64,000 nt of DNA, taken from contig NZ_JACJRV010000010.1 of assembly GCF_014697475.1 (NCBI RefSeq), positions 1-64,000 on the forward strand, read 5' to 3'. Below are positions 1-64,000 of the stretch, piece after piece. The notes beneath the pieces are model-generated. The model worked only from the letters and a program-made list of their open reading frames with translations, searched no databases and was not told where the DNA came from. How positions within the stretch are numbered: position 1 is the first letter of the stretch; each line of letters opens with the position of its first letter. The translations under genes were made by a program, and so were the position numbers. Source of the DNA: Nostoc sp. FACHB-152 (GTDB lineage Bacteria > Cyanobacteriota > Cyanobacteriia > Cyanobacteriales > Nostocaceae).

Positions 1-53
1 CGAACTCTAGCTAGTGCCACTGCCAAACTCAACCTCTGCTTCATCAGGCTCAT
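1..53 (-). CDS. Possible 5' end of a gene running off the left edge
   Basis: On the minus strand an ATG at 53 opens a frame (MSLMKQRLSLAVALARV) that stays open to the window edge, only 17 codons. The predicted start is basic followed by hydrophobic residues, as at a membrane or exported protein start. No clear ribosome binding site precedes it. It would be divergent from the glutaredoxin gene. Too little is visible to name it, and it may be chance. Confidence 0.2.
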   Translation of the reverse strand, partial: MSLMKQRLSLAVALARV

Positions 54-202
54 GATTAAGAGGCTTGCAGGTTCTTCCTAAGATGTCAAATGGGTTCTAT
101 ATATCGCTTATCTTCTGATTATCAGCACTTGATTGGTAGGCGGAGCAAAGCAAAATAATTTAGGCTAAAGATAATTCACAAATATCTATAAAATCCAAAT
201 TT

Positions 203-511
203 ATGTTGGACTTTCTTAATCCTCTACTCGGTCGCCATCCAGAACGAGTCAAAGCTAACGTTGAAATTTATACCTGGCAAACTTGCCCTTACTGTATTCG
301 TGCCAAAATGCTGCTGTGGTGGAAAGGCGTAAACTTCACTGAATACAAAATTGATGGTGACGAAGCCGCCAGAATCAAAATGGCAGAACGTGCCAATGGC
401 CGTCGAACAGTACCGCAGATTTTTATCAATAATCAACATATAGGCGGCTGCGACGACATTTATCAGCTAGACACTAAAGGTCAACTCAACCCTTTGTTAG
501 AAACTGCTTAA
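203..511 (+). CDS. grxC: Glutaredoxin 3 (dithiol, CPYC)
   Basis: Small thiol-disulfide oxidoreductase of 102 aa that reduces disulfides and mixed glutathione disulfides in the cytosol using glutathione. The CPYC active site is at residues 28-31 (context YTWQTCPYC), followed by the cis-proline segment TVPQIFI and the GG(C)DD glutathione-binding turn near residues 80-85. These are the family hallmarks. The first 18 or so residues are a short extension before the usual first strand. It is a single gene, divergent from whatever lies at the left edge and followed after 76 bp by tadA on the same strand. The family call is very secure; the substrate preference is inferred. Confidence 0.95.
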   Translation: MLDFLNPLLGRHPERVKANVEIYTWQTCPYCIRAKMLLWWKGVNFTEYKIDGDEAARIKMAERANGRRTVPQIFINNQHIGGCDDIYQLDTKGQLNPLLETA

Positions 512-587
512 TTTTGATTACAAGGCAATAGGAACATTAAAATGGATTTCCCTATTGCCTATTACCTATTGCCTGTTCCCTCTCGAT

Positions 588-1097
588 ATGCTAATCGAAG
601 ATCCAGAGTATTTGATACACCGACAATGGATGAGCCGTGCTTTAGAACTAGCACAAACCGCAGGTAATATGGGTGAAATTCCTGTAGGTGCTGTTATTGT
701 TGACTCAGCCGGAAACGTGATTGCCGAAGGTGAAAACAGAAAAGAACGAGACAAAGACCCGACAGCCCACGCAGAAATTATTGCTATCAGAAAAGCGTCT
801 CAAACATTACAAAGCTGGCGACTACATGAATGTACTTTGTATGTCACTTTAGAACCTTGTCCAATGTGTGCAGGTGCGATCGTGCATTCACGTATAGGAA
901 TGTTAGTGTACGGAGTGGACGATACTAAAACTGGCGCAGTTCGTAGTGTCCTTAATATCCCTGATAGTGCTGCTTCTAATCATCGCTTGCAAGTCCTCGG
1001 AGGTATTCTAGAATCAGCTTGCCGTCAGCAGTTACAAGATTGGTTTGCGAATCGACGGCTTCAGAAAGCTACAGACAGAGGTAAAACTGTCCAATAA
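588..1097 (+). CDS. tadA: tRNA-specific adenosine deaminase
   Basis: Zinc deaminase that converts adenosine 34 of tRNA-Arg(ACG) to inosine. The deaminase signature is clear: HAE (H61, E63 from the ATG at 588) supplies a zinc ligand and the proton shuttle, and PCPMC supplies two more zinc ligands (C91, C94). The frame is open upstream to a TTG at 555, but those 11 codons are translated from a CCTATTG-type heptanucleotide repeat (about 551-579), so the ATG at 588 is the better start. An ATG at 630 (MSRALELA) is a third option. About 170 aa, normal for bacterial TadA. The C-terminal 20 residues are basic and not conserved in the family. Confidence 0.93.
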   Translation: MLIEDPEYLIHRQWMSRALELAQTAGNMGEIPVGAVIVDSAGNVIAEGENRKERDKDPTAHAEIIAIRKASQTLQSWRLHECTLYVTLEPCPMCAGAIVHSRIGMLVYGVDDTKTGAVRSVLNIPDSAASNHRLQVLGGILESACRQQLQDWFANRRLQKATDRGKTVQ

Positions 1098-1182
1098 CCG
1101 CTACACAATCTACGGAAGAGAATTTACGGTTGAATTATCAAGAGTTATTTAATTTTTTACTGGGCAATTCGCAGCTACCGAT

Positions 1183-1950
1183 ATGTTGAAATTTTACTCT
1201 TCCAAAGATACGTACCAAGCAACACCAAGAGATGAGGCAGCAAATCATCTGGTGACTCAAACAAACTCACAAGTTTCTCCTTTATTAGGGCCTTTAGCGT
1301 ATCTTTTGGGTCGGCATTTAGTTTTACCTTTATTCTTTGGAAGAATTAGAATTACTGGACAACAAAATATTCCCATAACTGGGCCTGTTATCCTAGCTCC
1401 CACACACCGGGCGCGCTGGGATGCGTTACTTATACCCTATGCTACTTCTCTGATTACAGGTAATGATTTGCGCTTCATGGTGACTAGCAGCGAATGTCAA
1501 GGCATACAAGGTTGGTTTGTCCGTCGCTTAGGTGGGTTTCCTGTAGATCCTAAACATCCTACAGTCTCTACCTTACGGCATGGGGTTTCCTTACTTCAGC
1601 AAGGAAAAACTTTGGTGATTTTTCCTGAAGGCGGCATTTTTCGTGATGGCGAGATTCATTCTTTAAAACCAGGAATCGCTCGTCTATCCTTAAGTGCAGA
1701 ACTAAATCACCCAGGATTAGAAGTTAAAATTGTCCCAGTCAACATTAACTACAGCCAACCCTATCCGAATTGGGGTACTGATGTCAGCATTGACATTGGC
1801 AATCCGATCAATGTTGCGGAATACACTAGTGGTACGATAAAACAAAATGCTAAACGCCTTACAGAAGATTTAGCAAAGGCAATGCAAAATCTCAATCACC
1901 AAGAATCAGAAATTAGTGAATGTCAATGGTCAATGGTTAATGGTCAATAA
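1183..1950 (+). CDS. 1-acyl-glycerol-3-phosphate acyltransferase family (PlsC-like)
   Basis: Membrane-associated acyltransferase probably making phosphatidic acid from lysophosphatidic acid. The HX4D catalytic motif is at H75-D80 (PTHRARWD) and the FPEGG acyl-acceptor motif near residue 148, in the order and spacing of the LPLAT family. A hydrophobic stretch at about residues 35-53 may anchor it to the membrane. 255 aa. The last 10 or so codons (ending WSMVNGQ) are made of GTCAATG-type heptanucleotide repeats, so the native C-terminus has been replaced or extended by repeat DNA. It converges with the protease gene across a perfect 28-bp palindrome. Cyanobacteria carry several PlsC paralogs, so the exact substrate is unproven. 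Confidence 0.85.
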   Translation: MLKFYSSKDTYQATPRDEAANHLVTQTNSQVSPLLGPLAYLLGRHLVLPLFFGRIRITGQQNIPITGPVILAPTHRARWDALLIPYATSLITGNDLRFMVTSSECQGIQGWFVRRLGGFPVDPKHPTVSTLRHGVSLLQQGKTLVIFPEGGIFRDGEIHSLKPGIARLSLSAELNHPGLEVKIVPVNINYSQPYPNWGTDVSIDIGNPINVAEYTSGTIKQNAKRLTEDLAKAMQNLNHQESEISECQWSMVNGQ

Positions 1951-1952
1951 TA

Positions 1953-1978
1953 AAAGGCAATAGGCAATAGGCAATAGT
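1953..1978. repeat. Heptanucleotide tandem repeat (GGCAATA)n
   Basis: About three and a half copies of the heptamer GGCAATA lie directly after the acyltransferase stop. This belongs to the short tandemly repeated sequence class known from heterocystous cyanobacteria. Confidence 0.85.
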
Positions 1979-1984
1979 AGATCT

Positions 1985-2012
1985 GTAGAGACGCGAAATT
2001 TCGCGTCTCTAC
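1985..2012. terminator. Perfect 28-bp palindrome, likely bidirectional terminator
   Basis: Arms GTAGAGACGCGAAA / TTTCGCGTCTCTAC are perfectly complementary with no spacer, followed on the plus strand by CTTTTT. It sits exactly between two convergent genes (stops at 1950 and 2016). The same arms recur at 34484-34511 and, degenerate, at 51296-51324, so it is also a dispersed palindromic repeat. Confidence 0.75.
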
Positions 2013-2015
2013 TTT

Positions 2016-4118
2016 TTAATAACCAATAACTAATTCCCAACTGTTTAATCTGCCGACATCTTGTGGTGCAGCATCTATCAGCCATAATTGCCAGCGTCCT
2101 TTAGCTGCAAGAGATAGCAACTGCTTGAGGGCTGGATGCGATCGCACACCATAACTCATCTGTAAATTCGTCCGTCTGCCTAAAGTCCGATTCTGCAACA
2201 AAACTTGCTGATTATTCGGTGCTACTAAGTAAATTTCTAAATCACCTAAAAACTCGTGAGTGATATTCACATTCACTTGAATATCTTTAACTGTGATAGA
2301 TTCGGCAATTGCGATCGCACTTTTGACACCCTGGCGATCGTTATCAGGAATTCCTACAGAGTTGGTATTGCCTACCCGCAGCTGTTGAGTAATTGGTGAT
2401 GCAACTGCCTGCATTTGCTTGGCTGCTTGCACAGCCTTAGCTGCATTTACCTTGCCATAACCAAACCACAGTGAATGACCATTACCATCGTAAGTCCCGC
2501 CTTTTAAAGCTAATTGAGGGTCAGGGTTAGGGTCAACTATTTTATCCGCAGTTTCTTGTAAGATGCGTTTAACTTGTTGGGCTGTCAAGTTAGGGTTTGC
2601 TGACAAAACTAACGCCGCTACCCCTGCTACTACGGGCGTAGCACTAGAAGTGCCGCCAAAGTTATTAGTAAAATCGCCTTTATCGTAACCTGCGGCTCCT
2701 AATTGGTCAGTTGTGAACACACCGACACCGCTAAGATAAGAGGCGATCGCCGGTTGGGTGAACACATAACCCTTCTCAGGAAATGACATTCCTGGTGGCG
2801 CATTATTACTAGGCGCACACAAAGCAATGCTATCGCCCCAATTACTGTAAGCTGCTTTTTTATTCATGCTAGTAGAAGCAGCGATCGCCATCACATCAGG
2901 ATGTAACGCAAATCCACTGAGCCAATCTGTTTTTCCTTGTAACAAATTATCTGGCCATTTTTTCTCTACTACAGTACCATTAACTGGACGATTGGCATTT
3001 CCGGCTGCAAATAAAATTACACAGCCCTTGCCATTGCGTCCTTTGGTTGCTGCACGGGTAATAGCTGCCTTTTGCCTCAACGATAAAGGAAAGTAAACAG
3101 CCGAAGCTCCCCAACTGCAAGAAATAACACTCGCGCCCTTGTCAACTGCCCAGTTAAAAATTTGCTCAATCGATTCATCATCTAAATAACCAGTCGTCCG
3201 GATAGGCATGAATGCACAACCAGGCGCAACCCCAACAATTCCTGCACCATTCTCTTCCGCAACTGCTACCCCTGCACAGGCTGTGCCGTGGCTAGTTTCT
3301 TTGGCATCAGGTAGAGGTAAAAAATCATTTTGTCTTAAATCTCTAGGTGCAACAACTTTACCTGAACCTTGAAAATCAGGATGATTCAAATCAAAAGAAT
3401 CATCTACCACTGCCACAACTACAGAACGGACACCGCGAGTAATATCCCAAGCTTTTTCTACTGAGATGTGAGAATTTAAAGTTAATTCATCACCGCCATT
3501 ATGGTTTAAGTACCACTGTTGGGCATAAAGCGGATCGCGGGGTTTATAATGTGTCTCGCTATTAATAATAATGTTAGGTTCAGCCGATAAAACTTCTTTA
3601 AGTCCTTGGAGTTGGTTAGTAATTTTAATCGGGTTTTCTGTTGCTTGTTTGCTAACTAAAAATACGAAAGTATTAGGTATACCAAGAACAGGTTTATCTT
3701 GAATTAAACTGTATGTACTGGCTATGGCGTTAATTCTGGCGGTTTCTACGTTGGTTGCAAATTGAATAGTGATTTGGTCGCCTAAGTAAACAAAAGTCCC
3801 TGGATTACTTTTAATAGCGTAAACATGACTGGCAAAGGCGACATTTTCCGCCGCACGTGCTTGAGCCATCGCTGCGTCTAATTGGTCAGGCGCAACCGTG
3901 AATAATTCGAGTTGCGCTTGGGGAATACTTCGCTGCCAAATGCCCCAACTTACCTGAGATAATTGTTGAGGTGTAAAATCGGTAGCTGGGCGGATGGTGA
4001 AACGGTCGATAGCTTTTTCTAACACTAATTCTTCACCACCGCGTTGCAAAACAATACCCAAATTGCTTGCTGGTACACCTGTGGTTGGAAGATCAGAGGA
4101 ATTGATGCGATCGCTCAT
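2016..4118 (-). CDS. prcA: Subtilisin-like calcium-dependent protease with P domain (PrcA-like)
   Basis: Serine endopeptidase of the S8 family, 700 aa. The catalytic triad is readable: D239 (VAVVDDSFD), H277 (SHGTACAG), S491 (GGTSSATP), with the oxyanion Asn near 374 (AAGNAN). The C-terminal 120 or so residues form a proprotein-convertase P domain (beta-sandwich; NVNITHEFLGDLEIYL). The N-terminal 200 residues resemble the prodomain region of the Anabaena calcium-dependent protease PrcA, which is known for cleaving after proteolysis-sensitive reaction centres in heterocyst-forming strains. No signal peptide is visible, which fits an intracellular enzyme. Divergent from the gene at 4291 with a shared 172-bp promoter region. 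The family is certain; the prcA name rests on overall architecture. Confidence 0.85.
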   Translation of the reverse strand: MSDRINSSDLPTTGVPASNLGIVLQRGGEELVLEKAIDRFTIRPATDFTPQQLSQVSWGIWQRSIPQAQLELFTVAPDQLDAAMAQARAAENVAFASHVYAIKSNPGTFVYLGDQITIQFATNVETARINAIASTYSLIQDKPVLGIPNTFVFLVSKQATENPIKITNQLQGLKEVLSAEPNIIINSETHYKPRDPLYAQQWYLNHNGGDELTLNSHISVEKAWDITRGVRSVVVAVVDDSFDLNHPDFQGSGKVVAPRDLRQNDFLPLPDAKETSHGTACAGVAVAEENGAGIVGVAPGCAFMPIRTTGYLDDESIEQIFNWAVDKGASVISCSWGASAVYFPLSLRQKAAITRAATKGRNGKGCVILFAAGNANRPVNGTVVEKKWPDNLLQGKTDWLSGFALHPDVMAIAASTSMNKKAAYSNWGDSIALCAPSNNAPPGMSFPEKGYVFTQPAIASYLSGVGVFTTDQLGAAGYDKGDFTNNFGGTSSATPVVAGVAALVLSANPNLTAQQVKRILQETADKIVDPNPDPQLALKGGTYDGNGHSLWFGYGKVNAAKAVQAAKQMQAVASPITQQLRVGNTNSVGIPDNDRQGVKSAIAIAESITVKDIQVNVNITHEFLGDLEIYLVAPNNQQVLLQNRTLGRRTNLQMSYGVRSHPALKQLLSLAAKGRWQLWLIDAAPQDVGRLNSWELVIGY

Positions 4119-4290
4119 AGGGGACGATTGTAATTAGTATACAGAGGCAATGGGAACTCTATTAAATCGATTTTCAGTCTAAAACAAAGAAACCAAGTAT
4201 ATAGCTGTGTTTTGATTAAAACGAAAACAAAGTTAAGATACCCCAAGTTTCCCTTAGTATTTGTATATATTTGTCGCACCCGTTTAATCC

Positions 4291-4884
4291 ATGAAAATTG
4301 CTGCAACTGCGCCTTTAATTGGCCTCAGTTCCTTATCAGTCATCGCCTGCTTGAGTTTGCTATCACCTGCAAATGCTCAGGTACAGCTTTATAGCCAAAA
4401 AGCACAGCCTATTGACCCCAATGCACCCAATAATCTCCGCCCTGCCACCCAAAATAATAGCCTTTTAAGCATTGACGGAGGCGATCGACTGATGAAAGAA
4501 GCTGAAGCAGCTGTTTCCTCTCAAAACTACACCTTAGCTGCTAAAAAGCTTCAAGAAGCACGGCAAGTTTATAATCAGCTATCTAATTTTTATCAAGAAC
4601 TCAACTCCAGCTTTTCAGGCATTGACCTGAGAGTTTCCGACTCTCAGCGTCAAAAAGCCTTATTAACCGCCCAAAAGCGAGATGAAGCCACCTATCAGTT
4701 AGCATTGGTACATCGCGCCCTCAACCAGCCAGAATTAGCCGTACCACTATTAATTCAAATCGTTAAAAGCCAAAACCCCACCAGAGATTTAGGCAAAAAA
4801 GCATATCAACAGCTATTTGAACTCGGTTTTGTTGATACTCCCTACCCCAGACAAGGCAGTGGCGGTTCAACTTCTCAAAAGTAA
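4291..4884 (+). CDS. Exported tetratricopeptide-like protein of unknown function
   Basis: 197 aa. It starts with a clear signal peptide (basic MKIAA, hydrophobic core, cleavage likely after SPANA at about residue 29), so it is probably periplasmic or thylakoid-lumenal. The mature part is helical. The segment from about 65 to 170 (AEAAVSSQNYTLAAKKLQEAR, then LALVHRALNQPELAVPLLIQI) has the alternating small/aromatic pattern of TPR-like helix pairs. The C-terminus is Gly/Ser rich. Divergent from the protease gene. No enzyme motif is visible; I do not recognise a specific function. Confidence 0.75.
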   Translation: MKIAATAPLIGLSSLSVIACLSLLSPANAQVQLYSQKAQPIDPNAPNNLRPATQNNSLLSIDGGDRLMKEAEAAVSSQNYTLAAKKLQEARQVYNQLSNFYQELNSSFSGIDLRVSDSQRQKALLTAQKRDEATYQLALVHRALNQPELAVPLLIQIVKSQNPTRDLGKKAYQQLFELGFVDTPYPRQGSGGSTSQK

Positions 4885-5007
4885 ATCTTCAGCGTCAATA
4901 GTCATTAGTTATTCCCCCTTGTCTCCCCTGCTCCCCTGCCCCCCTGCCTCTTCCTCCCACTCCCTAATCTGCTAATAATAGAGAAGTAAGTTTTTTCAGG
5001 AATTGCG

Positions 5008-5265
5008 ATGATTAGTCCGCAGCAGATTGAAGAAATGATCAAGGCGGAACTGCCAGACGCTCAGATACAAGTGCAAGATTTGACAGGTGGCGGAGACCAC
5101 TATCAAGTTACTGTCGTATCATCGCAGTTTGCAGGTAAAGGACTGGTGCAACAACATCAGTTAGTTTATGGTGCGTTGCGGCAAGCTATGTCAACTGAAG
5201 CAATTCACGCCTTGGCAGTTAAAACATTTACGCCTGAAACTGGGCAGACAACAACCACTTCGTAA
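5008..5265 (+). CDS. bolA: BolA family protein
   Basis: 85 aa covering the whole BolA fold: an N-terminal helix ([16 protein letters not shown]), a central strand region ending in a [11 protein letters not shown] segment, and the conserved HQLVYGAL helix with the invariant His. BolA proteins bind monothiol CGFS glutaredoxins through a shared [2Fe-2S] cluster and help iron sensing and cluster delivery. The next gene, 74 bp downstream on the same strand, is exactly such a CGFS glutaredoxin, supporting a shared operon. Confidence 0.92.
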
Positions 5266-5339
5266 AATCAATAGTTTCGAGCTATGTTGAGCATGAACTA
5301 TTGATTTTTCATATCAGTAACATAGGAAATCAAAATACC

Positions 5340-5663
5340 ATGTCACCAGAACTAAAAGAAAGAATCGATAACTTAGTCAAAGAAAACAAAATTATGGTTT
5401 TTATGAAGGGAACTAAGTTAATGCCTCAATGTGGTTTTTCTAACAACGTTGTCCAAATTCTCAATACTTTGGGCGTTCCCTTCGAGACAATTGATGTTCT
5501 ATCTGACAGCGAAATTCGCCAAGGTATTAAAGAATATTCTAACTGGCCAACTATTCCTCAAGTTTATATTGATGGTGAATTCATTGGCGGTTCTGACATT
5601 CTGATTGAAATGTACCAAAAGGGTGAATTACAGGAAAAAGTGACAATTGCCCTAGCTTCGTAA
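5340..5663 (+). CDS. grxD: Monothiol glutaredoxin, CGFS type (Grx4/GrxD)
   Basis: 107 aa from the ATG at 5340. The frame is open to 5301 but [13 protein letters not shown] is the usual family start. The CGFS cluster-binding motif is at residues 31-34 with KGTKLMPQ before it, then WPTIPQVYI (cis-Pro) and GGSDI for glutathione binding. These proteins bind a glutathione-ligated [2Fe-2S] cluster and pass it to apo-proteins or to BolA. It is encoded directly after bolA and ends at a strong intrinsic terminator, so the two probably form one transcript. Confidence 0.95.
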
Positions 5664-5693
5664 ATTAACTAAGCAGCAATTAATCTAATATGA

Positions 5694-5723
5694 CAAAAAA
5701 GCCCCTATATGGGGCTTTTTTTT
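5694..5723 (+). terminator. Intrinsic terminator after bolA-grxD
   Basis: Hairpin AAAAAAGCCCC-TATAT-GGGGC followed by eight T. It lies 31 bp past the grxD stop. The rest of the 5664-5986 gap is AT-rich and shows no gene. Confidence 0.9.
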
Positions 5724-5986
5724 GATGGACTACGCTTCCCAAAGCAGAAAAATTACTCAACATTTAGTAGCAAGTAGCGGATAAAAAATTTTCTGCTTTT
5801 TTAATGAAAATTACTTATTAAACATCCCTCAGCAGAATTAACAAAATTAGAGTGAGCATGAGGGAATGTTTCTCCCAGTACAATCTCTCCCCAAATTCAC
5901 ACCACAACACGGTTGATTACTACAGATAATGTGTTATAATTATCTGCGTCAATCTACGGTTACTTTTAATGACTAAAGCAAAGGCA

Positions 5987-6241
5987 TTAGTAGTAATCGT
6001 GCTGCCGTTGTGGTTCTGGCTCCGGCATTGCAAAGTTTGATGCATCGTACAAGTAGCGGCTGGCTTCCTCTTCTAAACGATGAATCTGATATGGCTCTAT
6101 AGCGTTGCCATGTCGCAGTGCGGCTAGATATCCATCCAAATACATCCGCATATCGTCCATACGATAACCGCGATTCCATAGCTCGACGAAGGCGTCTGTG
6201 AGTCTTTGGTAATAGCGGATGGTTTGTGTGTCTTGAAGCAT
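5987..6241 (-). CDS. Small conserved cyanobacterial protein
   Basis: 84 aa from the ATG at 6241 (MLQDTQTIRYYQRL). The frame opens upstream to 6307, but the extra 22 residues look like translated leader. It is helical and rich in Tyr and Arg, with a conserved-looking core (AFVELWNRGYRMDDMRMYLDG) and an acidic, Pro/Glu/Gln/His tail ending in HDYY. I recognise it as a short cyanobacteria-specific domain of unknown function (probably the DUF6761 group). No signal peptide or membrane segment. Confidence 0.7.
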   Translation of the reverse strand: MLQDTQTIRYYQRLTDAFVELWNRGYRMDDMRMYLDGYLAALRHGNAIEPYQIHRLEEEASRYLYDASNFAMPEPEPQRQHDYY

Positions 6242-6307
6242 AACTGCTGTTTTGATCTCTTTGGAATGAGAATTGTAAATGATTAAATCTGAAATGTGAA
6301 GTGCCAC

Positions 6308-6802
6308 TTTCGCCTATTTAGCGTTTTTGGCATATACCTTATGCCAATGAGTCAACTTTTGTCAGTTCCCTCCAGCAGCTACAGCGTATATAGATCCTAT
6401 TCCAGAAAACGGGTAATTGATTGTTTGGTAATTTATTCTTATGATTTTCTCGGTCAATACCCTGATTCTTATTGCTGATTGGAAGCTTCACAAAGCTGGA
6501 TTCGCTCTCCGCAGCAAGGTTGAAGGATAGTTAAAGTAATCTTTATTTGCTTGAGTATAAATTCTTAATAAAGTTACATTTTGCTAAGAGCAACATGATT
6601 GTTAAGAAGAACTTTTAATAAGTCTAACAAAAATTTAAGAAAATTAGTATTTAACCTTGGAAATAGGCGTAGGTTGGAGATATTACGCCTGTTTCTTAGA
6701 ATGAATGTCAGATGAATTGTGATTAGAAGTAGCACAGGCTACAAAACCTTGAGCATGAGCTTGTTACTTTGAAAGTCATCAACGCTAAGGGGTCTTACCG
6801 CC
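6308..6802. other. AT-rich intergenic region
   Basis: 495 bp between the small protein and the response regulator, which are divergent. It contains several stop-dense, A/T-rich runs (especially 6540-6660). No RNA gene, hairpin or repeat could be supported. It should contain promoters for both flanking genes. Confidence 0.6.
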
Positions 6803-7570
6803 GTGGGTTCGGTTTGTATTGAAATCGTTGAGGGGAATCCCCATCTAAGATCGTTGCTGGGTTGGCACTTGCAACAATTGGAGTATAGGGTAAATCAAGC
6901 TGCCAGCATTTATCAAGCAAGGGAAGTGTTTTTAACCCATCAACCTACTCTAGTAATTCTAGATGCGGATTTGCCTGATGGAGATGGTATCGAGTTTTGC
7001 CGTTGGTTGCATCGTCAACAACAGCCTTTAATCTTAATGCTATCTGCACGTAGCAATGAAGCGGATATTGTCGCAGGCTTGAAGGCGGGGGCAGATGATT
7101 ACCTCAGTAAACCGTTTGGAATGCAAGAGTTTTTGGCAAGGGTTGAGGCGTTAATTCGTCGCAAACGTACGCCTACTGCACCAGCATATTTGGACTATGG
7201 CACTTTGCAAATTGATTTAGTGCAACGCCGTGTCCGGTTTCAAGGAGAGTTTATCGATTTAACGCCTCAGGAATTTAGTTTGCTGTATGTTTTGGCACAA
7301 GCTGGCGGAGTTCCTTTGTCTCGGTCGGAATTGCTGCGTCGTGCTTGGCCAGATGCGATAGACAACCCGCGCACGATTGATACTCATGTTTTGTCGCTAC
7401 GCAAAAAAGTAGAACTTGATCCCCGCCAACCTAGTTTGATTCAAACTATTCGGAATGTGGGATATCGCTTTAACATGGAAATTTTGAATGCTAATCTTCC
7501 TCAATCACAAACAAAGTTAGCAAAAGAAAGGTTCAGTAATCCACGCCCAACACTTACTACTCAACGGTAA
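6803..7570 (+). CDS. OmpR/PhoB-family response regulator
   Basis: 255 aa: receiver domain (about 1-120) plus winged-helix DNA-binding domain (about 128-228), then a 25-residue basic tail. The phosphoacceptor is D54 (LDADLP), the switch Ser is S81 and the conserved Lys K103 (SKPFG). The usual acidic pair after strand 1 is reduced: the sequence reads VEGN, so only E10 of the normal E-D/D-D remains, which could weaken Mg2+ binding and phosphorylation. The start is GTG at 6803 with AAGGGG about 10 nt upstream. No histidine kinase is adjacent, so it is an orphan regulator. The binding domain has DTHVLSLRKKVE and the IRNVGYRF end typical of the family. Target genes are unknown. Confidence 0.9.
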   Translation: MGSVCIEIVEGNPHLRSLLGWHLQQLEYRVNQAASIYQAREVFLTHQPTLVILDADLPDGDGIEFCRWLHRQQQPLILMLSARSNEADIVAGLKAGADDYLSKPFGMQEFLARVEALIRRKRTPTAPAYLDYGTLQIDLVQRRVRFQGEFIDLTPQEFSLLYVLAQAGGVPLSRSELLRRAWPDAIDNPRTIDTHVLSLRKKVELDPRQPSLIQTIRNVGYRFNMEILNANLPQSQTKLAKERFSNPRPTLTTQR

Positions 7571-7580
7571 TGATATAGCA

Positions 7581-7612
7581 GGGAACAGGTGACAGGTGAC
7601 AGGCGATAGGTT
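7581..7612. repeat. Heptanucleotide repeat (GGTGACA)n
   Basis: Period-7 run (GGGAACA GGTGACA GGTGACA GGCGATA) after the response regulator. The same heptamer class recurs at about 20553, 23927, 30020 and 61319. Confidence 0.8.
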
Positions 7613-7831
7613 TAAATATCTTTTTTTGCCTAAGTTGTATCATCTGTTGATTTCCTTAACGATGCTTGTACTGTCGTATTACAACGTTTCTCGGTTGGGT
7701 GCAGTACAAAATCTCAAGGAGAGAGAACAGAGGCGAGAGACTAGAGATTAAAAACTAGGCTTACTGTGCCTCATCCGGATGAAAAGTACTGTAAGTGTTG
7801 AATTTAGGGTGATTTATCAGATCAGAAGTTT

Positions 7832-8602
7832 TTAAATCCATTCTTCTACGGCTTGAGTTTCCGCCTTTATCAAACTTGCTTGTAAACTAGCTAAGTCTAC
7901 CTCTAAGGCTGGTTTATCTGTTAACAACTGTCCTTGGTGCAGGTGTAACAGCCTTGTACAAAATTTCTGGGCAAAGTCTAACTGGTGATTGACCATCAAA
8001 ATTGTAGTTTGTTGGGTTTTAGCTAGTTGAATTAAGATTTGCATCAGATTAGAGGCGGTACCCGCATCCAAGGCAGATGTTGGCTCATCTAATAGTAAGA
8101 TTTTGGGTTGAATAATTAAAGCACGAGCGATCGCAATTAATTGCCGTTGTCCTGCTGAAAGCTGTAACTCATTTTTACCTAACCAATCGTTAGGAATGTG
8201 CAATTGTTCCAGCCAATGGCTAACTCGTTGCTGAATAGTCTGTTTGGACATCCCACGCACAACTAAAGGATATTCTAAAGCTTGCTGGACTGTCATCCCT
8301 AGTAGCTTTGACTCTTGCAACACCAGTGTCACCATTTGGCGCAGCTGGATGGCAGGAATTTGGCGATACTCTTGATTGTCTAGATAGATTTTGCCGCTAG
8401 TAGGTTCACTCAAGCGATTGATTAGGCGTAGTAATGAGGTCTTTCCCGCACCAGTCACGCCGACAATAGCAATTCTTTCACCAGGGAATACTTGGAAAGA
8501 AATATCCCGCAAGATTGGGTATCCCTGGTGATTGCTTTTTAATTTTGTAAATAGATTAACTTGCTCAAGCTTGAGTTGGGCTTGTGAAGTGAAATTATCC
8601 AC
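7832..8602 (-). CDS. ABC transporter ATP-binding protein (FetA/YbbL-like)
   Basis: 256 aa ABC ATPase. Walker A G48-T55 (GVTGAGKT), Q-loop near residue 96 (LVLQESKL), signature LSAGQRQ near residue 150, Walker B ILLLDEP and the H-loop (MVNHQ). The single-domain layout and the signature LSAGQRQ resemble the FetA/YbbL group of ATPases, which pair with a FetB-type permease in iron efflux. No permease gene is next to it, so substrate and partner are unknown. The closest neighbour, on the same strand, is the membrane protein gene at 8855, which is not a recognisable ABC permease. Confidence 0.85.
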   Translation of the reverse strand: MDNFTSQAQLKLEQVNLFTKLKSNHQGYPILRDISFQVFPGERIAIVGVTGAGKTSLLRLINRLSEPTSGKIYLDNQEYRQIPAIQLRQMVTLVLQESKLLGMTVQQALEYPLVVRGMSKQTIQQRVSHWLEQLHIPNDWLGKNELQLSAGQRQLIAIARALIIQPKILLLDEPTSALDAGTASNLMQILIQLAKTQQTTILMVNHQLDFAQKFCTRLLHLHQGQLLTDKPALEVDLASLQASLIKAETQAVEEWI

Positions 8603-8724
8603 AGTTTAGAAATATAGCAGGTGAGAGGGAACAGGTGAGAGAATTAAAAGCCTTGGATAGGCTAGGTTTTTTCATCTGTTGATGTCTTAAACTATGCTTC
8701 GTTTGCTATGTATGATTTTTTTAT

Positions 8725-8846
8725 TCTCACGCAAAGGCGCAGAGGCAAGGCAGTGCGTTGGGCGGCTCTGCTGACTTGTTCGCCTTGGTCTCCGATTAGG
8801 AGAAGCAACTGCCGCGCGGAGAGTGCCTTTGAGCCTTTGCGTGAGA
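8725..8846. repeat. 122-bp element with 23-bp terminal inverted repeats
   Basis: The ends 8725-8747 and 8824-8846 are inverted repeats matching at 21 of 23 positions (each begins TCTCACGCAAAGG). The interior is GC-rich with short palindromic modules (GCGTTGGGCGGCTCTG, CTGCCGCGCGGAG). No coding frame. It looks like a small non-autonomous palindromic element or dispersed repeat of Nostocales type. Part of its interior (8755-8785, complement) is the intact version of the target into which the 124-bp element at 9605 inserted. Confidence 0.65.
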
Positions 8847-8854
8847 CTTTAAAT

Positions 8855-9412
8855 TTAAGATAGTGTCAAGGCTGTATTAATAGTCCAAGCATCGACTAAC
8901 AGCAGCAGTAATGTAAATCCAAATAAAATCGCATACATCCAAGGCTGTGCTAAGGGGCGGACATCTGTGGTGTCTATGCCTGTTTTTGCTTGGACGATGT
9001 TAACTAAACGGGCAAAACCAGCTACTCGCATCGGTAATAAATAAGCTTTACCATCTTTGCTGAGGAAATAATAAACCAGTCCCCCTTGACCAGTCGAGCG
9101 GGGCTTTAATTCTTTGACTTCTGACCAAGGTAAAGTCCAGCCTTTACGAAAGAAACGTGGAACCCACATAGGGTAAGTTACCTGAATTTCTTGGTCGTTG
9201 ACAATTACTCTTTCAGTCAACACAGCATATAGCCCGACAAAGCCGATACAAATTCCTACCCACAGTAATGAGGGTGGTGTTGGTGCTGCTGTTGCTTGGG
9301 CTAAAAATGGCAATGGCACTGTAAGTGCTACATATAAACTCAACAGCGTAATCCGAATCAACGGCGATAGGCGAAAAATAGTAATAGAGGTATTAGCTGA
9401 GTTTGCTGTCAC
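8855..9412 (-). CDS. Cyanobacterial membrane protein of unknown function
   Basis: 185 aa with three likely membrane segments: about 18-37 (LIRITLLSLYVALTVPLPFL), 48-65 (LLWVGICIGFVGLYAVL) and 158-178 (MYAILFGFTLLLLLVD). Between the second and third lies a soluble region (TERVIVNDQEIQVTYP onward, with WTLPWSEVKELKPRS) with the strand-rich pattern of a bacterial PH-like domain. No catalytic motif. Its start at 9412 lies just downstream of the repeat-rich 9413-9846 region. Confidence 0.65.
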   Translation of the reverse strand: MTANSANTSITIFRLSPLIRITLLSLYVALTVPLPFLAQATAAPTPPSLLWVGICIGFVGLYAVLTERVIVNDQEIQVTYPMWVPRFFRKGWTLPWSEVKELKPRSTGQGGLVYYFLSKDGKAYLLPMRVAGFARLVNIVQAKTGIDTTDVRPLAQPWMYAILFGFTLLLLLVDAWTINTALTLS

Positions 9413-9846
9413 GGTTCCATTAAGATTGTTGCTTTCAGTTTTATCCTAACTGGAAGCAGAGTAGAGAAGCGAAAGTTGAGGCAGCGTGTTGCTGTGAGTC
9501 CAGCACTGCGGGAGGGTTGTCCTCCGCAGGCGACTGGCGTTAGCGACGCAGGAGCGTCACCCGAAGGGGGTTCCCATGCCACATACTTCAAGTCGGCAGA
9601 GCTGCAATACGGTTCGGATAAGCATTTTGAACTAAGAATTGGTTTGGGGAAAAGGTTAAAGGGTAAGGGTTAAAGGTTTTTTCTTCCCCTTTCCCCCTTC
9701 GCCTTTCCCCTTTAACCGAACCGTATTGGACAGAGCCGCCCAACGCAGTGGCTCCCCGTTGTAGCGACTGCCGTCGCGTTTCTACATCTGGTGGAATGAC
9801 GAAAAATCAAGATTAATAGGACACGCCCTAGCCTCTGTTTCCTTTA
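9413..9846. other. Repeat-rich intergenic region
   Basis: 434 bp with no gene. It holds GC-rich hairpins (CTGCGGGAGG-GTTGT-CCTCCGCAG near 9507-9531; GACGC/GCGTC near 9543-9558) and the 124-bp MITE-like element, all sitting upstream of the membrane protein and downstream of the M16 gene. The open frame across it is a translation of repeats and is not considered a gene. Confidence 0.7.
9605..9728 (+). mobile_element. 124-bp MITE-like element, copy 1
   Basis: Terminal inverted repeats of 13 bp (CAATACGGTTCGG ... CCGAACCGTATTG). The interior is a purine/pyrimidine-skewed imperfect palindrome (GGTTAAAGGGTAAGGG ... CCCTTTAACC) and has no coding capacity. A second copy of identical length lies in the opposite orientation at 30043-30166. 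The flanks carry a 10-bp direct repeat with 8 of 10 matches (GGCAGAGCTG left, GACAGAGCCG right). A TSD of this size would fit mobilisation by an IS4-group-like transposase (inference). Confidence 0.8.
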
Positions 9847-11130
9847 CTACCCTAATGCACTATTAATTGCATCTTCTTGCCCAACTAAAGATAAGTAAGG
9901 TTCCTTTAAATAGCGGGTAGCAGTTGCTTTTGCATCATCAACATTGACTGCGGCAATTATCTCTTGAAATTTACTGTCAAAATTAATGCCCAAGCCTAAA
10001 ATTTCATACCAACCGTAAATTTGAGCAATTTGCCCATTAGTTTGTTTACCAAGGGCATACTGTCCCAAGATTTTATTTTTAGCAGCTTGAAATGCGCTTT
10101 CTGATACTTCTGTAGAACAAAGTAAGTCTACCTCTTTCCACAGTCCTTCTAAGGCAATACTGGTATTTTCTGGGGCTGTACCCATGTAGACGACAAATGA
10201 GCCTGGATATAACTTAGTGGGATAAAAAGCCGAGACTTCGTAAGCTAAACCCCGCTTTTCTCGCAATTCCACAAATAAACGACTTGATAACCCATTGCCT
10301 AAGTAAGTAGACAGCAGTTTGAGTGAGGCGTAGTCTGGAGAACTGACTGCGGCTCCTAAATAACCCAACATCACAATTGATTGCTGTGTCTGTAGCGGCT
10401 TCAGCCGATGTTGTGGGTTGACTGGAATTTCTGGCAAATTCAGGATGGGTAGTGGTTGTGTTGGTACTTGCCAGTCACCAAACACTTGCTCTACCAATGC
10501 TACTGCCTCTGTTAAGGTAATTCTTCCGGCAATACTAATTACTAAATTATCTGGACGAAAGTGAGTTTGATGATACTGCACCAAGTCAGAACGAGTAATG
10601 CTGCTCATGGTGGTTTCATCCCCTAGTAAAGACATAGCATAGGGATGATTTTGGTACATCGCTTGGCGCATTTGCTCGAAGGCGAGGGTAAAAGGCTGCT
10701 CTTTTTGCGAGCGAATATCTTGGAGTGCCAAACGTCGTTCTAGTTCTACTTGTTCTTCGGGGAAGGTTGGCGATCGCAAAATTCGCCCTGTCAGTGCTAA
10801 TATCTCTGGAAAGTCTGATGTAACTGTTTTCAACGACAGCAAAAAATAATCTGTAGAGGTATCCGCGCTCAAACTAGCCCCTACAGACTCTACTTGTTCG
10901 GCAATTTCTAAGCTGGAAAGCCCATCACATCCCTTTGTCATCACAGCAGAGAGTAAATGTGCTAACCCCGCTTGCTCTGGTTTTTCGTAACAACTACCAG
11001 CACGAATAAAAATTCGCGCCGCAATAATATCCGCCGCCGGATTTTCTGCTGTCAAAACTACAATACCGTTGTTGAGTACAGTGCGATGGATGGGGGAGTG
11101 AGAAAGGGCAGTTTTCACAGTTTGAGTCAT
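9847..11130 (-). CDS. M16 family peptidase-like protein, zinc motif degenerate
   Basis: 427 aa with the pitrilysin/insulinase fold (two M16 halves; LRxGSCYE-type start, AHLLSAV helix, HFRPDNLVISIAG linking strand, LREKRGLAYEVSA in the second half). The zinc site HXXEH is changed to H58-L-L-S61-A62, so the catalytic Glu and second His are missing. It should be a non-catalytic partner. The next gene upstream on the same strand (11213) encodes an M16 protein with an intact site, 82 bp away; an active/inactive heterodimer is the usual arrangement in this family. Probably binds and holds peptides. Confidence 0.88.
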   Translation of the reverse strand: MTQTVKTALSHSPIHRTVLNNGIVVLTAENPAADIIAARIFIRAGSCYEKPEQAGLAHLLSAVMTKGCDGLSSLEIAEQVESVGASLSADTSTDYFLLSLKTVTSDFPEILALTGRILRSPTFPEEQVELERRLALQDIRSQKEQPFTLAFEQMRQAMYQNHPYAMSLLGDETTMSSITRSDLVQYHQTHFRPDNLVISIAGRITLTEAVALVEQVFGDWQVPTQPLPILNLPEIPVNPQHRLKPLQTQQSIVMLGYLGAAVSSPDYASLKLLSTYLGNGLSSRLFVELREKRGLAYEVSAFYPTKLYPGSFVVYMGTAPENTSIALEGLWKEVDLLCSTEVSESAFQAAKNKILGQYALGKQTNGQIAQIYGWYEILGLGINFDSKFQEIIAAVNVDDAKATATRYLKEPYLSLVGQEDAINSALG

Positions 11131-11132
11131 TA

Positions 11133-11168
11133 GTCAATGGTCAATAGTCGATGGTCAATAGTCATTTG
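11133..11168. repeat. Heptanucleotide repeat (GTCAATG/A)n
   Basis: Period-7 run GTCAATG GTCAATA GTCGATG GTCAATA between the two M16 genes. Confidence 0.75.
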
Positions 11169-11212
11169 TTTTTCCCTCTCGCCCCTGTTCCCTTGCCTCT
11201 TCCTAGCATGGA

Positions 11213-12481
11213 TTAACATGGTCTGAGGATCGTAACTGCATAATCTTGAGGTGACAGATACTGTTTAGCTAATTGTTGCAGTTCTTGAGTAGTAAATGAC
11301 TGAATTTGTTGCGGATAAGTTACCGCAACTTCGGCTTGCGCGATAGTGTTGTAGTAACCATACAGTCCTGTCAGTTGACTTGGCGTTTCAGTCGAAAAGG
11401 CATACTCATTACATAACAGCCTACGCATTCGAGCCAGTTCTTGTTCTTTAATTCCTTCAGTTTGCAAATCATGCAAATGAGAGCAAATTAAATACTCTAC
11501 TTTCTCTAAGTTCTCTGGCTCTAACCAAGCAGTAATTGTAAATAAACTTGATTCTTGTTGTAGAGAAAAATTACTACAAACTCCTTGTACTAATTGCTTT
11601 TCTTCTCGTAAATCACGTACTAAGCGTGAAATTCGCCCTTCTGTTAAGAATACAGATAACACATCTAAGCCATAGGCGGTGCGGAGTTGTTCAACTCCGG
11701 GCGCAGTCCACGCCATCAGCAACCGGGCTTGTTCTAGGCGCGGTAAACAAAGCTCTTGACGCTGTATACCTTTAATAACTGGTTGTGATACTTTTACCGA
11801 CTGGGGACAAGCAATTGGTTCGCTAAAATTAGCAAATGATTTATTTACTAATTCGTATGCTGTTTCTTGTTCAATTCCACCTACAACTACCACTGTCATG
11901 TTTTCTGGTTGGTAGTGAGCGCGATAAAAACAGCGCATATCTTCTGGAGACTGCTGTATGAGTTCTACTTCGCTACCCATTACAGAGCGTCCATAAGGAT
12001 GGTGCTGATAAACATTTTTGATCAAAGACTGAAATCCTAGCCAGTCGGGATCATCGTTGCAGGAGCGAATTTCTTCTAAAACTACATCCCGTTCCCGCCC
12101 AAATTCATCTTCAGGAATTGCGGCATTAACTAGTAGTTCTGCTAAATGTGGTAAGGTATCTGCTAGATAAGACGCAGCAGTTGTTACGTAATAATGAGCA
12201 TAGTCGTAACTAGTCGCGGCATTACTAACTCCACCACGATTTTCGATTTTGCGATCAAAAGCTCCAGGGGCTAGTTTGGCTGTCCCTTTAAAAATCATAT
12301 GTTCTAAAAAATGAGCCATACCATACCAAGGTTCTGGCTCCCTGGCTGCTCCAGCACGCACCCAAACATCGGCCACAACTACAGGAGTTGTGGGAATTTC
12401 TTGATGAATTAACGTTAAGCCATTGTCTAGTCTGACAACCGAGGCTGGAAAAACTGAATTAATTAATTGTTGGTGTGACAA
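11213..12481 (-). CDS. M16 family zinc metallopeptidase, active subunit
   Basis: 422 aa. Intact HXXEH at H57-F-L-E60-H61 and the third zinc ligand at E137 (ERDVVLEEI), 76 residues on as expected. It has RAGAAREPEPWYGMAHFLEHM at the N-terminal half and REEKQLVQGV in the second half for substrate binding. Processing peptidases of this group degrade or trim short peptides, including transit-type and signal peptides. Transcribed with, and just upstream of, the degenerate M16 gene. No signal peptide. Confidence 0.92.
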   Translation of the reverse strand: MSHQQLINSVFPASVVRLDNGLTLIHQEIPTTPVVVADVWVRAGAAREPEPWYGMAHFLEHMIFKGTAKLAPGAFDRKIENRGGVSNAATSYDYAHYYVTTAASYLADTLPHLAELLVNAAIPEDEFGRERDVVLEEIRSCNDDPDWLGFQSLIKNVYQHHPYGRSVMGSEVELIQQSPEDMRCFYRAHYQPENMTVVVVGGIEQETAYELVNKSFANFSEPIACPQSVKVSQPVIKGIQRQELCLPRLEQARLLMAWTAPGVEQLRTAYGLDVLSVFLTEGRISRLVRDLREEKQLVQGVCSNFSLQQESSLFTITAWLEPENLEKVEYLICSHLHDLQTEGIKEQELARMRRLLCNEYAFSTETPSQLTGLYGYYNTIAQAEVAVTYPQQIQSFTTQELQQLAKQYLSPQDYAVTILRPC

Positions 12482-12834
12482 TTTTTGGTAGTTTTAACCA
12501 CAATTTAATATAATTCGGCTATCTTAACTCTTAACTAAATCTAAATTAGAATCAATTGATACAGATTTAATTTTATTAATCATATATTCTTTCCACGTTG
12601 GATATAGGGGTTAGGAGTTAGAGGCTAAGATCTAGATTCAGAGGAGCGATCGCGCTAAGATATAAAAATTATTAAGTTTTATTACTATAAATAATTAGGA
12701 GCAGCAGAACTAATTCCAACCTACTGCACAAATAATATTGTTGGGTTACACTTCGTTAGATCCCACTTTGTATCTAAATTTATTTAGATTTTTCAATATT
12801 TATTTTTGCTATTTATGCTAATTCAAAATATTAA

Positions 12835-12865
12835 AGCTCCCAAGTTTTAAATAAATTTGGGAGCT
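12835..12865 (-). terminator. Hairpin terminator downstream of 6S RNA
   Basis: Stem AGCTCCCAA / TTGGGAGCT with a 13-nt loop, followed on the minus strand by a T-rich run (TTTAATATTTTG). It lies just past the predicted 6S RNA 3' end. Confidence 0.65.
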
Positions 12866-12876
12866 AAAAATTTTAA

Positions 12877-13058
12877 GTTCACCGCAACGCCGTTTTACCT
12901 AAGTTTATGACCTGGTTAAACCAGGTGGGAATTGATGTTGCTCGTTTAAAGTTTCCGGGTACCAGCCCGGTCTACTGCCACGAGAACGATTTAGTTCCCT
13001 TTTCTTTAAAGACATAGATCAAAAAACTTGATGGCAGTCACCAACGTCGCAGTGCAAC
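12877..13058 (-). ncRNA. ssrS: 6S RNA (ssrS/ssaA)
   Basis: About 182 nt on the minus strand, the usual cyanobacterial length. The 5' end (GTTGCACTGCGACG) and 3' end (GGCGTTGCGGTGAAC) pair into the closing stem with a few G-U pairs. The middle forms a long irregular hairpin with a large bubble. An internal arm runs from GACCGGGCTGG to CCGG, and GACTGCC pairs with GGCAGT. An exact TATAAT lies 7 nt upstream of the predicted start, and a hairpin terminator follows. 6S RNA binds sigma-70-type RNA polymerase holoenzyme by mimicking an open promoter. Cyanobacterial 6S is often found next to purK, which lies directly upstream on the same strand. The call is by structure, promoter and synteny; exact ends are approximate. 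The rest of 12482-13118 is AT-rich and shows nothing else. Confidence 0.75.
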
Positions 13059-13064
13059 TAATTC

Positions 13065-13070
13065 ATTATA
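13065..13070 (-). promoter_or_regulatory. -10 box of the 6S RNA promoter
   Basis: Perfect TATAAT on the minus strand, 6-7 nt before the predicted 6S start. The -35 region is not a good match to TTGACA, so the transcription start is estimated from the -10 only. Confidence 0.55.
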
Positions 13071-13118
13071 GCCTTCTCAACCACTTTGTGTGACTAATAT
13101 GAAAATTTTCTGACCAAT

Positions 13119-14261
13119 TTAATTGGGATACCAGATAGATTCTATGGTGTGGGCGAGACTATTTGCTGCTTCTTGGTTCTGTGCATCTAGCAAAACTGTA
13201 ACGTGTCCTAACTTGCGCCCTGGACGAGATTCTGTTTTGCCGTACCAATGAACGCTTGCGTGAGGAATTGCGGCTAATTGTTGGCGTTTGTTTTGATAGT
13301 CGCTTTCGGAATTTTCGTATCCTAAAAGGTTGACCATTACAGCAGCTTTACAGTGTAGCACAGGATTGCCCAAAGGTAGACCACACACGGCTCTGAGGTG
13401 CTGTTCAAATTGTGAAGTTTCGCAAGCATCTATCGAAAAATGTCCGGAATTGTGTGTCCGAGGAGCGATTTCATTAACTAAAACTTTGCCATCTGTGGTA
13501 AGAAATAGCTCAATCCCAAAAACGCCCACAGCTTCTAAGCTATTTAATAGAGTACGAGCGATCGCTTCACTTTGTTGGGCTTGATTTGGTGTAATCTCAG
13601 CAGGTGCTATTACTCGCCGGCATACCTGTTGTTCTTGTTGAGTTTCTACCACTGGATAGATGACAACCTCGCCATTTATAGAACGTGCTGCAATAACCGC
13701 TAGTTCTCGCTCAAATGGCACAAATTTTTCGATTAAATATTGTGATTGAATTGCTGCATTCGATAACTTTTGCTGTAAATTTGCTAAATCTTCGATGATA
13801 AATGTCCCTTGTCCGTCGTAACCATGTCGTCGAGATTTTAAAACAACTGGAAAACCTAAATGCTCTATTTCTGCGAGATTGTCTATATTATCTACAGCAA
13901 AAAATTGGGGTACAGGTAATCCTAAATCCCTCAAATAACAACGCTGATGATATTTATCTAATAGCGGTGATAACGCTTCTAACCTGGGACGGAAGCAAAC
14001 ACCTTGATTTGCTAATAAAGATAAAGCATTGAGGTCAACAAATTCGTTTTCAAAGGTGATGACATCGCTTTTTTGAGCTAAGATTTCGGTTGCTTTTGCG
14101 TCATCAATTGCAGCAAAAACTGTATCCTGGGCAATGCTGACTGCGGGATCAGACTCGCTAGGAGTTTGCACTACTAATTCTACTCCTAGTTTCTTCGCTG
14201 CCTCCCCCATCATCCAGGCTAGTTGCCCACCACCAATTACACCAACACGCTTCATCGACAT
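13119..14261 (-). CDS. purK: N5-carboxyaminoimidazole ribonucleotide synthetase
   Basis: 380 aa ATP-grasp enzyme of purine synthesis: AIR + ATP + bicarbonate to N5-CAIR. N-terminal GVIGGGQLAWM nucleotide loop, central ATP-grasp (VVLKSRRHGYDGQGT, FVPFERELAVI, and VNEIAPRTHNSGH metal/ATP site) and C-terminal domain ending in PGRKLGHVTV. Full length for the family. Its start overlaps the 3' end of the upstream pentapeptide gene by 10 bp, which suggests translational coupling. The 6S RNA gene follows it on the same strand. Confidence 0.96.
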   Translation of the reverse strand: MSMKRVGVIGGGQLAWMMGEAAKKLGVELVVQTPSESDPAVSIAQDTVFAAIDDAKATEILAQKSDVITFENEFVDLNALSLLANQGVCFRPRLEALSPLLDKYHQRCYLRDLGLPVPQFFAVDNIDNLAEIEHLGFPVVLKSRRHGYDGQGTFIIEDLANLQQKLSNAAIQSQYLIEKFVPFERELAVIAARSINGEVVIYPVVETQQEQQVCRRVIAPAEITPNQAQQSEAIARTLLNSLEAVGVFGIELFLTTDGKVLVNEIAPRTHNSGHFSIDACETSQFEQHLRAVCGLPLGNPVLHCKAAVMVNLLGYENSESDYQNKRQQLAAIPHASVHWYGKTESRPGRKLGHVTVLLDAQNQEAANSLAHTIESIWYPN

Positions 14262-14836
14262 CCTAGAGAATCACGAGTTTCTACGCCAGTCTTAGAATTT
14301 ATGCCACTGGCTTTGCTGCACAGTTCTTTAATTTGCGCTTTATCCAAAATTGCATCGGTGAAGTCTGCACCTTGGATATTCACATCTGTAAAGAGGGCGC
14401 GAAGTAATAATGCTTCTTTGAAAACGGCATCGCTTAAATCTGCCCCTGTCAAGTTTACCTGATCGACCATCGCATTTGTTAAATCGGCTTGGTGAAGATT
14501 TGCGTTTGTCATCACTGAAGCACTCATGACTGCTCCGCGCAAGTCTGCACCTGTAAAATTAGCCATTTCCATATTCGCGTTAGAAAACTCAGCCGCTTGC
14601 AAACTCTGTCCAGAAAAATCGCGTCTGCCTAACTCTGCATTGCTAAAAGATAGCGGATGAGTCCAGTCTACGGCTAGGGCTGGAGAAGGCAAGAGGCAGG
14701 AGGCAGGAGGCAGGATGAAAAGGGTAATCAAAACTTTAATTAAAGCCTTTCTAACTATTTGAGACTTGTTTACTTGTTGAATAAAGCAAAATACTAAAAT
14801 TCCTATAATTAATGCTATTCCTTGCTGCCAAAACAT
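14252..14836 (-). CDS. Pentapeptide-repeat protein with N-terminal signal/anchor
   Basis: 194 aa. A hydrophobic N-terminus (about 7-20) and a second hydrophobic stretch before residue 56 give an export or membrane-anchor signal (ends ALA-VDW). From about residue 65 to 175 come pentapeptide repeats of the A(D/N)LXX type (ANFTGADLRGAVMSASVMTNANLHQADL), about 15 to 18 in all, forming a right-handed quadrilateral beta-helix. Residues 45-54 (PPASCLLPSPA) are encoded by a GGCAGGA heptanucleotide repeat at 14684-14715, so the repeat has expanded inside the coding sequence within the export-signal region without breaking the frame. Upstream partner of purK by overlap. Function unknown. Confidence 0.8.
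   Translation of the reverse strand: MFWQQGIALIIGILVFCFIQQVNKSQIVRKALIKVLITLFILPPASCLLPSPALAVDWTHPLSFSNAELGRRDFSGQSLQAAEFSNANMEMANFTGADLRGAVMSASVMTNANLHQADLTNAMVDQVNLTGADLSDAVFKEALLLRALFTDVNIQGADFTDAILDKAQIKELCSKASGINSKTGVETRDSLGCR
14684..14715. repeat. Heptanucleotide repeat (GGCAGGA)n inside a gene
   Basis: Period-7 run GGCAAGA GGCAGGA GGCAGGA GGCAGGA, within the pentapeptide-repeat gene. It is in frame over its length, adding hydrophobic/proline residues to the leader. Confidence 0.8.
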
Positions 14837-15492
14837 ATCTGTTAGCCTATTGAGTATTTAATTGCTGTAATTGAGGTGTTGTATTTGACTTCATCTTAAC
14901 ATTTCGTAACTAAAGATATGCGATCGCCACAAAACAAACAGCAAGTTCTTACCCAAGGCTGACTTATTACATTGCCATTTCATCAAGAAATCTATATATC
15001 AAAAGTTCTATTTCTTTGATTGCTAACTCTTGAAGAAGTCGCTACAGCATATACTCACTTTGAACTTTACAAATCTTGATTTTCTCTGATTAATTTTGCG
15101 ATATAAAGATTTTATGATTAGACATCTATAAATAGAATTATTTACATTTCTTTATTATGGATTTTCCAGGTAAAGTTTATTGTATTTTGCGTTTAACACT
15201 CACTCTCGACTGTTAGTGTTTTTATTAAGGTGAGCAGTCAGCATTGCTTGAGCATATTAATTATCTGTCTCAAATGCCCAGTCGGCTGCACAAGAGGAGA
15301 AATTAACTAGATCGCAAATAGTTTTTTAGCCAGTGCAGAAAGTAGAAGGAAGTCGAAAGTTCAAGAGTATACAAAATAGGTTTGTTAGCCTTCTCTAACG
15401 GTCGGGTTATTTCCATTGCTACTTGCTAGTTAGAAACCTATCAGTTTATATTCAAAAACTACACAAAAGTCACAAGCTGCATTTTTACGCTA
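14837..15492. other. Intergenic region, possible hairpin at 15195-15225
   Basis: 656 bp between divergent genes. AT-rich. A weak stem-loop near 15195-15225 (AACACT ... AGTGTT followed by TTTT) could be a terminator or end of a small RNA on the plus strand, but no upstream transcript is obvious. The stretch 15300-15490 should carry the promoter of the next gene. No gene seen. Confidence 0.4.
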
Positions 15493-15816
15493 ATGATGAA
15501 ACATTATTCTCTTGAATGGATTGAGGCATGGTGCCAAGAAAATGGCTGGACAGAATTATTTGTCGAGCGGCGTAACAATTATTGGGCATTTCCTCCTGGA
15601 GGAGTAATGCCGGAACCAATTCCATCTCATGTACTGAGAGGAATTAAAGCCCAAAAAGGACTCACCTTTGAAGAAAGAATTTGGTCGATGTCAGCATTGA
15701 TTGGTACAGTTGTAGCTGTTGTTAGCACCTTTATACTCAGATGCCCAATGCCATTGGTATTGGCGTTTGCCTTTAACGCTGTGACGGTAGCTCAATTTGA
15801 AATGGAAGATGTTTAG
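15493..15816 (+). CDS. Conserved hypothetical protein with C-terminal membrane segments
   Basis: 107 aa. The N-terminal half is soluble and aromatic (SLEWIEAWCQENGWTELF, then NNYWAFPPGGVMPEPIP). The C-terminal part has one or two hydrophobic segments (MSALIGTVVAVVSTFIL and MPLVLAFAFNAVTVA). It looks like a cyanobacterial small membrane-associated protein. Not recognised further. Confidence 0.65.
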   Translation: MMKHYSLEWIEAWCQENGWTELFVERRNNYWAFPPGGVMPEPIPSHVLRGIKAQKGLTFEERIWSMSALIGTVVAVVSTFILRCPMPLVLAFAFNAVTVAQFEMEDV

Positions 15817-15862
15817 TAGAGTCAATAGTCAATAGTTATGGCAGTGGACAATTGGCTTTTGA

Positions 15863-17089
15863 CTATTGACCAGATGCTTTTTTAATTTGTTGCGTGAAAT
15901 AATCTTCTTCGTGTTTGAGTTGTTGTGCTAGTTGTAATCCTTGTTGAAAAGCTGAGACTGCTTGAGGATAGTCTTTTTGTTCTAGATAAATTTTTCCCAT
16001 TTGGTCATAGGCTTCCATCAAGCCATAATAATTAGAAGCTTTAGCCTGGGTTTCGACAAGAATTTGGCTAGCTTGTAACGCTGCATCAATTTGTCCTTGA
16101 GAACGATACAGAGAAATTAACTTTTGTAACGCTTCTCCAGCGACTACAAACTGTTGTGATTGCCAAGCAATAATGTAAGCTTCTTGATAATTATTAAAAG
16201 CATCTCGTAAAAAATTAGGATTTTCGCGCGCTAAAGATTCATAATTTTTAGCGATCGCCAGTTTTAATTGTGGTACTTGAGTAAGATTGGCTTGACTCGT
16301 ATAAATTTGCACGAGCTTATTTAATTTATCAATAGCCTGTTGAGGCTGTTTGTTTTGCTGATAAATATAAGCTAACTGTTGAGTGTATGTTAACTCATTA
16401 GTAATATCGCCTTTAGCAGTCGCTAGACCTAATAATTCTTCGTAGGTTGCCGCAGCTTTGGGATAATCAAACCAACCCAGATTTAATTCAGCAATTGTGG
16501 TTAAAGTTGCTAACTCTGCGGTTGCATCATTTTGCTGGCGGACAATAGCCAAAATCTGATTGTAAATTGCTAAAGCATCGGGAAGCGATCGCACATTTTG
16601 ATAAGCTTCACCAAGAGCCTGCAATACTTGTAAATCTACAGGTTTTTGGGCGGTAACTTTTGGTGAAAGTACCTGCTTTTGAATAGCGCGTAATCGCTGG
16701 GTAATATATTCTAACTGTTGACGGTCATTTTGATTCCAGGCGATCGCGCCTACCCTTGATAACGCTTGAACTTCCGCTAACGTACCCAAATACCGCCGCA
16801 AGCGTAATTCCCGGTTCCAAATTTCAAACGCTGTATCCTTATCTCCAGTTTGCAGTGTCGCCGCCGCTTCTCGATTTAAATTATCTAATGCAGCCTTTAA
16901 CGCTAGCTGTTCTGTCAAAGTTAAGGGTTGTTTGTTAACCGAAGACCGCACCAAAGGATCAGGCGTAGTAATTTCCAGAGGGCTAGGCGGGAATTTATCT
17001 GCTTGGTTAGGATCTTTAGGGGCTGCCAGACTTAATGAAGTATTTAATAGAATAGCTGGAAAAATAAACGCACTGAACCGCTTGAACAT
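15863..17089 (-). CDS. Exported TPR protein
   Basis: 408 aa. Signal peptide at the N-terminus (basic MFKRF, hydrophobic, ending SLSLAA). The rest is helical with several TPR-type pairs from about residue 55 (ALKAALDNLNREAAATLQTG) to the end, clearest at LPDALAIYNQIL, YPKAAATYEELLGLA, KQPQQAIDKLNKLVQIY, and DYPQAVSAFQQGLQLAQQL. TPRs are protein-binding scaffolds. Likely periplasmic or lumenal. No enzyme motif is present and the partner is unknown. Confidence 0.8.
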   Translation of the reverse strand: MFKRFSAFIFPAILLNTSLSLAAPKDPNQADKFPPSPLEITTPDPLVRSSVNKQPLTLTEQLALKAALDNLNREAAATLQTGDKDTAFEIWNRELRLRRYLGTLAEVQALSRVGAIAWNQNDRQQLEYITQRLRAIQKQVLSPKVTAQKPVDLQVLQALGEAYQNVRSLPDALAIYNQILAIVRQQNDATAELATLTTIAELNLGWFDYPKAAATYEELLGLATAKGDITNELTYTQQLAYIYQQNKQPQQAIDKLNKLVQIYTSQANLTQVPQLKLAIAKNYESLARENPNFLRDAFNNYQEAYIIAWQSQQFVVAGEALQKLISLYRSQGQIDAALQASQILVETQAKASNYYGLMEAYDQMGKIYLEQKDYPQAVSAFQQGLQLAQQLKHEEDYFTQQIKKASGQ

Positions 17090-17447
17090 AGGTGGTGTAG
17101 TTTATAAATTTATTGACTAGCTCAATAATGACGGTATTTTTGTAAAAAGTCTTCCCGAAAGCTATGAAACACAGTCGATAGGCAATAGGCAAATAGGCAA
17201 TAGGCAATAGGGTAAGAAGATAGTCCGCCTGCGCGGCTACCTTGCTGGTTCGCCATTTGTCGGGGTTTGGTGCAAGATGTAAGCCTCCAAATAGTGGCTC
17301 ACGCCACTAGCAAAATATAGAAAAAACACAATTTCTTTTCTTATTGCTTTATTGCCTATTGCCTGTTCCCTATTGCCTTTCAGATTTCAGACTTCATAGT
17401 TCTACAATATTCAAAGAGATTTTTAAGCAATCAATAGATAAGCGGTA
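17090..17447. repeat. Inverted pair of heptanucleotide arrays around a GC-rich module
   Basis: 17175-17212 carries GGCAATA-type heptamers; 17342-17382 carries the complementary TTGCCTA-type heptamers. The two arrays are in inverted orientation, so the intervening 130 bp (including the GC-rich CGCCTGCGCGGCTACC module near 17228) could be looped out. No gene in this 358-bp gap. Confidence 0.7.
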
Positions 17448-18038
17448 ATGACAAATTCTACAGATATTGCTACCTTAGCGCGATGGATGGCAGCTGATTT
17501 TAGCAATCAAGCGCAAGCTTTTGAAAATCCACCTTTTTACGCACATATTCGGGTGTGTATGCGTCCCTTGCCTTTAGAAGTGCTGTCAGGGGTAAGTTTT
17601 TTCGTGGAACAAGCCTATGACTATATGCTAAATGACCCCTATCGCTTGCGGGTATTAAAGTTGGTCAACGGGGGCGATCGCATCAACATTGAAAACTACA
17701 CTGTAAAACAAGAAGAAAAATTCTATGGTGCATCCCGTAACTTAGAACGCCTCAAAACCTTAACAGTCGATGATTTAGAGAAATTACCAGGTTGTGACAT
17801 GATTGTCGAGTGGACTGGTAAAAGCTTTAAAGGTCATGTAGAACCCGGCAAAGGCTGTATAGTATTTCGCAAAGGTCAAAAGACTTATTTAGATAGTGAA
17901 TTTGAAATTGACGACGAGAAATTTATCAGCCTTGACCGAGGACGCGACCCAGAAACCGATGAACATATTTGGGGTTCCGTCGCCGGCCCGTTTTACTTTG
18001 TCCGAAAGGCAAGTTTTGCAGATGAAGTGAAGTGCTAA
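17448..18038 (+). CDS. cpcT: Phycobiliprotein lyase CpcT
   Basis: 196 aa, CpcT/CpeT family. These lyases attach phycocyanobilin to Cys-153 (or the equivalent) of the beta subunits of phycocyanin and phycoerythrocyanin. Recognised by the N-terminal LARWMAADFSNQAQAFENPP, by RPLPLEVLSGVSFFVEQAYDY and by LPGCDMIVEWTGKSFKG plus the C-terminal GSVAGPFYFVR. The protein folds as a ten-stranded calycin barrel. Full family length. No phycobilisome gene is adjacent, which is common for this lyase. The exact substrate site is inferred from the family. Confidence 0.93.
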   Translation: MTNSTDIATLARWMAADFSNQAQAFENPPFYAHIRVCMRPLPLEVLSGVSFFVEQAYDYMLNDPYRLRVLKLVNGGDRINIENYTVKQEEKFYGASRNLERLKTLTVDDLEKLPGCDMIVEWTGKSFKGHVEPGKGCIVFRKGQKTYLDSEFEIDDEKFISLDRGRDPETDEHIWGSVAGPFYFVRKASFADEVKC

Positions 18039-18181
18039 GTAAACAGAGATATTAACTTTACGCTTATTGCGCCACAACTGCCAGCCGTTGAAGAGAAGTG
18101 CAACATTTGAGAATCGCTCATCAAACCTCATACTTCTCTTCTCCGCGCCTCTGCGCCTCTGCGTAAAAAAATTTCCTGAAC

Positions 18182-18370
18182 GAGTCTTTGATACTCGCGG
18201 GCGAGTCTTTACTACTCGCGGGAGAGTGTTTGATACTCGCGGGAGAGTGTTTGATACTCGCGGGAGAGTGTTTGATACTCGCGGGCGAGTCTTTAAGATT
18301 CGTCAATGAGTCTTTGATATTCACCGATGAATGTTTGAGACTCATGAAAGAAAGTTTTAAATTAATTTAT
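18182..18370. repeat. Tandem array of 21-bp units (nine units)
   Basis: Nine back-to-back 21-bp units beginning at 18182, 18203, 18224, 18245, 18266, 18287, 18308, 18329 and 18350. Units 1-5 are almost identical (GAGTGTTTGATACTCGCGGG plus A or C); units 6-9 decay towards the right. Each unit has GAGT and ACTC arms that can pair within a unit (7-nt loop) or across the junction (ACTC-GCGGGA-GAGT). Because 21 is a multiple of 3, open frames run across it in several frames on both strands; these are not genes. No spacers, so not CRISPR. Confidence 0.9.
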
Positions 18371-18457
18371 CACACTACTGCCTACTCCCAATTCTCTACT
18401 CTCCATGCTGCCAGACTATTGTGGTAAACATCGTTACAGAGTTAGTGAGGTTTACAG

Positions 18458-19453
18458 GTGACAAACAAAGAAGTGCTGAAAATTATTGAACGAGCATCCA
18501 AGGAAAAGGCAACGGAGCTAACCCTTTATAACAAGCGTCTAAGCAGCTTACCACCAGAAATCTGTCAACTCTTCAACTTGACAAGATTAGATCTCTCTAA
18601 CAATCAACTGAGCAGCCTGCCACCAGCATTCATTCAACTTTCTAACTTGAGGGAGCTAGACCTCTCCAATAATCAACTGAGCAGTCTGCCACCAGAAATC
18701 GGACAACTATCCAACTTGAGGGAGCTATCTCTCCACAATAATCAAATGTGCAGCCTGCCCTCAGAAATTAGTCAACTCTCCAATTTGACAAGGCTATTTC
18801 TCCACGAAAATCAACTGAGCAGCCTGCCGCAAGAAATCGGTCAACTCTCCAGCTTGAAAGAGCTATTTCTTCACAAAAATCAATTGGGTAGTTTGCCGCC
18901 AGAAATCGGACAACTCTCCAACTTGACGCGCCTAGATCTGGATAACAATCAATTGAGTAGTCTGCCACTAGAACTCTTCCAACTCTCCAATTTGACGGAG
19001 CTAGACCTCTACAATAATCAACTGTGCAGCCTGCCACCAGAAATCGGACAACTATCTCACTTGTCTTTTCTAAGGCTCGATGGCAATCAACTAGGCAGCC
19101 TGCCACTAGAAATCGGCCAACTCTCTCACTTGACAAGGCTACAACTTCGTTACAACCAACTGACCAGCCTGCCGCCAGAAATTGGTCAACTCTCCAACTT
19201 GACTTTCCTATATTTAGATCACAATCAACTGGGCAGCCTACCGCCAGAAATCGGTCAACTCTCTAACTTGAAGGGGCTGTCACTCCATGAAAATCAACTG
19301 AGCAGCCTGCCGCGAGAAATCTGCCAACTCTCCAATTTGAGGGAGTTATCTTTCTTTGAAAATCCACAATTGGCTTGGCCACCAATTCAAATTGTCCAGC
19401 ATGGAACGCAGGCAATCTTGACCTATCTTCGAGAAACTTTAGAGGATAAGTAA
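18458..19453 (+). CDS. Leucine-rich-repeat protein (stand-alone, Roc-COR-type leader)
   Basis: 331 aa, GTG start at 18458. After a 30-residue helical cap (KEVLKIIERASKEKATELTLYNKR) come twelve 23-residue LRRs of the L-SNNQLSSLPPEIGQLSNL type, followed by a C-terminal tail (IVQHGTQAILTYLRETLED). The N-cap and this tail are like those of cyanobacterial LRR-Roc-COR proteins, but the Roc GTPase and COR domains do not follow: a stop comes after 331 codons and the next 230 bp are non-coding. It may be a genuine stand-alone LRR binder or a shortened ROCO gene. The 69-bp units are similar in DNA, implying recent expansion by recombination. Confidence 0.85.
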   Translation: MTNKEVLKIIERASKEKATELTLYNKRLSSLPPEICQLFNLTRLDLSNNQLSSLPPAFIQLSNLRELDLSNNQLSSLPPEIGQLSNLRELSLHNNQMCSLPSEISQLSNLTRLFLHENQLSSLPQEIGQLSSLKELFLHKNQLGSLPPEIGQLSNLTRLDLDNNQLSSLPLELFQLSNLTELDLYNNQLCSLPPEIGQLSHLSFLRLDGNQLGSLPLEIGQLSHLTRLQLRYNQLTSLPPEIGQLSNLTFLYLDHNQLGSLPPEIGQLSNLKGLSLHENQLSSLPREICQLSNLRELSFFENPQLAWPPIQIVQHGTQAILTYLRETLEDK

Positions 19454-19683
19454 GTCTGTAGGAAAAAAGCTATGTTAAAAAAGTTGGTACCAGAAATTTA
19501 TCTTTTTTGTCAATCTTTCTAAAGATGTAAAACCTAAACAAAATAGATGTAAATAATAAATCTAGAGATAGAATTTATCTTTAAAGAATGTATCGGAAAA
19601 GTTGACTAATGTATAGTAATATTTTTAGTCCGGATTAGACTAAAAATACTAAGGTTATTTTTATCTATCTTTTTAAATAAAAA

Positions 19684-20553
19684 ATGAGATTTAGTGACTG
19701 GGCAACCAGAGTGTCGCTGATTTTTTTCATGTTAGCTGCACTAATGTTGGTACTATCTTTTGGAAAAGCAAAACAGTTACCCAAAAATATAACAACAGCA
19801 AATCCAGACATTAATGTATGGAGTCGATATCCGCAAATAAAAGCCCAGCAAATAGAAAGTAAAGGAGATAAGGCTCAAAAATTGCTGAAAACTCCAGAAA
19901 AAACAAAGCAACAGACTGGGAGATACACAACTACTGAAGCTTTTGCTAGTTATACACCTAGATATGAAGTTGCGGCGGTAGATTCGAGTAATTATGGCGA
20001 TCGCTACACTCAAGACATTAATGGTATACCTGTCAATAATCAACCAATCATAGTCATACATGAAACTGGTTATTCAGCTGCCAGTGCCATTAATTTCTTT
20101 CAAAACCGCCACGACGATGAAAGTGTCCAAGCCAGTTATCATACATTAATTAAGCTAGATGGAACTGTTGTTTATTTAGTTCCTCCAGAAAAACGAGCTT
20201 TCGGCGCAGCTAACTCAGTATTTGAAGGTCTTTATGGCGCAGAAACTGTGCAGACTAATCCAAATTTACCCCCATCTGTGAATAATTTTGCCTATCACGT
20301 TTCGTTAGAAACTCCCCCAGATGGTCGTGGTGATAATTACATAAAAGCTCATAGCGGCTATACAGAAGCTCAATATCATTCCCTAGCTTGGCTAATTGCT
20401 CAAAGTCAAATTCCTGAAGATCGCATCACTACACATCAAGCCGTAGACCGTTCTGGTCAAAAAATTGACCCCATAAGTTTTGATTTTGATAAGTTGTTGA
20501 CTTTACTCAATACCTATCGTGAAATCAGCCCAGTGTATCGCGTACAAAGGTGA
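19684..20553 (+). CDS. N-acetylmuramoyl-L-alanine amidase (Amidase_2), membrane-anchored
   Basis: 289 aa. A hydrophobic N-terminal segment (about 10-27: VSLIFFMLAALMLVLSFG) acts as signal or anchor; a linker follows to about 115. The Amidase_2 (PGRP-like) domain occupies about 120-280: first zinc His in IVIHETG, TLIKLDGTVVYLVPPEKRAFGA, YHVSLE, and the ITTHQAVDR and KIDP region supplying further ligands. The enzyme cleaves the amide bond between muramic acid and the peptide stem. It converges with ribBA at an intrinsic terminator. Confidence 0.85.
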   Translation: MRFSDWATRVSLIFFMLAALMLVLSFGKAKQLPKNITTANPDINVWSRYPQIKAQQIESKGDKAQKLLKTPEKTKQQTGRYTTTEAFASYTPRYEVAAVDSSNYGDRYTQDINGIPVNNQPIIVIHETGYSAASAINFFQNRHDDESVQASYHTLIKLDGTVVYLVPPEKRAFGAANSVFEGLYGAETVQTNPNLPPSVNNFAYHVSLETPPDGRGDNYIKAHSGYTEAQYHSLAWLIAQSQIPEDRITTHQAVDRSGQKIDPISFDFDKLLTLLNTYREISPVYRVQR

Positions 20554-20630
20554 CAGGGGATAGGTTACAGGTTATAGGTGACAGGGATGAGAAGCTAAAT
20601 GTTAGTGTAAAATCCAATCACAACACAAAG

Positions 20631-20667
20631 GCGTTGTAGGAAAACTAAATTAGCTTTTCTACAACGC
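20631..20667. terminator. Terminator between amidase and ribBA
   Basis: Stem GCGTTGTAGGAAAA / TTTTCTACAACGC (one bulge) followed by TTTTATAT on the plus strand. It lies between two convergent genes and may serve both. Confidence 0.8.
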
Positions 20668-20713
20668 TTTTATATAGTAGTTAAAAACTCTATTACCTGT
20701 CACCTGCCATAAC

Positions 20714-22489
20714 TTACTCTGGTTTACTAAAACTATAAATTTGTTGTTGTTCCAAGCGATCGCATAGTGATGAAGGCACTGTCTCAAAAGAGAAAAACTG
20801 TCGATCAAGCTGAACTTGCAAATTACTTAAAGGATCACCACCAGTAGAAATCAGAAATTCTAGTTTCTGGATGTAAGGTAAAGTGACTAGGTTATCCAAA
20901 ATTTGGAATACCGCTTGCAGGTAAGGATGACCTTTTTGCTGATACCAATCAGCACTAGCCACTGTAGCTTGGTCGAAACCTAAGTGTACTGTCAAAGATG
21001 GCTCGTCAAATAATGCGATTCCTAAAGGACGGGCTTCTTCTTGCAACAATAAATCATTGCTTCTGGCTAAATGTCGCAATTTTTCCAACCGTTCATAACG
21101 TTTCGTGATTGATTGCGGTTCATCTTGCCAATGCAGGGCAATTGTTACTAGATAGGTCTGCAACAGCATATGACCTAACTTTTTCGCCTTGGTCGCCAAG
21201 TAATAGGAATTGTAATCGTTGGCTTCAATCAACAACGGTACGCGATCCACTACTTCTAAGCCATAGCCTTTAACGCCAGCGATTTTCCGGGGATTATTGG
21301 TAATTAGGCGGATATTTTTGACACCTAAATCCATCAGCATTTGTGCGCCCATCCCGTAGTCGCGCAGGTCAGCCGGAAAGCCTAAACGCTCGTTTGCTTC
21401 TACTGTATCCAGCCCCATATCCTGTAACGAGTAGGCTTTGAGCTTATTAATCAAGCCGATTCCCCGACCTTCTTGGCGTAGGTAGACGACGATACCTTGA
21501 CCAGCAGTTTCAATCATTTTCAACGCGGCTTGCAACTGCATCCGACAGTCACAACGCAAAGAACCCAAAGCATCACCAGTTAAACATTCTGAGTGCATCC
21601 GCACCATAACTGGTTCATCTTTGAAAGTAGCGGGGTCGCCTTTAACGATCGCCACGTGTTCGCAGTTGTCAAGGGTGTGGCGGTAAGCGTAGATTTTGAA
21701 ATGACCGAACTGTGTGGGTAACTCAGCAATACTTTCGCGGATAACTAGGCGATCGTGTTGCAGGCGATAGCTAATTAAATCTGCAATACTAATAATTTTG
21801 AGATTATGCTGTCTAGCATAGTCAATCAACTGGGGCAACCGTGCCATTGAACCATCGGGGTTTTGAATTTCGCAAATCACCCCTGCTGGATAAAGCCCAG
21901 CCAATCGAGATAAATCAACCGCCGCTTCCGTATGTCCTGCGCGTTTAAGTACACCGCCAGCCTTAGCACGAATCGGGAAAATATGACCAGGACGGCGTAA
22001 ATCTAAAGGTTTTGTCGCTGGATTGAGGGCAACTTGAATAGTCCGGGCGCGGTCTTCTGCGGAAATGCCCGTGCTGACACCCAAATGAGGGCCAGCATCG
22101 ATACTAACGGTAAAAGCAGTCTGATTAGTATCGGTAATGTTAGTCACCATCAAAGGTAAGTCTAGCTCGTCAAGGCGATCGCCTGTCATGGCTAAACAAA
22201 TCAGCCCTCTTGCTTCTACCGCCATGAAATTGATCATGTCGGGTGTGGCAAATTGGGCAGCACAGATTAAATCACCTTCATTTTCGCGGTTTTCATCATC
22301 TACCACCACAATGACTCGACCTGCCTTGAGGTCTGCCAAAGCAGCATCAATAGAATCAAATGCAAAAGCTTGGTTAGAGGAGGCAGCAATTTCCACAGTT
22401 TTCTCTTCTATTTGAGGAGTTACACCCTGAGAGTTTTCTCCCTCAAAGGGAGTGTCATGAGATTGCCGTGTAGGTTTAGGCGTTGACAC
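20714..22489 (-). CDS. ribBA: Bifunctional 3,4-DHBP synthase / GTP cyclohydrolase II
   Basis: 591 aa. The N-terminal domain (about 40-245) is 3,4-dihydroxy-2-butanone-4-phosphate synthase ([33 protein letters not shown]). The middle domain (about 250-450) is GTP cyclohydrolase II with the zinc Cys cluster ([17 protein letters not shown]) and the arginine finger region ([11 protein letters not shown]). Together they start both branches of riboflavin synthesis. A further 140 residues extend past the usual RibBA end (from about [15 protein letters not shown] on); this tail has no motif I recognise. Single gene; no FMN riboswitch is visible upstream. Confidence 0.96.
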
Positions 22490-22857
22490 AAGGACTTCCA
22501 GCTAACGATAGTAAATTTTTTTTAACAATTTCTGTTTTTTGATTGTAACTCCTTTATAAGGCAGAGAATTACACTAGCAATGATTCGATAACATGGTCTA
22601 GTTTCTGGCATTAAAATCAGGTCTAATATCAAGAATGCAAGTACAGAGGAGCAAGGGGGCAGGGGAGCAGAGGAGCAGGGGAGCAGAGGAGAATAATTTT
22701 GACCATTTCATTTACTATTGACCAAGGACAAATGACAAATGACCGTTGACCCTTCGGGTTCACCAGTTGCTTATGGGGGAAACCCCCAAGACCGCGCTGG
22801 TTCACCATGAACCATTAACTCATAAATTAATTAAAAGCAGATAAGGATTTTAGAAAC
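22490..22857. repeat. Intergenic region with repeats upstream of argC
   Basis: 368 bp between divergent genes. It contains a GGAGCAG-type short repeat (22645-22693), a GACAAAT/GACCATT heptamer stretch (22699-22752), and a GC-rich palindromic module with GGGGGAAACCCCC (22775-22787) bracketed by copies of CTGG/CCAG. No gene. Confidence 0.7.
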
Positions 22858-23916
22858 ATGGGCAATATTAGACGCGTACCTGTTGGGATTGTTGGCGCGT
22901 CAGGCTATGGTGGAGTGCAGCTAGTCCGATTACTCTTGGAACATCCAGAGGTGGAACTAGTTTATTTAGGCGGTGAGAGCAGTGCAGGTAAATGTTTTGG
23001 GGATCTTTACCCACATCTAGCTCATATAATTAACTTGCCAATAGAGGCGGTTGAGCCAGAAATTATTGCTGAACGCTGTGAAGTCGTGTTTCTCTCTCTA
23101 CCAAATGGTCTGGCTTGCCAAATCGCACCGCAATTATTAGAAAAAGGTTGTAAGGTACTAGATCTAAGTGCGGACTATCGATTCAATAATTTGGCAACTT
23201 ACACCAGTTGGTATGGACAAGAAAGAAGCGATCGCGCCGCCGCCGCCACAGCAGTTTACGGTTTACCAGAACTTTACCGCGATCGCATCTCTGAAGCACA
23301 GCTTATTGGTTGTCCCGGTTGTTATCCCACAGCCAGCCTCTTAGCACTGTCGCCACTCCTGAAGCAAGGCTTAATCGTCCCTGAAACCGCAATCATTGAC
23401 GCTAAATCTGGCACATCTGGCGGTGGACGGCAAGCCAAAGTTAACTTATTACTCGCAGAAGCAGATAATTCCTTAGCAGCCTATGGCGTAGTTCGTCACC
23501 GCCATACTCCGGAAATTGAGCAGATTTGCAGCGAATTAGCCGGACACGAGGTAACTGTGCAATTCACACCCCACCTCATCCCGATGGTGCGAGGTATTTT
23601 AGCCACCGTCTATGCCACACTGCGCGATCCTGGTTTAGCCAGAGATGATTTAATTACGATTTATAATGCTTTTTACCGTAACTCTCCTTGGGTAAAGATT
23701 TGCGAGAGTGGTGTTTACCCGCAGACAAAATGGGTAAGCGGTAGCAATCTTTGCATGATTGGTGTAGAAGCTGACCCGCGCACAGGTCGTGTAATTGTGA
23801 TGTCAGTAATTGACAATCTAATTAAAGGGCAAGCGGGTCAAGCAATTCAATGTCTGAACCTAATGATGGGTTGGGATGAAACCTTGGGGTTGCCCAAACT
23901 CGGTTTTTATCCTTGA
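22858..23916 (+). CDS. argC: N-acetyl-gamma-glutamyl-phosphate reductase
   Basis: 352 aa, NADPH-dependent step 3 of arginine synthesis. [15 protein letters not shown] nucleotide fold at the N-terminus, catalytic Cys C155 in [11 protein letters not shown], and the conserved His in the [10 protein letters not shown] region. The [12 protein letters not shown] loop is also typical. Long-chain ArgC type of full length. Converges with eno across a perfect 16-bp-arm hairpin. No other arginine genes are nearby. Confidence 0.96.
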
Positions 23917-23925
23917 TGAGGTGAG

Positions 23926-23974
23926 AGGTAACAGGTGACAGGTAACAGGTAATAGTTTCTGTCACCTGTTACCT
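23926..23974. terminator. Hairpin made of heptanucleotide repeats between argC and eno
   Basis: Left arm AGGTAACAGGTGACAG (23926-23941), right arm CTGTCACCTGTTACCT (23959-23974), a perfect 16-bp match. Both arms are GGTGACA/GGTAACA heptamers in inverse orientation. Position between convergent genes suggests that an inverted repeat pair has been recruited as a bidirectional terminator. Confidence 0.65.
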
Positions 23975-23986
23975 ATAACCTGTTAC

Positions 23987-25573
<1,587 letters not shown>

Positions 25574-26410
25574 ATGATGAAATCTATTTTGACTGCGATC
25601 GCATCTTTCACTATCCTTTCGGGAGGAGCTAATGCGGCTCAACTCTCTTTCCCGCAACCCCCTCCTAATTATGCTCCTATCCTGACTCAAGCGACAGAAA
25701 CCTTAGATTTATCTTTATTAGCTAAAACTGTTGCTGCTTTTTTAAAAAGCGATCGCTATCAAACAGATTCACAAACCCAGTTTAAGGTTTCCAGTCAAGG
25801 TAATGAAACAACAATTTACTTACAAAATAAAATCATTACTCAGTCTGGTAAAAAGTTTCGGGCTGAAATTACTTATGCAAAACCAGGCGAACCACCTCAA
25901 ACTGGAACTTTAGTAGTTTCTAATGGTACACAACTATGGATTTACCGACCTGATTTAAAGCAATATTCAGTCACAACATACACAAGTTTTAAAGACTCAG
26001 GCGATTGGATTTTACTTGGTTTATCTTCCTTCGCCTTCCTAGACTTTCCAGAAGCAGATAGAAAAATTGTTGTAGATGGTAAATTATCAGCTAAAAACGT
26101 TTTGACATACCTTGGCTTGTCTAGTAACGGCGAATTAAAAGGCGAAAGACGGACATTGGAGGGTGAAGCATTTTATGTCTACGATTACAAAGATTCGCAA
26201 GAAGGATTTACCTTAAGTGCTTTTGTCAATCCAAAAACTGCCACTCTCAAGCAACTGCAATTAGCAGGTAAATCACAAAATTTAGACATTCTGCTGACTG
26301 AAAAAATCCTCCGCAGAACTGCTAACCCTGCTGTTACTACCAACACATTCCGATTTTCTCCACCTAAAGGCACTCAAAGAGTTAAATCACTTTCCATCAA
26401 TCCCTTGTAA
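25574..26410 (+). CDS. Exported LolA-like lipid/lipoprotein-binding protein (DUF2092 type)
   Basis: 278 aa from the ATG at 25574 (or 25577). The frame is open to 25493 but the residues before MMKSILTAIASFTIL are not signal-like, while the ATG starts a normal signal peptide with cleavage near GGANA-AQL. The mature part matches the LolA/LolB-like beta-barrel half (DRYQTDSQTQFKVSSQG, LVVSNGTQLWIYRPDLKQYSVT, then GEAFYVYDYK). Such proteins carry hydrophobic ligands across the periplasm. The ligand is unknown. Confidence 0.75.
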   Translation: MMKSILTAIASFTILSGGANAAQLSFPQPPPNYAPILTQATETLDLSLLAKTVAAFLKSDRYQTDSQTQFKVSSQGNETTIYLQNKIITQSGKKFRAEITYAKPGEPPQTGTLVVSNGTQLWIYRPDLKQYSVTTYTSFKDSGDWILLGLSSFAFLDFPEADRKIVVDGKLSAKNVLTYLGLSSNGELKGERRTLEGEAFYVYDYKDSQEGFTLSAFVNPKTATLKQLQLAGKSQNLDILLTEKILRRTANPAVTTNTFRFSPPKGTQRVKSLSINPL

Positions 26411-26514
26411 CCAAGGTTGAAAGGTAGGGACTAATAAAAATAAGGGTGTAGAGGTATAGGAAAGAAACAGTAATCTCAGATCTTGCAGCAAGCGAGGGAA
26501 AAAACCTTTTTTAC

Positions 26515-26546
26515 TGTTGCCTATTGCCTATTGCCTATTGCCTATT
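26515..26546. repeat. Heptanucleotide repeat (TTGCCTA)n
   Basis: Four copies of the heptamer (TTGCCTA) in the gap after the LolA-like gene. Same class as 551-579 and 17342-17382. Confidence 0.85.
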
Positions 26547-26640
26547 CCTCTTCCCTTTCAAAATCCCAACCTTTCAGACAGTAGGTTAATTGAGTAACTT
26601 CTGTAAAATGTTGGCAGAAATCTATATTTTACAGATCCTT

Positions 26641-27075
26641 ATGCGCTTACTACATACAATGCTGCGGGTAGGCAACCTAGAAGAGTCATTGAAATTCTAT
26701 TGCGATGTACTAGGAATGCAATTGTTACGGAAAAAAGATTTTCCAGGGGGAGAATTTACCTTAGCTTTTATTGGCTATGGTGATGAAAGTGACCATACAG
26801 TTATCGAACTAACCTATAACTGGGGAGTAGAAAAATACGAGTTAGGTAACGCTTACGGACACATTGCCTTGGGTGTAGATGACATTTACGCTACCTGTGA
26901 AGCTATCAGAAATCGCGGCGGTAAAATTGTTCGGGAACCAGGCCCCATGAAACACGGTTCCACAGTAATTGCTTTTGTCGAAGATCCCGATGGCTACAAA
27001 ATTGAACTAATTCAATTGGGTACTCAAGGATCAGCAGCAAAACAAGAATCACAAAACCAACTTGTGTCCCAATAA
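26641..27075 (+). CDS. gloA: Lactoylglutathione lyase (glyoxalase I)
   Basis: 144 aa from the ATG at 26641 ([17 protein letters not shown]); the frame opens upstream to a TTG at 26590 but the extra residues are not conserved. Two VOC-fold halves. Metal ligands: H5 (LLHTM), Glu in VIELTYNWG, His in [10 protein letters not shown], Glu in GYKIELIQ. It isomerises the methylglyoxal-glutathione hemithioacetal to lactoylglutathione. Ends with a Gln-rich tail. Typical bacterial length. Confidence 0.94.
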
Positions 27076-27107
27076 TTTTACTAGGATAAAAGGGTAAGGC
27101 TAGGAAA

Positions 27108-27222
27108 GTTATGAAGTGTGAAGTATGAAGTGTGAAATTTTATCCTGGCTGTGGCAATTCCCTTCTGATACCCTTCATAATTCCTAGCCTCTAGTCCCTA
27201 ACCTCTAGCCTCTAACCTCCAG
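27108..27222. repeat. Two heptanucleotide runs upstream of clpB
   Basis: 27112-27137 is (TGAAGTG)n and 27186-27222 is (CCTCTAG/CCTCTAA)n, both with a period of 7. The same two heptamers occur together at 45512-45633 in the ctaE-ctaD gap. Confidence 0.7.
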
Positions 27223-27278
27223 CCCCTCTTCCTCCTCTCCACTTCCTTAAATAAAATCCGCAATTCAAAATCGTAAAG

Positions 27279-29924
27279 ATGCAGCCTACAGATCCTAATA
27301 AATTTACTGATAAAGCCTGGGAAGCAATTGTAAAATCTCAGGATATAGTGCGTGCGTATAAACAACAACAATTAGACGTTGAACATTTAATTATTGCCCT
27401 GTTAGAAGAACCCACAAGTTTAGCTATTCGCATCTTAGCGCGGGCGGAAATCGACCCCATCCGCTTACAACAGCAATTAGAAGCCTATACCCAACGTCAA
27501 CCTAAAGTTGCCAATAATGACCAGCTTTACCTCGGTCGCAGTTTAGATGCGCTACTCGATCGCGCCGAGGAAGCTAGAGTCAAAATGAAAGATACTTACA
27601 TCTCAGTAGAACATATTCTCTTGGGTTTTACTGAAGATGAACGCATCGGTCGGCGGATACTGAAAGGTTTTAATGTTGACAGTACTACATTAGAAGCAGC
27701 GATTAAATCTGTACGGGGTAGTCAAAAGGTGACCGATCAAAATCCAGAGTCTCGCTATGAAGCCCTACAAAAATTTGGTAGAGATTTGACAGAACAAGCC
27801 AAAGCCGGAAAACTCGACCCAGTTATCGGCCGGGATGATGAAATTCGGCGCGTAATTCAGGTGTTATCTCGCCGGAGTAAAAATAATCCAGTATTAATTG
27901 GCGAACCGGGTGTAGGTAAGACTGCGATCGCGGAAGCTCTAGCACAGCGTATAATTAACGGCGATGTCCCGGAATCTCTCAAAAATCGTCAGTTAATCTC
28001 TTTAGATATCGGCAGTTTAATTGCTGGGGCAAAATACCGGGGTGAATTTGAAGACCGCCTGAAAGCTGTACTCAAGGAAGTTATTGAGTCCAACGGGCAA
28101 ATCGTCCTGTTTATTGATGAACTGCACACCGTGGTTGGTACTGGTTCCAATCAACAAGGGGCGATGGATGCTGGAAATTTACTCAAACCCATGTTAGCTA
28201 GGGGTGAACTGCGGTGTATTGGTGCAACTACCTTAGATGAATACCGCAAATACATTGAGAAAGACGCAGCCCTAGAACGGCGTTTCCAGCAAGTATTTGT
28301 TGATCAGCCTAGCGTAGAAAACACCATCTCTATTCTCCGTGGTTTAAAAGAACGCTACGAAGTGCATCACAACGTTAAAATTTCTGACTCCGCACTAGTA
28401 GCTGCTGCTACCTTGTCAGCGCGATACATTGCTGACCGCTTCCTACCTGACAAAGCCATTGATTTGGTAGATGAAGCCGCCGCCCAGTTGAAAATGGAGA
28501 TTACTTCCAAACCTTCAGAATTGGAAGCCATTGACCGTCGCTTAATGCAGCTAGAAATGGAAAAGCTGTCATTAGCCGGAGAAGAGAAAGTACCCGCCCA
28601 AACGCGAGAACGTTTGCAGCGAATTGAACAAGAAATTGACACTTTAAAGCTAAAACAGCAAGAATTTAACGATCAATGGCAAGGTGAAAAGCAGTTATTA
28701 GAAGCTATCAGCGTCTTAAAGAAAGAAGAAGAAGCCTTGCGTGTGCAAATTGATCAGGCAGAACGGGCGTATGATTTGAATAAAGCTGCCCAATTGAAGT
28801 ATGGCAAACTGGAAGGCGTGCAGCGCGATCGCGAAGCCAAAGAAGCAAAACTTTTAGAATTGCAAAGTCAAGGTTCTACCCTACTACGTGAACAAGTCAC
28901 GGAAGCCGACATCGCGGAAATCGTCGCCAAGTGGACAGGAATCCCCGTCAACCGTCTACTAGAATCAGAACGGCAAAAATTACTGCAACTCGAAAGCCAT
29001 TTACATAAACGCGTCATTGGGCAACACGAAGCGGTAGAAGCCGTAGCTGCCGCTATTCGTCGCGCCCGTGCAGGGATGAAAGATCCCAGCCGCCCCATTG
29101 GTTCATTTTTGTTTATGGGGCCGACTGGAGTAGGTAAAACTGAACTAGCCCGTGCCTTAGCGCAGTTTCTCTTTGATTCTGATGATGCTTTGGTACGCTT
29201 AGATATGTCCGAGTATATGGAGAAACATTCTGTTTCCCGGTTGGTAGGTGCGCCTCCAGGTTATGTAGGTTACGAAGAAGGCGGTCAACTTTCCGAAGCG
29301 GTTCGCCGCCATCCTTACTCTGTAGTGCTGTTGGATGAGGTAGAAAAAGCTCACCCCGATGTGTTCAATATTTTATTGCAAGTACTTGATGATGGTAGAA
29401 TTACTGACTCTCAAGGCAGAACAGTAGATTTTCGCAACACCGTCATTGTGATGACCAGCAATATTGGTAGCGAACACATTCTTGATGTTTCCGGTGATGA
29501 TTCTAAATATGACATGATGCAGAACCGCGTGACAGATGCGTTGCGATCGCACTTCCGCCCGGAATTTCTCAACCGTGTAGATGATACCATCTTATTCCAC
29601 ACCCTCAGCCGTTCAGAAATGCGGCATATCATCCGCATTCAACTCAAGCGCGTCGAATTCCTCCTCCAAGAACAAAAAATCTCCTTTGAAATCACCCAAG
29701 AAGCTTGTGATTACCTAGTAGAAATGGGTTACGATCCAGTTTATGGCGCACGTCCTCTCAAACGCGCAATTCAGCGAGAAGTAGAAAACCCCATTGCCAC
29801 TAAATTATTAGAAAATACCTTCATTGCTGGCGATACTATTCTTATTGATAAGAATGAGGCTGGTCTAACTTTTAGCAAAAAACAACCAGCGAAAGTAGTA
29901 GTCACTCAAGTCACAACATCGTGA
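27279..29924 (+). CDS. clpB: Chaperone ClpB (Hsp100 disaggregase)
   Basis: 881 aa hexameric AAA+ ATPase that rescues aggregated proteins with DnaK. N-terminal double Clp-N repeat (1-150), NBD1 with Walker [10 protein letters not shown] and Walker B LFIDELH, a coiled-coil middle domain (about 410-530), NBD2 with Walker [10 protein letters not shown] and Walker [13 protein letters not shown], and a C-terminal domain. The middle domain separates it from ClpC. Full length. Cyanobacteria have two ClpB paralogs; I cannot tell which this is. No CIRCE element was seen upstream. Confidence 0.97.
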
Positions 29925-29949
29925 GTTGAACTATCTCAGTGCTAAGTAG

Positions 29950-29977
29950 GGTACGTTGTCGTGTAGCACAACGTACC
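29950..29977 (+). terminator. Terminator after clpB
   Basis: Perfect stem GGTACGTTGT / ACAACGTACC with an 8-nt loop followed by ATTTTGTTAT, 25 bp past the stop. Confidence 0.75.
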
Positions 29978-30042
29978 ATTTTGTTATAGTTATCATCTTA
30001 CAAGACTTTTAACCTGTTCCCTGTCACCTGTAACCTATCACC

Positions 30043-30166
30043 CAATACGGTTCGGTTAAAGGGGAAAGGCAAAGGGCAAAAGGGGAAGAAAAAACCTTTA
30101 ACCCTTACCCTTTAACCTTTTCCCCAAACCAATTCTGAGTTCAAAATGCTTATCCGAACCGTATTG
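30043..30166 (-). mobile_element. 124-bp MITE-like element, copy 2
   Basis: Reverse-orientation copy of the element at 9605-9728: identical length, same 13-bp CAATACGGTTCGG termini, and nearly identical interior. It is flanked by a perfect 10-bp direct repeat ACCTATCACC (30033-30042 and 30167-30176) which abuts both ends. The flanking sequence is itself heptamer-repeat DNA, so the repeat could in part be background, but copy 1 has the same flank size. The rest of the 29925-30306 gap is AT-rich and has no gene. Confidence 0.8.
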
Positions 30167-30306
30167 ACCTATCACCTACTATAAAAAATTTATTAACTCA
30201 GTTTAAAGATAAAAGTTATTTCAGATGTAGACTATCAATTTAAGTGATTATACGGTAAAACTTAAATAGCATACTCTCCAAAAGTAGGTTAGACAAGCAA
30301 ATTTTT

Positions 30307-30948
30307 ATGCAGCTAATCACATCATTCGACCTGAAAAAGTCTGAGTATTTATCCAAAGACAGATTCATCAGTTATCATCATCAATTACGTTTAATATTTT
30401 CCCTTGGCAATCAAGTCAAAAACGTTTTAGAAATTGGAATTTACAATTCATTATTAACAGATATTCTTAAGTCTTATGGTTACGAAGTCAATACAGCAGA
30501 TATTGACCATAATCTTAACCCAGATATAATTTTAGATTTAGCAACAGATTTTTCATTACCTAAAGATAAATTTGATGCGATCGTTCTATTTCAGGTTTTA
30601 GAACATCTCCCTTACGAACAGTCAGAACTAGCTTTAAAAAAGCTAGCAGCAGCAACCAAGAAATATTTAGTCATCTCGCTTCCTTATAACACGTTATATT
30701 CAGCTTTCCAAATTAGGTTTTCTGGGATACCAAGGTCAAGATATTTATTACTAGAAATACCTAAATTTTGGACTAACAAACCTTTATCAAAGCATCATTA
30801 TTGGGAAGTTGGATTAAAAGACTATCCCAAAAAGCGGATTTTATCTTCAATTAAAAATGCTGGATTGAGTGTAAAAAAAGAATTTATTGATCCGATCAAT
30901 CCCTACCACTACTTTTTAGTGTTGGAAAAAAATATTAATAACTATTAA
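30307..30948 (+). CDS. SAM-dependent methyltransferase, class I
   Basis: 213 aa. SAM-binding motif I is VLEIGIYNS (about 38-46), the acidic residue ending strand 2 is in NTADIDHN, and the motif around FDAIVLFQVLEHLP is the strand-4/post-motif region. Substrate unknown. The gene is AT-rich compared with clpB and htpG. Convergent with another methyltransferase gene 25 bp away. Confidence 0.8.
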   Translation: MQLITSFDLKKSEYLSKDRFISYHHQLRLIFSLGNQVKNVLEIGIYNSLLTDILKSYGYEVNTADIDHNLNPDIILDLATDFSLPKDKFDAIVLFQVLEHLPYEQSELALKKLAAATKKYLVISLPYNTLYSAFQIRFSGIPRSRYLLLEIPKFWTNKPLSKHHYWEVGLKDYPKKRILSSIKNAGLSVKKEFIDPINPYHYFLVLEKNINNY

Positions 30949-30973
30949 TGAAATTTACAGGGAAGGGTGCAAT

Positions 30974-31699
30974 TTAAATCTTTTTAAAAATCCCAACCCA
31001 GCCATCTTTTCTGCCTAACCAACCAGATGAGATAAAACACAGCAATATATTAATAAATTCAATAATTTGATAAATTTTTGTAGTCCAATCTCTAATATAT
31101 TTGCCCCTAACAAAAGTAAATCTATATGGTCTTTTGCGAAACTTGATGTCTTTTAATCCAAGTTTATTTCGGGAATAATATTGAACCTGAGTAGGTGTTT
31201 TGCCAAATACCATCAAAATTCCCAGAGGTAAATAGGGTTTAACATGATCAAAATCTTCATAAAAATACTCTGTTAATAACGGAGTTGCAATAATTAAATA
31301 TCCACCTACTTTCAGCCTATCTAAATAAATATCCATAAAATCTTTGAGAGCCTCTGGATTAAAATGTTCAATGATATGAGACATTAAAATTACATCAAAC
31401 TGGTTTTGAGTCTGAAGAAAATCTTCTACAGTGAGGCAATTTAAACCCTGTTTTTGATTGGCTTCAACAAGTTGATTATTTACATCTACACCTAAGACTT
31501 CATATCCGGCTGTAGAGATCGCCATCATTTTCTTGCCCATTCCACAGCCAACATCTAAAACGGAGCATTGCGATCGCTCTGGTTGACAGTATTTATTTAA
31601 CAAACTAAGTATAATAGGCAGATCATAGTCATAGCGAATCGCCAAATAGTAAATTTGTTTAAGTTGTTCATATATTTTGCTAAGACTATAATTGCTCAT
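30974..31699 (-). CDS. SAM-dependent methyltransferase, class I
   Basis: 241 aa from the ATG at 31699; the frame opens upstream to a TTG at 31714. SAM motif I is VLDVGCGMGKKM, strand 2 ends in GVDVNNQ, and post-motif region is FDVILMSHIIEHFNPE. The C-terminal 50 or so residues include a hydrophobic stretch (FINILLCFISSGWLG) that might associate with membranes. Methyltransferases with this motif set often act on sugars or lipids, but the substrate is not known here. AT-rich like its convergent neighbour. Confidence 0.8.
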   Translation of the reverse strand: MSNYSLSKIYEQLKQIYYLAIRYDYDLPIILSLLNKYCQPERSQCSVLDVGCGMGKKMMAISTAGYEVLGVDVNNQLVEANQKQGLNCLTVEDFLQTQNQFDVILMSHIIEHFNPEALKDFMDIYLDRLKVGGYLIIATPLLTEYFYEDFDHVKPYLPLGILMVFGKTPTQVQYYSRNKLGLKDIKFRKRPYRFTFVRGKYIRDWTTKIYQIIEFINILLCFISSGWLGRKDGWVGIFKKI

Positions 31700-31950
31700 G
31701 TTGCTATTGCCCAATAAAGTACTGTAGAAAAATTTTACGTAGCAAAAATTGAAATTTGTAACAAAAAGTAAATTACACGATTTTTTAAGAAGTAATATAC
31801 AATTCGTCCAAAAGTACCCTACGCCTATATTTCGTGATAAGTAGGGTAATCCGAATCTGTTATGTCTAGATATTACTGATTAATTAGGAATGACTGCTAG
31901 ACAAGCAGCCGTTACAATCCTCACTGAGACATTCTTATTCATTACAAACC

Positions 31951-33921
31951 ATGCTAGAACAAGGCACTATCAGTATTCATACTGAAAATATTTTCCCGAT
32001 TATCAAAAAATCTCTCTACTCAGACCACCAAATCTTTTTACGGGAATTAGTCTCCAATGCTGTAGACGCTATCCAAAAGCTAAAAATGGTATCCCGCGCC
32101 GGAGAATACAATGGCGACATCGGCGAACCAGAAATTCAACTGGCGATCGATAAAGATAAAAAAACCCTCTCCATCACCGATAATGGCATCGGGATGACCG
32201 CAGAGGAAGTCAAAAAATATATTAACCAAGTTGCTTTTTCTAGTGCAGAAGAATTTATCCACAAGTATGAAGACAAAGCTGATCAACCAATTATCGGTCA
32301 CTTTGGTTTAGGTTTTTACTCCTCCTTCATGGTGGCGCAAAAGGTAGAAATCGATACTCTATCTTATAAAGAGGGCGCACAAGCAGTTCATTGGACTTGT
32401 GATGGTTCGCCAGAATTTACCTTAGATGAGTCTCCCCGCACTACTCGCGGTACTACAATTACCCTCACCCTCATGGCAGATGAGGAAGAATATTTAGAGT
32501 CAGCACGAGTTAAAAATCTGGTTAAAACTTACTGCGACTTCATGCCAGTACCCATCAAACTAGATGGTGAAGTCATAAACAGACAAAAAGCACCTTGGCG
32601 GGAGTCTCCTAGCAGTTTAACTAAAGAAGATTATTTAGAATTTTATCGCTATTTATATCCTTTCCAAGAAGAACCGTTGCTGTGGGTGCATCTAAATACA
32701 GATTATCCCTTCATCATCAACGGTATTTTGTATTTCCCCAAAATGCGCCCAGATGTGGATGTAACTAAAGGGCAAATTAAATTATTCTGCAATCAAGTTT
32801 TTGTAAGCGACAACTGCGAAGAAATCATTCCCCAATTCCTGATGCCGATGCGGGGGGTAATTGATAGTACTGATATTCCATTGAACGTATCGCGCAGTGC
32901 CTTACAAGGCGATCGCACCGTCCGCAAAATCGGCGATTATATAGCTAAGAAAGTCGGCGACAGACTCAAAGAATTATACCGAGGCGATCGCGAGCAGTAC
33001 ATTAATGCTTGGAAGGATCTCGGCACTTTCGTCAAATTTGGCGCGCTTAACGACGAGAAATTCAAAAAGCAAGTTGAAGATATTATCGTCTTCCGCACCA
33101 CCACCGACTTAGCTCAAAAAGCTGCCGAAACTCCTGCCGTTGAAGTGCAGTCCCAAGAAGGGGATGCTTGGCAAGATGTCACCTCGACTACATCCAGCAG
33201 CATACCCTACACCACCATCAAAGAATACTTAGATCGCAACAAAGAACGCCACGAAAACCGCGTCTTTTACAGCACTGATGAAGCCACCCAAGCCCCTTAC
33301 ATAGAGTTGCATAAAAACCAAGGCTTGGAAGTCCTGTTTATGGACTCCTTCATCGATACCCATTTCATCAACTTCCTGGAACGGGAATACAATGATGTCA
33401 AATTTACCCGCGTAGACTCCGACTTAGATAGCACCCTACTCGATAAAGACAAATCTGGCGAAATAGTTGACCCCACAACCAACAAAACCAAGAGTGAAGT
33501 CATCAAAGAGCTATTTGAAAAATCCCTTAACAAACCCAAACTTAACATCCGCACCGAAGCCTTAAAATCGGACGATCCTCAAGGGACACCTCCGGCAATG
33601 GTACTGTTACCAGAAATTCTCCGCCGCCTGCGCGAAATGAACGCCATGATGCAGCAACAAACAGTAGAGTTTCCCGAAGATCATATTTTGTTAGTAAATA
33701 CTGCCCATCCCTTAATTCAAAATCTAGCTAATCTCAACCAAGGCAGTATTATTCAAGGTGATACACCCTCACCCACAGGTCAGTTAGTTAACTTAATTTG
33801 CCAACACGTTTATGACTTGGCGTTAATGTCTCAAAAAGGGTTTGACGCTGAAGGGATGAAATCTTTTGTTGAGCGTTCTAATGAAGTTCTCACCAAGCTA
33901 ACAGAACAAGCCACCAAATAG
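31951..33921 (+). CDS. htpG: Molecular chaperone HtpG (Hsp90)
   Basis: 656 aa. The GHKL ATPase site is clear: ELVSNAVDAIQKL, ITDNGIGM (ATP-lid Asp/Gly), and GHFGLGFYS. Middle domain (about 230-500) and C-terminal dimerisation domain follow. Cyanobacterial HtpG is needed for heat and light stress and interacts with phycobilisome linkers and tetrapyrrole enzymes. Full length. rpmB follows 140 bp downstream on the same strand, a pairing seen in several cyanobacteria. Confidence 0.97.
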   Translation: MLEQGTISIHTENIFPIIKKSLYSDHQIFLRELVSNAVDAIQKLKMVSRAGEYNGDIGEPEIQLAIDKDKKTLSITDNGIGMTAEEVKKYINQVAFSSAEEFIHKYEDKADQPIIGHFGLGFYSSFMVAQKVEIDTLSYKEGAQAVHWTCDGSPEFTLDESPRTTRGTTITLTLMADEEEYLESARVKNLVKTYCDFMPVPIKLDGEVINRQKAPWRESPSSLTKEDYLEFYRYLYPFQEEPLLWVHLNTDYPFIINGILYFPKMRPDVDVTKGQIKLFCNQVFVSDNCEEIIPQFLMPMRGVIDSTDIPLNVSRSALQGDRTVRKIGDYIAKKVGDRLKELYRGDREQYINAWKDLGTFVKFGALNDEKFKKQVEDIIVFRTTTDLAQKAAETPAVEVQSQEGDAWQDVTSTTSSSIPYTTIKEYLDRNKERHENRVFYSTDEATQAPYIELHKNQGLEVLFMDSFIDTHFINFLEREYNDVKFTRVDSDLDSTLLDKDKSGEIVDPTTNKTKSEVIKELFEKSLNKPKLNIRTEALKSDDPQGTPPAMVLLPEILRRLREMNAMMQQQTVEFPEDHILLVNTAHPLIQNLANLNQGSIIQGDTPSPTGQLVNLICQHVYDLALMSQKGFDAEGMKSFVERSNEVLTKLTEQATK

Positions 33922-34061
33922 TGCTGAGTGCTGAATATTAAATACTTCCTCTGCACTCCTGCCCTTTACCCCCCACCTTCTTGTCCCTTTTTCTAGGAAC
34001 TCTCCCTGATCTGTTTCCTAAGCCCTAAAATAGAAAGGTTGCGTTGAAATAACAATTTCCT

Positions 34062-34298
34062 ATGTCTCGTCGTTGTGAATTAACTGGCAAAAAGGCAAAT
34101 AACGCCTTTGCAATTTCTCACTCTCACCGTCGCACCAAACGCCTTCAACACGCGAACCTGCAAACCAAGCGCGTTTGGTGGCAAGGTGGAAATCGCTGGG
34201 TAAAACTGAAGCTATCTACCAAAGCTATCAAGACCTTAGAAATCAAAGGTTTAGAAGCAATGGCTAAAGAAGCAGGAATTAACCTGAATCATTACTAA
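34062..34298 (+). CDS. rpmB: 50S ribosomal protein L28
   Basis: 78 aa. Typical [19 protein letters not shown] start and the [17 protein letters not shown] and [17 protein letters not shown] core. Basic throughout. Only one Cys is visible, so it is the non-zinc-ribbon form. A strong terminator follows at 34394-34420. Confidence 0.97.
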
Positions 34299-34393
34299 AT
34301 CCCTAAAGGGCAGTGAATTAAACGATAACAATATTAGCCTTAGGGTAAATATCGTTGAACTCAGCTTGAATTAGTTAAAAATATTGATTCTAT

Positions 34394-34420
34394 AAACCTC
34401 CTCATTCTGGGGAGGTTTTT
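34394..34420 (+). terminator. Intrinsic terminator after rpmB
   Basis: Stem AAACCTCC / GGAGGTTTTT with a 9-nt loop, ending in a T run. Confidence 0.9.
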
Positions 34421-34483
34421 AATTGATTAATCTTGCATTAACATGACGTGATACCATTTCACAAAAAATCTGATACAAATACA

Positions 34484-34511
34484 GTAGAGACGCGATATAT
34501 CGCGTCTCTAC
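34484..34511. repeat. Perfect 28-bp palindrome (GTAGAGACGCGA family)
   Basis: Two 14-nt arms GTAGAGACGCGATA / TATCGCGTCTCTAC, perfectly complementary. Same family as 1985-2012, differing only in the central 4 bp (TATA here, AATT there). Here it lies between the rpmB terminator and tRNA-Leu, so it is not needed to end either gene. Confidence 0.85.
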
Positions 34512-34640
34512 ACAATTTATGGTTATCATGATTAACGTAAAATGGTATAAGTAACCATAATGGGTGAAGAAGACAAAAAAGTGTTCGTAACGACACTAAT
34601 TTGTCACTTTACAACTTGTCTATTTATTACTCACAATCAG

Positions 34641-34722
34641 TGCGGATGAAAGGACTTGAACCTTCACTCCTCTCGGAACTAGAACCTAAATCTAGCGCGT
34701 CTGCCAATTCCGCCACATCCGC
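34641..34722 (-). tRNA. tRNA-Leu (UAG)
   Basis: 82 nt on the minus strand. Acceptor stem GCGGATG/CATCCGC with A73; D-arm starts TGGCGGAATTGGCAGACGC; anticodon stem CTAGA/TCTAG with loop TTTAGGT gives anticodon UAG (reads CUN codons). The variable arm is long (class II) and the T-arm has GGTTCAAGTCC. The 3' CCA is not encoded. All features fit a leucine tRNA. Confidence 0.95.
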
Positions 34723-34919
34723 ATCAGTTATCTATACTAGCATAACAAATTTTGAAAGGGAAGAGGTAATTTTAAAAAGGGAACAGCTTTAAAAAAACAG
34801 CTGAATATATGGTAGGCACGTGCCTCAAGTTATTTATGAAAAATCAAAATATTTCTTTTCAAGACACGTATTGCCACAAAAAAAGATTTCCCTATTGCCT
34901 GTTCCCTATTGCCTTAACT

Positions 34920-36107
34920 TTAGACAATTCCAACACGTGGTAAGCGATGCTTGAACCCACAGAGAATTTCCCAAGAAATAGTGTTTAACTGTGTTGCCCA
35001 ATCGTCAGCTGTGATTTGCTCTTGTCCTTCTTTTCCTAGTAAGGTAACTACTTCGCCTTCTTGTAAATCTGGAATGGTGCTGACATCAATCATTAACTGA
35101 TCCATTGTAATCGCACCGATTTGTGGTACTCGCTGACCGCGAAGCAACACCTGCATTTTGTTAGAGAGATTGCGTGGTACTCCATCAGCATAGCCAATCC
35201 CCACAACCGCTAGGCGCATTTCTTGGGGTGCAATAAATTGATGCCCATAGCTGACACCAGTACCAGCCGGGATTGTCTTGACTTGAGTAATTCGCGCCTT
35301 GACTTGTAACACAGGTTTCAGGCGAACTTGATGATTTAAATGTGTCGCTGGGGAAAGTCCGTAAACACCTAAACCTACGCGCACCATATCATAGTGCAGT
35401 TGCTGATCGGCAAGAGTAGCAGCTGAGTTAGCTAAATGCAAGCTAGGGATTTTGATACCCAGATTTTTGATTTGGGCGATCGCCTCTTCAAATCTTTGAT
35501 GCTGTTCTTGCATAATGGCAGTGTCAGGACTATCGGCAGTTGCCAAGTGAGAGTAAATACTGGCAATTTTCAAATGGGGTAATCGTTTGACTAACTGCAC
35601 AAACTCCGTCGCTTCCTGCCAATTAGTCCCCAACCGCGACATTCCGGTATCTAATTTTATGTGTACAGGTATGGGCGAACTGTAGTTAATTGTCTCTAAG
35701 ACATTAGAAAAAATGAAAGCTTGTTTAGGACTGCACAAAGTTGGCTGGAGTTGCCATTGCGCGATCGCTTGAATTTGCTCTGGTGTCTGGGCAGCCCCTA
35801 AAATCAAAATTGGTGCTTGAATACCCGCTTCTCGTAGTTCAATACCCTCTGGAACGGTTGCAACTCCCAACCAATTAGCCCCTGATTGTAATGCTGTTTG
35901 AGCAACTGTCACCGCCCCATGTCCATAAGCATCAGCTTTGACTACCGCCATCAACTGAGTGCGTGGTGATAAAAACTGTTTAAATTGTTGTACGTTTTCC
36001 GACAAAGCCCCTAAATCAATTTCCACCCAAGCACGCTGCGAAAACCACGCATAGGTGTCGCATTCTTGATTTGACGCAACACCAGGCGTTTGATTTCGAC
36101 TTAACAT
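34920..36107 (-). CDS. alr: Alanine racemase
   Basis: 395 aa, PLP enzyme that makes D-alanine for peptidoglycan. PLP lysine K57 in AVVKADAYGHG and the catalytic Tyr in GVSYGHQF. RVGLGVYGLSP is the usual PLP-phosphate region. An N-terminal extension of about 24 residues (to AWFSQRAWVEID) precedes the barrel. A strong ribosome binding site GGAGGA lies 7-8 nt upstream of the ATG at 36107. Single gene. Confidence 0.96.
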   Translation of the reverse strand: MLSRNQTPGVASNQECDTYAWFSQRAWVEIDLGALSENVQQFKQFLSPRTQLMAVVKADAYGHGAVTVAQTALQSGANWLGVATVPEGIELREAGIQAPILILGAAQTPEQIQAIAQWQLQPTLCSPKQAFIFSNVLETINYSSPIPVHIKLDTGMSRLGTNWQEATEFVQLVKRLPHLKIASIYSHLATADSPDTAIMQEQHQRFEEAIAQIKNLGIKIPSLHLANSAATLADQQLHYDMVRVGLGVYGLSPATHLNHQVRLKPVLQVKARITQVKTIPAGTGVSYGHQFIAPQEMRLAVVGIGYADGVPRNLSNKMQVLLRGQRVPQIGAITMDQLMIDVSTIPDLQEGEVVTLLGKEGQEQITADDWATQLNTISWEILCGFKHRLPRVGIV

Positions 36108-36680
36108 ATTTCTTTCCTCCTCTCACACCACTTTTTTGTTAACCCCCTACGGGGCGGGAACGGGGAACGGCCAACAGAGAGAAAAATAGCCCCATCAGGT
36201 TTAAAACCAAGTGGAATTTTGGGCAAAAAAATTATTGCATCCAGGGTAAACTCGTGCAAAGTACTAGCTCACACTGGTGGGCAGCTTAGTTTCCCTTTTG
36301 CCTGTTGCCTGTTCCTTTTTATTATGTATTTTTAGTTATTCATACCCATATAACTTAAATTCTTGTCAGTTGAGAAATTTTTCTTAAAAGTATTGAGATA
36401 TTAGGAACTAGGATTTTTCTGCCTAGCTCTTCCTCCCTTAGTTAATCAAAGAATAGCTAAGTTATTTTTCATACTCAGAAATAGCAGCACAGTAAATAAC
36501 TGTATTGCTCAGTCTGAATACTTAATATATGGGGATCATTCTCCTCAATTGTTTGTGGCAAATGATATCTTATTCGTTACAACAATTATTGGTTATTGTG
36601 GAAGTATAATATCTTCTCATCTCCCAAGGAGAAGACATTCGTGTTAATATATGTAAAACTAATACCTTGAGCGATAATCA
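36108..36680. other. Intergenic region between alr and the HNH gene
   Basis: 573 bp between divergent genes. It has a C/G-rich palindrome-like patch (CCCCCTACGGGGCGGGAACGG near 36145-36165, written here in part) and a TTGCCTG heptamer run (36296-36320). No gene or RNA found. Promoters of both genes should lie here. Confidence 0.45.
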
Positions 36681-37178
36681 ATGGGGAAGGTTTTAGTCTT
36701 AAACGCCTCTTACGAACCGCTCAATATTACGAGTTGGCGTCGCGCTGCGGTTTTGTTAATTAAAGGCAAGGCAGAACGAGTCGAACACAATGGTAGGTTG
36801 CTGTACTCTGGTTTCCCGTTACCAACGGTGATCCGGTTACGCCATTATGTGCGCGTTCCATACAAGGAAATGCCTCTGACTCGCCGAAACATTCTGCACA
36901 GAGACGGACATACTTGTCAGTATTGCGGCTACACAGGGGATGAATTGACGCTAGATCATGTCATACCGCGATCGCGTGGTGGCGGTGATAGCTGGGAAAA
37001 CATTGTTACGGCTTGCGTTCGTTGCAATGTTAAGAAGGGCAATCGCACACCTCAAGAAGCGCATATGCTACTGCGTCATTTACCCCGCCAACCTTATAGC
37101 AGCCTCTATTTTGAGGTTAGTAAACAACTGAAAAGTGGACTGCATCAAGAATGGCAAAAATATGTGATAGGTCTTTGA
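36681..37178 (+). CDS. HNH endonuclease-fold protein
   Basis: 165 aa, HNH superfamily. Zinc-finger Cys pairs CQYCG and CVRCN frame the active site LDHVIPRSRGGGDSWENIV, the ββα-metal motif (H, N and H/N pattern of the cyanobacterial HNH family: D-H...N...C-x2-C). The N-terminus (MGKVLVLNASYEPLNITSWRRAAVLLIKGKAE) is the highly conserved IPR-type N-domain of this bacterial HNH family. Family members are common in cyanobacteria and often single genes; the biological substrate is not established. Possibly DNA repair or a restriction-type nuclease. Confidence 0.85.
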   Translation: MGKVLVLNASYEPLNITSWRRAAVLLIKGKAERVEHNGRLLYSGFPLPTVIRLRHYVRVPYKEMPLTRRNILHRDGHTCQYCGYTGDELTLDHVIPRSRGGGDSWENIVTACVRCNVKKGNRTPQEAHMLLRHLPRQPYSSLYFEVSKQLKSGLHQEWQKYVIGL

Positions 37179-37691
37179 CGCTAACAACTTAACCCTAGCA
37201 TTACAAAGTAAGCGTAGCCTGATTTAGGTGCCACACTTTTGTCATCATTGGGGTAATTAAATAGTCAGGTGCTAACATACTACTAAAAACAATGTTGCAT
37301 TCTACATAAGTAATGCAGCTGCTGACGGGCTTTTACCCTAGTAGCTGTTAAGGTAGTGTGCTGGCATCTGCCTAAATAATTCAACAGTCTCTTATTGTAT
37401 ATCCATAGTCTGAAAAAATCTAGACTGTCCCAAAAAATTCTCTTCAATTCAGAGGATGGTCTAATTAGGCTCAATATTGCTATTTAGCGAAGTCAGAGTT
37501 TTGTCATCAACCACCAGAAGCAAAACCTTCTGCGACTGTATGCAATTTGAAAGAATTTAATAAATTTTTGCCTAGTTATCTTGACAAAAAATACACCAAG
37601 ATACGTATCCCCAGGTTTCTAGATTTTTGCGAAGATCAGAATGTGTGGCTAAATCAGTAAAACCCTGGTTGTGATTTTCTCAATCAATCAA
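37179..37691. other. Intergenic region without recognised gene
   Basis: 513 bp, AT-rich with stops in all frames. A frame on the minus strand (37283-37474) has no composition or motif support. No repeat seen. It should hold the promoter of the DHH gene. Confidence 0.5.
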
Positions 37692-37713
37692 TAGGGCCTC
37701 ACACTTAACAAAT

Positions 37714-39009
37714 ATGTTTTCTATGCAACTAAATTCTTCCTTGAAGCAGTCAGAGAGTTTTTCATTGACCACAGAGCCAAATCCAGAGGATGCTGAGGTT
37801 GACCAAGAAGTAGTAGAAGTACCGCTTAACAGGTCATCCTTGCCAACATCGCCAAGCGACGGAATCAGTGTTTATCTCGGTCAACGTAACAATTCCGTAG
37901 CTTTTCAAAAATCAGAGGAACTGCAAAAGGTCTTTTTGGCGCATAGGCATGAGCGCCAACTAATCATTTTGCAAGATTTTCCTGATCCTGATGCGCTTTC
38001 CTGTGCTTGGACTTACCAGCTAATTGCTCAACAGTATGACATTAAGTGTGAAATTATTTATGCTGGTACGTTGAGCCACCAAGAGAATATCGCCCTAGTC
38101 AAGCTTACAGGTTTACCGGCGCAGCGTTGGACGCTACAAAACCTGAAATCTAAAGATTTGTCCTGTTATCAAGGTTTTGTATTAATTGATAACCAAGGAA
38201 CCACCAGTCAGTTATTAGCAGGGTTACAGCAGGCAGGAATGCCATTAGTAGCAGTGATTGACCATCACAGTTTACAGGCAGAACTCAAAGCAGAGTTTTT
38301 GGATATTCGCCCATATGTACGAGCAACATCCACAATTTTTACTCAGTATCTGCAATCTGGCTTATTGACTTTAGACAGCAGCATCAGCCAACACGTTAAA
38401 TGTGCAACCGCCTTGATGCACGGCTTGCGATCGGATACAAATCGACTGATGCAAGCACAAGAAGAAGATTTTATGGCAGCTGCTTATCTGAGTCGATTTT
38501 ATGATGCTCAACTATTAAACGCGATTCTCCAGGCAAACCGTTCTAAGCGGGTAATGGATGTGATTGAGCGATCGCTTAAAAACCGCATCGTCCAAAATAA
38601 CTTTTCCATCGCTGGCGTTGGCTATTTGCGCTACGACGACCGCGATGCGATTCCCCAAGCAGCTGATTTTTTAGTTACAGAAGAAAACGTCCATACCGCA
38701 GTAGTGTACGGCATTGTCCACGATGAAGACGACGAACTCGAAGTAGTCATCGGTTCCCTGAGAACCACAAAACTTACCCTCGACCCCGATGAATTTATTA
38801 AAGAAGCCTTTGGCCAAGACAGCACCGGACGCTTTTTTGGCGGTGGTAGAACCAGTGCAGGTGGCTTTGAAATTCCAATGGGTTTTTTATCTGGCAGTAA
38901 CGAAAATCCTGCCTATGCCAAGATGAAATGGGAGGTTTTTGATGCTCAGATTAAGCAGAAATTACTGAAGTTAGTAAATCCTAGAGATAACCCGATTCAG
39001 TCCGAGTAA
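37714..39009 (+). CDS. DHH-family phosphoesterase
   Basis: 431 aa (alternative ATG at 37723). DHH motif group: DFPDPDALSCA (motif I/II-like Asp cluster) near residues 88-98, FVLIDNQGTTSQ, IDHHS at about 190, and the DHHA1-type C-terminal end GRFFGGGRTSAGGFEIP. Enzymes of this class include NrnA-type oligoribonuclease/pAp phosphatases and cyclic-dinucleotide phosphodiesterases. The N-terminal 55 residues are acidic and not conserved. The exact substrate cannot be read from the sequence. Confidence 0.85.
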   Translation: MFSMQLNSSLKQSESFSLTTEPNPEDAEVDQEVVEVPLNRSSLPTSPSDGISVYLGQRNNSVAFQKSEELQKVFLAHRHERQLIILQDFPDPDALSCAWTYQLIAQQYDIKCEIIYAGTLSHQENIALVKLTGLPAQRWTLQNLKSKDLSCYQGFVLIDNQGTTSQLLAGLQQAGMPLVAVIDHHSLQAELKAEFLDIRPYVRATSTIFTQYLQSGLLTLDSSISQHVKCATALMHGLRSDTNRLMQAQEEDFMAAAYLSRFYDAQLLNAILQANRSKRVMDVIERSLKNRIVQNNFSIAGVGYLRYDDRDAIPQAADFLVTEENVHTAVVYGIVHDEDDELEVVIGSLRTTKLTLDPDEFIKEAFGQDSTGRFFGGGRTSAGGFEIPMGFLSGSNENPAYAKMKWEVFDAQIKQKLLKLVNPRDNPIQSE

Positions 39010-39215
39010 TCTTGCAATCAACAGCGAAGAATCGATAGCAAAAGTTTAACTGAATTTAGATTTGCAGCCCAGAAATTTATTTCTTGGCTGTTTATTTACT
39101 TTATAAATCTAAATTTTAGTTAATTCACGTCAAAACTATAGTAAATCTACGGCTTATGTTTAGTATATTTAATAGCTAATATCATGTTTATTATGATTAG
39201 CCTATTGTATCGCTG

Positions 39216-40415
39216 ATGGCAACTATTATTTTTCTTTGCAATAGTAATACTTATAGAGATATCCCTGATAGCATAAAGTCTAAGATTTCATTAGGTAATT
39301 ATTATAAACTGTCATGGAGTTGCGGAAACTCTAAATTTATAAAAGTTGGAGATAGAGCATACTTTCAGAAGACTGGAAGCGTTGGTAATGAACCCAGTGG
39401 TTTTATTGCTGCTGGTCATGTTATTGCAGCATCGGAAAATAAGCAATTAAGGCTTCGGAATAGAAGTAAATATCCAAATTTAAGTGCAGCATATTCTGAC
39501 ATTCGTAATGAGCGTTTTTTTGTTCGCATTCAAATAGATTCAGTAGTGAATTTTGATGTTCCTTTGGAACAAAAATATTTAAAAAATTTGCTTGAATTTC
39601 AAGGAGTAAATTTTAATTTTCAAGGTAGTGGTTGTAGATTCGATGAAAAAGCTGCTTCCTTTTTGGATTCAGAATGGGAGAAGCATTCATTAATACAGCA
39701 AAGACAGAAAAGAGGACGTAGACTTGTTGATGTATTTTTTGATCAAGGTGAGTCTTTCAAACAAAATAAGGAATATCATGCTGCAATTGAAGCTTATGAA
39801 TCAGCTTTAAAAATTGCGCCAAAATATGCTAAAGCAATTAATCAAATCAAGACTTGTCAATCAATTTTAAGCAGGAGCGAGAAGATAAAGCCACCAGAAA
39901 CATCAATAGTTCCACCACCTCAAAAAACATCATCATTGCCAGATGAGAGTAAACTAATAGCTGAGAGAGAAAAGCTTGATAAAGAAAAATTCTTGACCTT
40001 TAAAAGCGATGCTGATGCTTGTGAAAAAATTACTGTATCGATTGCTAGGAGACAAGGGCAACAAAAGTTTCGTCAGGCTTTGCTAAATGCTTATTCTGGT
40101 AAGTGTGCAATTACCAATTTTGATGCTGAAGCAGCACTTGAAGCTGCTCATATAATTCCTTATATTGAAACAGAGAATAATGAACCATCAAATGGTTTAT
40201 TATTACGTGCAGATTTGCATACCTTATTTGACTTAAATCTTATTACTATTGATCCAGAAACCCTGAAGGTTTATATTCACCCTACTTTGGAAAAAACTGA
40301 ATATCGAACAATTGAGGGCAAAAAACTACGAGTTCCACAGGATGAAATGCGCCGTCCCAACAAACAGTTTTTGAAAGAGAGATTCAAGCAATGTGAATGG
40401 TGGAAAAATATTTAG
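39216..40415 (+). CDS. PUA/EVE-like + TPR + HNH endonuclease protein, candidate defence nuclease
   Basis: 399 aa with three parts. (1) Residues 1-155: a PUA/EVE-like base-recognition domain, visible as WSCGNSKFIKVGDRAYFQKTG, GFIAAGHVI and the closing GSGCRFDEKAASFLDSEW. (2) About 165-215: a TPR-type helix pair (DQGESFKQNKEYHAAIEAYESALKIAPK). (3) About 265-395: an HNH_2 domain (RRQGQQKFRQALLNAY, CAITN, AAHIIPY with the catalytic His, NGLLLRADLHTLFDLNLI). Family knowledge: EVE/PUA domains bind modified bases, and EVE-HNH pairs are type IV modification-dependent restriction candidates. The gene is AT-rich and I saw no HIP1 site in it, unlike its neighbours, suggesting transfer. It sits alone between a DHH gene and ald. 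Confidence 0.75.
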   Translation: MATIIFLCNSNTYRDIPDSIKSKISLGNYYKLSWSCGNSKFIKVGDRAYFQKTGSVGNEPSGFIAAGHVIAASENKQLRLRNRSKYPNLSAAYSDIRNERFFVRIQIDSVVNFDVPLEQKYLKNLLEFQGVNFNFQGSGCRFDEKAASFLDSEWEKHSLIQQRQKRGRRLVDVFFDQGESFKQNKEYHAAIEAYESALKIAPKYAKAINQIKTCQSILSRSEKIKPPETSIVPPPQKTSSLPDESKLIAEREKLDKEKFLTFKSDADACEKITVSIARRQGQQKFRQALLNAYSGKCAITNFDAEAALEAAHIIPYIETENNEPSNGLLLRADLHTLFDLNLITIDPETLKVYIHPTLEKTEYRTIEGKKLRVPQDEMRRPNKQFLKERFKQCEWWKNI

Positions 40416-40441
40416 TGCGAACACTCATCATAGAAACTAAG

Positions 40442-40471
40442 TAACCCCTTTCTATTAGCAGAAAGGGGTTA
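40442..40471. terminator. Terminator between the HNH gene and ald
   Basis: Stem TAACCCCTTTC / GAAAGGGGTTA, perfect, followed by TTGGG. Serves the HNH gene; may also work for ald on the other strand. Confidence 0.75.
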
Positions 40472-40683
40472 TTGGGTAATATTTAAAGATAGGTCAAGAC
40501 CTTTAAATTAGGCTCGAAATTCATGATTAAGAAATTCGGCAATAGATGCATATATCTCGCTTGGTAGGTGCATTTCTACTAGTTATAAATTTTTAGTAAT
40601 TTTCGTCATAGTAGGCGAGATATTCCTTAAAATTTACCAATAAAATTGGTGTCTTAACCTTTTATATAACCCGTTTATAGTTG

Positions 40684-41775
40684 CTAGCTGACTAAATCAG
40701 GAAACACTTCTTGCACCGCAGGATGCACTAGGCGATGATTATCGACGTTTACACCCTTAGCTAAGGATGGGTTAACATCTAAAGCTTTGAGTCCTAGATT
40801 GGCTAACTGTACAACATAAGGTAATGTACTGTTGTTGAGTGCTTGGGTTGATGTCCAAGGCACTGCACCTGGCATATTAGGTACGCCATAATGGACTACG
40901 CCTTCTTCAATGTATACAGGGTTGGTGTGAGAGGTAGCGTGTAATGTTTCTACACAACCACCTTGGTCAACAGCCACATCAACAATTACAGAGCCAGGAT
41001 GCATTTGTTTAACCAATTCGCGGGATACTAGGATTGGCGCTCTGCGTCCTAAGATTAAAACAGCACCGATAAGTAAGTCGGCTTGTTTCACAGCCTCTTC
41101 TATATGGGCAGAGTTGCTATAAAGTAATTCAACTCTGGAACCAAACAAAGTTTCTAAATAAGATAAGCGTTCGACATTAACATCTAAAATTTGTACAGTC
41201 GCGCCCATACCAACAGCGATTTTGGCTGCTTCTGTGCCGACTACACCGCCACCTAAAATTACAACTTTGCCGGGTTTAACCCCAGGAATACCACCTAAGA
41301 GGACTCCTCTACCGCCTTGTTGACGTTCTAAAAATCTCGCCCCAAATTGCACTGATAGCCGACCAGCTATGACACTCATGGGTGCGAGTAGAGGGAGTCT
41401 GTTAGCACCTGGTTGTTCTACAGTTTCATAAGCGATCGCACAAGTGCCACAATCAATTAAATGTTCGGTCAATTTGCGATCGGCTGCTAAATGCAGATAA
41501 GTGAACAATATCTGCCCTTTTTGCAAAAATTTATATTCGCTCGATAATGGTTCTTTAACTTTGACTACCAACTCTCGATTCCAGGCGGCATCTGCTGTCG
41601 AGACAATTTCTGCACCAGCACCCATATAATCTTCATCTGTAAAACCAGCACCATCACCAGCTTGTGTCTGCACAAAAACGTTATGACCATTTTCTCGCAG
41701 CACTCGCACGCTAGAAGGACTTAAACCTACTCGAAACTCTTGATCTTTAGTTTCTTTAGGAACACCAATTTCCAT
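40684..41775 (-). CDS. ald: Alanine dehydrogenase
   Basis: 363 aa. NAD-dependent deamination of L-alanine to pyruvate and ammonium. N-terminal MEIGVPKETKDQEFRVGLSP, active-site Lys/His region LFTYLHLA, Rossmann fold LGGGVVGTEAAKIAVGMG, and VDVAVDQGGCVET. In Nostocales this enzyme is known from heterocysts and is tied to nitrogen-fixing metabolism. Full length. The region upstream (41776-42089) is divergent from the hlip gene. Confidence 0.96.
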   Translation of the reverse strand: MEIGVPKETKDQEFRVGLSPSSVRVLRENGHNVFVQTQAGDGAGFTDEDYMGAGAEIVSTADAAWNRELVVKVKEPLSSEYKFLQKGQILFTYLHLAADRKLTEHLIDCGTCAIAYETVEQPGANRLPLLAPMSVIAGRLSVQFGARFLERQQGGRGVLLGGIPGVKPGKVVILGGGVVGTEAAKIAVGMGATVQILDVNVERLSYLETLFGSRVELLYSNSAHIEEAVKQADLLIGAVLILGRRAPILVSRELVKQMHPGSVIVDVAVDQGGCVETLHATSHTNPVYIEEGVVHYGVPNMPGAVPWTSTQALNNSTLPYVVQLANLGLKALDVNPSLAKGVNVDNHRLVHPAVQEVFPDLVS

Positions 41776-41943
41776 ATAACGCCTCTGATGAATTTTTTTG
41801 TTTAATTTAGCCTGCCAGTCTTGGACTGACAGTTCCGTATTAGGGATAGCTATCTACAACATTAGTTTTCCCTTCCACGGTAACAAAGCTGAAAACTCTT
41901 ACCCTTGACTATTGTCATAATTGACTACAATATATAAAGAATA

Positions 41944-41961
41944 ATTACAAATTGTTAAAAG
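41944..41961 (+). promoter_or_regulatory. HLR1-like element upstream of the hlip gene (weak)
   Basis: ATTACAAA-TT-GTTAAAAG resembles the HLR1 element, a pair of TTACA-type octamers separated by two bases bound by RpaB on high-light genes. First half matches 7 of 8 positions, the second 6 of 8. It lies about 130 bp before the hlip start. The rest of 41776-42089 shows nothing else. Confidence 0.25.
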
Positions 41962-42089
41962 AGCACCTGCACAGCTACATTTGAGAAACTGGTTCTAGAG
42001 TTCGCAAGTTCTCTGGCTCAAACCTTACAAAAGTACTGATTCAACGTTTTACTGTTAAGTCCCGTTTGCCGAAAAGAGGTTTTTTGAAC

Positions 42090-42260
42090 ATGACACAAAC
42101 ACAACCAACAGTTACACCCAAGCTAGAAGACCCCAAATTTGGCTTTAATGAATATGCTGAACGCCTGAATGGTCGGGCTGCAATGATTGGCTTTGGCTTA
42201 ATGGTGATCATTGAATATGTGACCAATCAAGGTGTGCTATCTTGGCTTGGTCTGAAGTAG
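42090..42260 (+). CDS. hli: High-light-inducible protein (Hlip, one-helix CAB-like)
   Basis: 56 aa from the ATG at 42090; the frame opens upstream to a TTG at 42066 without support. Single-helix member of the CAB/ELIP/HLIP family: FGFNEYAERLNGRAAMIGFGLMVIIEYVT contains the chlorophyll-binding ERLNGRAAMIGF motif (Glu and Asn/Arg ligands) and one membrane helix. Hlips bind chlorophyll and carotenoid and protect newly made or damaged photosystem II from light. Member count and exact Hli letter unknown. Confidence 0.92.
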   Translation: MTQTQPTVTPKLEDPKFGFNEYAERLNGRAAMIGFGLMVIIEYVTNQGVLSWLGLK

Positions 42261-42573
42261 TGCTGCCATAACGCAACAGCACTCAAGTTGTAAGCTAGTA
42301 ATTAGAAGCTTGATAACCAGTTGGAATACCCAGCTGGTTATAACTGTATAAACAAAACTATCCTGCAAGATTTGCCGTCTATGATTGTAAGGCACACTAA
42401 AAAGTGTCAATCCGAGCGTAGATTTACAAATCTGCAAGAGGACTAACTGATATATTTCCTCACCTATTCCAGAAAATTATAATATTTAGATGCTTTTTTC
42501 ATAAAAGGCAACTTGTAGGTGAGATATTCTCGGTAAACTTACACCAAAGGTGATTTGGATAAACCAAGCTGTG
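42261..42573. other. Intergenic region after hlip
   Basis: 313 bp. A possible hairpin AGTGCTG/CAGCACT at about 42260-42284 lies right after the hlip stop and may end that transcript. No gene seen. Confidence 0.5.
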
Positions 42574-42870
42574 ATGAACGTTGCATTACCTCGTTTCTTG
42601 AAATCAGCCTACAGAAGAGAGCCAATTATCAGTATCTTGATAACGATGGGCGTAGTAGATGCTGTAATTGGTGGATTAGATGATAGTTGGTCGTTGTTTG
42701 CTGTTGGGTTGGGAACAGCAGGTGTAACCCTAGCCTGGAAGTTGTGGCGAATGCAGCAGCGTCGCCCAATACTAGAAGAGGAACCTGTGGTACAACATTA
42801 CCTACCCTCCCGCTCATCTAGCCCGACGCTACCAATATTGACTGTTGCTAAGAAAAAACCACCCCGTTGA
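42574..42870 (+). CDS. Small membrane-associated hypothetical protein
   Basis: 98 aa from the ATG at 42574 (a GTG at 42550 in the same frame would add 8 residues). Hydrophobic stretches ISILITMGVVDAVIGGL and LFAVGLGTAGVTLAWKLW look like one or two membrane helices. The C-terminal third is basic and proline-rich (LPSRSSSPTLPILTVAKKKPPR), likely facing the cytosol. Not recognised. Confidence 0.6.
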   Translation: MNVALPRFLKSAYRREPIISILITMGVVDAVIGGLDDSWSLFAVGLGTAGVTLAWKLWRMQQRRPILEEEPVVQHYLPSRSSSPTLPILTVAKKKPPR

Positions 42871-42932
42871 GCAGTGATGAATCACAAAAGTGAAGCTAAC
42901 TGACTTAATTATTTAAACAGAGAGGAAAATTT

Positions 42933-44000
42933 GTGAGGAGTCAGGGAAAAAGGGGCGGCTTTAAGCTGCGCCCATATATTGTTCTGGGATTGATGGCAGC
43001 AGCATTAATACCAGCAAATATTGGGCAAGGGTATGATATTCACCCTGCTCAAGCTGCCATTGAAGAAGTACCAAACTCCCAAACTCAAACTAGTTTTGCT
43101 AATCCCCAGCTACTTTATAGCTTGATGGCCCATGTGGGAACTGTTAAATCTTTAGCATTCAGCCCAGATGGTAGAATACTCGCCAGTGGTGGAGCCGAAA
43201 ATGACGGTATAATCCGGCTGTGGAATCCCTGGACTGGGAAAAGATTAGCAAATATTCGCAAAGCACACAAAACCTCTGTAGAATCTTTGGTAATTTCGCC
43301 TGATGGTCGTACCCTCGTTAGTTGTAGTACTGACAGCACAATTAATCTTTGGAATTTAAAAAATAATAGGTTTCGTCGCTCTTTTGTAGGGCATAGTAGC
43401 AATGTTTTATCTTTAGCTATATCTCCCGATAGCAAAGTTCTTGTCAGTGGTGCTTTAGACGGAATTCGGATGTGGGATTTGCTACAGCAGCGTCCACTGA
43501 CAACATTAGTTAAGTTCGATAACTCAATTTATACATTAGCTATCAGTCCTGATGGACAAACTATCGCCAGTGGTGACAACAAAGGTGAGATTAAGCTATG
43601 GGATTTAAAGGCGGGAAAATTAATCAGAGCTTTTTCTGCCCATTCCCAAGCTGTTAGTGCTGTAGCATTTACGCCCGATGGCTCAACATTAATTAGTGCC
43701 AGCCGCGATCGCACTATTAAACTATGGGATATTCAATCTAATACCTTAGTTCGTATCCTTAAAGATAATAACTGGATAAATGCGATCGCTATTAACCCCA
43801 ATGGCAAAATTTTAGCTAGTGCTGGTAGAGATGGTTTGAAAGTGTGGGATTTAACTACAGGTGAGGTGTTATACACACTTTATGGACATCATGATTGGGT
43901 AAGTGCGATCGCGTTTAGTCCTGATGGCAAACTGTTAGCTAGTGGCGGTTTTGATGGCAGAGTCAATATTTGGGGAACTCCACTACCAAAACGTAAATAG
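42933..44000 (+). CDS. Exported WD40-repeat protein (one beta-propeller)
   Basis: 355 aa, GTG start at 42933 preceded by AGAGAGG. N-terminal signal/anchor (KLRPYIVLGLMAAALIPANIG, cleavage likely after AQA near 41). Then seven WD40 repeats, each with the VKSLAFSPDG-type and the IRLWN/IKLWD-type ends, enough for a single seven-bladed propeller. Propellers of this kind are binding scaffolds. xisH starts 11 bp after its stop, suggesting a shared transcript, although the functional link is unknown. Confidence 0.85.
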   Translation: MRSQGKRGGFKLRPYIVLGLMAAALIPANIGQGYDIHPAQAAIEEVPNSQTQTSFANPQLLYSLMAHVGTVKSLAFSPDGRILASGGAENDGIIRLWNPWTGKRLANIRKAHKTSVESLVISPDGRTLVSCSTDSTINLWNLKNNRFRRSFVGHSSNVLSLAISPDSKVLVSGALDGIRMWDLLQQRPLTTLVKFDNSIYTLAISPDGQTIASGDNKGEIKLWDLKAGKLIRAFSAHSQAVSAVAFTPDGSTLISASRDRTIKLWDIQSNTLVRILKDNNWINAIAINPNGKILASAGRDGLKVWDLTTGEVLYTLYGHHDWVSAIAFSPDGKLLASGGFDGRVNIWGTPLPKRK

Positions 44001-44011
44001 CAACATCTAAA

Positions 44012-44428
44012 ATGGCGAGAGATGTTTTTCATCAACAGGTCAAAGCTGCATTAATCAAAGATGGATGGTTTATTACTCATGATCCGTTTACAATTCGCAT
44101 TAGTGAAGCGATTAAATTACAAATTGATTTAGCGGCTGAAAATGCGATCGCAGCACAACGGAATACAGAAAAAATAGCAGTTGAAATTAAAAGTTTTATT
44201 GCAGACTCAGATATTAGTGAATTTCATACTGCACTCGGTCAATATCTCAACTATTGTCAAGCTCTGGAATTACAAGAACCAGAGCGAATCGTTTATTTAG
44301 CAGTCCCTATAGACACATATCAAGATTTTTTTCAACTTCCCTTTGTTCAAAGTGTGCTGCAACGTTATCAAGTTAAATTGATAATTTACGAGCCAAAGCA
44401 AGAGGAGATTCGGCAATGGATAAAATAG
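44012..44428 (+). CDS. xisH: XisH family protein
   Basis: 138 aa, XisH family (first described as an accessory controller of fdxN-element excision in Anabaena). A PD-(D/E)XK-like nuclease pattern is visible: D39 (LQIDLAAE) and E58-I-K60 (IAVEIKSF). It overlaps the following xisI by 13 bp, the typical arrangement. No XisF recombinase or element ends are in this window. XisH/XisI pairs are widespread and multicopy in cyanobacteria, so a broader role than fdxN excision is likely, but this is not shown here. Confidence 0.9.
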   Translation: MARDVFHQQVKAALIKDGWFITHDPFTIRISEAIKLQIDLAAENAIAAQRNTEKIAVEIKSFIADSDISEFHTALGQYLNYCQALELQEPERIVYLAVPIDTYQDFFQLPFVQSVLQRYQVKLIIYEPKQEEIRQWIK

Positions 44429-44751
44429 AACACTATCGACAACTAATCAAGCAAATTATAACAGAACACGCACAACTGAGTAGTAACAGCGATACAGTTA
44501 AATCTGAACTAATTATTGATAGAGAAAACGACCATTATCAACTAGCTTACGTTGGCTGGCAAGGAGACAAACGGGTATTTGGGCCAGTCATGCATTTTGA
44601 TATCCAGAATGGAAAAATTTGGATTCAGTATAACGGTACAGAAGAATCTGTTGCTGAAAGATTGGTTAAGTTAGGTGTACCCCACTCTGATATTGTGATT
44701 GGTTTCCATTCGCCTTTTAAACGGCAGTTTACTGCTTATGCGGTCGAGTAA
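44416..44751 (+). CDS. xisI: XisI family protein
   Basis: 111 aa, XisI family. Pattern ELIIDRENDHYQLAYVGWQGDKRVFGPVMHFDIQNGKIWIQYNGTEESVA is the hallmark (quoted in part from residues 30-80). It likely binds XisH; the gene overlap gives translational coupling. The product is a small beta-rich protein without catalytic motif. A bidirectional terminator follows. Confidence 0.9.
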   Translation: MDKIEHYRQLIKQIITEHAQLSSNSDTVKSELIIDRENDHYQLAYVGWQGDKRVFGPVMHFDIQNGKIWIQYNGTEESVAERLVKLGVPHSDIVIGFHSPFKRQFTAYAVE

Positions 44752-44805
44752 TTTTTAATCACCTGTTCTGCCCGAAACTTAACTTTTGTCTCTTACTCAA
44801 CCCTA

Positions 44806-44840
44806 AAAATAAAAAAACCCCCAAAAGGGGGCTTTATTTT
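44806..44840. terminator. Bidirectional terminator between xisI and ctaE
   Basis: Hairpin CCCCC-AAAA-GGGGG with flanking A- and T-rich runs (AAAAAAA before, TTTATTTT after), suitable for both convergent transcripts. Confidence 0.9.
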
Positions 44841-44879
44841 AAGTTATTCGCGTGGAGTGAACAACTTAATAATGAATAC

Positions 44880-45503
44880 TTACAGTAGATACAGTAATCC
44901 GAATAAAATTATCCAGATTACGTCTACAAAGTGCCAGTAGATTTCCGCAGCTTCAATACCGAAGCGTTTTTCGTTACTGTAGTGACCTTTAACGCGCGAT
45001 CGCCACAACACTGCCACAATTGCTAAAACCCCGATGGTTACGTGCAATCCGTGGAAGCCAGTTAACACATAAAAGGCACTAGCAAATAAATTGGTAGTTA
45101 AACCAAATTCTAAGTGTGTATATTCATACACCTGACCTACTAGGAATAGCGTTCCCATAGCGGCGGTAATTGCCAACCAAATACGCATCCCTTTTGTATC
45201 ATTCTTTTTGATTGCAGTATCGGCATTGTGCATGACAAAACTACTAGCAATCAGATTGACTGTATTAACTCCAGGAAGTAATAATTCCAACTCTGGTGTA
45301 CCTGCTGGCGGCCATACAGGTAAGGTCGAACGGAAAGCTAGGTAAGCTCCGAACAAGCCCATAAAAATCATCCCTTCAGCCACCAAGAAGACAAACAAAC
45401 CAAACAAACGATGGTCTGGATGTTCTTCGTGATGAGCATCTGCTTGTGCCGCGTGGTGATGATTTAGTTCAGTTTTAGCTGGGTCAATGGTTTGACTTTG
45501 CAT
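44880..45503 (-). CDS. ctaE: Cytochrome c oxidase subunit III
   Basis: 207 aa membrane protein with about five helices. Family regions FGLFVFLVAEGMIFMGLFGAYLAF, HLEFGLTTNLFASAFYVLTGFHGLHVTIG (conserved FHGLHV motif) and WHFVDVIWIILFGLLYLL. Subunit III stabilises the oxidase core. Last gene of ctaCDE. A gap of 144 bp with inverted heptamer repeats separates it from ctaD. Confidence 0.95.
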   Translation of the reverse strand: MQSQTIDPAKTELNHHHAAQADAHHEEHPDHRLFGLFVFLVAEGMIFMGLFGAYLAFRSTLPVWPPAGTPELELLLPGVNTVNLIASSFVMHNADTAIKKNDTKGMRIWLAITAAMGTLFLVGQVYEYTHLEFGLTTNLFASAFYVLTGFHGLHVTIGVLAIVAVLWRSRVKGHYSNEKRFGIEAAEIYWHFVDVIWIILFGLLYLL

Positions 45504-45511
45504 GAATTTTT

Positions 45512-45633
45512 TGAAGTATGAAGTGTGAAGTATAGTCAGAGGTTAGGGTTTAGGGGCTAGAGGCTAGAGAAAGAGTGAGTGGCTGACTGAAAATGCTGAG
45601 TAAAAATACTAGCCCCTAACCTCTAGCCTCTAG
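45512..45633. repeat. Heptanucleotide repeats, inverted, between ctaD and ctaE
   Basis: 45512-45533 is (TGAAGTG)n. Then 45557-45569 CTAGAGGCTAGAG and 45621-45633 CTCTAGCCTCTAG are perfect inverted copies, with GGGGCTAG/CTAGCCCC alongside, able to form a hairpin in the ctaD-ctaE mRNA. Same heptamers as upstream of clpB (27108-27222). Confidence 0.7.
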
Positions 45634-45647
45634 ACCCTTATTCATCT

Positions 45648-47408
45648 TTAGTCATTCTTTTCTGATGGGTGCTGTTCTAAGTAAGATTCAGTGCGGGGAT
45701 ATGGCTCATCAGGATCGGCACGTAACACTGAGTTCGGGCCAGCAGATAAGATAGGGTTGGGATCGGATAAAGGTACACCTTCACTTGCCCTTTCCAAACC
45801 ATAGTCATAGGGGCCTGTAGCCAAAACTGGGGTTCCCTCAAAATTCTCAATTGCTGGTGGTGAAGTTGTCATCCACTCTAAGGTAAGGGCGCGCCAAGGA
45901 TTATTACCAGCCTTCTCGCCATACATCCAACTCCAAATCGCGTTGATGATGAAGGGGAATGTGGAAACAGCTAATAGGTAGGAACCGTAGGTGCAGATTT
46001 CATTTATTAAGGCAAACTTGGGATCGTATTGGGCAACGCGGCGGTTCATCCCCATCATTCCCAGCTTGTGCATGGGTAAGAAGGTCATGTTCAGCCCGAC
46101 AATTGTTAAGGCAAAGTGAACTTTACCCCAAGTTTCATTCATCATTCGTCCCGTCATTTTGGGGAACCAATGATAAATAGCGGCAAAAATTCCTAGTACG
46201 CTACCACCAAATAAGACATAGTGCAGGTGGGCGACGACAAAATAGGTGTCGTGAACGTGAATGTCAAAGGGTACGGACGCTAACATTACGCCGCTAATCC
46301 CGCCAATCACGAAAGTTCCAACAAAGCCGATGGCGAATAACATGGGAGTGTTGAGTTGGATTTTGCCACCCCACATCGTTGCCAACCAGCTAAAAATTTT
46401 GATCCCTGTTGGTACAGCAATGATCATCGTCATGATCATAAAGAACATCCGCAACCAACCAGGGATACCACTGGTGAACATATGGTGCGCCCAAACAATG
46501 AGTCCCAAAAAGCTAATAGCTAGGGACGAGTAGGCGATCGCTTTATAACCAAAAATCGGCTTGCGCGAATGTACAGGTATAATTTCCGAAATTGCCCCAA
46601 AGAAAGGCAAAATCATGATGTAAACGGCTGGGTGGGAGTAAAACCAGAACATATGCTGGTAAACCACAGGATCACCACCACCAGTCGGGTTAAAAAATGT
46701 TGTTCCTGCTAATAAGTCAAAAGCCAGCAAAATTAAACCTGCGGCTAAAACTGGGGTGGATACCAACACCAGTGCGGAAGTAGCAAACATTGACCAACAA
46801 AACAGAGGCATTTGATGCACTCCCATGCTGGGAATTCGCATCCTTAGCAAGGTAACCAGGAAGTTAATCGCCCCCAAAATTGACGATGTACCCAACAGCA
46901 AAACACTGATAATCCAGATAGCTTCACCCACCTGACCTGTTACCAAGCTCAGGGGAGGGTAGGAAGTCCAACCTGCATCTGGTGCATCGCCCACAGCTAA
47001 ACTAGAAACGAGCAACACACCACCAATGGGAATCATCCAGAAAGCAACAGCATTCAACCTGGGGAATGCCATATCTTTTGCCCCAATCATTAGGGGGATC
47101 AAAAAGTTAGCAAACCCGGCACCTGCTGGCACAATCCACAAGAAAATCATGATTGTAGCGTGCAGGGTAAACAGGCTGTTATATACCTCTGGAGTGACAA
47201 AATCCACTTCTGGAGTGCGTAGTTCTGTACGTACCAAATCGGCTAAGACACCGCCGATGCAGTAGAAAATGAAGGAAGTAACGAGGTATTGAATCCCAAT
47301 TACCTTGTGGTCAGTATTGAAGCTAAAGTAATCTTGCCATTTTCTTACCCCTGGCTCCTCAATCCGAGCCGGGATATTGGCAGTTTCTTGTATTTGGGCT
47401 TGTGTCAT
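45648..47408 (-). CDS. ctaD: Cytochrome c oxidase subunit I (A2 type)
   Basis: 586 aa, twelve-helix heme-copper oxidase core. Heme a/a3 and CuB histidines are in LHATIMIFLWIVPAG, YSHPAVYIMILPFFG (CuB His plus cross-linked Tyr), IVWAHHMFTSG and HDTYFVVAHLHYV. The helix VI motif reads YSHPAVY where A1 enzymes have HPEVY with a Glu, so this is an A2-type oxidase with the Tyr-Ser replacement. It reduces oxygen to water and pumps protons, using cytochrome c6 or plastocyanin as donor in cyanobacteria. Located between ctaC and ctaE. Confidence 0.97.
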   Translation of the reverse strand: MTQAQIQETANIPARIEEPGVRKWQDYFSFNTDHKVIGIQYLVTSFIFYCIGGVLADLVRTELRTPEVDFVTPEVYNSLFTLHATIMIFLWIVPAGAGFANFLIPLMIGAKDMAFPRLNAVAFWMIPIGGVLLVSSLAVGDAPDAGWTSYPPLSLVTGQVGEAIWIISVLLLGTSSILGAINFLVTLLRMRIPSMGVHQMPLFCWSMFATSALVLVSTPVLAAGLILLAFDLLAGTTFFNPTGGGDPVVYQHMFWFYSHPAVYIMILPFFGAISEIIPVHSRKPIFGYKAIAYSSLAISFLGLIVWAHHMFTSGIPGWLRMFFMIMTMIIAVPTGIKIFSWLATMWGGKIQLNTPMLFAIGFVGTFVIGGISGVMLASVPFDIHVHDTYFVVAHLHYVLFGGSVLGIFAAIYHWFPKMTGRMMNETWGKVHFALTIVGLNMTFLPMHKLGMMGMNRRVAQYDPKFALINEICTYGSYLLAVSTFPFIINAIWSWMYGEKAGNNPWRALTLEWMTTSPPAIENFEGTPVLATGPYDYGLERASEGVPLSDPNPILSAGPNSVLRADPDEPYPRTESYLEQHPSEKND

Positions 47409-47486
47409 AGGAGTTAGTTATTCAGTTATCAGTTGTCAGTGAACAGTTATCAACCTGTTTACTGATTACTTTTCACTGTTGACTGA

Positions 47487-48557
47487 CTAATGGTGAACTT
47501 GATGAAGGATTTCTGGTTGAATTCCCATGTCCTTGGTGTAAGGAGCGAGAAATTCATTTGGGGATAGGTTTGCTGGGTTGACAGCCACTGCGTTATTCAA
47601 GGTTTCATTGCTGGCAACTAGCTGTTCTTGCATCCATTTGTCAAATGCTTCTGGAGTTTCCACAATTACTTGGCTTCTCATCGCCCCGTGATAAGGGCCG
47701 CAAAGTTCAGCGCAAATTAGGGGATAGTCACCAGCTATTTTGGGTGTAAAGCGAATTTCGCTTTGTCTACCGGGGATTGCATCTTGTTTCAAGCGGAATT
47801 CTGGAACCCAAAACGCGTGGATGACATCGTTAGCTGTCATATTAATTTGCACTTCTCTGCCAATAGGAACGTGCAGTTCACCAGTAGTGATGCCTGTTTC
47901 AGGATAAGTGAAAATCCAGGCATATTGCAGACCTGTGACGTTTATTACTAATCCTGGCGGTTTGCCTGCTCTATCTGGACTGGGGCCAATAGTGGGTGCA
48001 ACACTACCTACACCAGGAGCATTACGAAGTTGGGGAATTTGGTCAGCATTGCGTACCTCAGCAGTTGCTGGGTCTTGCATAGCCTCATCAGATTTTTGTT
48101 GATTAAGGTTGGGTGCAGTATCGCTCAAGGTGGCGGCAATCGCTGATCCCGGCATTGACATCTGGCTGTGGGCAATAGGCGAGTCATGAACAGCATGGGG
48201 ATCGAAGCCACCGATGTCGTTATAAACTTCAAAGCTGTAAATAGAAATACCGATGACAATAAAGGCGGGGATCGCCGTCCAGAGAATTTCTAAAGGTACA
48301 TTACCTTCGACTGGTGGCCCGTCTTGATTATCACCAGGGCGACGGCGGTATTTAAATACACAGTAAATTAAAACACCTTCAACAATCAAAAATATACCTA
48401 CAGATACGGTCATCATTGAGTTGAATAAACCATCAACTAAGACGGCTTCATCCGAGGCGGCTGTTGGCAACAAGCCATGATTTTGACCGTACCAAAGGCT
48501 GACTAGCGTTAGGACGATGCCAATTAGTAATGTCCAGATTGAACTTGGAATTTTCAC
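47487..48557 (-). CDS. ctaC: Cytochrome c oxidase subunit II
   Basis: 356 aa. Two N-terminal membrane helices (about 8-24 and 51-67) then a periplasmic/lumenal cupredoxin domain. The CuA site is seen in VIHAFWVPEF (His) and CAELCGPYHGAM (two Cys, Glu, His, Met). A region of about 70 residues between helix 2 and the cupredoxin core (residues 118-190: Pro/Ala-rich, with DPHAVHDSPIAHSQMSMPG) is longer than in typical subunit II. First gene of ctaCDE, divergent from ctaA. Confidence 0.96.
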   Translation of the reverse strand: MKIPSSIWTLLIGIVLTLVSLWYGQNHGLLPTAASDEAVLVDGLFNSMMTVSVGIFLIVEGVLIYCVFKYRRRPGDNQDGPPVEGNVPLEILWTAIPAFIVIGISIYSFEVYNDIGGFDPHAVHDSPIAHSQMSMPGSAIAATLSDTAPNLNQQKSDEAMQDPATAEVRNADQIPQLRNAPGVGSVAPTIGPSPDRAGKPPGLVINVTGLQYAWIFTYPETGITTGELHVPIGREVQINMTANDVIHAFWVPEFRLKQDAIPGRQSEIRFTPKIAGDYPLICAELCGPYHGAMRSQVIVETPEAFDKWMQEQLVASNETLNNAVAVNPANLSPNEFLAPYTKDMGIQPEILHQVHH

Positions 48558-48958
48558 GGCTTACTTAAAATAATTGACTACGTTTTCTCAAAGCTGCTCA
48601 CTTACTAAGGTAGTCTAGGCCATTAAAGATAGAGCTAAATGGTCTGAAATTTTTATTAATTTTTTCGACCACTTTACTAATTATGAGTACAAGAGATTTA
48701 TTAGATACTGCCAGGGATAGATGCTAGTGACAGGAAAAATTTAAGAAAAAATTTAGGATAGGAAATTATTTCGCAATTATCTACTTTCACATCTTGAAAA
48801 ATACCTAAAGCTTCAGGCTAAAAGCATCTGGAGTGATTCAAAGTGTAAGTAAAAGCCCATCTTAAACCTGGCATATACGCTAGGGTGGAGATGAGTTGGT
48901 ACTGAAAAATTCCAAATATTAAGAAAGCTACTAGCAAGAGTGGCAAAAGGTATCGTTC
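48558..48958. other. Divergent promoter region between ctaC and ctaA
   Basis: 401 bp between two divergent transcription units of one oxidase system. AT-rich with no gene. I could not place a firm promoter or regulator site. Confidence 0.5.
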
Positions 48959-49942
48959 ATGAACGAATTTGTCCTAAAACAACAAAATGAAACGGCAGTG
49001 GAGCAGCAAAAGCCAAAGGAAATGATTCGTCGCTTGGTGTGGAGAATGTGTATAGCTACCTTGATTTTGATGGCTATAGGCTCTGCCACCCGCGTGATGA
49101 ATGCTGGGCTTGCTTGCCCAGACTGGCCGTTATGCTATGGGGAACTAGTACCAGCCAAACAAATGAATCTCCAAGTGTTTTTGGAGTGGTTTCACCGCTT
49201 GGATGCAGGCTTGATTGGGGTGAGCGCGATCGCACTGTCTGGTCTATCTTGGTGGCATCGGCGTTCCTTACCTGTCTGGCTCCCTTGGGCGGCAACATTT
49301 GCCCTGTTTTTAATCTTGTTTCAAGGCATCTTGGGCGGACTCACCGTTACCGAGCTATTGCGGTTTGATATCGTCACCGCTCACTTGGGAACAGCACTGT
49401 TGTTTTTCACTACCCTGTTAGTGGTCGGGACGGCACTGACTCCATATCAGGGAACTGGCAATGTCGGCAAGTTACCTTGGATAGGTTTAATAGCTGCGGT
49501 TTTGGTGTATGTACAAAGTCTCCTGGGTGCTGTAGTCGGCTCTCGTTGGGCGTTACACCAATGCTTTGGTGCGGCTGAACAGTGCAATGTGATGTATGCC
49601 CATATTTTTGGCTTAGTACCACCCACTGTGGCAACCTTAGGGGTAGTTGTAATAGCCTGGCGGACTCCAGCCCTACATCCTGCTTTGCGACGACTAGCAA
49701 ATATGGCTGGTGGTTTGTTGATTTTACAAATCCTGTTGGGAGTTGCTACTTTTCGTTTGCATCTGCAAGTCGAGCCTTTGACAGTTTCGCACCAAGCGAT
49801 AGGTGCGGCTTTGCTTGGTACTTTGGTAGGTTTTACGGTTCTAGCATGGCGTGACTGGGCAGCTAGTCGTGAGATTAACTCTTTGGCTGTAAATTTCGCT
49901 ACAAATGCGATCAATACTCCTGCTAGTGGCTCGAATTCATAA
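48959..49942 (+). CDS. ctaA: Heme A synthase
   Basis: 327 aa, eight-helix membrane enzyme (COX15/CtaA family) that oxidises heme O to heme A. Conserved WFHRLDAGLIG, RFDIVTAHLGTALLFF and VSHQAIGAALLGTL supply the heme-binding histidines. The ACPDWPLCYG Cys pair and CFGAAEQC pair near residues 190-210 are typical of the group with redox cysteines. Supplies heme A to the divergent ctaCDE oxidase; ctaB follows. Confidence 0.95.
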   Translation: MNEFVLKQQNETAVEQQKPKEMIRRLVWRMCIATLILMAIGSATRVMNAGLACPDWPLCYGELVPAKQMNLQVFLEWFHRLDAGLIGVSAIALSGLSWWHRRSLPVWLPWAATFALFLILFQGILGGLTVTELLRFDIVTAHLGTALLFFTTLLVVGTALTPYQGTGNVGKLPWIGLIAAVLVYVQSLLGAVVGSRWALHQCFGAAEQCNVMYAHIFGLVPPTVATLGVVVIAWRTPALHPALRRLANMAGGLLILQILLGVATFRLHLQVEPLTVSHQAIGAALLGTLVGFTVLAWRDWAASREINSLAVNFATNAINTPASGSNS

Positions 49943-50211
49943 CCAAAGTGATGCGATCGCTACGATTACTAAATGACTAATGGTGATCATAAATTAGCCA
50001 TTAGTCATGTAGTAATTAACCCCAGTTGCCATCACATAGTAGTGCTGAAAGTCTACCTATCCTAGCCTCTGTCTCAGTTTCTCAAACATTAGTAACTTAC
50101 TCTTCAAACAGAGAAACGGCAAGGTTAAATAAAGACTCTAACCCAAGTAAAAGCAGCCTGTGTGCAGAAGACTGCATATAAATTATTGACAAGTAAGGAA
50201 ATAGAACCAAG

Positions 50212-51165
50212 ATGATTGAGACTAATGTCTCTCGCCACCACCAAACCTTCCTCCAGGTAGTTCAAAGCTATTACCAGCTAACCAAACCACGCATCATCCC
50301 GTTGCTATTAATTACCACGGCTGGGAGTATGTGGGTTGCAGCGAAAGGACAAGTAGACCCATTACTGTTATTAGTTACTCTCACTGGTGGCACTTTAGCG
50401 GCTGCTAGCGCGCAAACAATTAATTGTATCTATGACAGAGATATTGATTACGACATGGAACGGACACGCCACCGTCCGATGCCTTCAGGGAGAGTACAAC
50501 CACGGGATGCACTGATTTTTGCAATTACATTAGCGGTGTTATCTTTTACCTTATTAACAGCGTTTGCTAATTTATTAGCAGCTTGTCTGGCGTTCTCTGG
50601 CATTGTTTTTTATGTATTGGTTTACACCCATTGGTTAAAACGCCACAGTACCCAAAACATTGTGATTGGGGGCGCGGCTGGGGCAATTCCGGCATTAGTG
50701 GGCTGGGCAGCTGTGACAGATACTTTAAGCTGGGCGGCATGGTTGATTTTTGCGATCGTCTTTTTGTGGACACCGCCGCATTTCTGGGCGTTGGCACTGA
50801 TGATTCGTGATGATTATGCCAAAGTGGGTATACCCATGCTGCCAGTAATTGCAGGTGCTGAAGTTACAGTCAAGCAAATTTGGTATTACACCCTAGTAAC
50901 AGTCTTCGCAACGCTATTATTGTTTTATCCCTTGCACGCTAGCGGTATTGTTTATGCTGCGATCGCGGCTGGTTTAGGTGGATTATTTATCCGTAAGTCT
51001 TGGTGTTTGTTACAGCAGCCAGAAGACCGCACTGTAGCCAAAGAATTGTTTCTTTACTCCATTTCTTACATGATGCTGTTATGTTTAGCTATGGTGATTG
51101 ATAGTCTGCCCATTACCCATCGTTTGGTGAGTACACTCATCGCGCAGCTACACTTATTTAGCTAA
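50212..51165 (+). CDS. ctaB: Protoheme IX farnesyltransferase (heme O synthase)
   Basis: 317 aa membrane prenyltransferase of the UbiA superfamily. Diphosphate/Mg motif [15 protein letters not shown] (first Asp-rich motif), the second [12 protein letters not shown], and [21 protein letters not shown]. It adds a farnesyl tail to protoheme to give heme O, the CtaA substrate. 269 bp downstream of ctaA on the same strand, likely the same operon. Ends at a strong hairpin terminator. Confidence 0.96.
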
Positions 51166-51202
51166 AGCATTGTATCTTTGTCCATTACTTAAGAATAACC
51201 AT

Positions 51203-51240
51203 AAAGGTGTTTGAGCAAAACTCAAACACCTTTATTATTT
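51203..51240 (+). terminator. Intrinsic terminator after ctaB
   Basis: Stem AAAGGTGTTTGAG / CTCAAACACCTTT with a 4-nt loop, ending in TATTATTT. Confidence 0.9.
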
Positions 51241-51295
51241 CGTGAATTTCAAAATCACAGACTTCTTACAGAATATGGCTTGTAAATTAGGGATA

Positions 51296-51324
51296 GTAGA
51301 GACTTAGCAATGCTACGTCTCTAC
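51296..51324. repeat. Degenerate 29-bp palindrome (GTAGAGAC family)
   Basis: GTAGAGAC arms with a small internal mismatch and AGCA/TGCT inner stem. Third member of the family seen at 1985 and 34484. Confidence 0.7.
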
Positions 51325-51365
51325 ATACCAATTTATGCATTCTAATTTTTATACACAAATCAAAT

Positions 51366-53624
51366 ATGAAATTGCTATTTGGAAAATTCCGATTTTTAGT
51401 ATTTTTTCTAACCAGTATTTTTATATTTTTCTGCTTCCTGACTCCAGGGCTAGCACTGTTAACGCGACAGTATTACCCCAAACCTATATCTTCTGATTAC
51501 CATGTACAAAGAAAGAAGATTGATATTCCCTCTATGACAGCAGCAAAACAATTTACCTACCCAGCTACCCAAAAAAGCGAACAAGTAGATAATTATCATG
51601 GTACGAAAGTAGCAGATCCTTACCGTTGGTTGGAAAATCCAGACTCAGAAGAAACTAAAGCTTGGATTGAAGCAGAAAATAAGATTACCTTTGGCTTTTT
51701 AAACGAAATTCCTGCTAGAGACAAACTGAAACAACGCTTAACTAAACTTTGGGATTACGAAAAGTATGGTATCCCGTTTAAAGAAGGCGAATCTCTGCGA
51801 GAAGGTTCCACCGAACGCTACTTTTATTTCAAAAATGACGGGCTGCAAAATCAAAGTGTTCTTTACACATTAAAAACCCTCGACGCGGAACCAAAAGTTT
51901 TACTTGATCCGAATAAACTTTCTGCCGATGGTACTGTTGCTTTGTCAGGTTTATCTATTAGTGATGATGGGAAACGTTTAGCTTACGGTCTTTCTACTTC
52001 TGGTTCTGATTGGCAAGAATGGAAAGTCCGTGACGTAGAAACAGGTAAGGATTTAGAAGACAATTTAAAATGGATTAAATTTTCTGGCGCATCGTGGACA
52101 ACTGATAACAAAGGATTTTTCTACAGCCGTTATGAAGAGCCTAATTCTAAAACTAAATTAGAAGATGTCAACTACTATCAAAAGCTTTACTATCACAAAT
52201 TAGGAACACCGCAATCTGAAGACATTTTAATTTATCACCGATCTGACGAGAAAGAATGGGGATTTAGCGGTGATGTGACAGAAGATGGACGTTATTTAAT
52301 AATTTCAGTTTGGTTAGGAACTGACACGAGAAATTTAGTATTTTACAAAGATTTAACTGACCCTCAGGCTGAAGTTATTGAACTCATTAATGAGTTTGAG
52401 GCAAATTATAGCTTTATTGATCATGATGATAGCGTTTTCTATTTCCGCACAGATTTAGATGCACCACGCGGTAAATTAATTGCCATTGATACTACAAACC
52501 CTGCTAAGTCAGCATGGCAGGAAATTATTCCCCAATCGGAAGCAACTCTAGAAAGCGTTAGTATTCTGAATAATCAGTTTGTAGCTGACTATTTGCAAGA
52601 TGCGCGATCGCAAATCAAAATTTTTGACCTTAAAGGTGCATTTGTGCGCGAGGTGGAATTACCTGGAGTCGGTTCCGCAGGTGGCTTTGGTGGTAAGCGT
52701 CATGATACAGAAACTTTTTATAGTTTCACTAGTTTTACTACACCCGGAACGATTTATCGCTACGACATGGTGACAGGAAAAAGCGAACTTTTCCGACAAC
52801 CAAAAGTAGACTTTAATCCTGATGATTACGAAACGAAGCAAGTATTTTACAGTAGTAAAGATGGTACAAAAGTGCCAATGTTTATTACTCACAAAAAAGG
52901 TATTAAGTTAGATGGGAATAATCCAACTTATCTTTATAGTTATGGTGGGTTTAATATTTCACTGACTCCGACTTTTTCTGTGAGTATGTTGGTGTGGATG
53001 GAGATGGGTGGCGTTTACGCTATGCCAAATATTCGTGGTGGCGGAGAATATGGCGAAGAATGGCATCAAGCAGGGATGAAAGAGAAAAAGCAGAATGTGT
53101 TTGATGACTTTATTGCGGCGGCTGAGTGGCTGATTGCGAATAAGTATACAAAACCTGCGAAACTAGCGATCGCAGGTGGTAGTAACGGTGGTTTATTGGT
53201 GGGTGCTTGTATGACACAACGCCCTGATTTATTTGGTGCAGCTTTACCAGCCGTCGGCGTAATGGATATGTTACGCTTCCACAAATTTACTATCGGTTGG
53301 GCTTGGACTGCGGAGTATGGTTCGCCTGATAATGCTGAAGATTTCAAAACGCTTTATGCTTATTCACCGTTGCACAATCTGAAAGCAAATACAGCTTATC
53401 CTGCCACATTAATTACTACAGCAGATCACGACGATCGCGTTGTACCTGCTCATAGTTTCAAATTTGCGGCGGCTTTGCAAGCTGCACATCAAGGTGATGC
53501 GCCAGTGTTAATTAGAATTGAGACGAAGGCGGGACATGGTGCTGGTAAACCAACTACTAAGATAATTGAAGAAGCGGCGGATAAATGGGCGTTTTTGGTA
53601 AAGGTTTTAGATATTAAAGTTTAA
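51366..53624 (+). CDS. Prolyl oligopeptidase (S9A)
   Basis: 752 aa. An N-terminal hydrophobic stretch (about 12-33, FLVFFLTSIFIFFCFLTPGLAL) acts as a signal or anchor; an internal start at 51534 would give a cytosolic form. Beta-propeller domain (about 120-470) then alpha/beta-hydrolase catalytic domain. Triad: S606 (GGSNGG), Asp in DHDDRVVPAHS near 690, His in KAGHGAGKP near 729. Cleaves short peptides after proline. Ends at a terminator at 53647. Confidence 0.92.
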   Translation: MKLLFGKFRFLVFFLTSIFIFFCFLTPGLALLTRQYYPKPISSDYHVQRKKIDIPSMTAAKQFTYPATQKSEQVDNYHGTKVADPYRWLENPDSEETKAWIEAENKITFGFLNEIPARDKLKQRLTKLWDYEKYGIPFKEGESLREGSTERYFYFKNDGLQNQSVLYTLKTLDAEPKVLLDPNKLSADGTVALSGLSISDDGKRLAYGLSTSGSDWQEWKVRDVETGKDLEDNLKWIKFSGASWTTDNKGFFYSRYEEPNSKTKLEDVNYYQKLYYHKLGTPQSEDILIYHRSDEKEWGFSGDVTEDGRYLIISVWLGTDTRNLVFYKDLTDPQAEVIELINEFEANYSFIDHDDSVFYFRTDLDAPRGKLIAIDTTNPAKSAWQEIIPQSEATLESVSILNNQFVADYLQDARSQIKIFDLKGAFVREVELPGVGSAGGFGGKRHDTETFYSFTSFTTPGTIYRYDMVTGKSELFRQPKVDFNPDDYETKQVFYSSKDGTKVPMFITHKKGIKLDGNNPTYLYSYGGFNISLTPTFSVSMLVWMEMGGVYAMPNIRGGGEYGEEWHQAGMKEKKQNVFDDFIAAAEWLIANKYTKPAKLAIAGGSNGGLLVGACMTQRPDLFGAALPAVGVMDMLRFHKFTIGWAWTAEYGSPDNAEDFKTLYAYSPLHNLKANTAYPATLITTADHDDRVVPAHSFKFAAALQAAHQGDAPVLIRIETKAGHGAGKPTTKIIEEAADKWAFLVKVLDIKV

Positions 53625-53646
53625 ACGCGGAGGGGTGCGGAGTTTT

Positions 53647-53679
53647 AAGGTGTGTTAATGCGATAGGTTAACGCACCTT
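53647..53679 (+). terminator. Terminator after prolyl oligopeptidase
   Basis: Stem AAGGTGTGTTAA / TTAACGCACCTT (one G-U pair), followed by TTATTT. Confidence 0.75.
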
Positions 53680-53705
53680 TTATTTAAAGAATTGAGCGAT
53701 AGTTT

Positions 53706-54527
53706 ATGAACTACTTAGATGAAGTCAAAAAGTATTATTCTCAAGATTTAGAACAGAGAAAAAACTGGTATTTTCCCGTAGCAGATGCTTATAACAAAGG
53801 AAGACCACGCTACAGCAAAGAATTAATCAATCGTGTTGTAGAGTTAGCACATCTGACTAAGGTAGACAATATTTTAGAAGTAGGTTGCGGCCCCGGAAAT
53901 GCAACTATTTCATTTGCGTCAATGGGTTTTACGATGCTTTGTCTTGAGCCGAATCAAGCATTTTGTCATTTAGCACGACAAAATTGTGCATCATATCTAA
54001 ACGTTGAAATTCAGCAAACTTCCTTTGAAGAATGGCAGGTAGAACCTGAGAAATTTGATGCTGTTTTAGCAGCTAATTCTTTTCATTGGATTTCACCTGA
54101 AGTTAAATATATCAAAGCCGCAGCAGCGTTAAAAGATGACGGATATTTAATTTTGCTGTGGAACATGACACCTCAACCTCAGTATGATGTCTACCAAGCT
54201 TTGTCTGAAGTCTATCAGGCTTATGCACCATCGTTAGCGAGGTATGAAGATAGAGAGTTTCAAGAAAATGTGATTAATGCTTTGGGAACAAATATTATTG
54301 ATTCAGGTATATTTAGGGATTTAGTAACTGAATTAGTTCCCTGTGAACTTACCTATAATATCGATAATTATTTGTCCTTTTTAGATAGTGGTTCGCCTTA
54401 TCTAAAATTAGACCCAGAGATAAAGAATTTATTGTTTACTGGATTACGTGAAAAAATAGAGCAGAACTATGGAGGAATTATTCAAACCTCTTACTTAAGT
54501 GCTTGTCACATCGCACGAAAATGTTAG
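53706..54527 (+). CDS. SAM-dependent methyltransferase, class I
   Basis: 273 aa. SAM motif I is ILEVGCGPGNATISFA near residue 60, motif II LCLEPNQAF, and motif III/post region FDAVLAANSFHWISPE. The HWISPE segment is typical of small-molecule/tRNA-like (YcgJ/UbiE-like) methyltransferases. The N-terminal 45 residues carry a YNKGRPRYSKEL region seen in this group. Substrate unknown. Single gene. Confidence 0.82.
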   Translation: MNYLDEVKKYYSQDLEQRKNWYFPVADAYNKGRPRYSKELINRVVELAHLTKVDNILEVGCGPGNATISFASMGFTMLCLEPNQAFCHLARQNCASYLNVEIQQTSFEEWQVEPEKFDAVLAANSFHWISPEVKYIKAAAALKDDGYLILLWNMTPQPQYDVYQALSEVYQAYAPSLARYEDREFQENVINALGTNIIDSGIFRDLVTELVPCELTYNIDNYLSFLDSGSPYLKLDPEIKNLLFTGLREKIEQNYGGIIQTSYLSACHIARKC

Positions 54528-54640
54528 ATGAATTACGGGTAATATGATAGCGATCGCCAGCCTGATTCGATAGTAGAGTAGCACAGGCAGTATCATGAGG
54601 CTTATTCACTATTCAGCAAATAAGCCTAAATCATCTCAAA

Positions 54641-54925
54641 TTAAGCTTCGACTTTTACGCCTCGCCAAAAAGCTACGTAGCCTTCAATATTTTTAGCTTT
54701 TTCCTTAGCACTAGGATAGTACCAAGCAGCGTCTTTATTAACTTGTCCATCTACTTCGATGCTGTAGTAACTAGCAACGCCTTTCCACGGACAAGTGGTA
54801 TGAGTACCGCTTTCTTGAAAATACTGCTTATTAATTGCTTCGGGAGGAAAATAATGATTGCCTTCCACAACTACAGTATTATCGCTTTCGGCTAAAGTTG
54901 CACCGTTCCAAATTGCTTTAGGCAT
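54641..54925 (-). CDS. DUF427 protein
   Basis: 94 aa from the ATG at 54925 (MPKAIWNGATLAESD); the frame is open to 54973, but the extra residues are not family-like. The DUF427 fold is a small beta-tent with the conserved NHYFPPEAI, TTCPWKGVASYYSIEV and WYYPSAKE segments. Family members are widespread and their biochemical role is not firmly known. Confidence 0.9.
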   Translation of the reverse strand: MPKAIWNGATLAESDNTVVVEGNHYFPPEAINKQYFQESGTHTTCPWKGVASYYSIEVDGQVNKDAAWYYPSAKEKAKNIEGYVAFWRGVKVEA

Positions 54926-55012
54926 AAGTGATTTTACGAGTAAACTATACACATAATATTTTGACACTATCAACGCTGATAGTACTTCGGATGATTCTAA
55001 ATTAACTTAGCT

Positions 55013-56764
55013 TTAGTTTTGCTCTTGGCGGCGGTGGTTTGCTGCTTGTAATAGCAGCGATTCTGCAAAAGCGATCGCCTCACTTGCCGATTTACCACCA
55101 GCTAACTGTGCTAGTTCTTCCCGACGAGTATTTAAGTTATCTAAACAGGTGACTCGGACAACAGTACGCTGTTCGGCACTACCGTTGTTAGTTTTCTTAC
55201 CCTTGCCTTGGGTAATAATTTGCTTGTCCACACGGAAATGCCTGTCAGCCATCGCCGCAACTAACGGCTGGTGGGTGACACATAATACTTGATGGCTTTG
55301 TCCAAGTTGGTGTAATTTTTCCGCGATCGCTTGGGCGACCCTCCCAGATACTCCCACATCAATTTCGTCAAATACCAGCGTTCCGGCGGAGTCGGCTTGC
55401 GAAAAACAAGCTTTCAAAGCTAATAAAAAGCGACTCATTTCCCCTCCAGAGGCAATTTCCGTTAACGGTTGCAAGGGTTCGCCGGGGTTAGGGCTAAAAA
55501 CAAAGGTAATTTTGTCTGCACCCGCAGCAGTTGGAACAATCGGTACTATTTCTACTTGAAACTGTACCTTTTCCATCGCTAGGGGCTTAAGTTCTGATAT
55601 CAAGCGAGATTCTAAATTCGCCGCCGCTTGACAACGTAGTTTAGTTAACTTGTCACAAGCTTGGGTAAGTTTATCAAAATAAGTCTTTTCTTGTTGTTCT
55701 AAACTTTCGATAGATTGTTCGCTGTCGTTAAGTTGGGCTAATTCTTCTTGGATTTTTTCGTAGTAAGCGATCGCTTCTGTAAGTGTCGGGCCATACTTGC
55801 GGCAAATTTGCTTTAATTCTCGAATCCGTTCTTCTACTTCTTCCAATCGCTGAGGATCTGCTTCTAAACTGTCACCGTAGGCGTTAATTTGTCGCCCGAC
55901 TTCTACAACTGCTGTTTGTGCATCTCTGACTAGTTCTAATAATGATTGCAGTTGGCTATCGTATTCCACCATGTCATTTAAGGTGGCTTCGCTGTCTCCG
56001 AGTAAGTCTGCTGCGGCTGGAGTATCGCCATCGTTTTGATACAAAGCCTGATAGACTTTGTAACTCATCTGTTGTAAATCAACGACGTGATTGAGACGTT
56101 CTCGTTCTTGTGCTAGTTGTTCCAATTCTTGCGGATCGCTGAGATTGGCTGTGGATAACTCCTGCACTTGATAGGTAAGCAAGTCGAGTTGTTGCAAGCG
56201 TTCCCGTTCTGAGGTGCGGCGTTTTTCTAAGGCTAAATGGGCTTGTTGATAAGCACTATAAGCCGTCGCAATTACTTGACGTTGCCGGATTAAAGGATCG
56301 CCACCATATACATCCAGCCATTCCCGGACTTGGGCTGGTTGTCCTACTTGGACAGTTTGACCTTGGGCTGTAATTTCTACCAGGCGGTCCCGCAATCCTA
56401 CCATGATTTGCCGATTTACCAACACACCATTTACCCGCGATCGACTGCGGATATTACTACCTGTGGTTGTAATTTCTCGGCTAATTACTACTGAATTGTC
56501 ATCAATTAAATCTATTTCTTGTTCCGTCAACCAAGCGGCTAAAAAGTTATTAGATTTAAAACTTGCTTCCACCATTGCACGGGTTGTTCCAGTGCGGATG
56601 ACTCGACTAGAGACTTTCCCGCCCAAGGCTGCGTCAATGGCATCTAATATAATTGACTTTCCTGCGCCTGTTTCACCCGTTAAGACATTTAGCCCAGCAC
56701 CAAATTCTAATTCTAGTTGGTCAATGAGGGCAAAGTTTTCGATTCGCAGACCGAGCAACATCAA
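55013..56764 (-). CDS. recN: DNA repair protein RecN
   Basis: 583 aa SMC-like ATPase for double-strand-break repair. N-terminal Walker A TGETGAGKSIILDAI, central long coiled-coil arms (about 160-380, rich in Glu/Gln/Leu), and the C-terminal signature LASGGEMSRFLLALK, Walker B TLVFDEIDVGVSG and the HQPLVAA H-loop. Full length. Followed by a gap of 40 bp to the DUF427 gene on the same strand. Confidence 0.96.
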   Translation of the reverse strand: MMLLGLRIENFALIDQLELEFGAGLNVLTGETGAGKSIILDAIDAALGGKVSSRVIRTGTTRAMVEASFKSNNFLAAWLTEQEIDLIDDNSVVISREITTTGSNIRSRSRVNGVLVNRQIMVGLRDRLVEITAQGQTVQVGQPAQVREWLDVYGGDPLIRQRQVIATAYSAYQQAHLALEKRRTSERERLQQLDLLTYQVQELSTANLSDPQELEQLAQERERLNHVVDLQQMSYKVYQALYQNDGDTPAAADLLGDSEATLNDMVEYDSQLQSLLELVRDAQTAVVEVGRQINAYGDSLEADPQRLEEVEERIRELKQICRKYGPTLTEAIAYYEKIQEELAQLNDSEQSIESLEQQEKTYFDKLTQACDKLTKLRCQAAANLESRLISELKPLAMEKVQFQVEIVPIVPTAAGADKITFVFSPNPGEPLQPLTEIASGGEMSRFLLALKACFSQADSAGTLVFDEIDVGVSGRVAQAIAEKLHQLGQSHQVLCVTHQPLVAAMADRHFRVDKQIITQGKGKKTNNGSAEQRTVVRVTCLDNLNTRREELAQLAGGKSASEAIAFAESLLLQAANHRRQEQN

Positions 56765-57178
56765 GCTAAATTCTCCATAAGTAGTGCTGAGTCGTGAGTG
56801 CTGAGTGCGAAGTCATAATCATGTCCTTCTACCTCCTTCCTTCTTGTACTAGTACACCCATATCAGTGTAACAAACGTAGTTCTTGCCTCTGCTGGTGTA
56901 AATAAAGTACCAAAAGTTAAGCAGATGCTTTATTTCTAGCTTGTAGGTTTTGTTGACCCTGAAGCATAGTTTACAACAATACTTATTGTTCAACGTTATA
57001 AATCTTGCCCTACCTAGAAAACCCTGGAAGGTTGATAATTATTTTTACTAAAAATTAAATAATTTTTAAGAGTTTTTGCGTGTAAATATCACAAGTGATG
57101 TTTAACAATAAGCCGATTTGCGTCTATGCATCTCAGTTTACAATCTAAAGATAAGCGTAGACGTATAGCAAAAATTTT
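56765..57178. other. Intergenic region without recognised gene
   Basis: 414 bp between divergent units. GTGCTGA-type heptamers occur at 56783-56803. No hairpin or RNA gene supported. It must hold promoters for recN and for the DUF433 pair. Confidence 0.45.
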
Positions 57179-57412
57179 ATGTTAGGTCTAGATAGAATTA
57201 CATTTGACTCTATGATTATGGGTGGACAAGCTTGCATTCGTGGGATGCGAATTCCGGTTTCTCTTGTCGTTAATTTAGTGGCTAATGGCAAACCTGTAGA
57301 GGAAATTTTAGAAGAATATCCTGATTTAGAACCGGAGGATATTCGTCAATCTCTACTCTACGCGGCTTGGTTAACTCAAGAGCGAGTTTATCCCTTCAAA
57401 AGTGCGTCATAA
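57179..57412 (+). CDS. DUF433 protein (antitoxin-like)
   Basis: 77 aa DUF433 family: ITFDSMIMGGQACIRGMRIPVSLVVNLVANG then YPDLEPEDIRQSLLYAAW. The fold is a helix-turn-helix-type DNA-binding unit. DUF433 genes commonly precede DUF5615 (PIN-like) genes and are considered antitoxin components; the next gene, 6 bp downstream, is exactly that. Toxin-antitoxin activity is inferred, not shown. Confidence 0.88.
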   Translation: MLGLDRITFDSMIMGGQACIRGMRIPVSLVVNLVANGKPVEEILEEYPDLEPEDIRQSLLYAAWLTQERVYPFKSAS

Positions 57413-57418
57413 GTTATA

Positions 57419-57781
57419 ATGAAGTTCTTGGCAGATATGGGAATTTCGCTACGAACTGTATTGTGGTTGCGTAGTAGTGGTTATGATGTAGTGCATTTGC
57501 GCGATGAAGATTTGCAAAGGCTACCAGATAACGAGATTTTAATCAAAGCTCGTACAGAAGAGAGAATTTTATTAACTGTAGATTTAGATTTTGCCCAACT
57601 GTTAGCCATCAGTGGAGATAATTTACCCAGTGTCATCTTGTTTAGATTGGGAAATGAAAATTACGATGTAATTAACGAACGGTTGACGCAAGTTTTGAAT
57701 GAATGTCAGGAAGATTTAGAAGTAGGTTCAATGATTTCTGTGAATAATGAAAGTTTCCGGGTTAGGCGATTGCCGATATGA
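57419..57781 (+). CDS. DUF5615 PIN-like protein (toxin-like)
   Basis: 120 aa. FLADMGISLRTVLWLRSSGYDVVHLRD start and the LLTVDLDFAQLL segment carry the acidic residues of the PIN-like (Mut7-C-related) RNase fold: D6, the Asp/Glu of RDEDL, and D of VDLDF. Paired with DUF433 in a tight two-gene unit. Predicted RNase toxin. A 13-unit 21-bp tandem repeat begins 80 bp downstream. Confidence 0.87.
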   Translation: MKFLADMGISLRTVLWLRSSGYDVVHLRDEDLQRLPDNEILIKARTEERILLTVDLDFAQLLAISGDNLPSVILFRLGNENYDVINERLTQVLNECQEDLEVGSMISVNNESFRVRRLPI

Positions 57782-57861
57782 GTAAAATGGGCAATTTATT
57801 TCAAAACTTTTGGAGGTTGATTGCAGTTTATTCTTCAATTTAGCTGTAAGAATTGCCCCTA

Positions 57862-58134
57862 GAACACCGTTATTTCACCTATGAACACAAAACTTCGAGT
57901 CAAAAGGTAAAGCGATCGCCCTCACAACAACATTATTCCACCTGCAAACACGAAACTTCGAGTAAAAAAGTACAGCGATCGCCCTCAGAACACCATCATT
58001 CGACCTCAGAACAAAAACATTCTCGCTTGGAACACGAAACTTCGAGTTTAGAACATGAAACTTTGAGTTCGGAACACGAAACTTTGAGTTCAGAACATAA
58101 AACTTCGAGTTCAGAACTCGAAACTTGGAGATAA
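57862..58134. repeat. Tandem array of 21-bp units (13 units) with nested 63-bp repeat
   Basis: Thirteen units in exact 21-bp phase from 57862 to 58134. Units 1-3 and 4-6 are two copies of a 63-bp higher-order repeat; each ends in a unit carrying the HIP1-like GCGATCGCCCTCA. Units 9-12 are GAACACGAAACTTTGAGTTC-type and near identical. GAAC and GTTC arms can pair inside units. The period equals that of the array at 18182-18370 though the sequence differs. It also forms a continuous open frame (from a TTG at 57853) coding a heptad-like repeat around LEHETSS; no start signal supports a gene, so I do not call one. Confidence 0.9.
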
Positions 58135-58166
58135 AAGCTTGATTGATGGGGTTGGGAACTGGAATT

Positions 58167-60683
58167 TTACTGTTGTGCGTTGAGGCGATCGCGTAAATCT
58201 GCTAAATTTTTATAGATAGTTATAGTATTAGGATGGTTTACCCCTAAGCTCCTTTCTAAGATCTTTAAAGCTTTACTGTAAAAAATTTCGGCTTTACTAT
58301 ATCTTCTTTGGAAGAAGTAGAGTGCTGCAAGATTACCGAGGCTTAAAGCAACATCTGTATGTTCGCTTCCGAGTGAGTGTTGCCATATTTCTAAAGCTTG
58401 CAGGTAAAGGGGTTCGGCTTTACTGTATTTTGTTTGGCAAAAGTAGAGTTCCGCTAGATTATTTAAGCTGCTAGCAACATCTGGATGTTCTTCTCCTAGC
58501 ATGCATCGTGTTAGTTCCAAAGCTCGCAGGTAAAGGGGTTCAGCTTCGTTGTATCTTTCTTGGGATTTGTAAACTAATGCTAGATTGTTGAGGCTACTAG
58601 CAAAATTTGGATGTTCTTCTCCTAGCAGGCATTGTATTAGTTCCAAAGCTCGCAGGTAAAGGGGTTCAGCTTCGTTGTATCTTTTTTGGGATGTGTAAAT
58701 TAATGCTAGGTTGTTGAGGCTGGTGGCAACATATAGATTTTCCTCTCCCAGCAAATTTCGTATCAGTTTTAAGGCTTGCCGGGATAGCAGTTCAGCTTTA
58801 TAGTATCTTCCTTGGAAATTATAAAGTGATGCTAGATTTTTGAGGCAGGTGGCAACACATAGATTTTCCTCTCCTAGAGAATTTTGCATTAATTTTAAGG
58901 CTTGCAAAAATAAAGGTTCGGCTTTGCTATATTTTCCTTGATTTAAGAAGATATACGCTAGGTTATGCAGGCTTATAGCAAAGTCTGGATGTTCTTCTCC
59001 CAAAAAATATCGCCTTAGTGCCAAAGCTTGGAGGTACAGAGGTTCGGCTTTGCTATATTTTCCTTGGCAACGATAAAGTTCCGCCAGGTTGTTGAGGCTA
59101 GTTGCAAAATCTGGATGTTTGTCACCCAAGCATTGTTTGGTTATTTCTCGACACTTCTCATACCAAGGTAAAGCCTGGTCGTACAAACCCTGACTGGTGT
59201 AAAATCGAGCGTTACTGATGAATGCCCAAATTAAATCATCATTGCTGACGTATTGAATGAGATTGTTCGCTACTTCTGCTATGTGAGGTATGGTTGGGGA
59301 GAGACTGATGATTTGTTGAAGGGTAGAGTCTTCAGGGATCTTTTTGGCGAGTGCTACCATTACTCCACAAAACGATCGCTTAAATTCCTCTGGCTGTTCT
59401 AAACCTGTAAGCTTATATTGAAAAAACTCGCGCAGTAGTGGATGTAGTTGATAAATTCCCTCACCTTTGGACTGGAGTAAATGTAGCTGTAACAACTCAC
59501 GTCTGGCTTTTTTCCAATCTTGAATCTCATCATTTATTGTTATTCCCTCCACTAACTCCCAAGGAATGGGGGCTTGGGCAAATAAACTCAGAAGACAACC
59601 TAAACATTGAGCATTTTCTCGCAACCGTCGCCAACTCAATTCAAAAGCAGCAGCTACACCTAATTTAGCAGTCATTTCTGAGCGAGCTTCATCTAAAGCT
59701 TCATTCTTCAAACGCTCCTTTTCCAAGTCTTGCAGCATTTCTGCTAGGGATAACTCCTCATCACCTAACAAATAACGCCCGACTAATTCCAAACCCAAAG
59801 GCAAATATCCCAGCCACTTACAAAGTTTTCTCGCAATTAAAGGTTCACTTCGTAGTCTTTCTCTGCCAACTATAGATTTTAATAATTGCATCGCCGCCAG
59901 TGGTGTCAGCACATCTAAATCTAAACGCACTATCGGCTGCTGTAATTTTTCCCGCGTGGTAATCAACTGCTTAAATCGGGAAGGAACAGACTCTAAATAA
60001 CACCTGACTTCTTCTCGATAGTTAGTGACGTTATCAATTACTAGTAAAACCTCACCCGCCTGCCATTTTGTTAGACAGTGTTGAACTCTCCCAACTAAAT
60101 CTAAATCTTCTGGGATGTTCAATTGCAGCTTATTAATAGCAAACTGCACTAGTTGCACCCCCACATCCTGTAATGCAGACAACCAGCAAATTCCGCCTTG
60201 ATAAGTGACGCGGTGCGAATTGGCATATTGCAAAGCTAGTTCTGTTTTGCCGACTCCACCCATCCCCGCAATAGCAGCAATTGCTACCTGTTGGTTTTCC
60301 TGTAACAACCGATGGAGGTTTTGTAATTCCGCTTCACGTCCAACAAACTTTTCCCCAGGTAAAGCTAAAGGAATATTATGATGAATTTCTTTTGTTATTT
60401 GAGTGGGGAGAACACCGTTATGTTTTGCTGTTAGGTAAGCATTTAATGTTTCTCGCTTTCCGCGTTTAGAGGTAGCTAACTCAGGATAAATCTGAGCAAA
60501 CTTGTCATAAACCTCAGTCATACGCTTTTTGAACGCCCCTACACCGATACCAATCTCGTTTGCTAGTTTCGCCTCACTTGTACGTAAGTCTTCAGTCTGG
60601 AACGTGACTAAAAAGGCTTCTGTTTGCTCTGGGGATAACTTACGATCAGCAGCTTCTTGTCTTAAAAACTCATCCGATAGCAT
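58167..60683 (-). CDS. STAND NTPase with NB-ARC domain and TPR array
   Basis: 838 aa from the ATG at 60683; a TTG at 60698 in frame adds 5 residues. Residues 1-90 (LSPEQTEAFLVTF, TSEAKLANEIGIGVGAFKKRM) form a helical, HTH-like N-domain. FVGREAELQNL starts the NB-ARC/AAA module near 113, P-loop GMGGVGKT at 140-147, Walker B LLVIDNV near 210, RLITTREK-like sensor, and a winged-helix arm to about 430. From about 490, eight 42-residue TPRs of the kinesin-light-chain type (SLNNLAELY, YSKAEPLYLQALE). STAND proteins are signal-sensing switches and many bacterial ones act in antiphage defence; no effector domain is recognised here. Ligand unknown. The TPR units are similar in DNA, so copy number may vary between strains. 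Confidence 0.85.
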   Translation of the reverse strand: MLSDEFLRQEAADRKLSPEQTEAFLVTFQTEDLRTSEAKLANEIGIGVGAFKKRMTEVYDKFAQIYPELATSKRGKRETLNAYLTAKHNGVLPTQITKEIHHNIPLALPGEKFVGREAELQNLHRLLQENQQVAIAAIAGMGGVGKTELALQYANSHRVTYQGGICWLSALQDVGVQLVQFAINKLQLNIPEDLDLVGRVQHCLTKWQAGEVLLVIDNVTNYREEVRCYLESVPSRFKQLITTREKLQQPIVRLDLDVLTPLAAMQLLKSIVGRERLRSEPLIARKLCKWLGYLPLGLELVGRYLLGDEELSLAEMLQDLEKERLKNEALDEARSEMTAKLGVAAAFELSWRRLRENAQCLGCLLSLFAQAPIPWELVEGITINDEIQDWKKARRELLQLHLLQSKGEGIYQLHPLLREFFQYKLTGLEQPEEFKRSFCGVMVALAKKIPEDSTLQQIISLSPTIPHIAEVANNLIQYVSNDDLIWAFISNARFYTSQGLYDQALPWYEKCREITKQCLGDKHPDFATSLNNLAELYRCQGKYSKAEPLYLQALALRRYFLGEEHPDFAISLHNLAYIFLNQGKYSKAEPLFLQALKLMQNSLGEENLCVATCLKNLASLYNFQGRYYKAELLSRQALKLIRNLLGEENLYVATSLNNLALIYTSQKRYNEAEPLYLRALELIQCLLGEEHPNFASSLNNLALVYKSQERYNEAEPLYLRALELTRCMLGEEHPDVASSLNNLAELYFCQTKYSKAEPLYLQALEIWQHSLGSEHTDVALSLGNLAALYFFQRRYSKAEIFYSKALKILERSLGVNHPNTITIYKNLADLRDRLNAQQ

Positions 60684-60817
60684 AGCCAGCCTGACCAAAC
60701 TTTGCTTGATTCTACTTATCTTATACCTTGCTTCTACTATGTCTCTATTTCTCAGGAATCTCTAGCTTTGAAGGCAGAAATAAGATTTACACAGTAAAGT
60801 TTTTCACAAGGTTCGCC

Positions 60818-61069
60818 ATGAATATTCTTCTAACAACTTCTAACAACTCTCAGTCATCTACCCAAAGTTCACAGTTATCTTCCCCAACAATTGAAAAACC
60901 CTCTGCTTGGATGCGCGACGGTTACAGTCCGACAGAAATTATTCTCGCAGCAGCAATTTTAACTTCCTTATTGATGGGAGGAATTGCAACAGTGATCATG
61001 GCAATGACTGGGTTAGTTAAAACGTTAGCCCCAGCAACAGTAAATCAAACTAACCAAAAGAAGAAATAA
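60818..61069 (+). CDS. Small single-pass membrane protein
   Basis: 83 aa from the ATG at 60818; the frame is open to 60728 without support. The first 30 residues are Ser/Gln-rich, then one membrane helix (EIILAAAILTSLLMGGIATVIMAMTG) and a short Asn/Lys tail. Not recognised. The 159-bp palindromic element begins right after its stop codon, so that element may form the 3' UTR. Confidence 0.55.
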   Translation: MNILLTTSNNSQSSTQSSQLSSPTIEKPSAWMRDGYSPTEIILAAAILTSLLMGGIATVIMAMTGLVKTLAPATVNQTNQKKK

Positions 61070-61070
61070 T

Positions 61071-61229
61071 TTAACGTGAATTCGACAGATAATAAAGCAC
61101 CCCTCTCCAAACCTCTCCCCGAAGCGGGGAGAGGCTTAGAAACCTTAATTTTTCCTTCCTAACCAAGATATTAAAGCCCCTCTGCGTCTCGGAGAGGGGT
61201 TGGGGAGAGGTTCATCGAACTCACGTTAA
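61071..61229. repeat. 159-bp element with 15-bp terminal inverted repeats
   Basis: Ends TTAACGTGAATTCGA (61071-61085) and TCGAACTCACGTTAA (61215-61229) are inverted with one mismatch. Interior modules CCTCTCCCCGAAGCGGGGAG and CCCCTCTGCGTCTCGGAGAGGGG (second given in part: CCCCTCTG ... GGAGAGGGG) are strong hairpins, and CACCCCTCTCCAAACCTCTC pairs with GGGGTTGGGGAGAGG. No coding frame. Likely a small non-autonomous palindromic element. The remaining 61230-61439 holds a GTCACCT heptamer run (61319-61353) and a hairpin. Confidence 0.75.
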
Positions 61230-61318
61230 TTTATTTGAAAAAAATACATATAGCCATAGCCAAGGTAGTTAGGACATCGGTAAATCATAAAACTGAGACA
61301 GCAAAGACTTTTAACTCT

Positions 61319-61353
61319 GTCACTTGTCACCTGTCACCTGTCACCTGTCCACT
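61319..61353. repeat. Heptanucleotide repeat (CACCTGT)n
   Basis: Period-7 run GTCACTT GTCACCT GTCACCT GTCACCT GTCC before the actin-operon terminator. Same class as 7581, 20553 and 23926. Confidence 0.85.
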
Positions 61354-61370
61354 GCTATATAAAAATTAAT

Positions 61371-61400
61371 AATCCTTAATAGCCTTCACTACTAAGGATT
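61371..61400 (-). terminator. Terminator of the actin-like operon
   Basis: Stem AATCCTTA / TAAGGATT on the minus strand, loop 14 nt, followed by ATTATTAATTTTTA, 39 bp past the stop at 61440. Confidence 0.6.
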
Positions 61401-61439
61401 TCCAAAAAAAATAGCAGTATTCACAATCCAAACCGTTTC

Positions 61440-61955
61440 TTAAAAATCATCAAGAAACTGACTTAGACGACTAATAACAGGGTCAACATCTTCAGGAGGT
61501 GTAGCAATATAGTTATTATTTGCCATCTCCATTGCTGGGACTGCCGAGGCTACTGGTGTTGGTGCTGGTGACGTTGGAGGCTGATGGTGAATAATAGGTC
61601 GCTCAGTGACCAAAATTGCCAGATGCGCCATTTGTTGCGTCAGTTGCACAATATGGCGTTCCATCGCCTCCAAACGATTAGATTCTTTAGCGAAAAAACG
61701 TTCCTCAAGGTCAGCCACTTGACGTTGCAGTTCATCGATTTTCTGTTCAACCGACTCTGTGGCTGCTGTATTTGAACCAGTTTTGACAGACTCCGGTACA
61801 CATAAAAATTGCCAGAGGGCTTCTTTACAGAGGTCGCTGAAAGTCTTTTCTGGTTGTGGCTCTAAGTGGCTTTCCACCAGAGATAACAAACTTTCGTCAG
61901 CGACTTCTGGGTTGAACGTGACCGATTTAACTACTTTTTTTGACCATTGGAACAT
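61440..61955 (-). CDS. ParR-like adaptor: RHH-type N-domain plus coiled coil
   Basis: 171 aa. Residues 1-55 read as a ribbon-helix-helix fold (VKSVTFNPEV strand, DESLLSLVESHL helix, TFSDLCKEALWQFL helix). About 66-112 is a coiled coil (VEQKIDELQRQVADLEERF, RLEAMERHIVQLTQQM). Then a Pro/Ala-rich linker and an acidic C-terminus DVDPVISRLSQFLDDF. RHH plus coiled coil plus acidic tail is the layout of ParR-type centromere-binding partners of ParM actins. It is encoded 5 bp after the ParM-like gene on the same strand. Role inferred from the neighbour and fold; no centromere repeat proven. Confidence 0.7.
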   Translation of the reverse strand: MFQWSKKVVKSVTFNPEVADESLLSLVESHLEPQPEKTFSDLCKEALWQFLCVPESVKTGSNTAATESVEQKIDELQRQVADLEERFFAKESNRLEAMERHIVQLTQQMAHLAILVTERPIIHHQPPTSPAPTPVASAVPAMEMANNNYIATPPEDVDPVISRLSQFLDDF

Positions 61956-61960
61956 TGGTT

Positions 61961-63109
61961 TTAAGACCTAGCAGCACGAACGGCAGACAATTGCGCCTCT
62001 CCATAAATATACTGCCCCAAGGCGTTAGCTTGGCGAGATGGTGCAGCTAAATGAGCGTTAATTTTAGCCTCCTTCAAAAGGCGTTGCACATCTTCCCAGA
62101 AGAATTCACCACCACCTCCGGTAATAATCACATCAGTCACACGCTCTGGCAACCAAGCGAGTACACGGCTGCAAATATCACGAGAAAACATCTCAATCAA
62201 GTTGGGTAAGAAATCATCAAGATTGGTAGGCTTGCTAGCACCTTTGGGACGATAGAAACGTTCACCTTTGGGTTTGTTGACGGCGGTGATTAACGCCAGA
62301 GATTGGCTATCTGCGCCCTCAATTTCCTTTGCTACCATTTCGTAGAATTTGCTCATTCCGAAGTCGTCACTCTTAGAAGCACCTCGTGCAAAGCGGAAGT
62401 TATCTACCATCAACAAATCGATAGTTTGATGACCAATATCGACAATTGCTGCCGACACCTTAGTAAAGTCGGGAGACCCAGGGCCTTTCTTGGGTTGAGC
62501 TTCGCACCACAGAAGACTACCGTAACCTTCTGGCATTACCCAAACTTTATTGATGTTGAGGGATACGGTTTCACCTCTAAAGTTCATAACGTGAGGGCCA
62601 GTCAATTGACTGATGATCTGAGCCTTTTCTTTTTCAAATTGCTCTAGAGATAGAAAAGGTAAACCCAGGACTACAGAAATTTCGTCTTTGAGTTTGAAAT
62701 AGCCAGCACAAGCTAAAACTTTTGCTAATGCATCTTCTACTTTAGATTTGCCAACTCCCAAATTCGCCCCAAAATCTGCTGCTAGTTGACCTACAGCATA
62801 GCCATTGCCTTGATACTCCATCCACAAATCCATTAAAGGATCTGTAGCGCGGGCTTCAAAAATACCTCCCCGCACTTCTTCCATTGACATTTGTTTGACA
62901 TTGGCGGGGATGAAAACCACGTTGTTAGGTTCGCGGCTGACGCAGGTTTTGGTAGATGTTCTGCCTAAGTCCACACTGAGAATGGATTTACCAGAACCAC
63001 CATTAGGCTTTACAGAAGTAGCAGTATTAATTGGGGTAGATGCTGAAACCCTGTTGAGAGGGATAGCAGCAGCATTCATTGGGGTAGCGGCGGAAGGTTG
63101 GTCTGTCAT
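61961..63109 (-). CDS. ParM/Alp-like actin ATPase
   Basis: 382 aa from the ATG at 63109, chosen because AGGAG lies 5 nt upstream; the frame is open to 63139. The first 45 residues are a flexible, Ala/Pro/Ser-rich lead. Actin-ATPase motifs follow: phosphate 1 LSVDLGRTSTKTCV, phosphate 2 AIVDIGHQTIDLLMV, adenosine VIITGGGGEFFW. This is the ParM/AlfA/MamK group of filament-forming actin-like proteins, not MreB or FtsA. Usually on plasmids where it pushes sister copies apart; here it is among chromosomal genes (recN, DedA). Forms an operon with the ParR-like gene. Confidence 0.85.
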   Translation of the reverse strand: MTDQPSAATPMNAAAIPLNRVSASTPINTATSVKPNGGSGKSILSVDLGRTSTKTCVSREPNNVVFIPANVKQMSMEEVRGGIFEARATDPLMDLWMEYQGNGYAVGQLAADFGANLGVGKSKVEDALAKVLACAGYFKLKDEISVVLGLPFLSLEQFEKEKAQIISQLTGPHVMNFRGETVSLNINKVWVMPEGYGSLLWCEAQPKKGPGSPDFTKVSAAIVDIGHQTIDLLMVDNFRFARGASKSDDFGMSKFYEMVAKEIEGADSQSLALITAVNKPKGERFYRPKGASKPTNLDDFLPNLIEMFSRDICSRVLAWLPERVTDVIITGGGGEFFWEDVQRLLKEAKINAHLAAPSRQANALGQYIYGEAQLSAVRAARS

Positions 63110-63216
63110 GAAAGCTCCTAGTCCTTTCTTAACTGTCAAAATTTATCTTGCTCATCTTACATAAAACCATGCGAGATAGCATAAATTATAGGTTTCGTAA
63201 AGTGTAACTACGAATA

Positions 63217-63255
63217 CGCCTAATGCTGAGTTAGGCGATCGCAAATTCAGCATTA
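63217..63255. promoter_or_regulatory. Overlapping inverted repeats upstream of the actin operon
   Basis: Two perfect inverted repeats share bases: CGCCTAA-TGCTGAG-TTAGGCG (63217-63237) and TAATGCTGA ... TCAGCATTA (63221-63229 with 63247-63255, 17-nt spacer containing a HIP1 site). They are mutually exclusive as stems. Located about 110-145 bp before the actin start, a possible operator or centromere-like site for the RHH partner. Function inferred only. Confidence 0.4.
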
Positions 63256-63331
63256 TTGGGCATAGTGTAGGCGAATTTTTACCAGATGTAACCCCCAACT
63301 TCAAATAAAGTTCATATAAGGATTGCATATT

Positions 63332-63946
63332 TTAACGTCTAGTGCTTGTTCGCCTACGCTTGAGTATCCAACCAATAAATATTAGCAGCAAGCTTCCCAG
63401 CACGATTTTAGACACCGGAGCAAGGTACTTGTCTACAAGTTCATACTGGCTACCTAACACGTATCCTGAGTATGTTAACAAACCTACCCAGGCTGCACTA
63501 CCCAAGGTCGTATAAAATAGAAATGGTAGCAAATGCATATTGCTAATGCCTGCGGGTACAGAAATTAGCGTGCGGACTCCAGGTATAATACGACCAATAA
63601 ACACTGCTTTGCTGCCCTGAGAATCAAACCAGCGTTTTGCCTTGGTAATATCTTTGCTGGATACAGTGATCCATTTACCGTACTTGTCAGCCCACAATTT
63701 TAGGCGTTTTTCACCCAAAAACTTACCAGGATAGTACCATACAAGTGCGCCAGCAACCGAACCCACAAGCCCAGCAAGAAACACTCCAGTGACATTTAAT
63801 CGGTCTGGAGTTGCCCTAGCAGTAAAGCCTGCCAGAGGCATAATTAATTCTGAAGGTATAGGGGGAAATAGGTTCTCTACGAACATCAACAGCGCGATGC
63901 CTACATACCCCATAGAATTGATTGTATTAGTTATCCATTCGAGCAT
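63332..63946 (-). CDS. DedA family membrane protein
   Basis: 204 aa. DedA/VTT domain with the re-entrant and transmembrane segments MLEWITNTINSMGYVGIALLMFVENLFPPIPSEL (start, in part), FLAGLVGSVAGALVWYYPGKFLG, the conserved FIGRIIPGVRTLISVPAG motif with its Arg, and C-terminal VLGSLLLIFIGWILKRR. DedA proteins flip or transport undecaprenyl-phosphate or phospholipid lipids and keep membrane energetics. The exact paralog type cannot be told. Independent of the actin operon. Confidence 0.93.
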   Translation of the reverse strand: MLEWITNTINSMGYVGIALLMFVENLFPPIPSELIMPLAGFTARATPDRLNVTGVFLAGLVGSVAGALVWYYPGKFLGEKRLKLWADKYGKWITVSSKDITKAKRWFDSQGSKAVFIGRIIPGVRTLISVPAGISNMHLLPFLFYTTLGSAAWVGLLTYSGYVLGSQYELVDKYLAPVSKIVLGSLLLIFIGWILKRRRTSTRR

Positions 63947-64000
63947 TGAGTCTAGTCCTAAAATTACTTCACAAGTGATTGTTGCTAATTTAGCGTTAAT

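Follow-up and report, generated by a model that had tools for sequence, protein, structure and literature searches.

The window, by which we mean the whole analysed stretch of 64,000 nucleotides, carries the same short non-coding sequence at two distant places, and the question that it raises is whether this sequence is a mobile element and, if so, which transposase moves it. An earlier note on this DNA had described two MITE-like copies of exactly 124 bp in opposite orientation, ended by a shared 13-bp inverted repeat and flanked by 10-bp repeats (perfect for copy 2, with two mismatches for copy 1), as well as an uninterrupted relative of the target of copy 1. The present analysis recovered all these features, which are placed as follows:

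9605 to 9728, plus strand: MITE copy 1 (124 bp; terminal repeats at 9605-9617 and 9716-9728)
30043 to 30166, minus strand: MITE copy 2 (124 bp; inverted relative to copy 1 and 97% identical to it)
9595 to 9604, no strand: left 10-bp target duplication of copy 1, GGCAGAGCTG (8/10 with the right one)
9729 to 9738, no strand: right 10-bp target duplication of copy 1, GACAGAGCCG (8/10 with the left one)
30033 to 30042, no strand: left 10-bp target duplication of copy 2, ACCTATCACC (10/10)
30167 to 30176, no strand: right 10-bp target duplication of copy 2, ACCTATCACC (10/10)
8754 to 8778, minus strand: uninterrupted relative of the copy 1 target (1 mismatch in the 25-bp joined target)

The exact 13-mer CAATACGGTTCGG is perfect at all four MITE ends and found nowhere else in the window. 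When two mismatches are allowed, the window contains five matches (the fifth at 57451-57463, with two mismatches), while 100 shuffles gave 0.75 matches on average and never more than 3. The ends are actually alike over about 17-18 bp, CAATACGGTTCGG(A/T)TAA, that is, beyond the perfect 13-bp repeats. Copy 1 is located between an M16 peptidase gene (9847-11130, minus strand) and a 185-aa ORF devoid of Pfam match (8855-9412, minus strand), and copy 2 between clpB (27279-29924, plus strand) and a methyltransferase gene (30307-30948, plus strand). No match to the 25-bp joined target of copy 1 was expected from shuffled sequences, compared to the one observed at 8754-8778; this is a paralogous site that shows the form of the target before insertion and not the ancestral locus.

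The earlier claim that the interior lacks coding capacity also holds, as every ORF of 20 aa or more overlapping a copy (four for copy 1 and two for copy 2) extends beyond an end of the element. The purine/pyrimidine-rich interior folds into a strong hairpin (z scores of -5.0 to -6.2 as RNA and of -3.7 to -3.9 as DNA). No terminator-like site was found around copy 1 (9400-9900) and no Rfam family matched the element. Elsewhere in the window, Rfam matches correspond to a 6S RNA and a tRNA gene (12875-13058 and 34641-34722, both on the minus strand).

The assembly that includes the window (8.6 Mb in 190 contigs) contains many more copies. The whole-genome search proposed earlier, for spaced pairs of 13-bp ends, revealed 13 places of 122-124 bp with exact ends separated by 85-115 bp, while the reversed pattern used as control gave none. 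Blastn with copy 1 returned 42 matches in this genome, some of them partial, and the 13-bp end with at most one mismatch has 109 matches compared to six for the reversed control; 100 of these 109 places were listed. A total of 58 loci was then processed by a script that merged repeated places and required both ends, each with at most three mismatches in 13 and with AATA kept; 47 distinct copies were retained and 11 loci were dropped (truncated, one-ended or duplicate places). The interior is related in 41 of the 47 copies and unrelated in the other six. The 31 copies of 120-130 bp fall into two subfamilies of 18 and 11 members (mean identity of 94% in each) and two singletons, and longer copies (172-261 bp) also exist, four of which harbor another repeat. 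Many copies are decayed at their ends or duplications.

Target duplications of at least 8/10 flank 38 of the 47 copies (at least 9/10 for 35 and 10/10 for 21), the other nine having none at this level; as a control, only 23 of 2162 left/right flank pairs taken across copies reach 8/10. Among flank lengths of 5 to 14 bp, solely 10 bp stands out: the mean identity between flanks is 0.84 at this length compared to 0.23-0.31 at lengths 5-9 and 11-14, and to 0.29 when flanks of different copies are paired. Perfect 10-bp duplications also flank plasmid copies from N. linckia NIES-25, Microchaete diplosiphon NIES-3275 and Nostoc sp. MS1 according to the script (the ends of the first two being diverged, with six and five mismatches, respectively, summed over both ends). 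The duplication is 9/10 for the plasmid copy of Nostoc sp. HK-01 (script) and, by eye, for that of Nostoc sp. ATCC 53789 (L397), whose left end was missed by the script. Two copies on one contig of the window's genome (L380 and L382, C103:322481-322604 and 322634-322757) are separated by 29 bp, and each of them is flanked by a separate 10-bp duplication that is perfect.

Other miniature sequences were encountered on the way. Four elements of the window's genome (L123, L390, L391 and L120, the last at C2:64223-64379) have CAATACGGTTC(A/G)G ends and unrelated interiors. A GC-rich repeat (GCGACTGGCGTTAGCG and its flanks) is nested in four MITEs of this genome (L023, L027, L118 and L121), three of which keep duplications matching at 8-10 of 10 positions; it is also present inside the IS1634-like transposase gene of a locus from a relative (L222), and a related sequence lies at 9529-9545 in the window. 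This repeat may be mobile itself and travel as a passenger of the MITE.

The neighborhoods of the two insertions were then compared with those of relatives. For copy 1, 60 genomes were searched for the M16 locus and 30 loci were fetched, including that of the window: in all the 29 other genomes, blastn found no element beside the M16 gene, ten of these loci showing a lone end-like 13-mer with two mismatches, and the 185-aa ORF was not found next to M16 in the fetched relative loci. For copy 2, 29 loci from named genomes were inspected upstream of the methyltransferase gene: none has a full copy, and one (L329) has two partial matches to the element interior only. All six loci with the same clpB-methyltransferase order as the window lack any match to the element, a lone 13-mer with one mismatch being located within clpB in one of them. 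The comparison of insertion and empty sites called for by the earlier note thus succeeded in one respect, since the element is absent from the neighborhoods of the examined relatives, but not in the other: the non-coding sequence around the insertion points lacks conservation, so that a base-by-base alignment of an empty site was not possible. When empty sites were modelled from 30 copies, including some truncated ones for which the model is crude, only two insertion points fall within an ORF of 150 aa or more, in both cases right at its border, compared to a fraction of 0.55 for the surroundings; the MITE insertions avoid genes.

In short, the element has no match in the corresponding neighborhoods of the examined relatives, and 38 of 47 copies are flanked by 10-bp duplications of at least 8/10. 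Both results support the claim of insertion and mobility, and this family is a mobile MITE family.

The search for the mobilizing transposase went through two misleading candidates. In the window's genome, 25 matches to DDE_Tnp_1 were found, and a single one of them (L074, contig C166) is next to a MITE end with at most two mismatches in 13. It is a truncated IS4-like gene adjoining a perfect MITE end, but the end is missing, at up to two mismatches, from all 29 related loci. Elements of this type in relatives have their own ends, CAATACC(T/G)T(A/T)GCC, and duplications judged by eye to be 5-7 bp long (in two of 30 loci, no frame was detected by the script), and the right end of L074 is followed by a MITE remnant. 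The second candidate, L222 from the relative G161, is an IS1634-like element located between MITE-like ends, but the other fetched loci of this type lack such a pair of ends, and L222 has its own inner ends, CCGCACTTCAAA (by eye, in L222 only). The two unrelated ISs (L074 at 1258-2097 and L222 at 768-2958) appear to have jumped into MITE copies; MITEs may thus be landing sites for other ISs. Elsewhere, the 40 examined regions flanking single ends (from G026, G136, G098, the draft genome G161 and one place of the window's genome) yielded more MITEs, Pfam detected no transposase among ten ORFs neighboring single ends, and a search of plasmids with a 271-bp MITE query from a relative gave no match.

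The likely partner was revealed by a family-wide search of 192 genomes for the pattern CAATACGGTTC(A/G)GNTAAG and for ends paired 1.4-1.6 kb apart. This end is present in 146 of the 192 genomes (0 in the control columns), with at least three end pairs 1.49-1.52 kb apart among the matches listed. The three paired-end ISs (1487, 1486 and 1517 bp) have perfect ends of at least 18 bp, CAATACGGTTCAGTTAAG; two are flanked by perfect 10-bp duplications and the third by a 4/10 repeat. Three transposases of the partner ISs match the IS4 family model NF033592 (180-203 bits for a cut-off of 115) and contain Nterm_IS4 (PF13006) and DDE_Tnp_1 (PF01609) domains above the cut-offs; a sequence search at E <=1 gave no solved structure similar to the transposase. 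The transposases of L292 and L278 are 409 and 411 aa long, respectively. The IS4 family has been defined by a Y(2)R(3)E(6)K motif and by the spacing of the DDE residues, according to the consulted part of PMC2266710 (De Palmenaer et al. 2008). The L292 transposase conforms to D(60-110)D(100-150)E with D-76-D-103-E and shows an exact Y(2)R(3)E(6)K (YHQRWEVESTIDELK). The partner IS also has the duplications of about one helix turn and the CAAT ends of the IS4 and IS4Sa subgroups described there; CAATACGGT fits the first bases of both the IS4 (-AATR) and IS4Sa (CA------T) lines of the table, and either subgroup may be the right one.

Among the 30 best-scoring transposase loci, both ends are present in 20 when one mismatch in 18 is tolerated and in 26 when three are, the six additional ISs carrying the variants CAATACTTTTCGG and CAATACTTCTCGG. 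Of the remaining loci, three (L291, L293 and L301) have one end only, and the ends of L302 (two mismatches each) are 2210 bp apart, just over the length limit used. Most of these ISs are 1.47-1.54 kb long with CAATACGGTTC(A/G)GTTAAG ends (L271, L278, L292, L294 and others). Duplications of at least 8/10, in line with the approximately 10 bp of IS4-family elements, flank 21 of the 26 two-ended loci (10/10 in 20 of them), the exceptions being L277, L279, L284, L298 and L300. One locus has a complex structure: in L294 (989-2790), a partial copy of a CGG-ended IS precedes a further copy of this IS, and a perfect 10-bp duplication encloses the two, which looks like an IS inserted into or beside its own kind.

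The resemblance between these ISs and the MITE concerns the termini only. CGG ends exactly like those of the MITE were found solely in L292 and L294 among the best 30 loci, with 17/17 identical bases on one side and 18/19 on the other. Past the terminal bases, the comparison with L292 gives 10-bp matches only (E 0.67), and the purine/pyrimidine-rich filler of the MITE is unrelated to the interior of the partner. The MITE is therefore an ends-only element rather than a derivative, by internal deletion, of any of the five ISs compared. As regards targets, the agreement is partial: a matrix built from 21 IS targets gives higher scores to 38 MITE targets than to 752 overlapping 10-mers from the flanks (p 1e-5), but the TATA core favored by CAG-ended ISs is far less marked among MITE targets. 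These preferences, read from the sequences, fit a CGG-ended IS as the mover, without proving it.

The partner transposase has matches in 113 of the 192 genomes (E <=0.001), and the end is commoner in these (101/113) than in those lacking it (45/79; Fisher p 3e-7, from a hand tally uncorrected for kinship). However, no match was obtained in the window's own assembly at the same threshold, and a query of the CGG-ended type gave matches, some of them weak, in seven of 11 genomes of the genus but none in this one. The MITE is thus an orphan in this assembly, or its partner IS is unassembled. The search for a full-length IS with the same ends was successful in relatives (IS4 family, about 1.5 kb, 10-bp duplications), and these ISs support the earlier inference that a transposase generating duplications of about 10 bp, as in IS4-group elements, moves the MITE in trans.

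Taken as a whole, the element is very probably a non-autonomous MITE made of IS4-family recognition ends around an unrelated hairpin-forming filler and moved in trans by an IS4-family transposase. It has the size (124 bp, for an expected 100-300 bp) and perfect 13-bp terminal inverted repeats of a MITE, encodes no transposase or other protein, is present in multiple copies at different sites with target duplications and, in relatives only, shares its ends with an autonomous element that generates the same duplication. The cut-and-paste chemistry of IS4-family elements is well known. Transposition of the MITE in trans would follow it: a transposase, probably from the CGG-ended lineage that L292 and L294 match best, would bind both CAATACGGTTCGG(A/T)TAA ends and cut the element out, the excised MITE would be joined to a target cut with a 10-bp stagger, and repair would produce the duplication.

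Several observations count against this reading: near-identical MITE copies occur in a genome where the transposase is undetected, 45 of the 79 genomes devoid of transposase match still have the end, the TATA core of the CAG-ended ISs is weak in MITE targets, CGG ends are found in two of the 30 transposase loci only, and duplications of 8/10 are lacking for nine of 47 MITE copies and five of 26 ISs. It could be proposed that the MITE is rather moved by the transposases found beside its ends, the 461-aa IS4-like element of the L074 type or the IS1634-like L222. The former adjoins one MITE end and the latter lies between two, each in one genome, and the outer ends of L222 are flanked by a 9/10 duplication by eye. 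Among the fetched loci, however, those of the L074 type in relatives lack the MITE end and the others of the L222 type lack a pair of such ends; L074-type elements and L222 also have different ends of their own, and this proposal is highly improbable. We give equally little credit to a fixed palindromic repeat, for example a terminator or an RNA element, spread by recombination or descent without transposition: the strong hairpin and the mostly intergenic location would suit it, but the exact 10-bp duplications are particular to each copy, the element is absent from the 29 M16 neighborhoods and the six clpB-methyltransferase loci, and neither a terminator-like site nor an Rfam match was found at the element.

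A further possibility lies within the preferred reading of a MITE moved in trans: its IS may since have been lost from the lineage, leaving the MITE immobile here. This has somewhat less than an even chance in our opinion. The lack of the transposase in the assembly and the decay of many copies speak for it, but perfect ends are found on 13 copies, several of which are 97-98% identical to copy 1 and have 10/10 duplications, and this points to recent movement, and the IS could simply be missing from an assembly of 190 contigs.

The element is a well-documented but ordinary miniature transposable element, of a kind that is already known. Nezha, reportedly published by Zhou and colleagues in 2008, is said to be a cyanobacterial MITE, as is the element reported here, and the two may be members of one superfamily. 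Judging by its title, a 2008 work by Elhai and colleagues deals with very small mobile repeated sequences of cyanobacteria, and the repeat nested in some larger MITE copies may be of that kind. With regard to movers, the autonomous IS4-family elements of Nostocales (L271, L278, L292, L294 and others) have the same 17-19 terminal bases and 10-bp duplications as the MITE but carry a transposase gene and an unrelated interior, and more generally the IS4 family encodes transposases whereas the MITE does not. ISNpu3-like elements have been proposed as movers of Nezha in the portion of PMC3049150 consulted. Since the table seen in PMC3852290 places an archaeal MITE under an IS4-family IS, MITEs linked to this family were already known. 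The consulted text of PMC10969869 names MITEs of cyanobacteria, and excerpts of PMC3542288 report 147 MITEs in Anabaena sp. 90 with ends unlike any IS of that genome. Our literature search for a cyanobacterial IS4 MITE found none, and the one made with the first 11 bases of the MITE end gave matches that are unrelated by title.

What this work adds is the identification of the partner lineage in relatives together with the lack of detection of its transposase in the MITE's own assembly. A cyanobacterial MITE is thereby cleanly paired with an IS lineage, the duplication being strictly of 10 bp, and the work also exposes a trap, as ISs inserted into MITEs mimic a partner. It is conceivable, although we consider it rather unlikely, that a single IS4-family end signature extends across Nostocales and serves many miniature elements with unrelated interiors, the transposase mobilizing anything that lies between such ends, so that these elements would spread, now or until recently, without a resident IS, perhaps thanks to plasmid-borne ISs, and with small repeats as passengers. 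The pairing itself gives a means of annotating many unexplained intergenic repeats in Nostocales.
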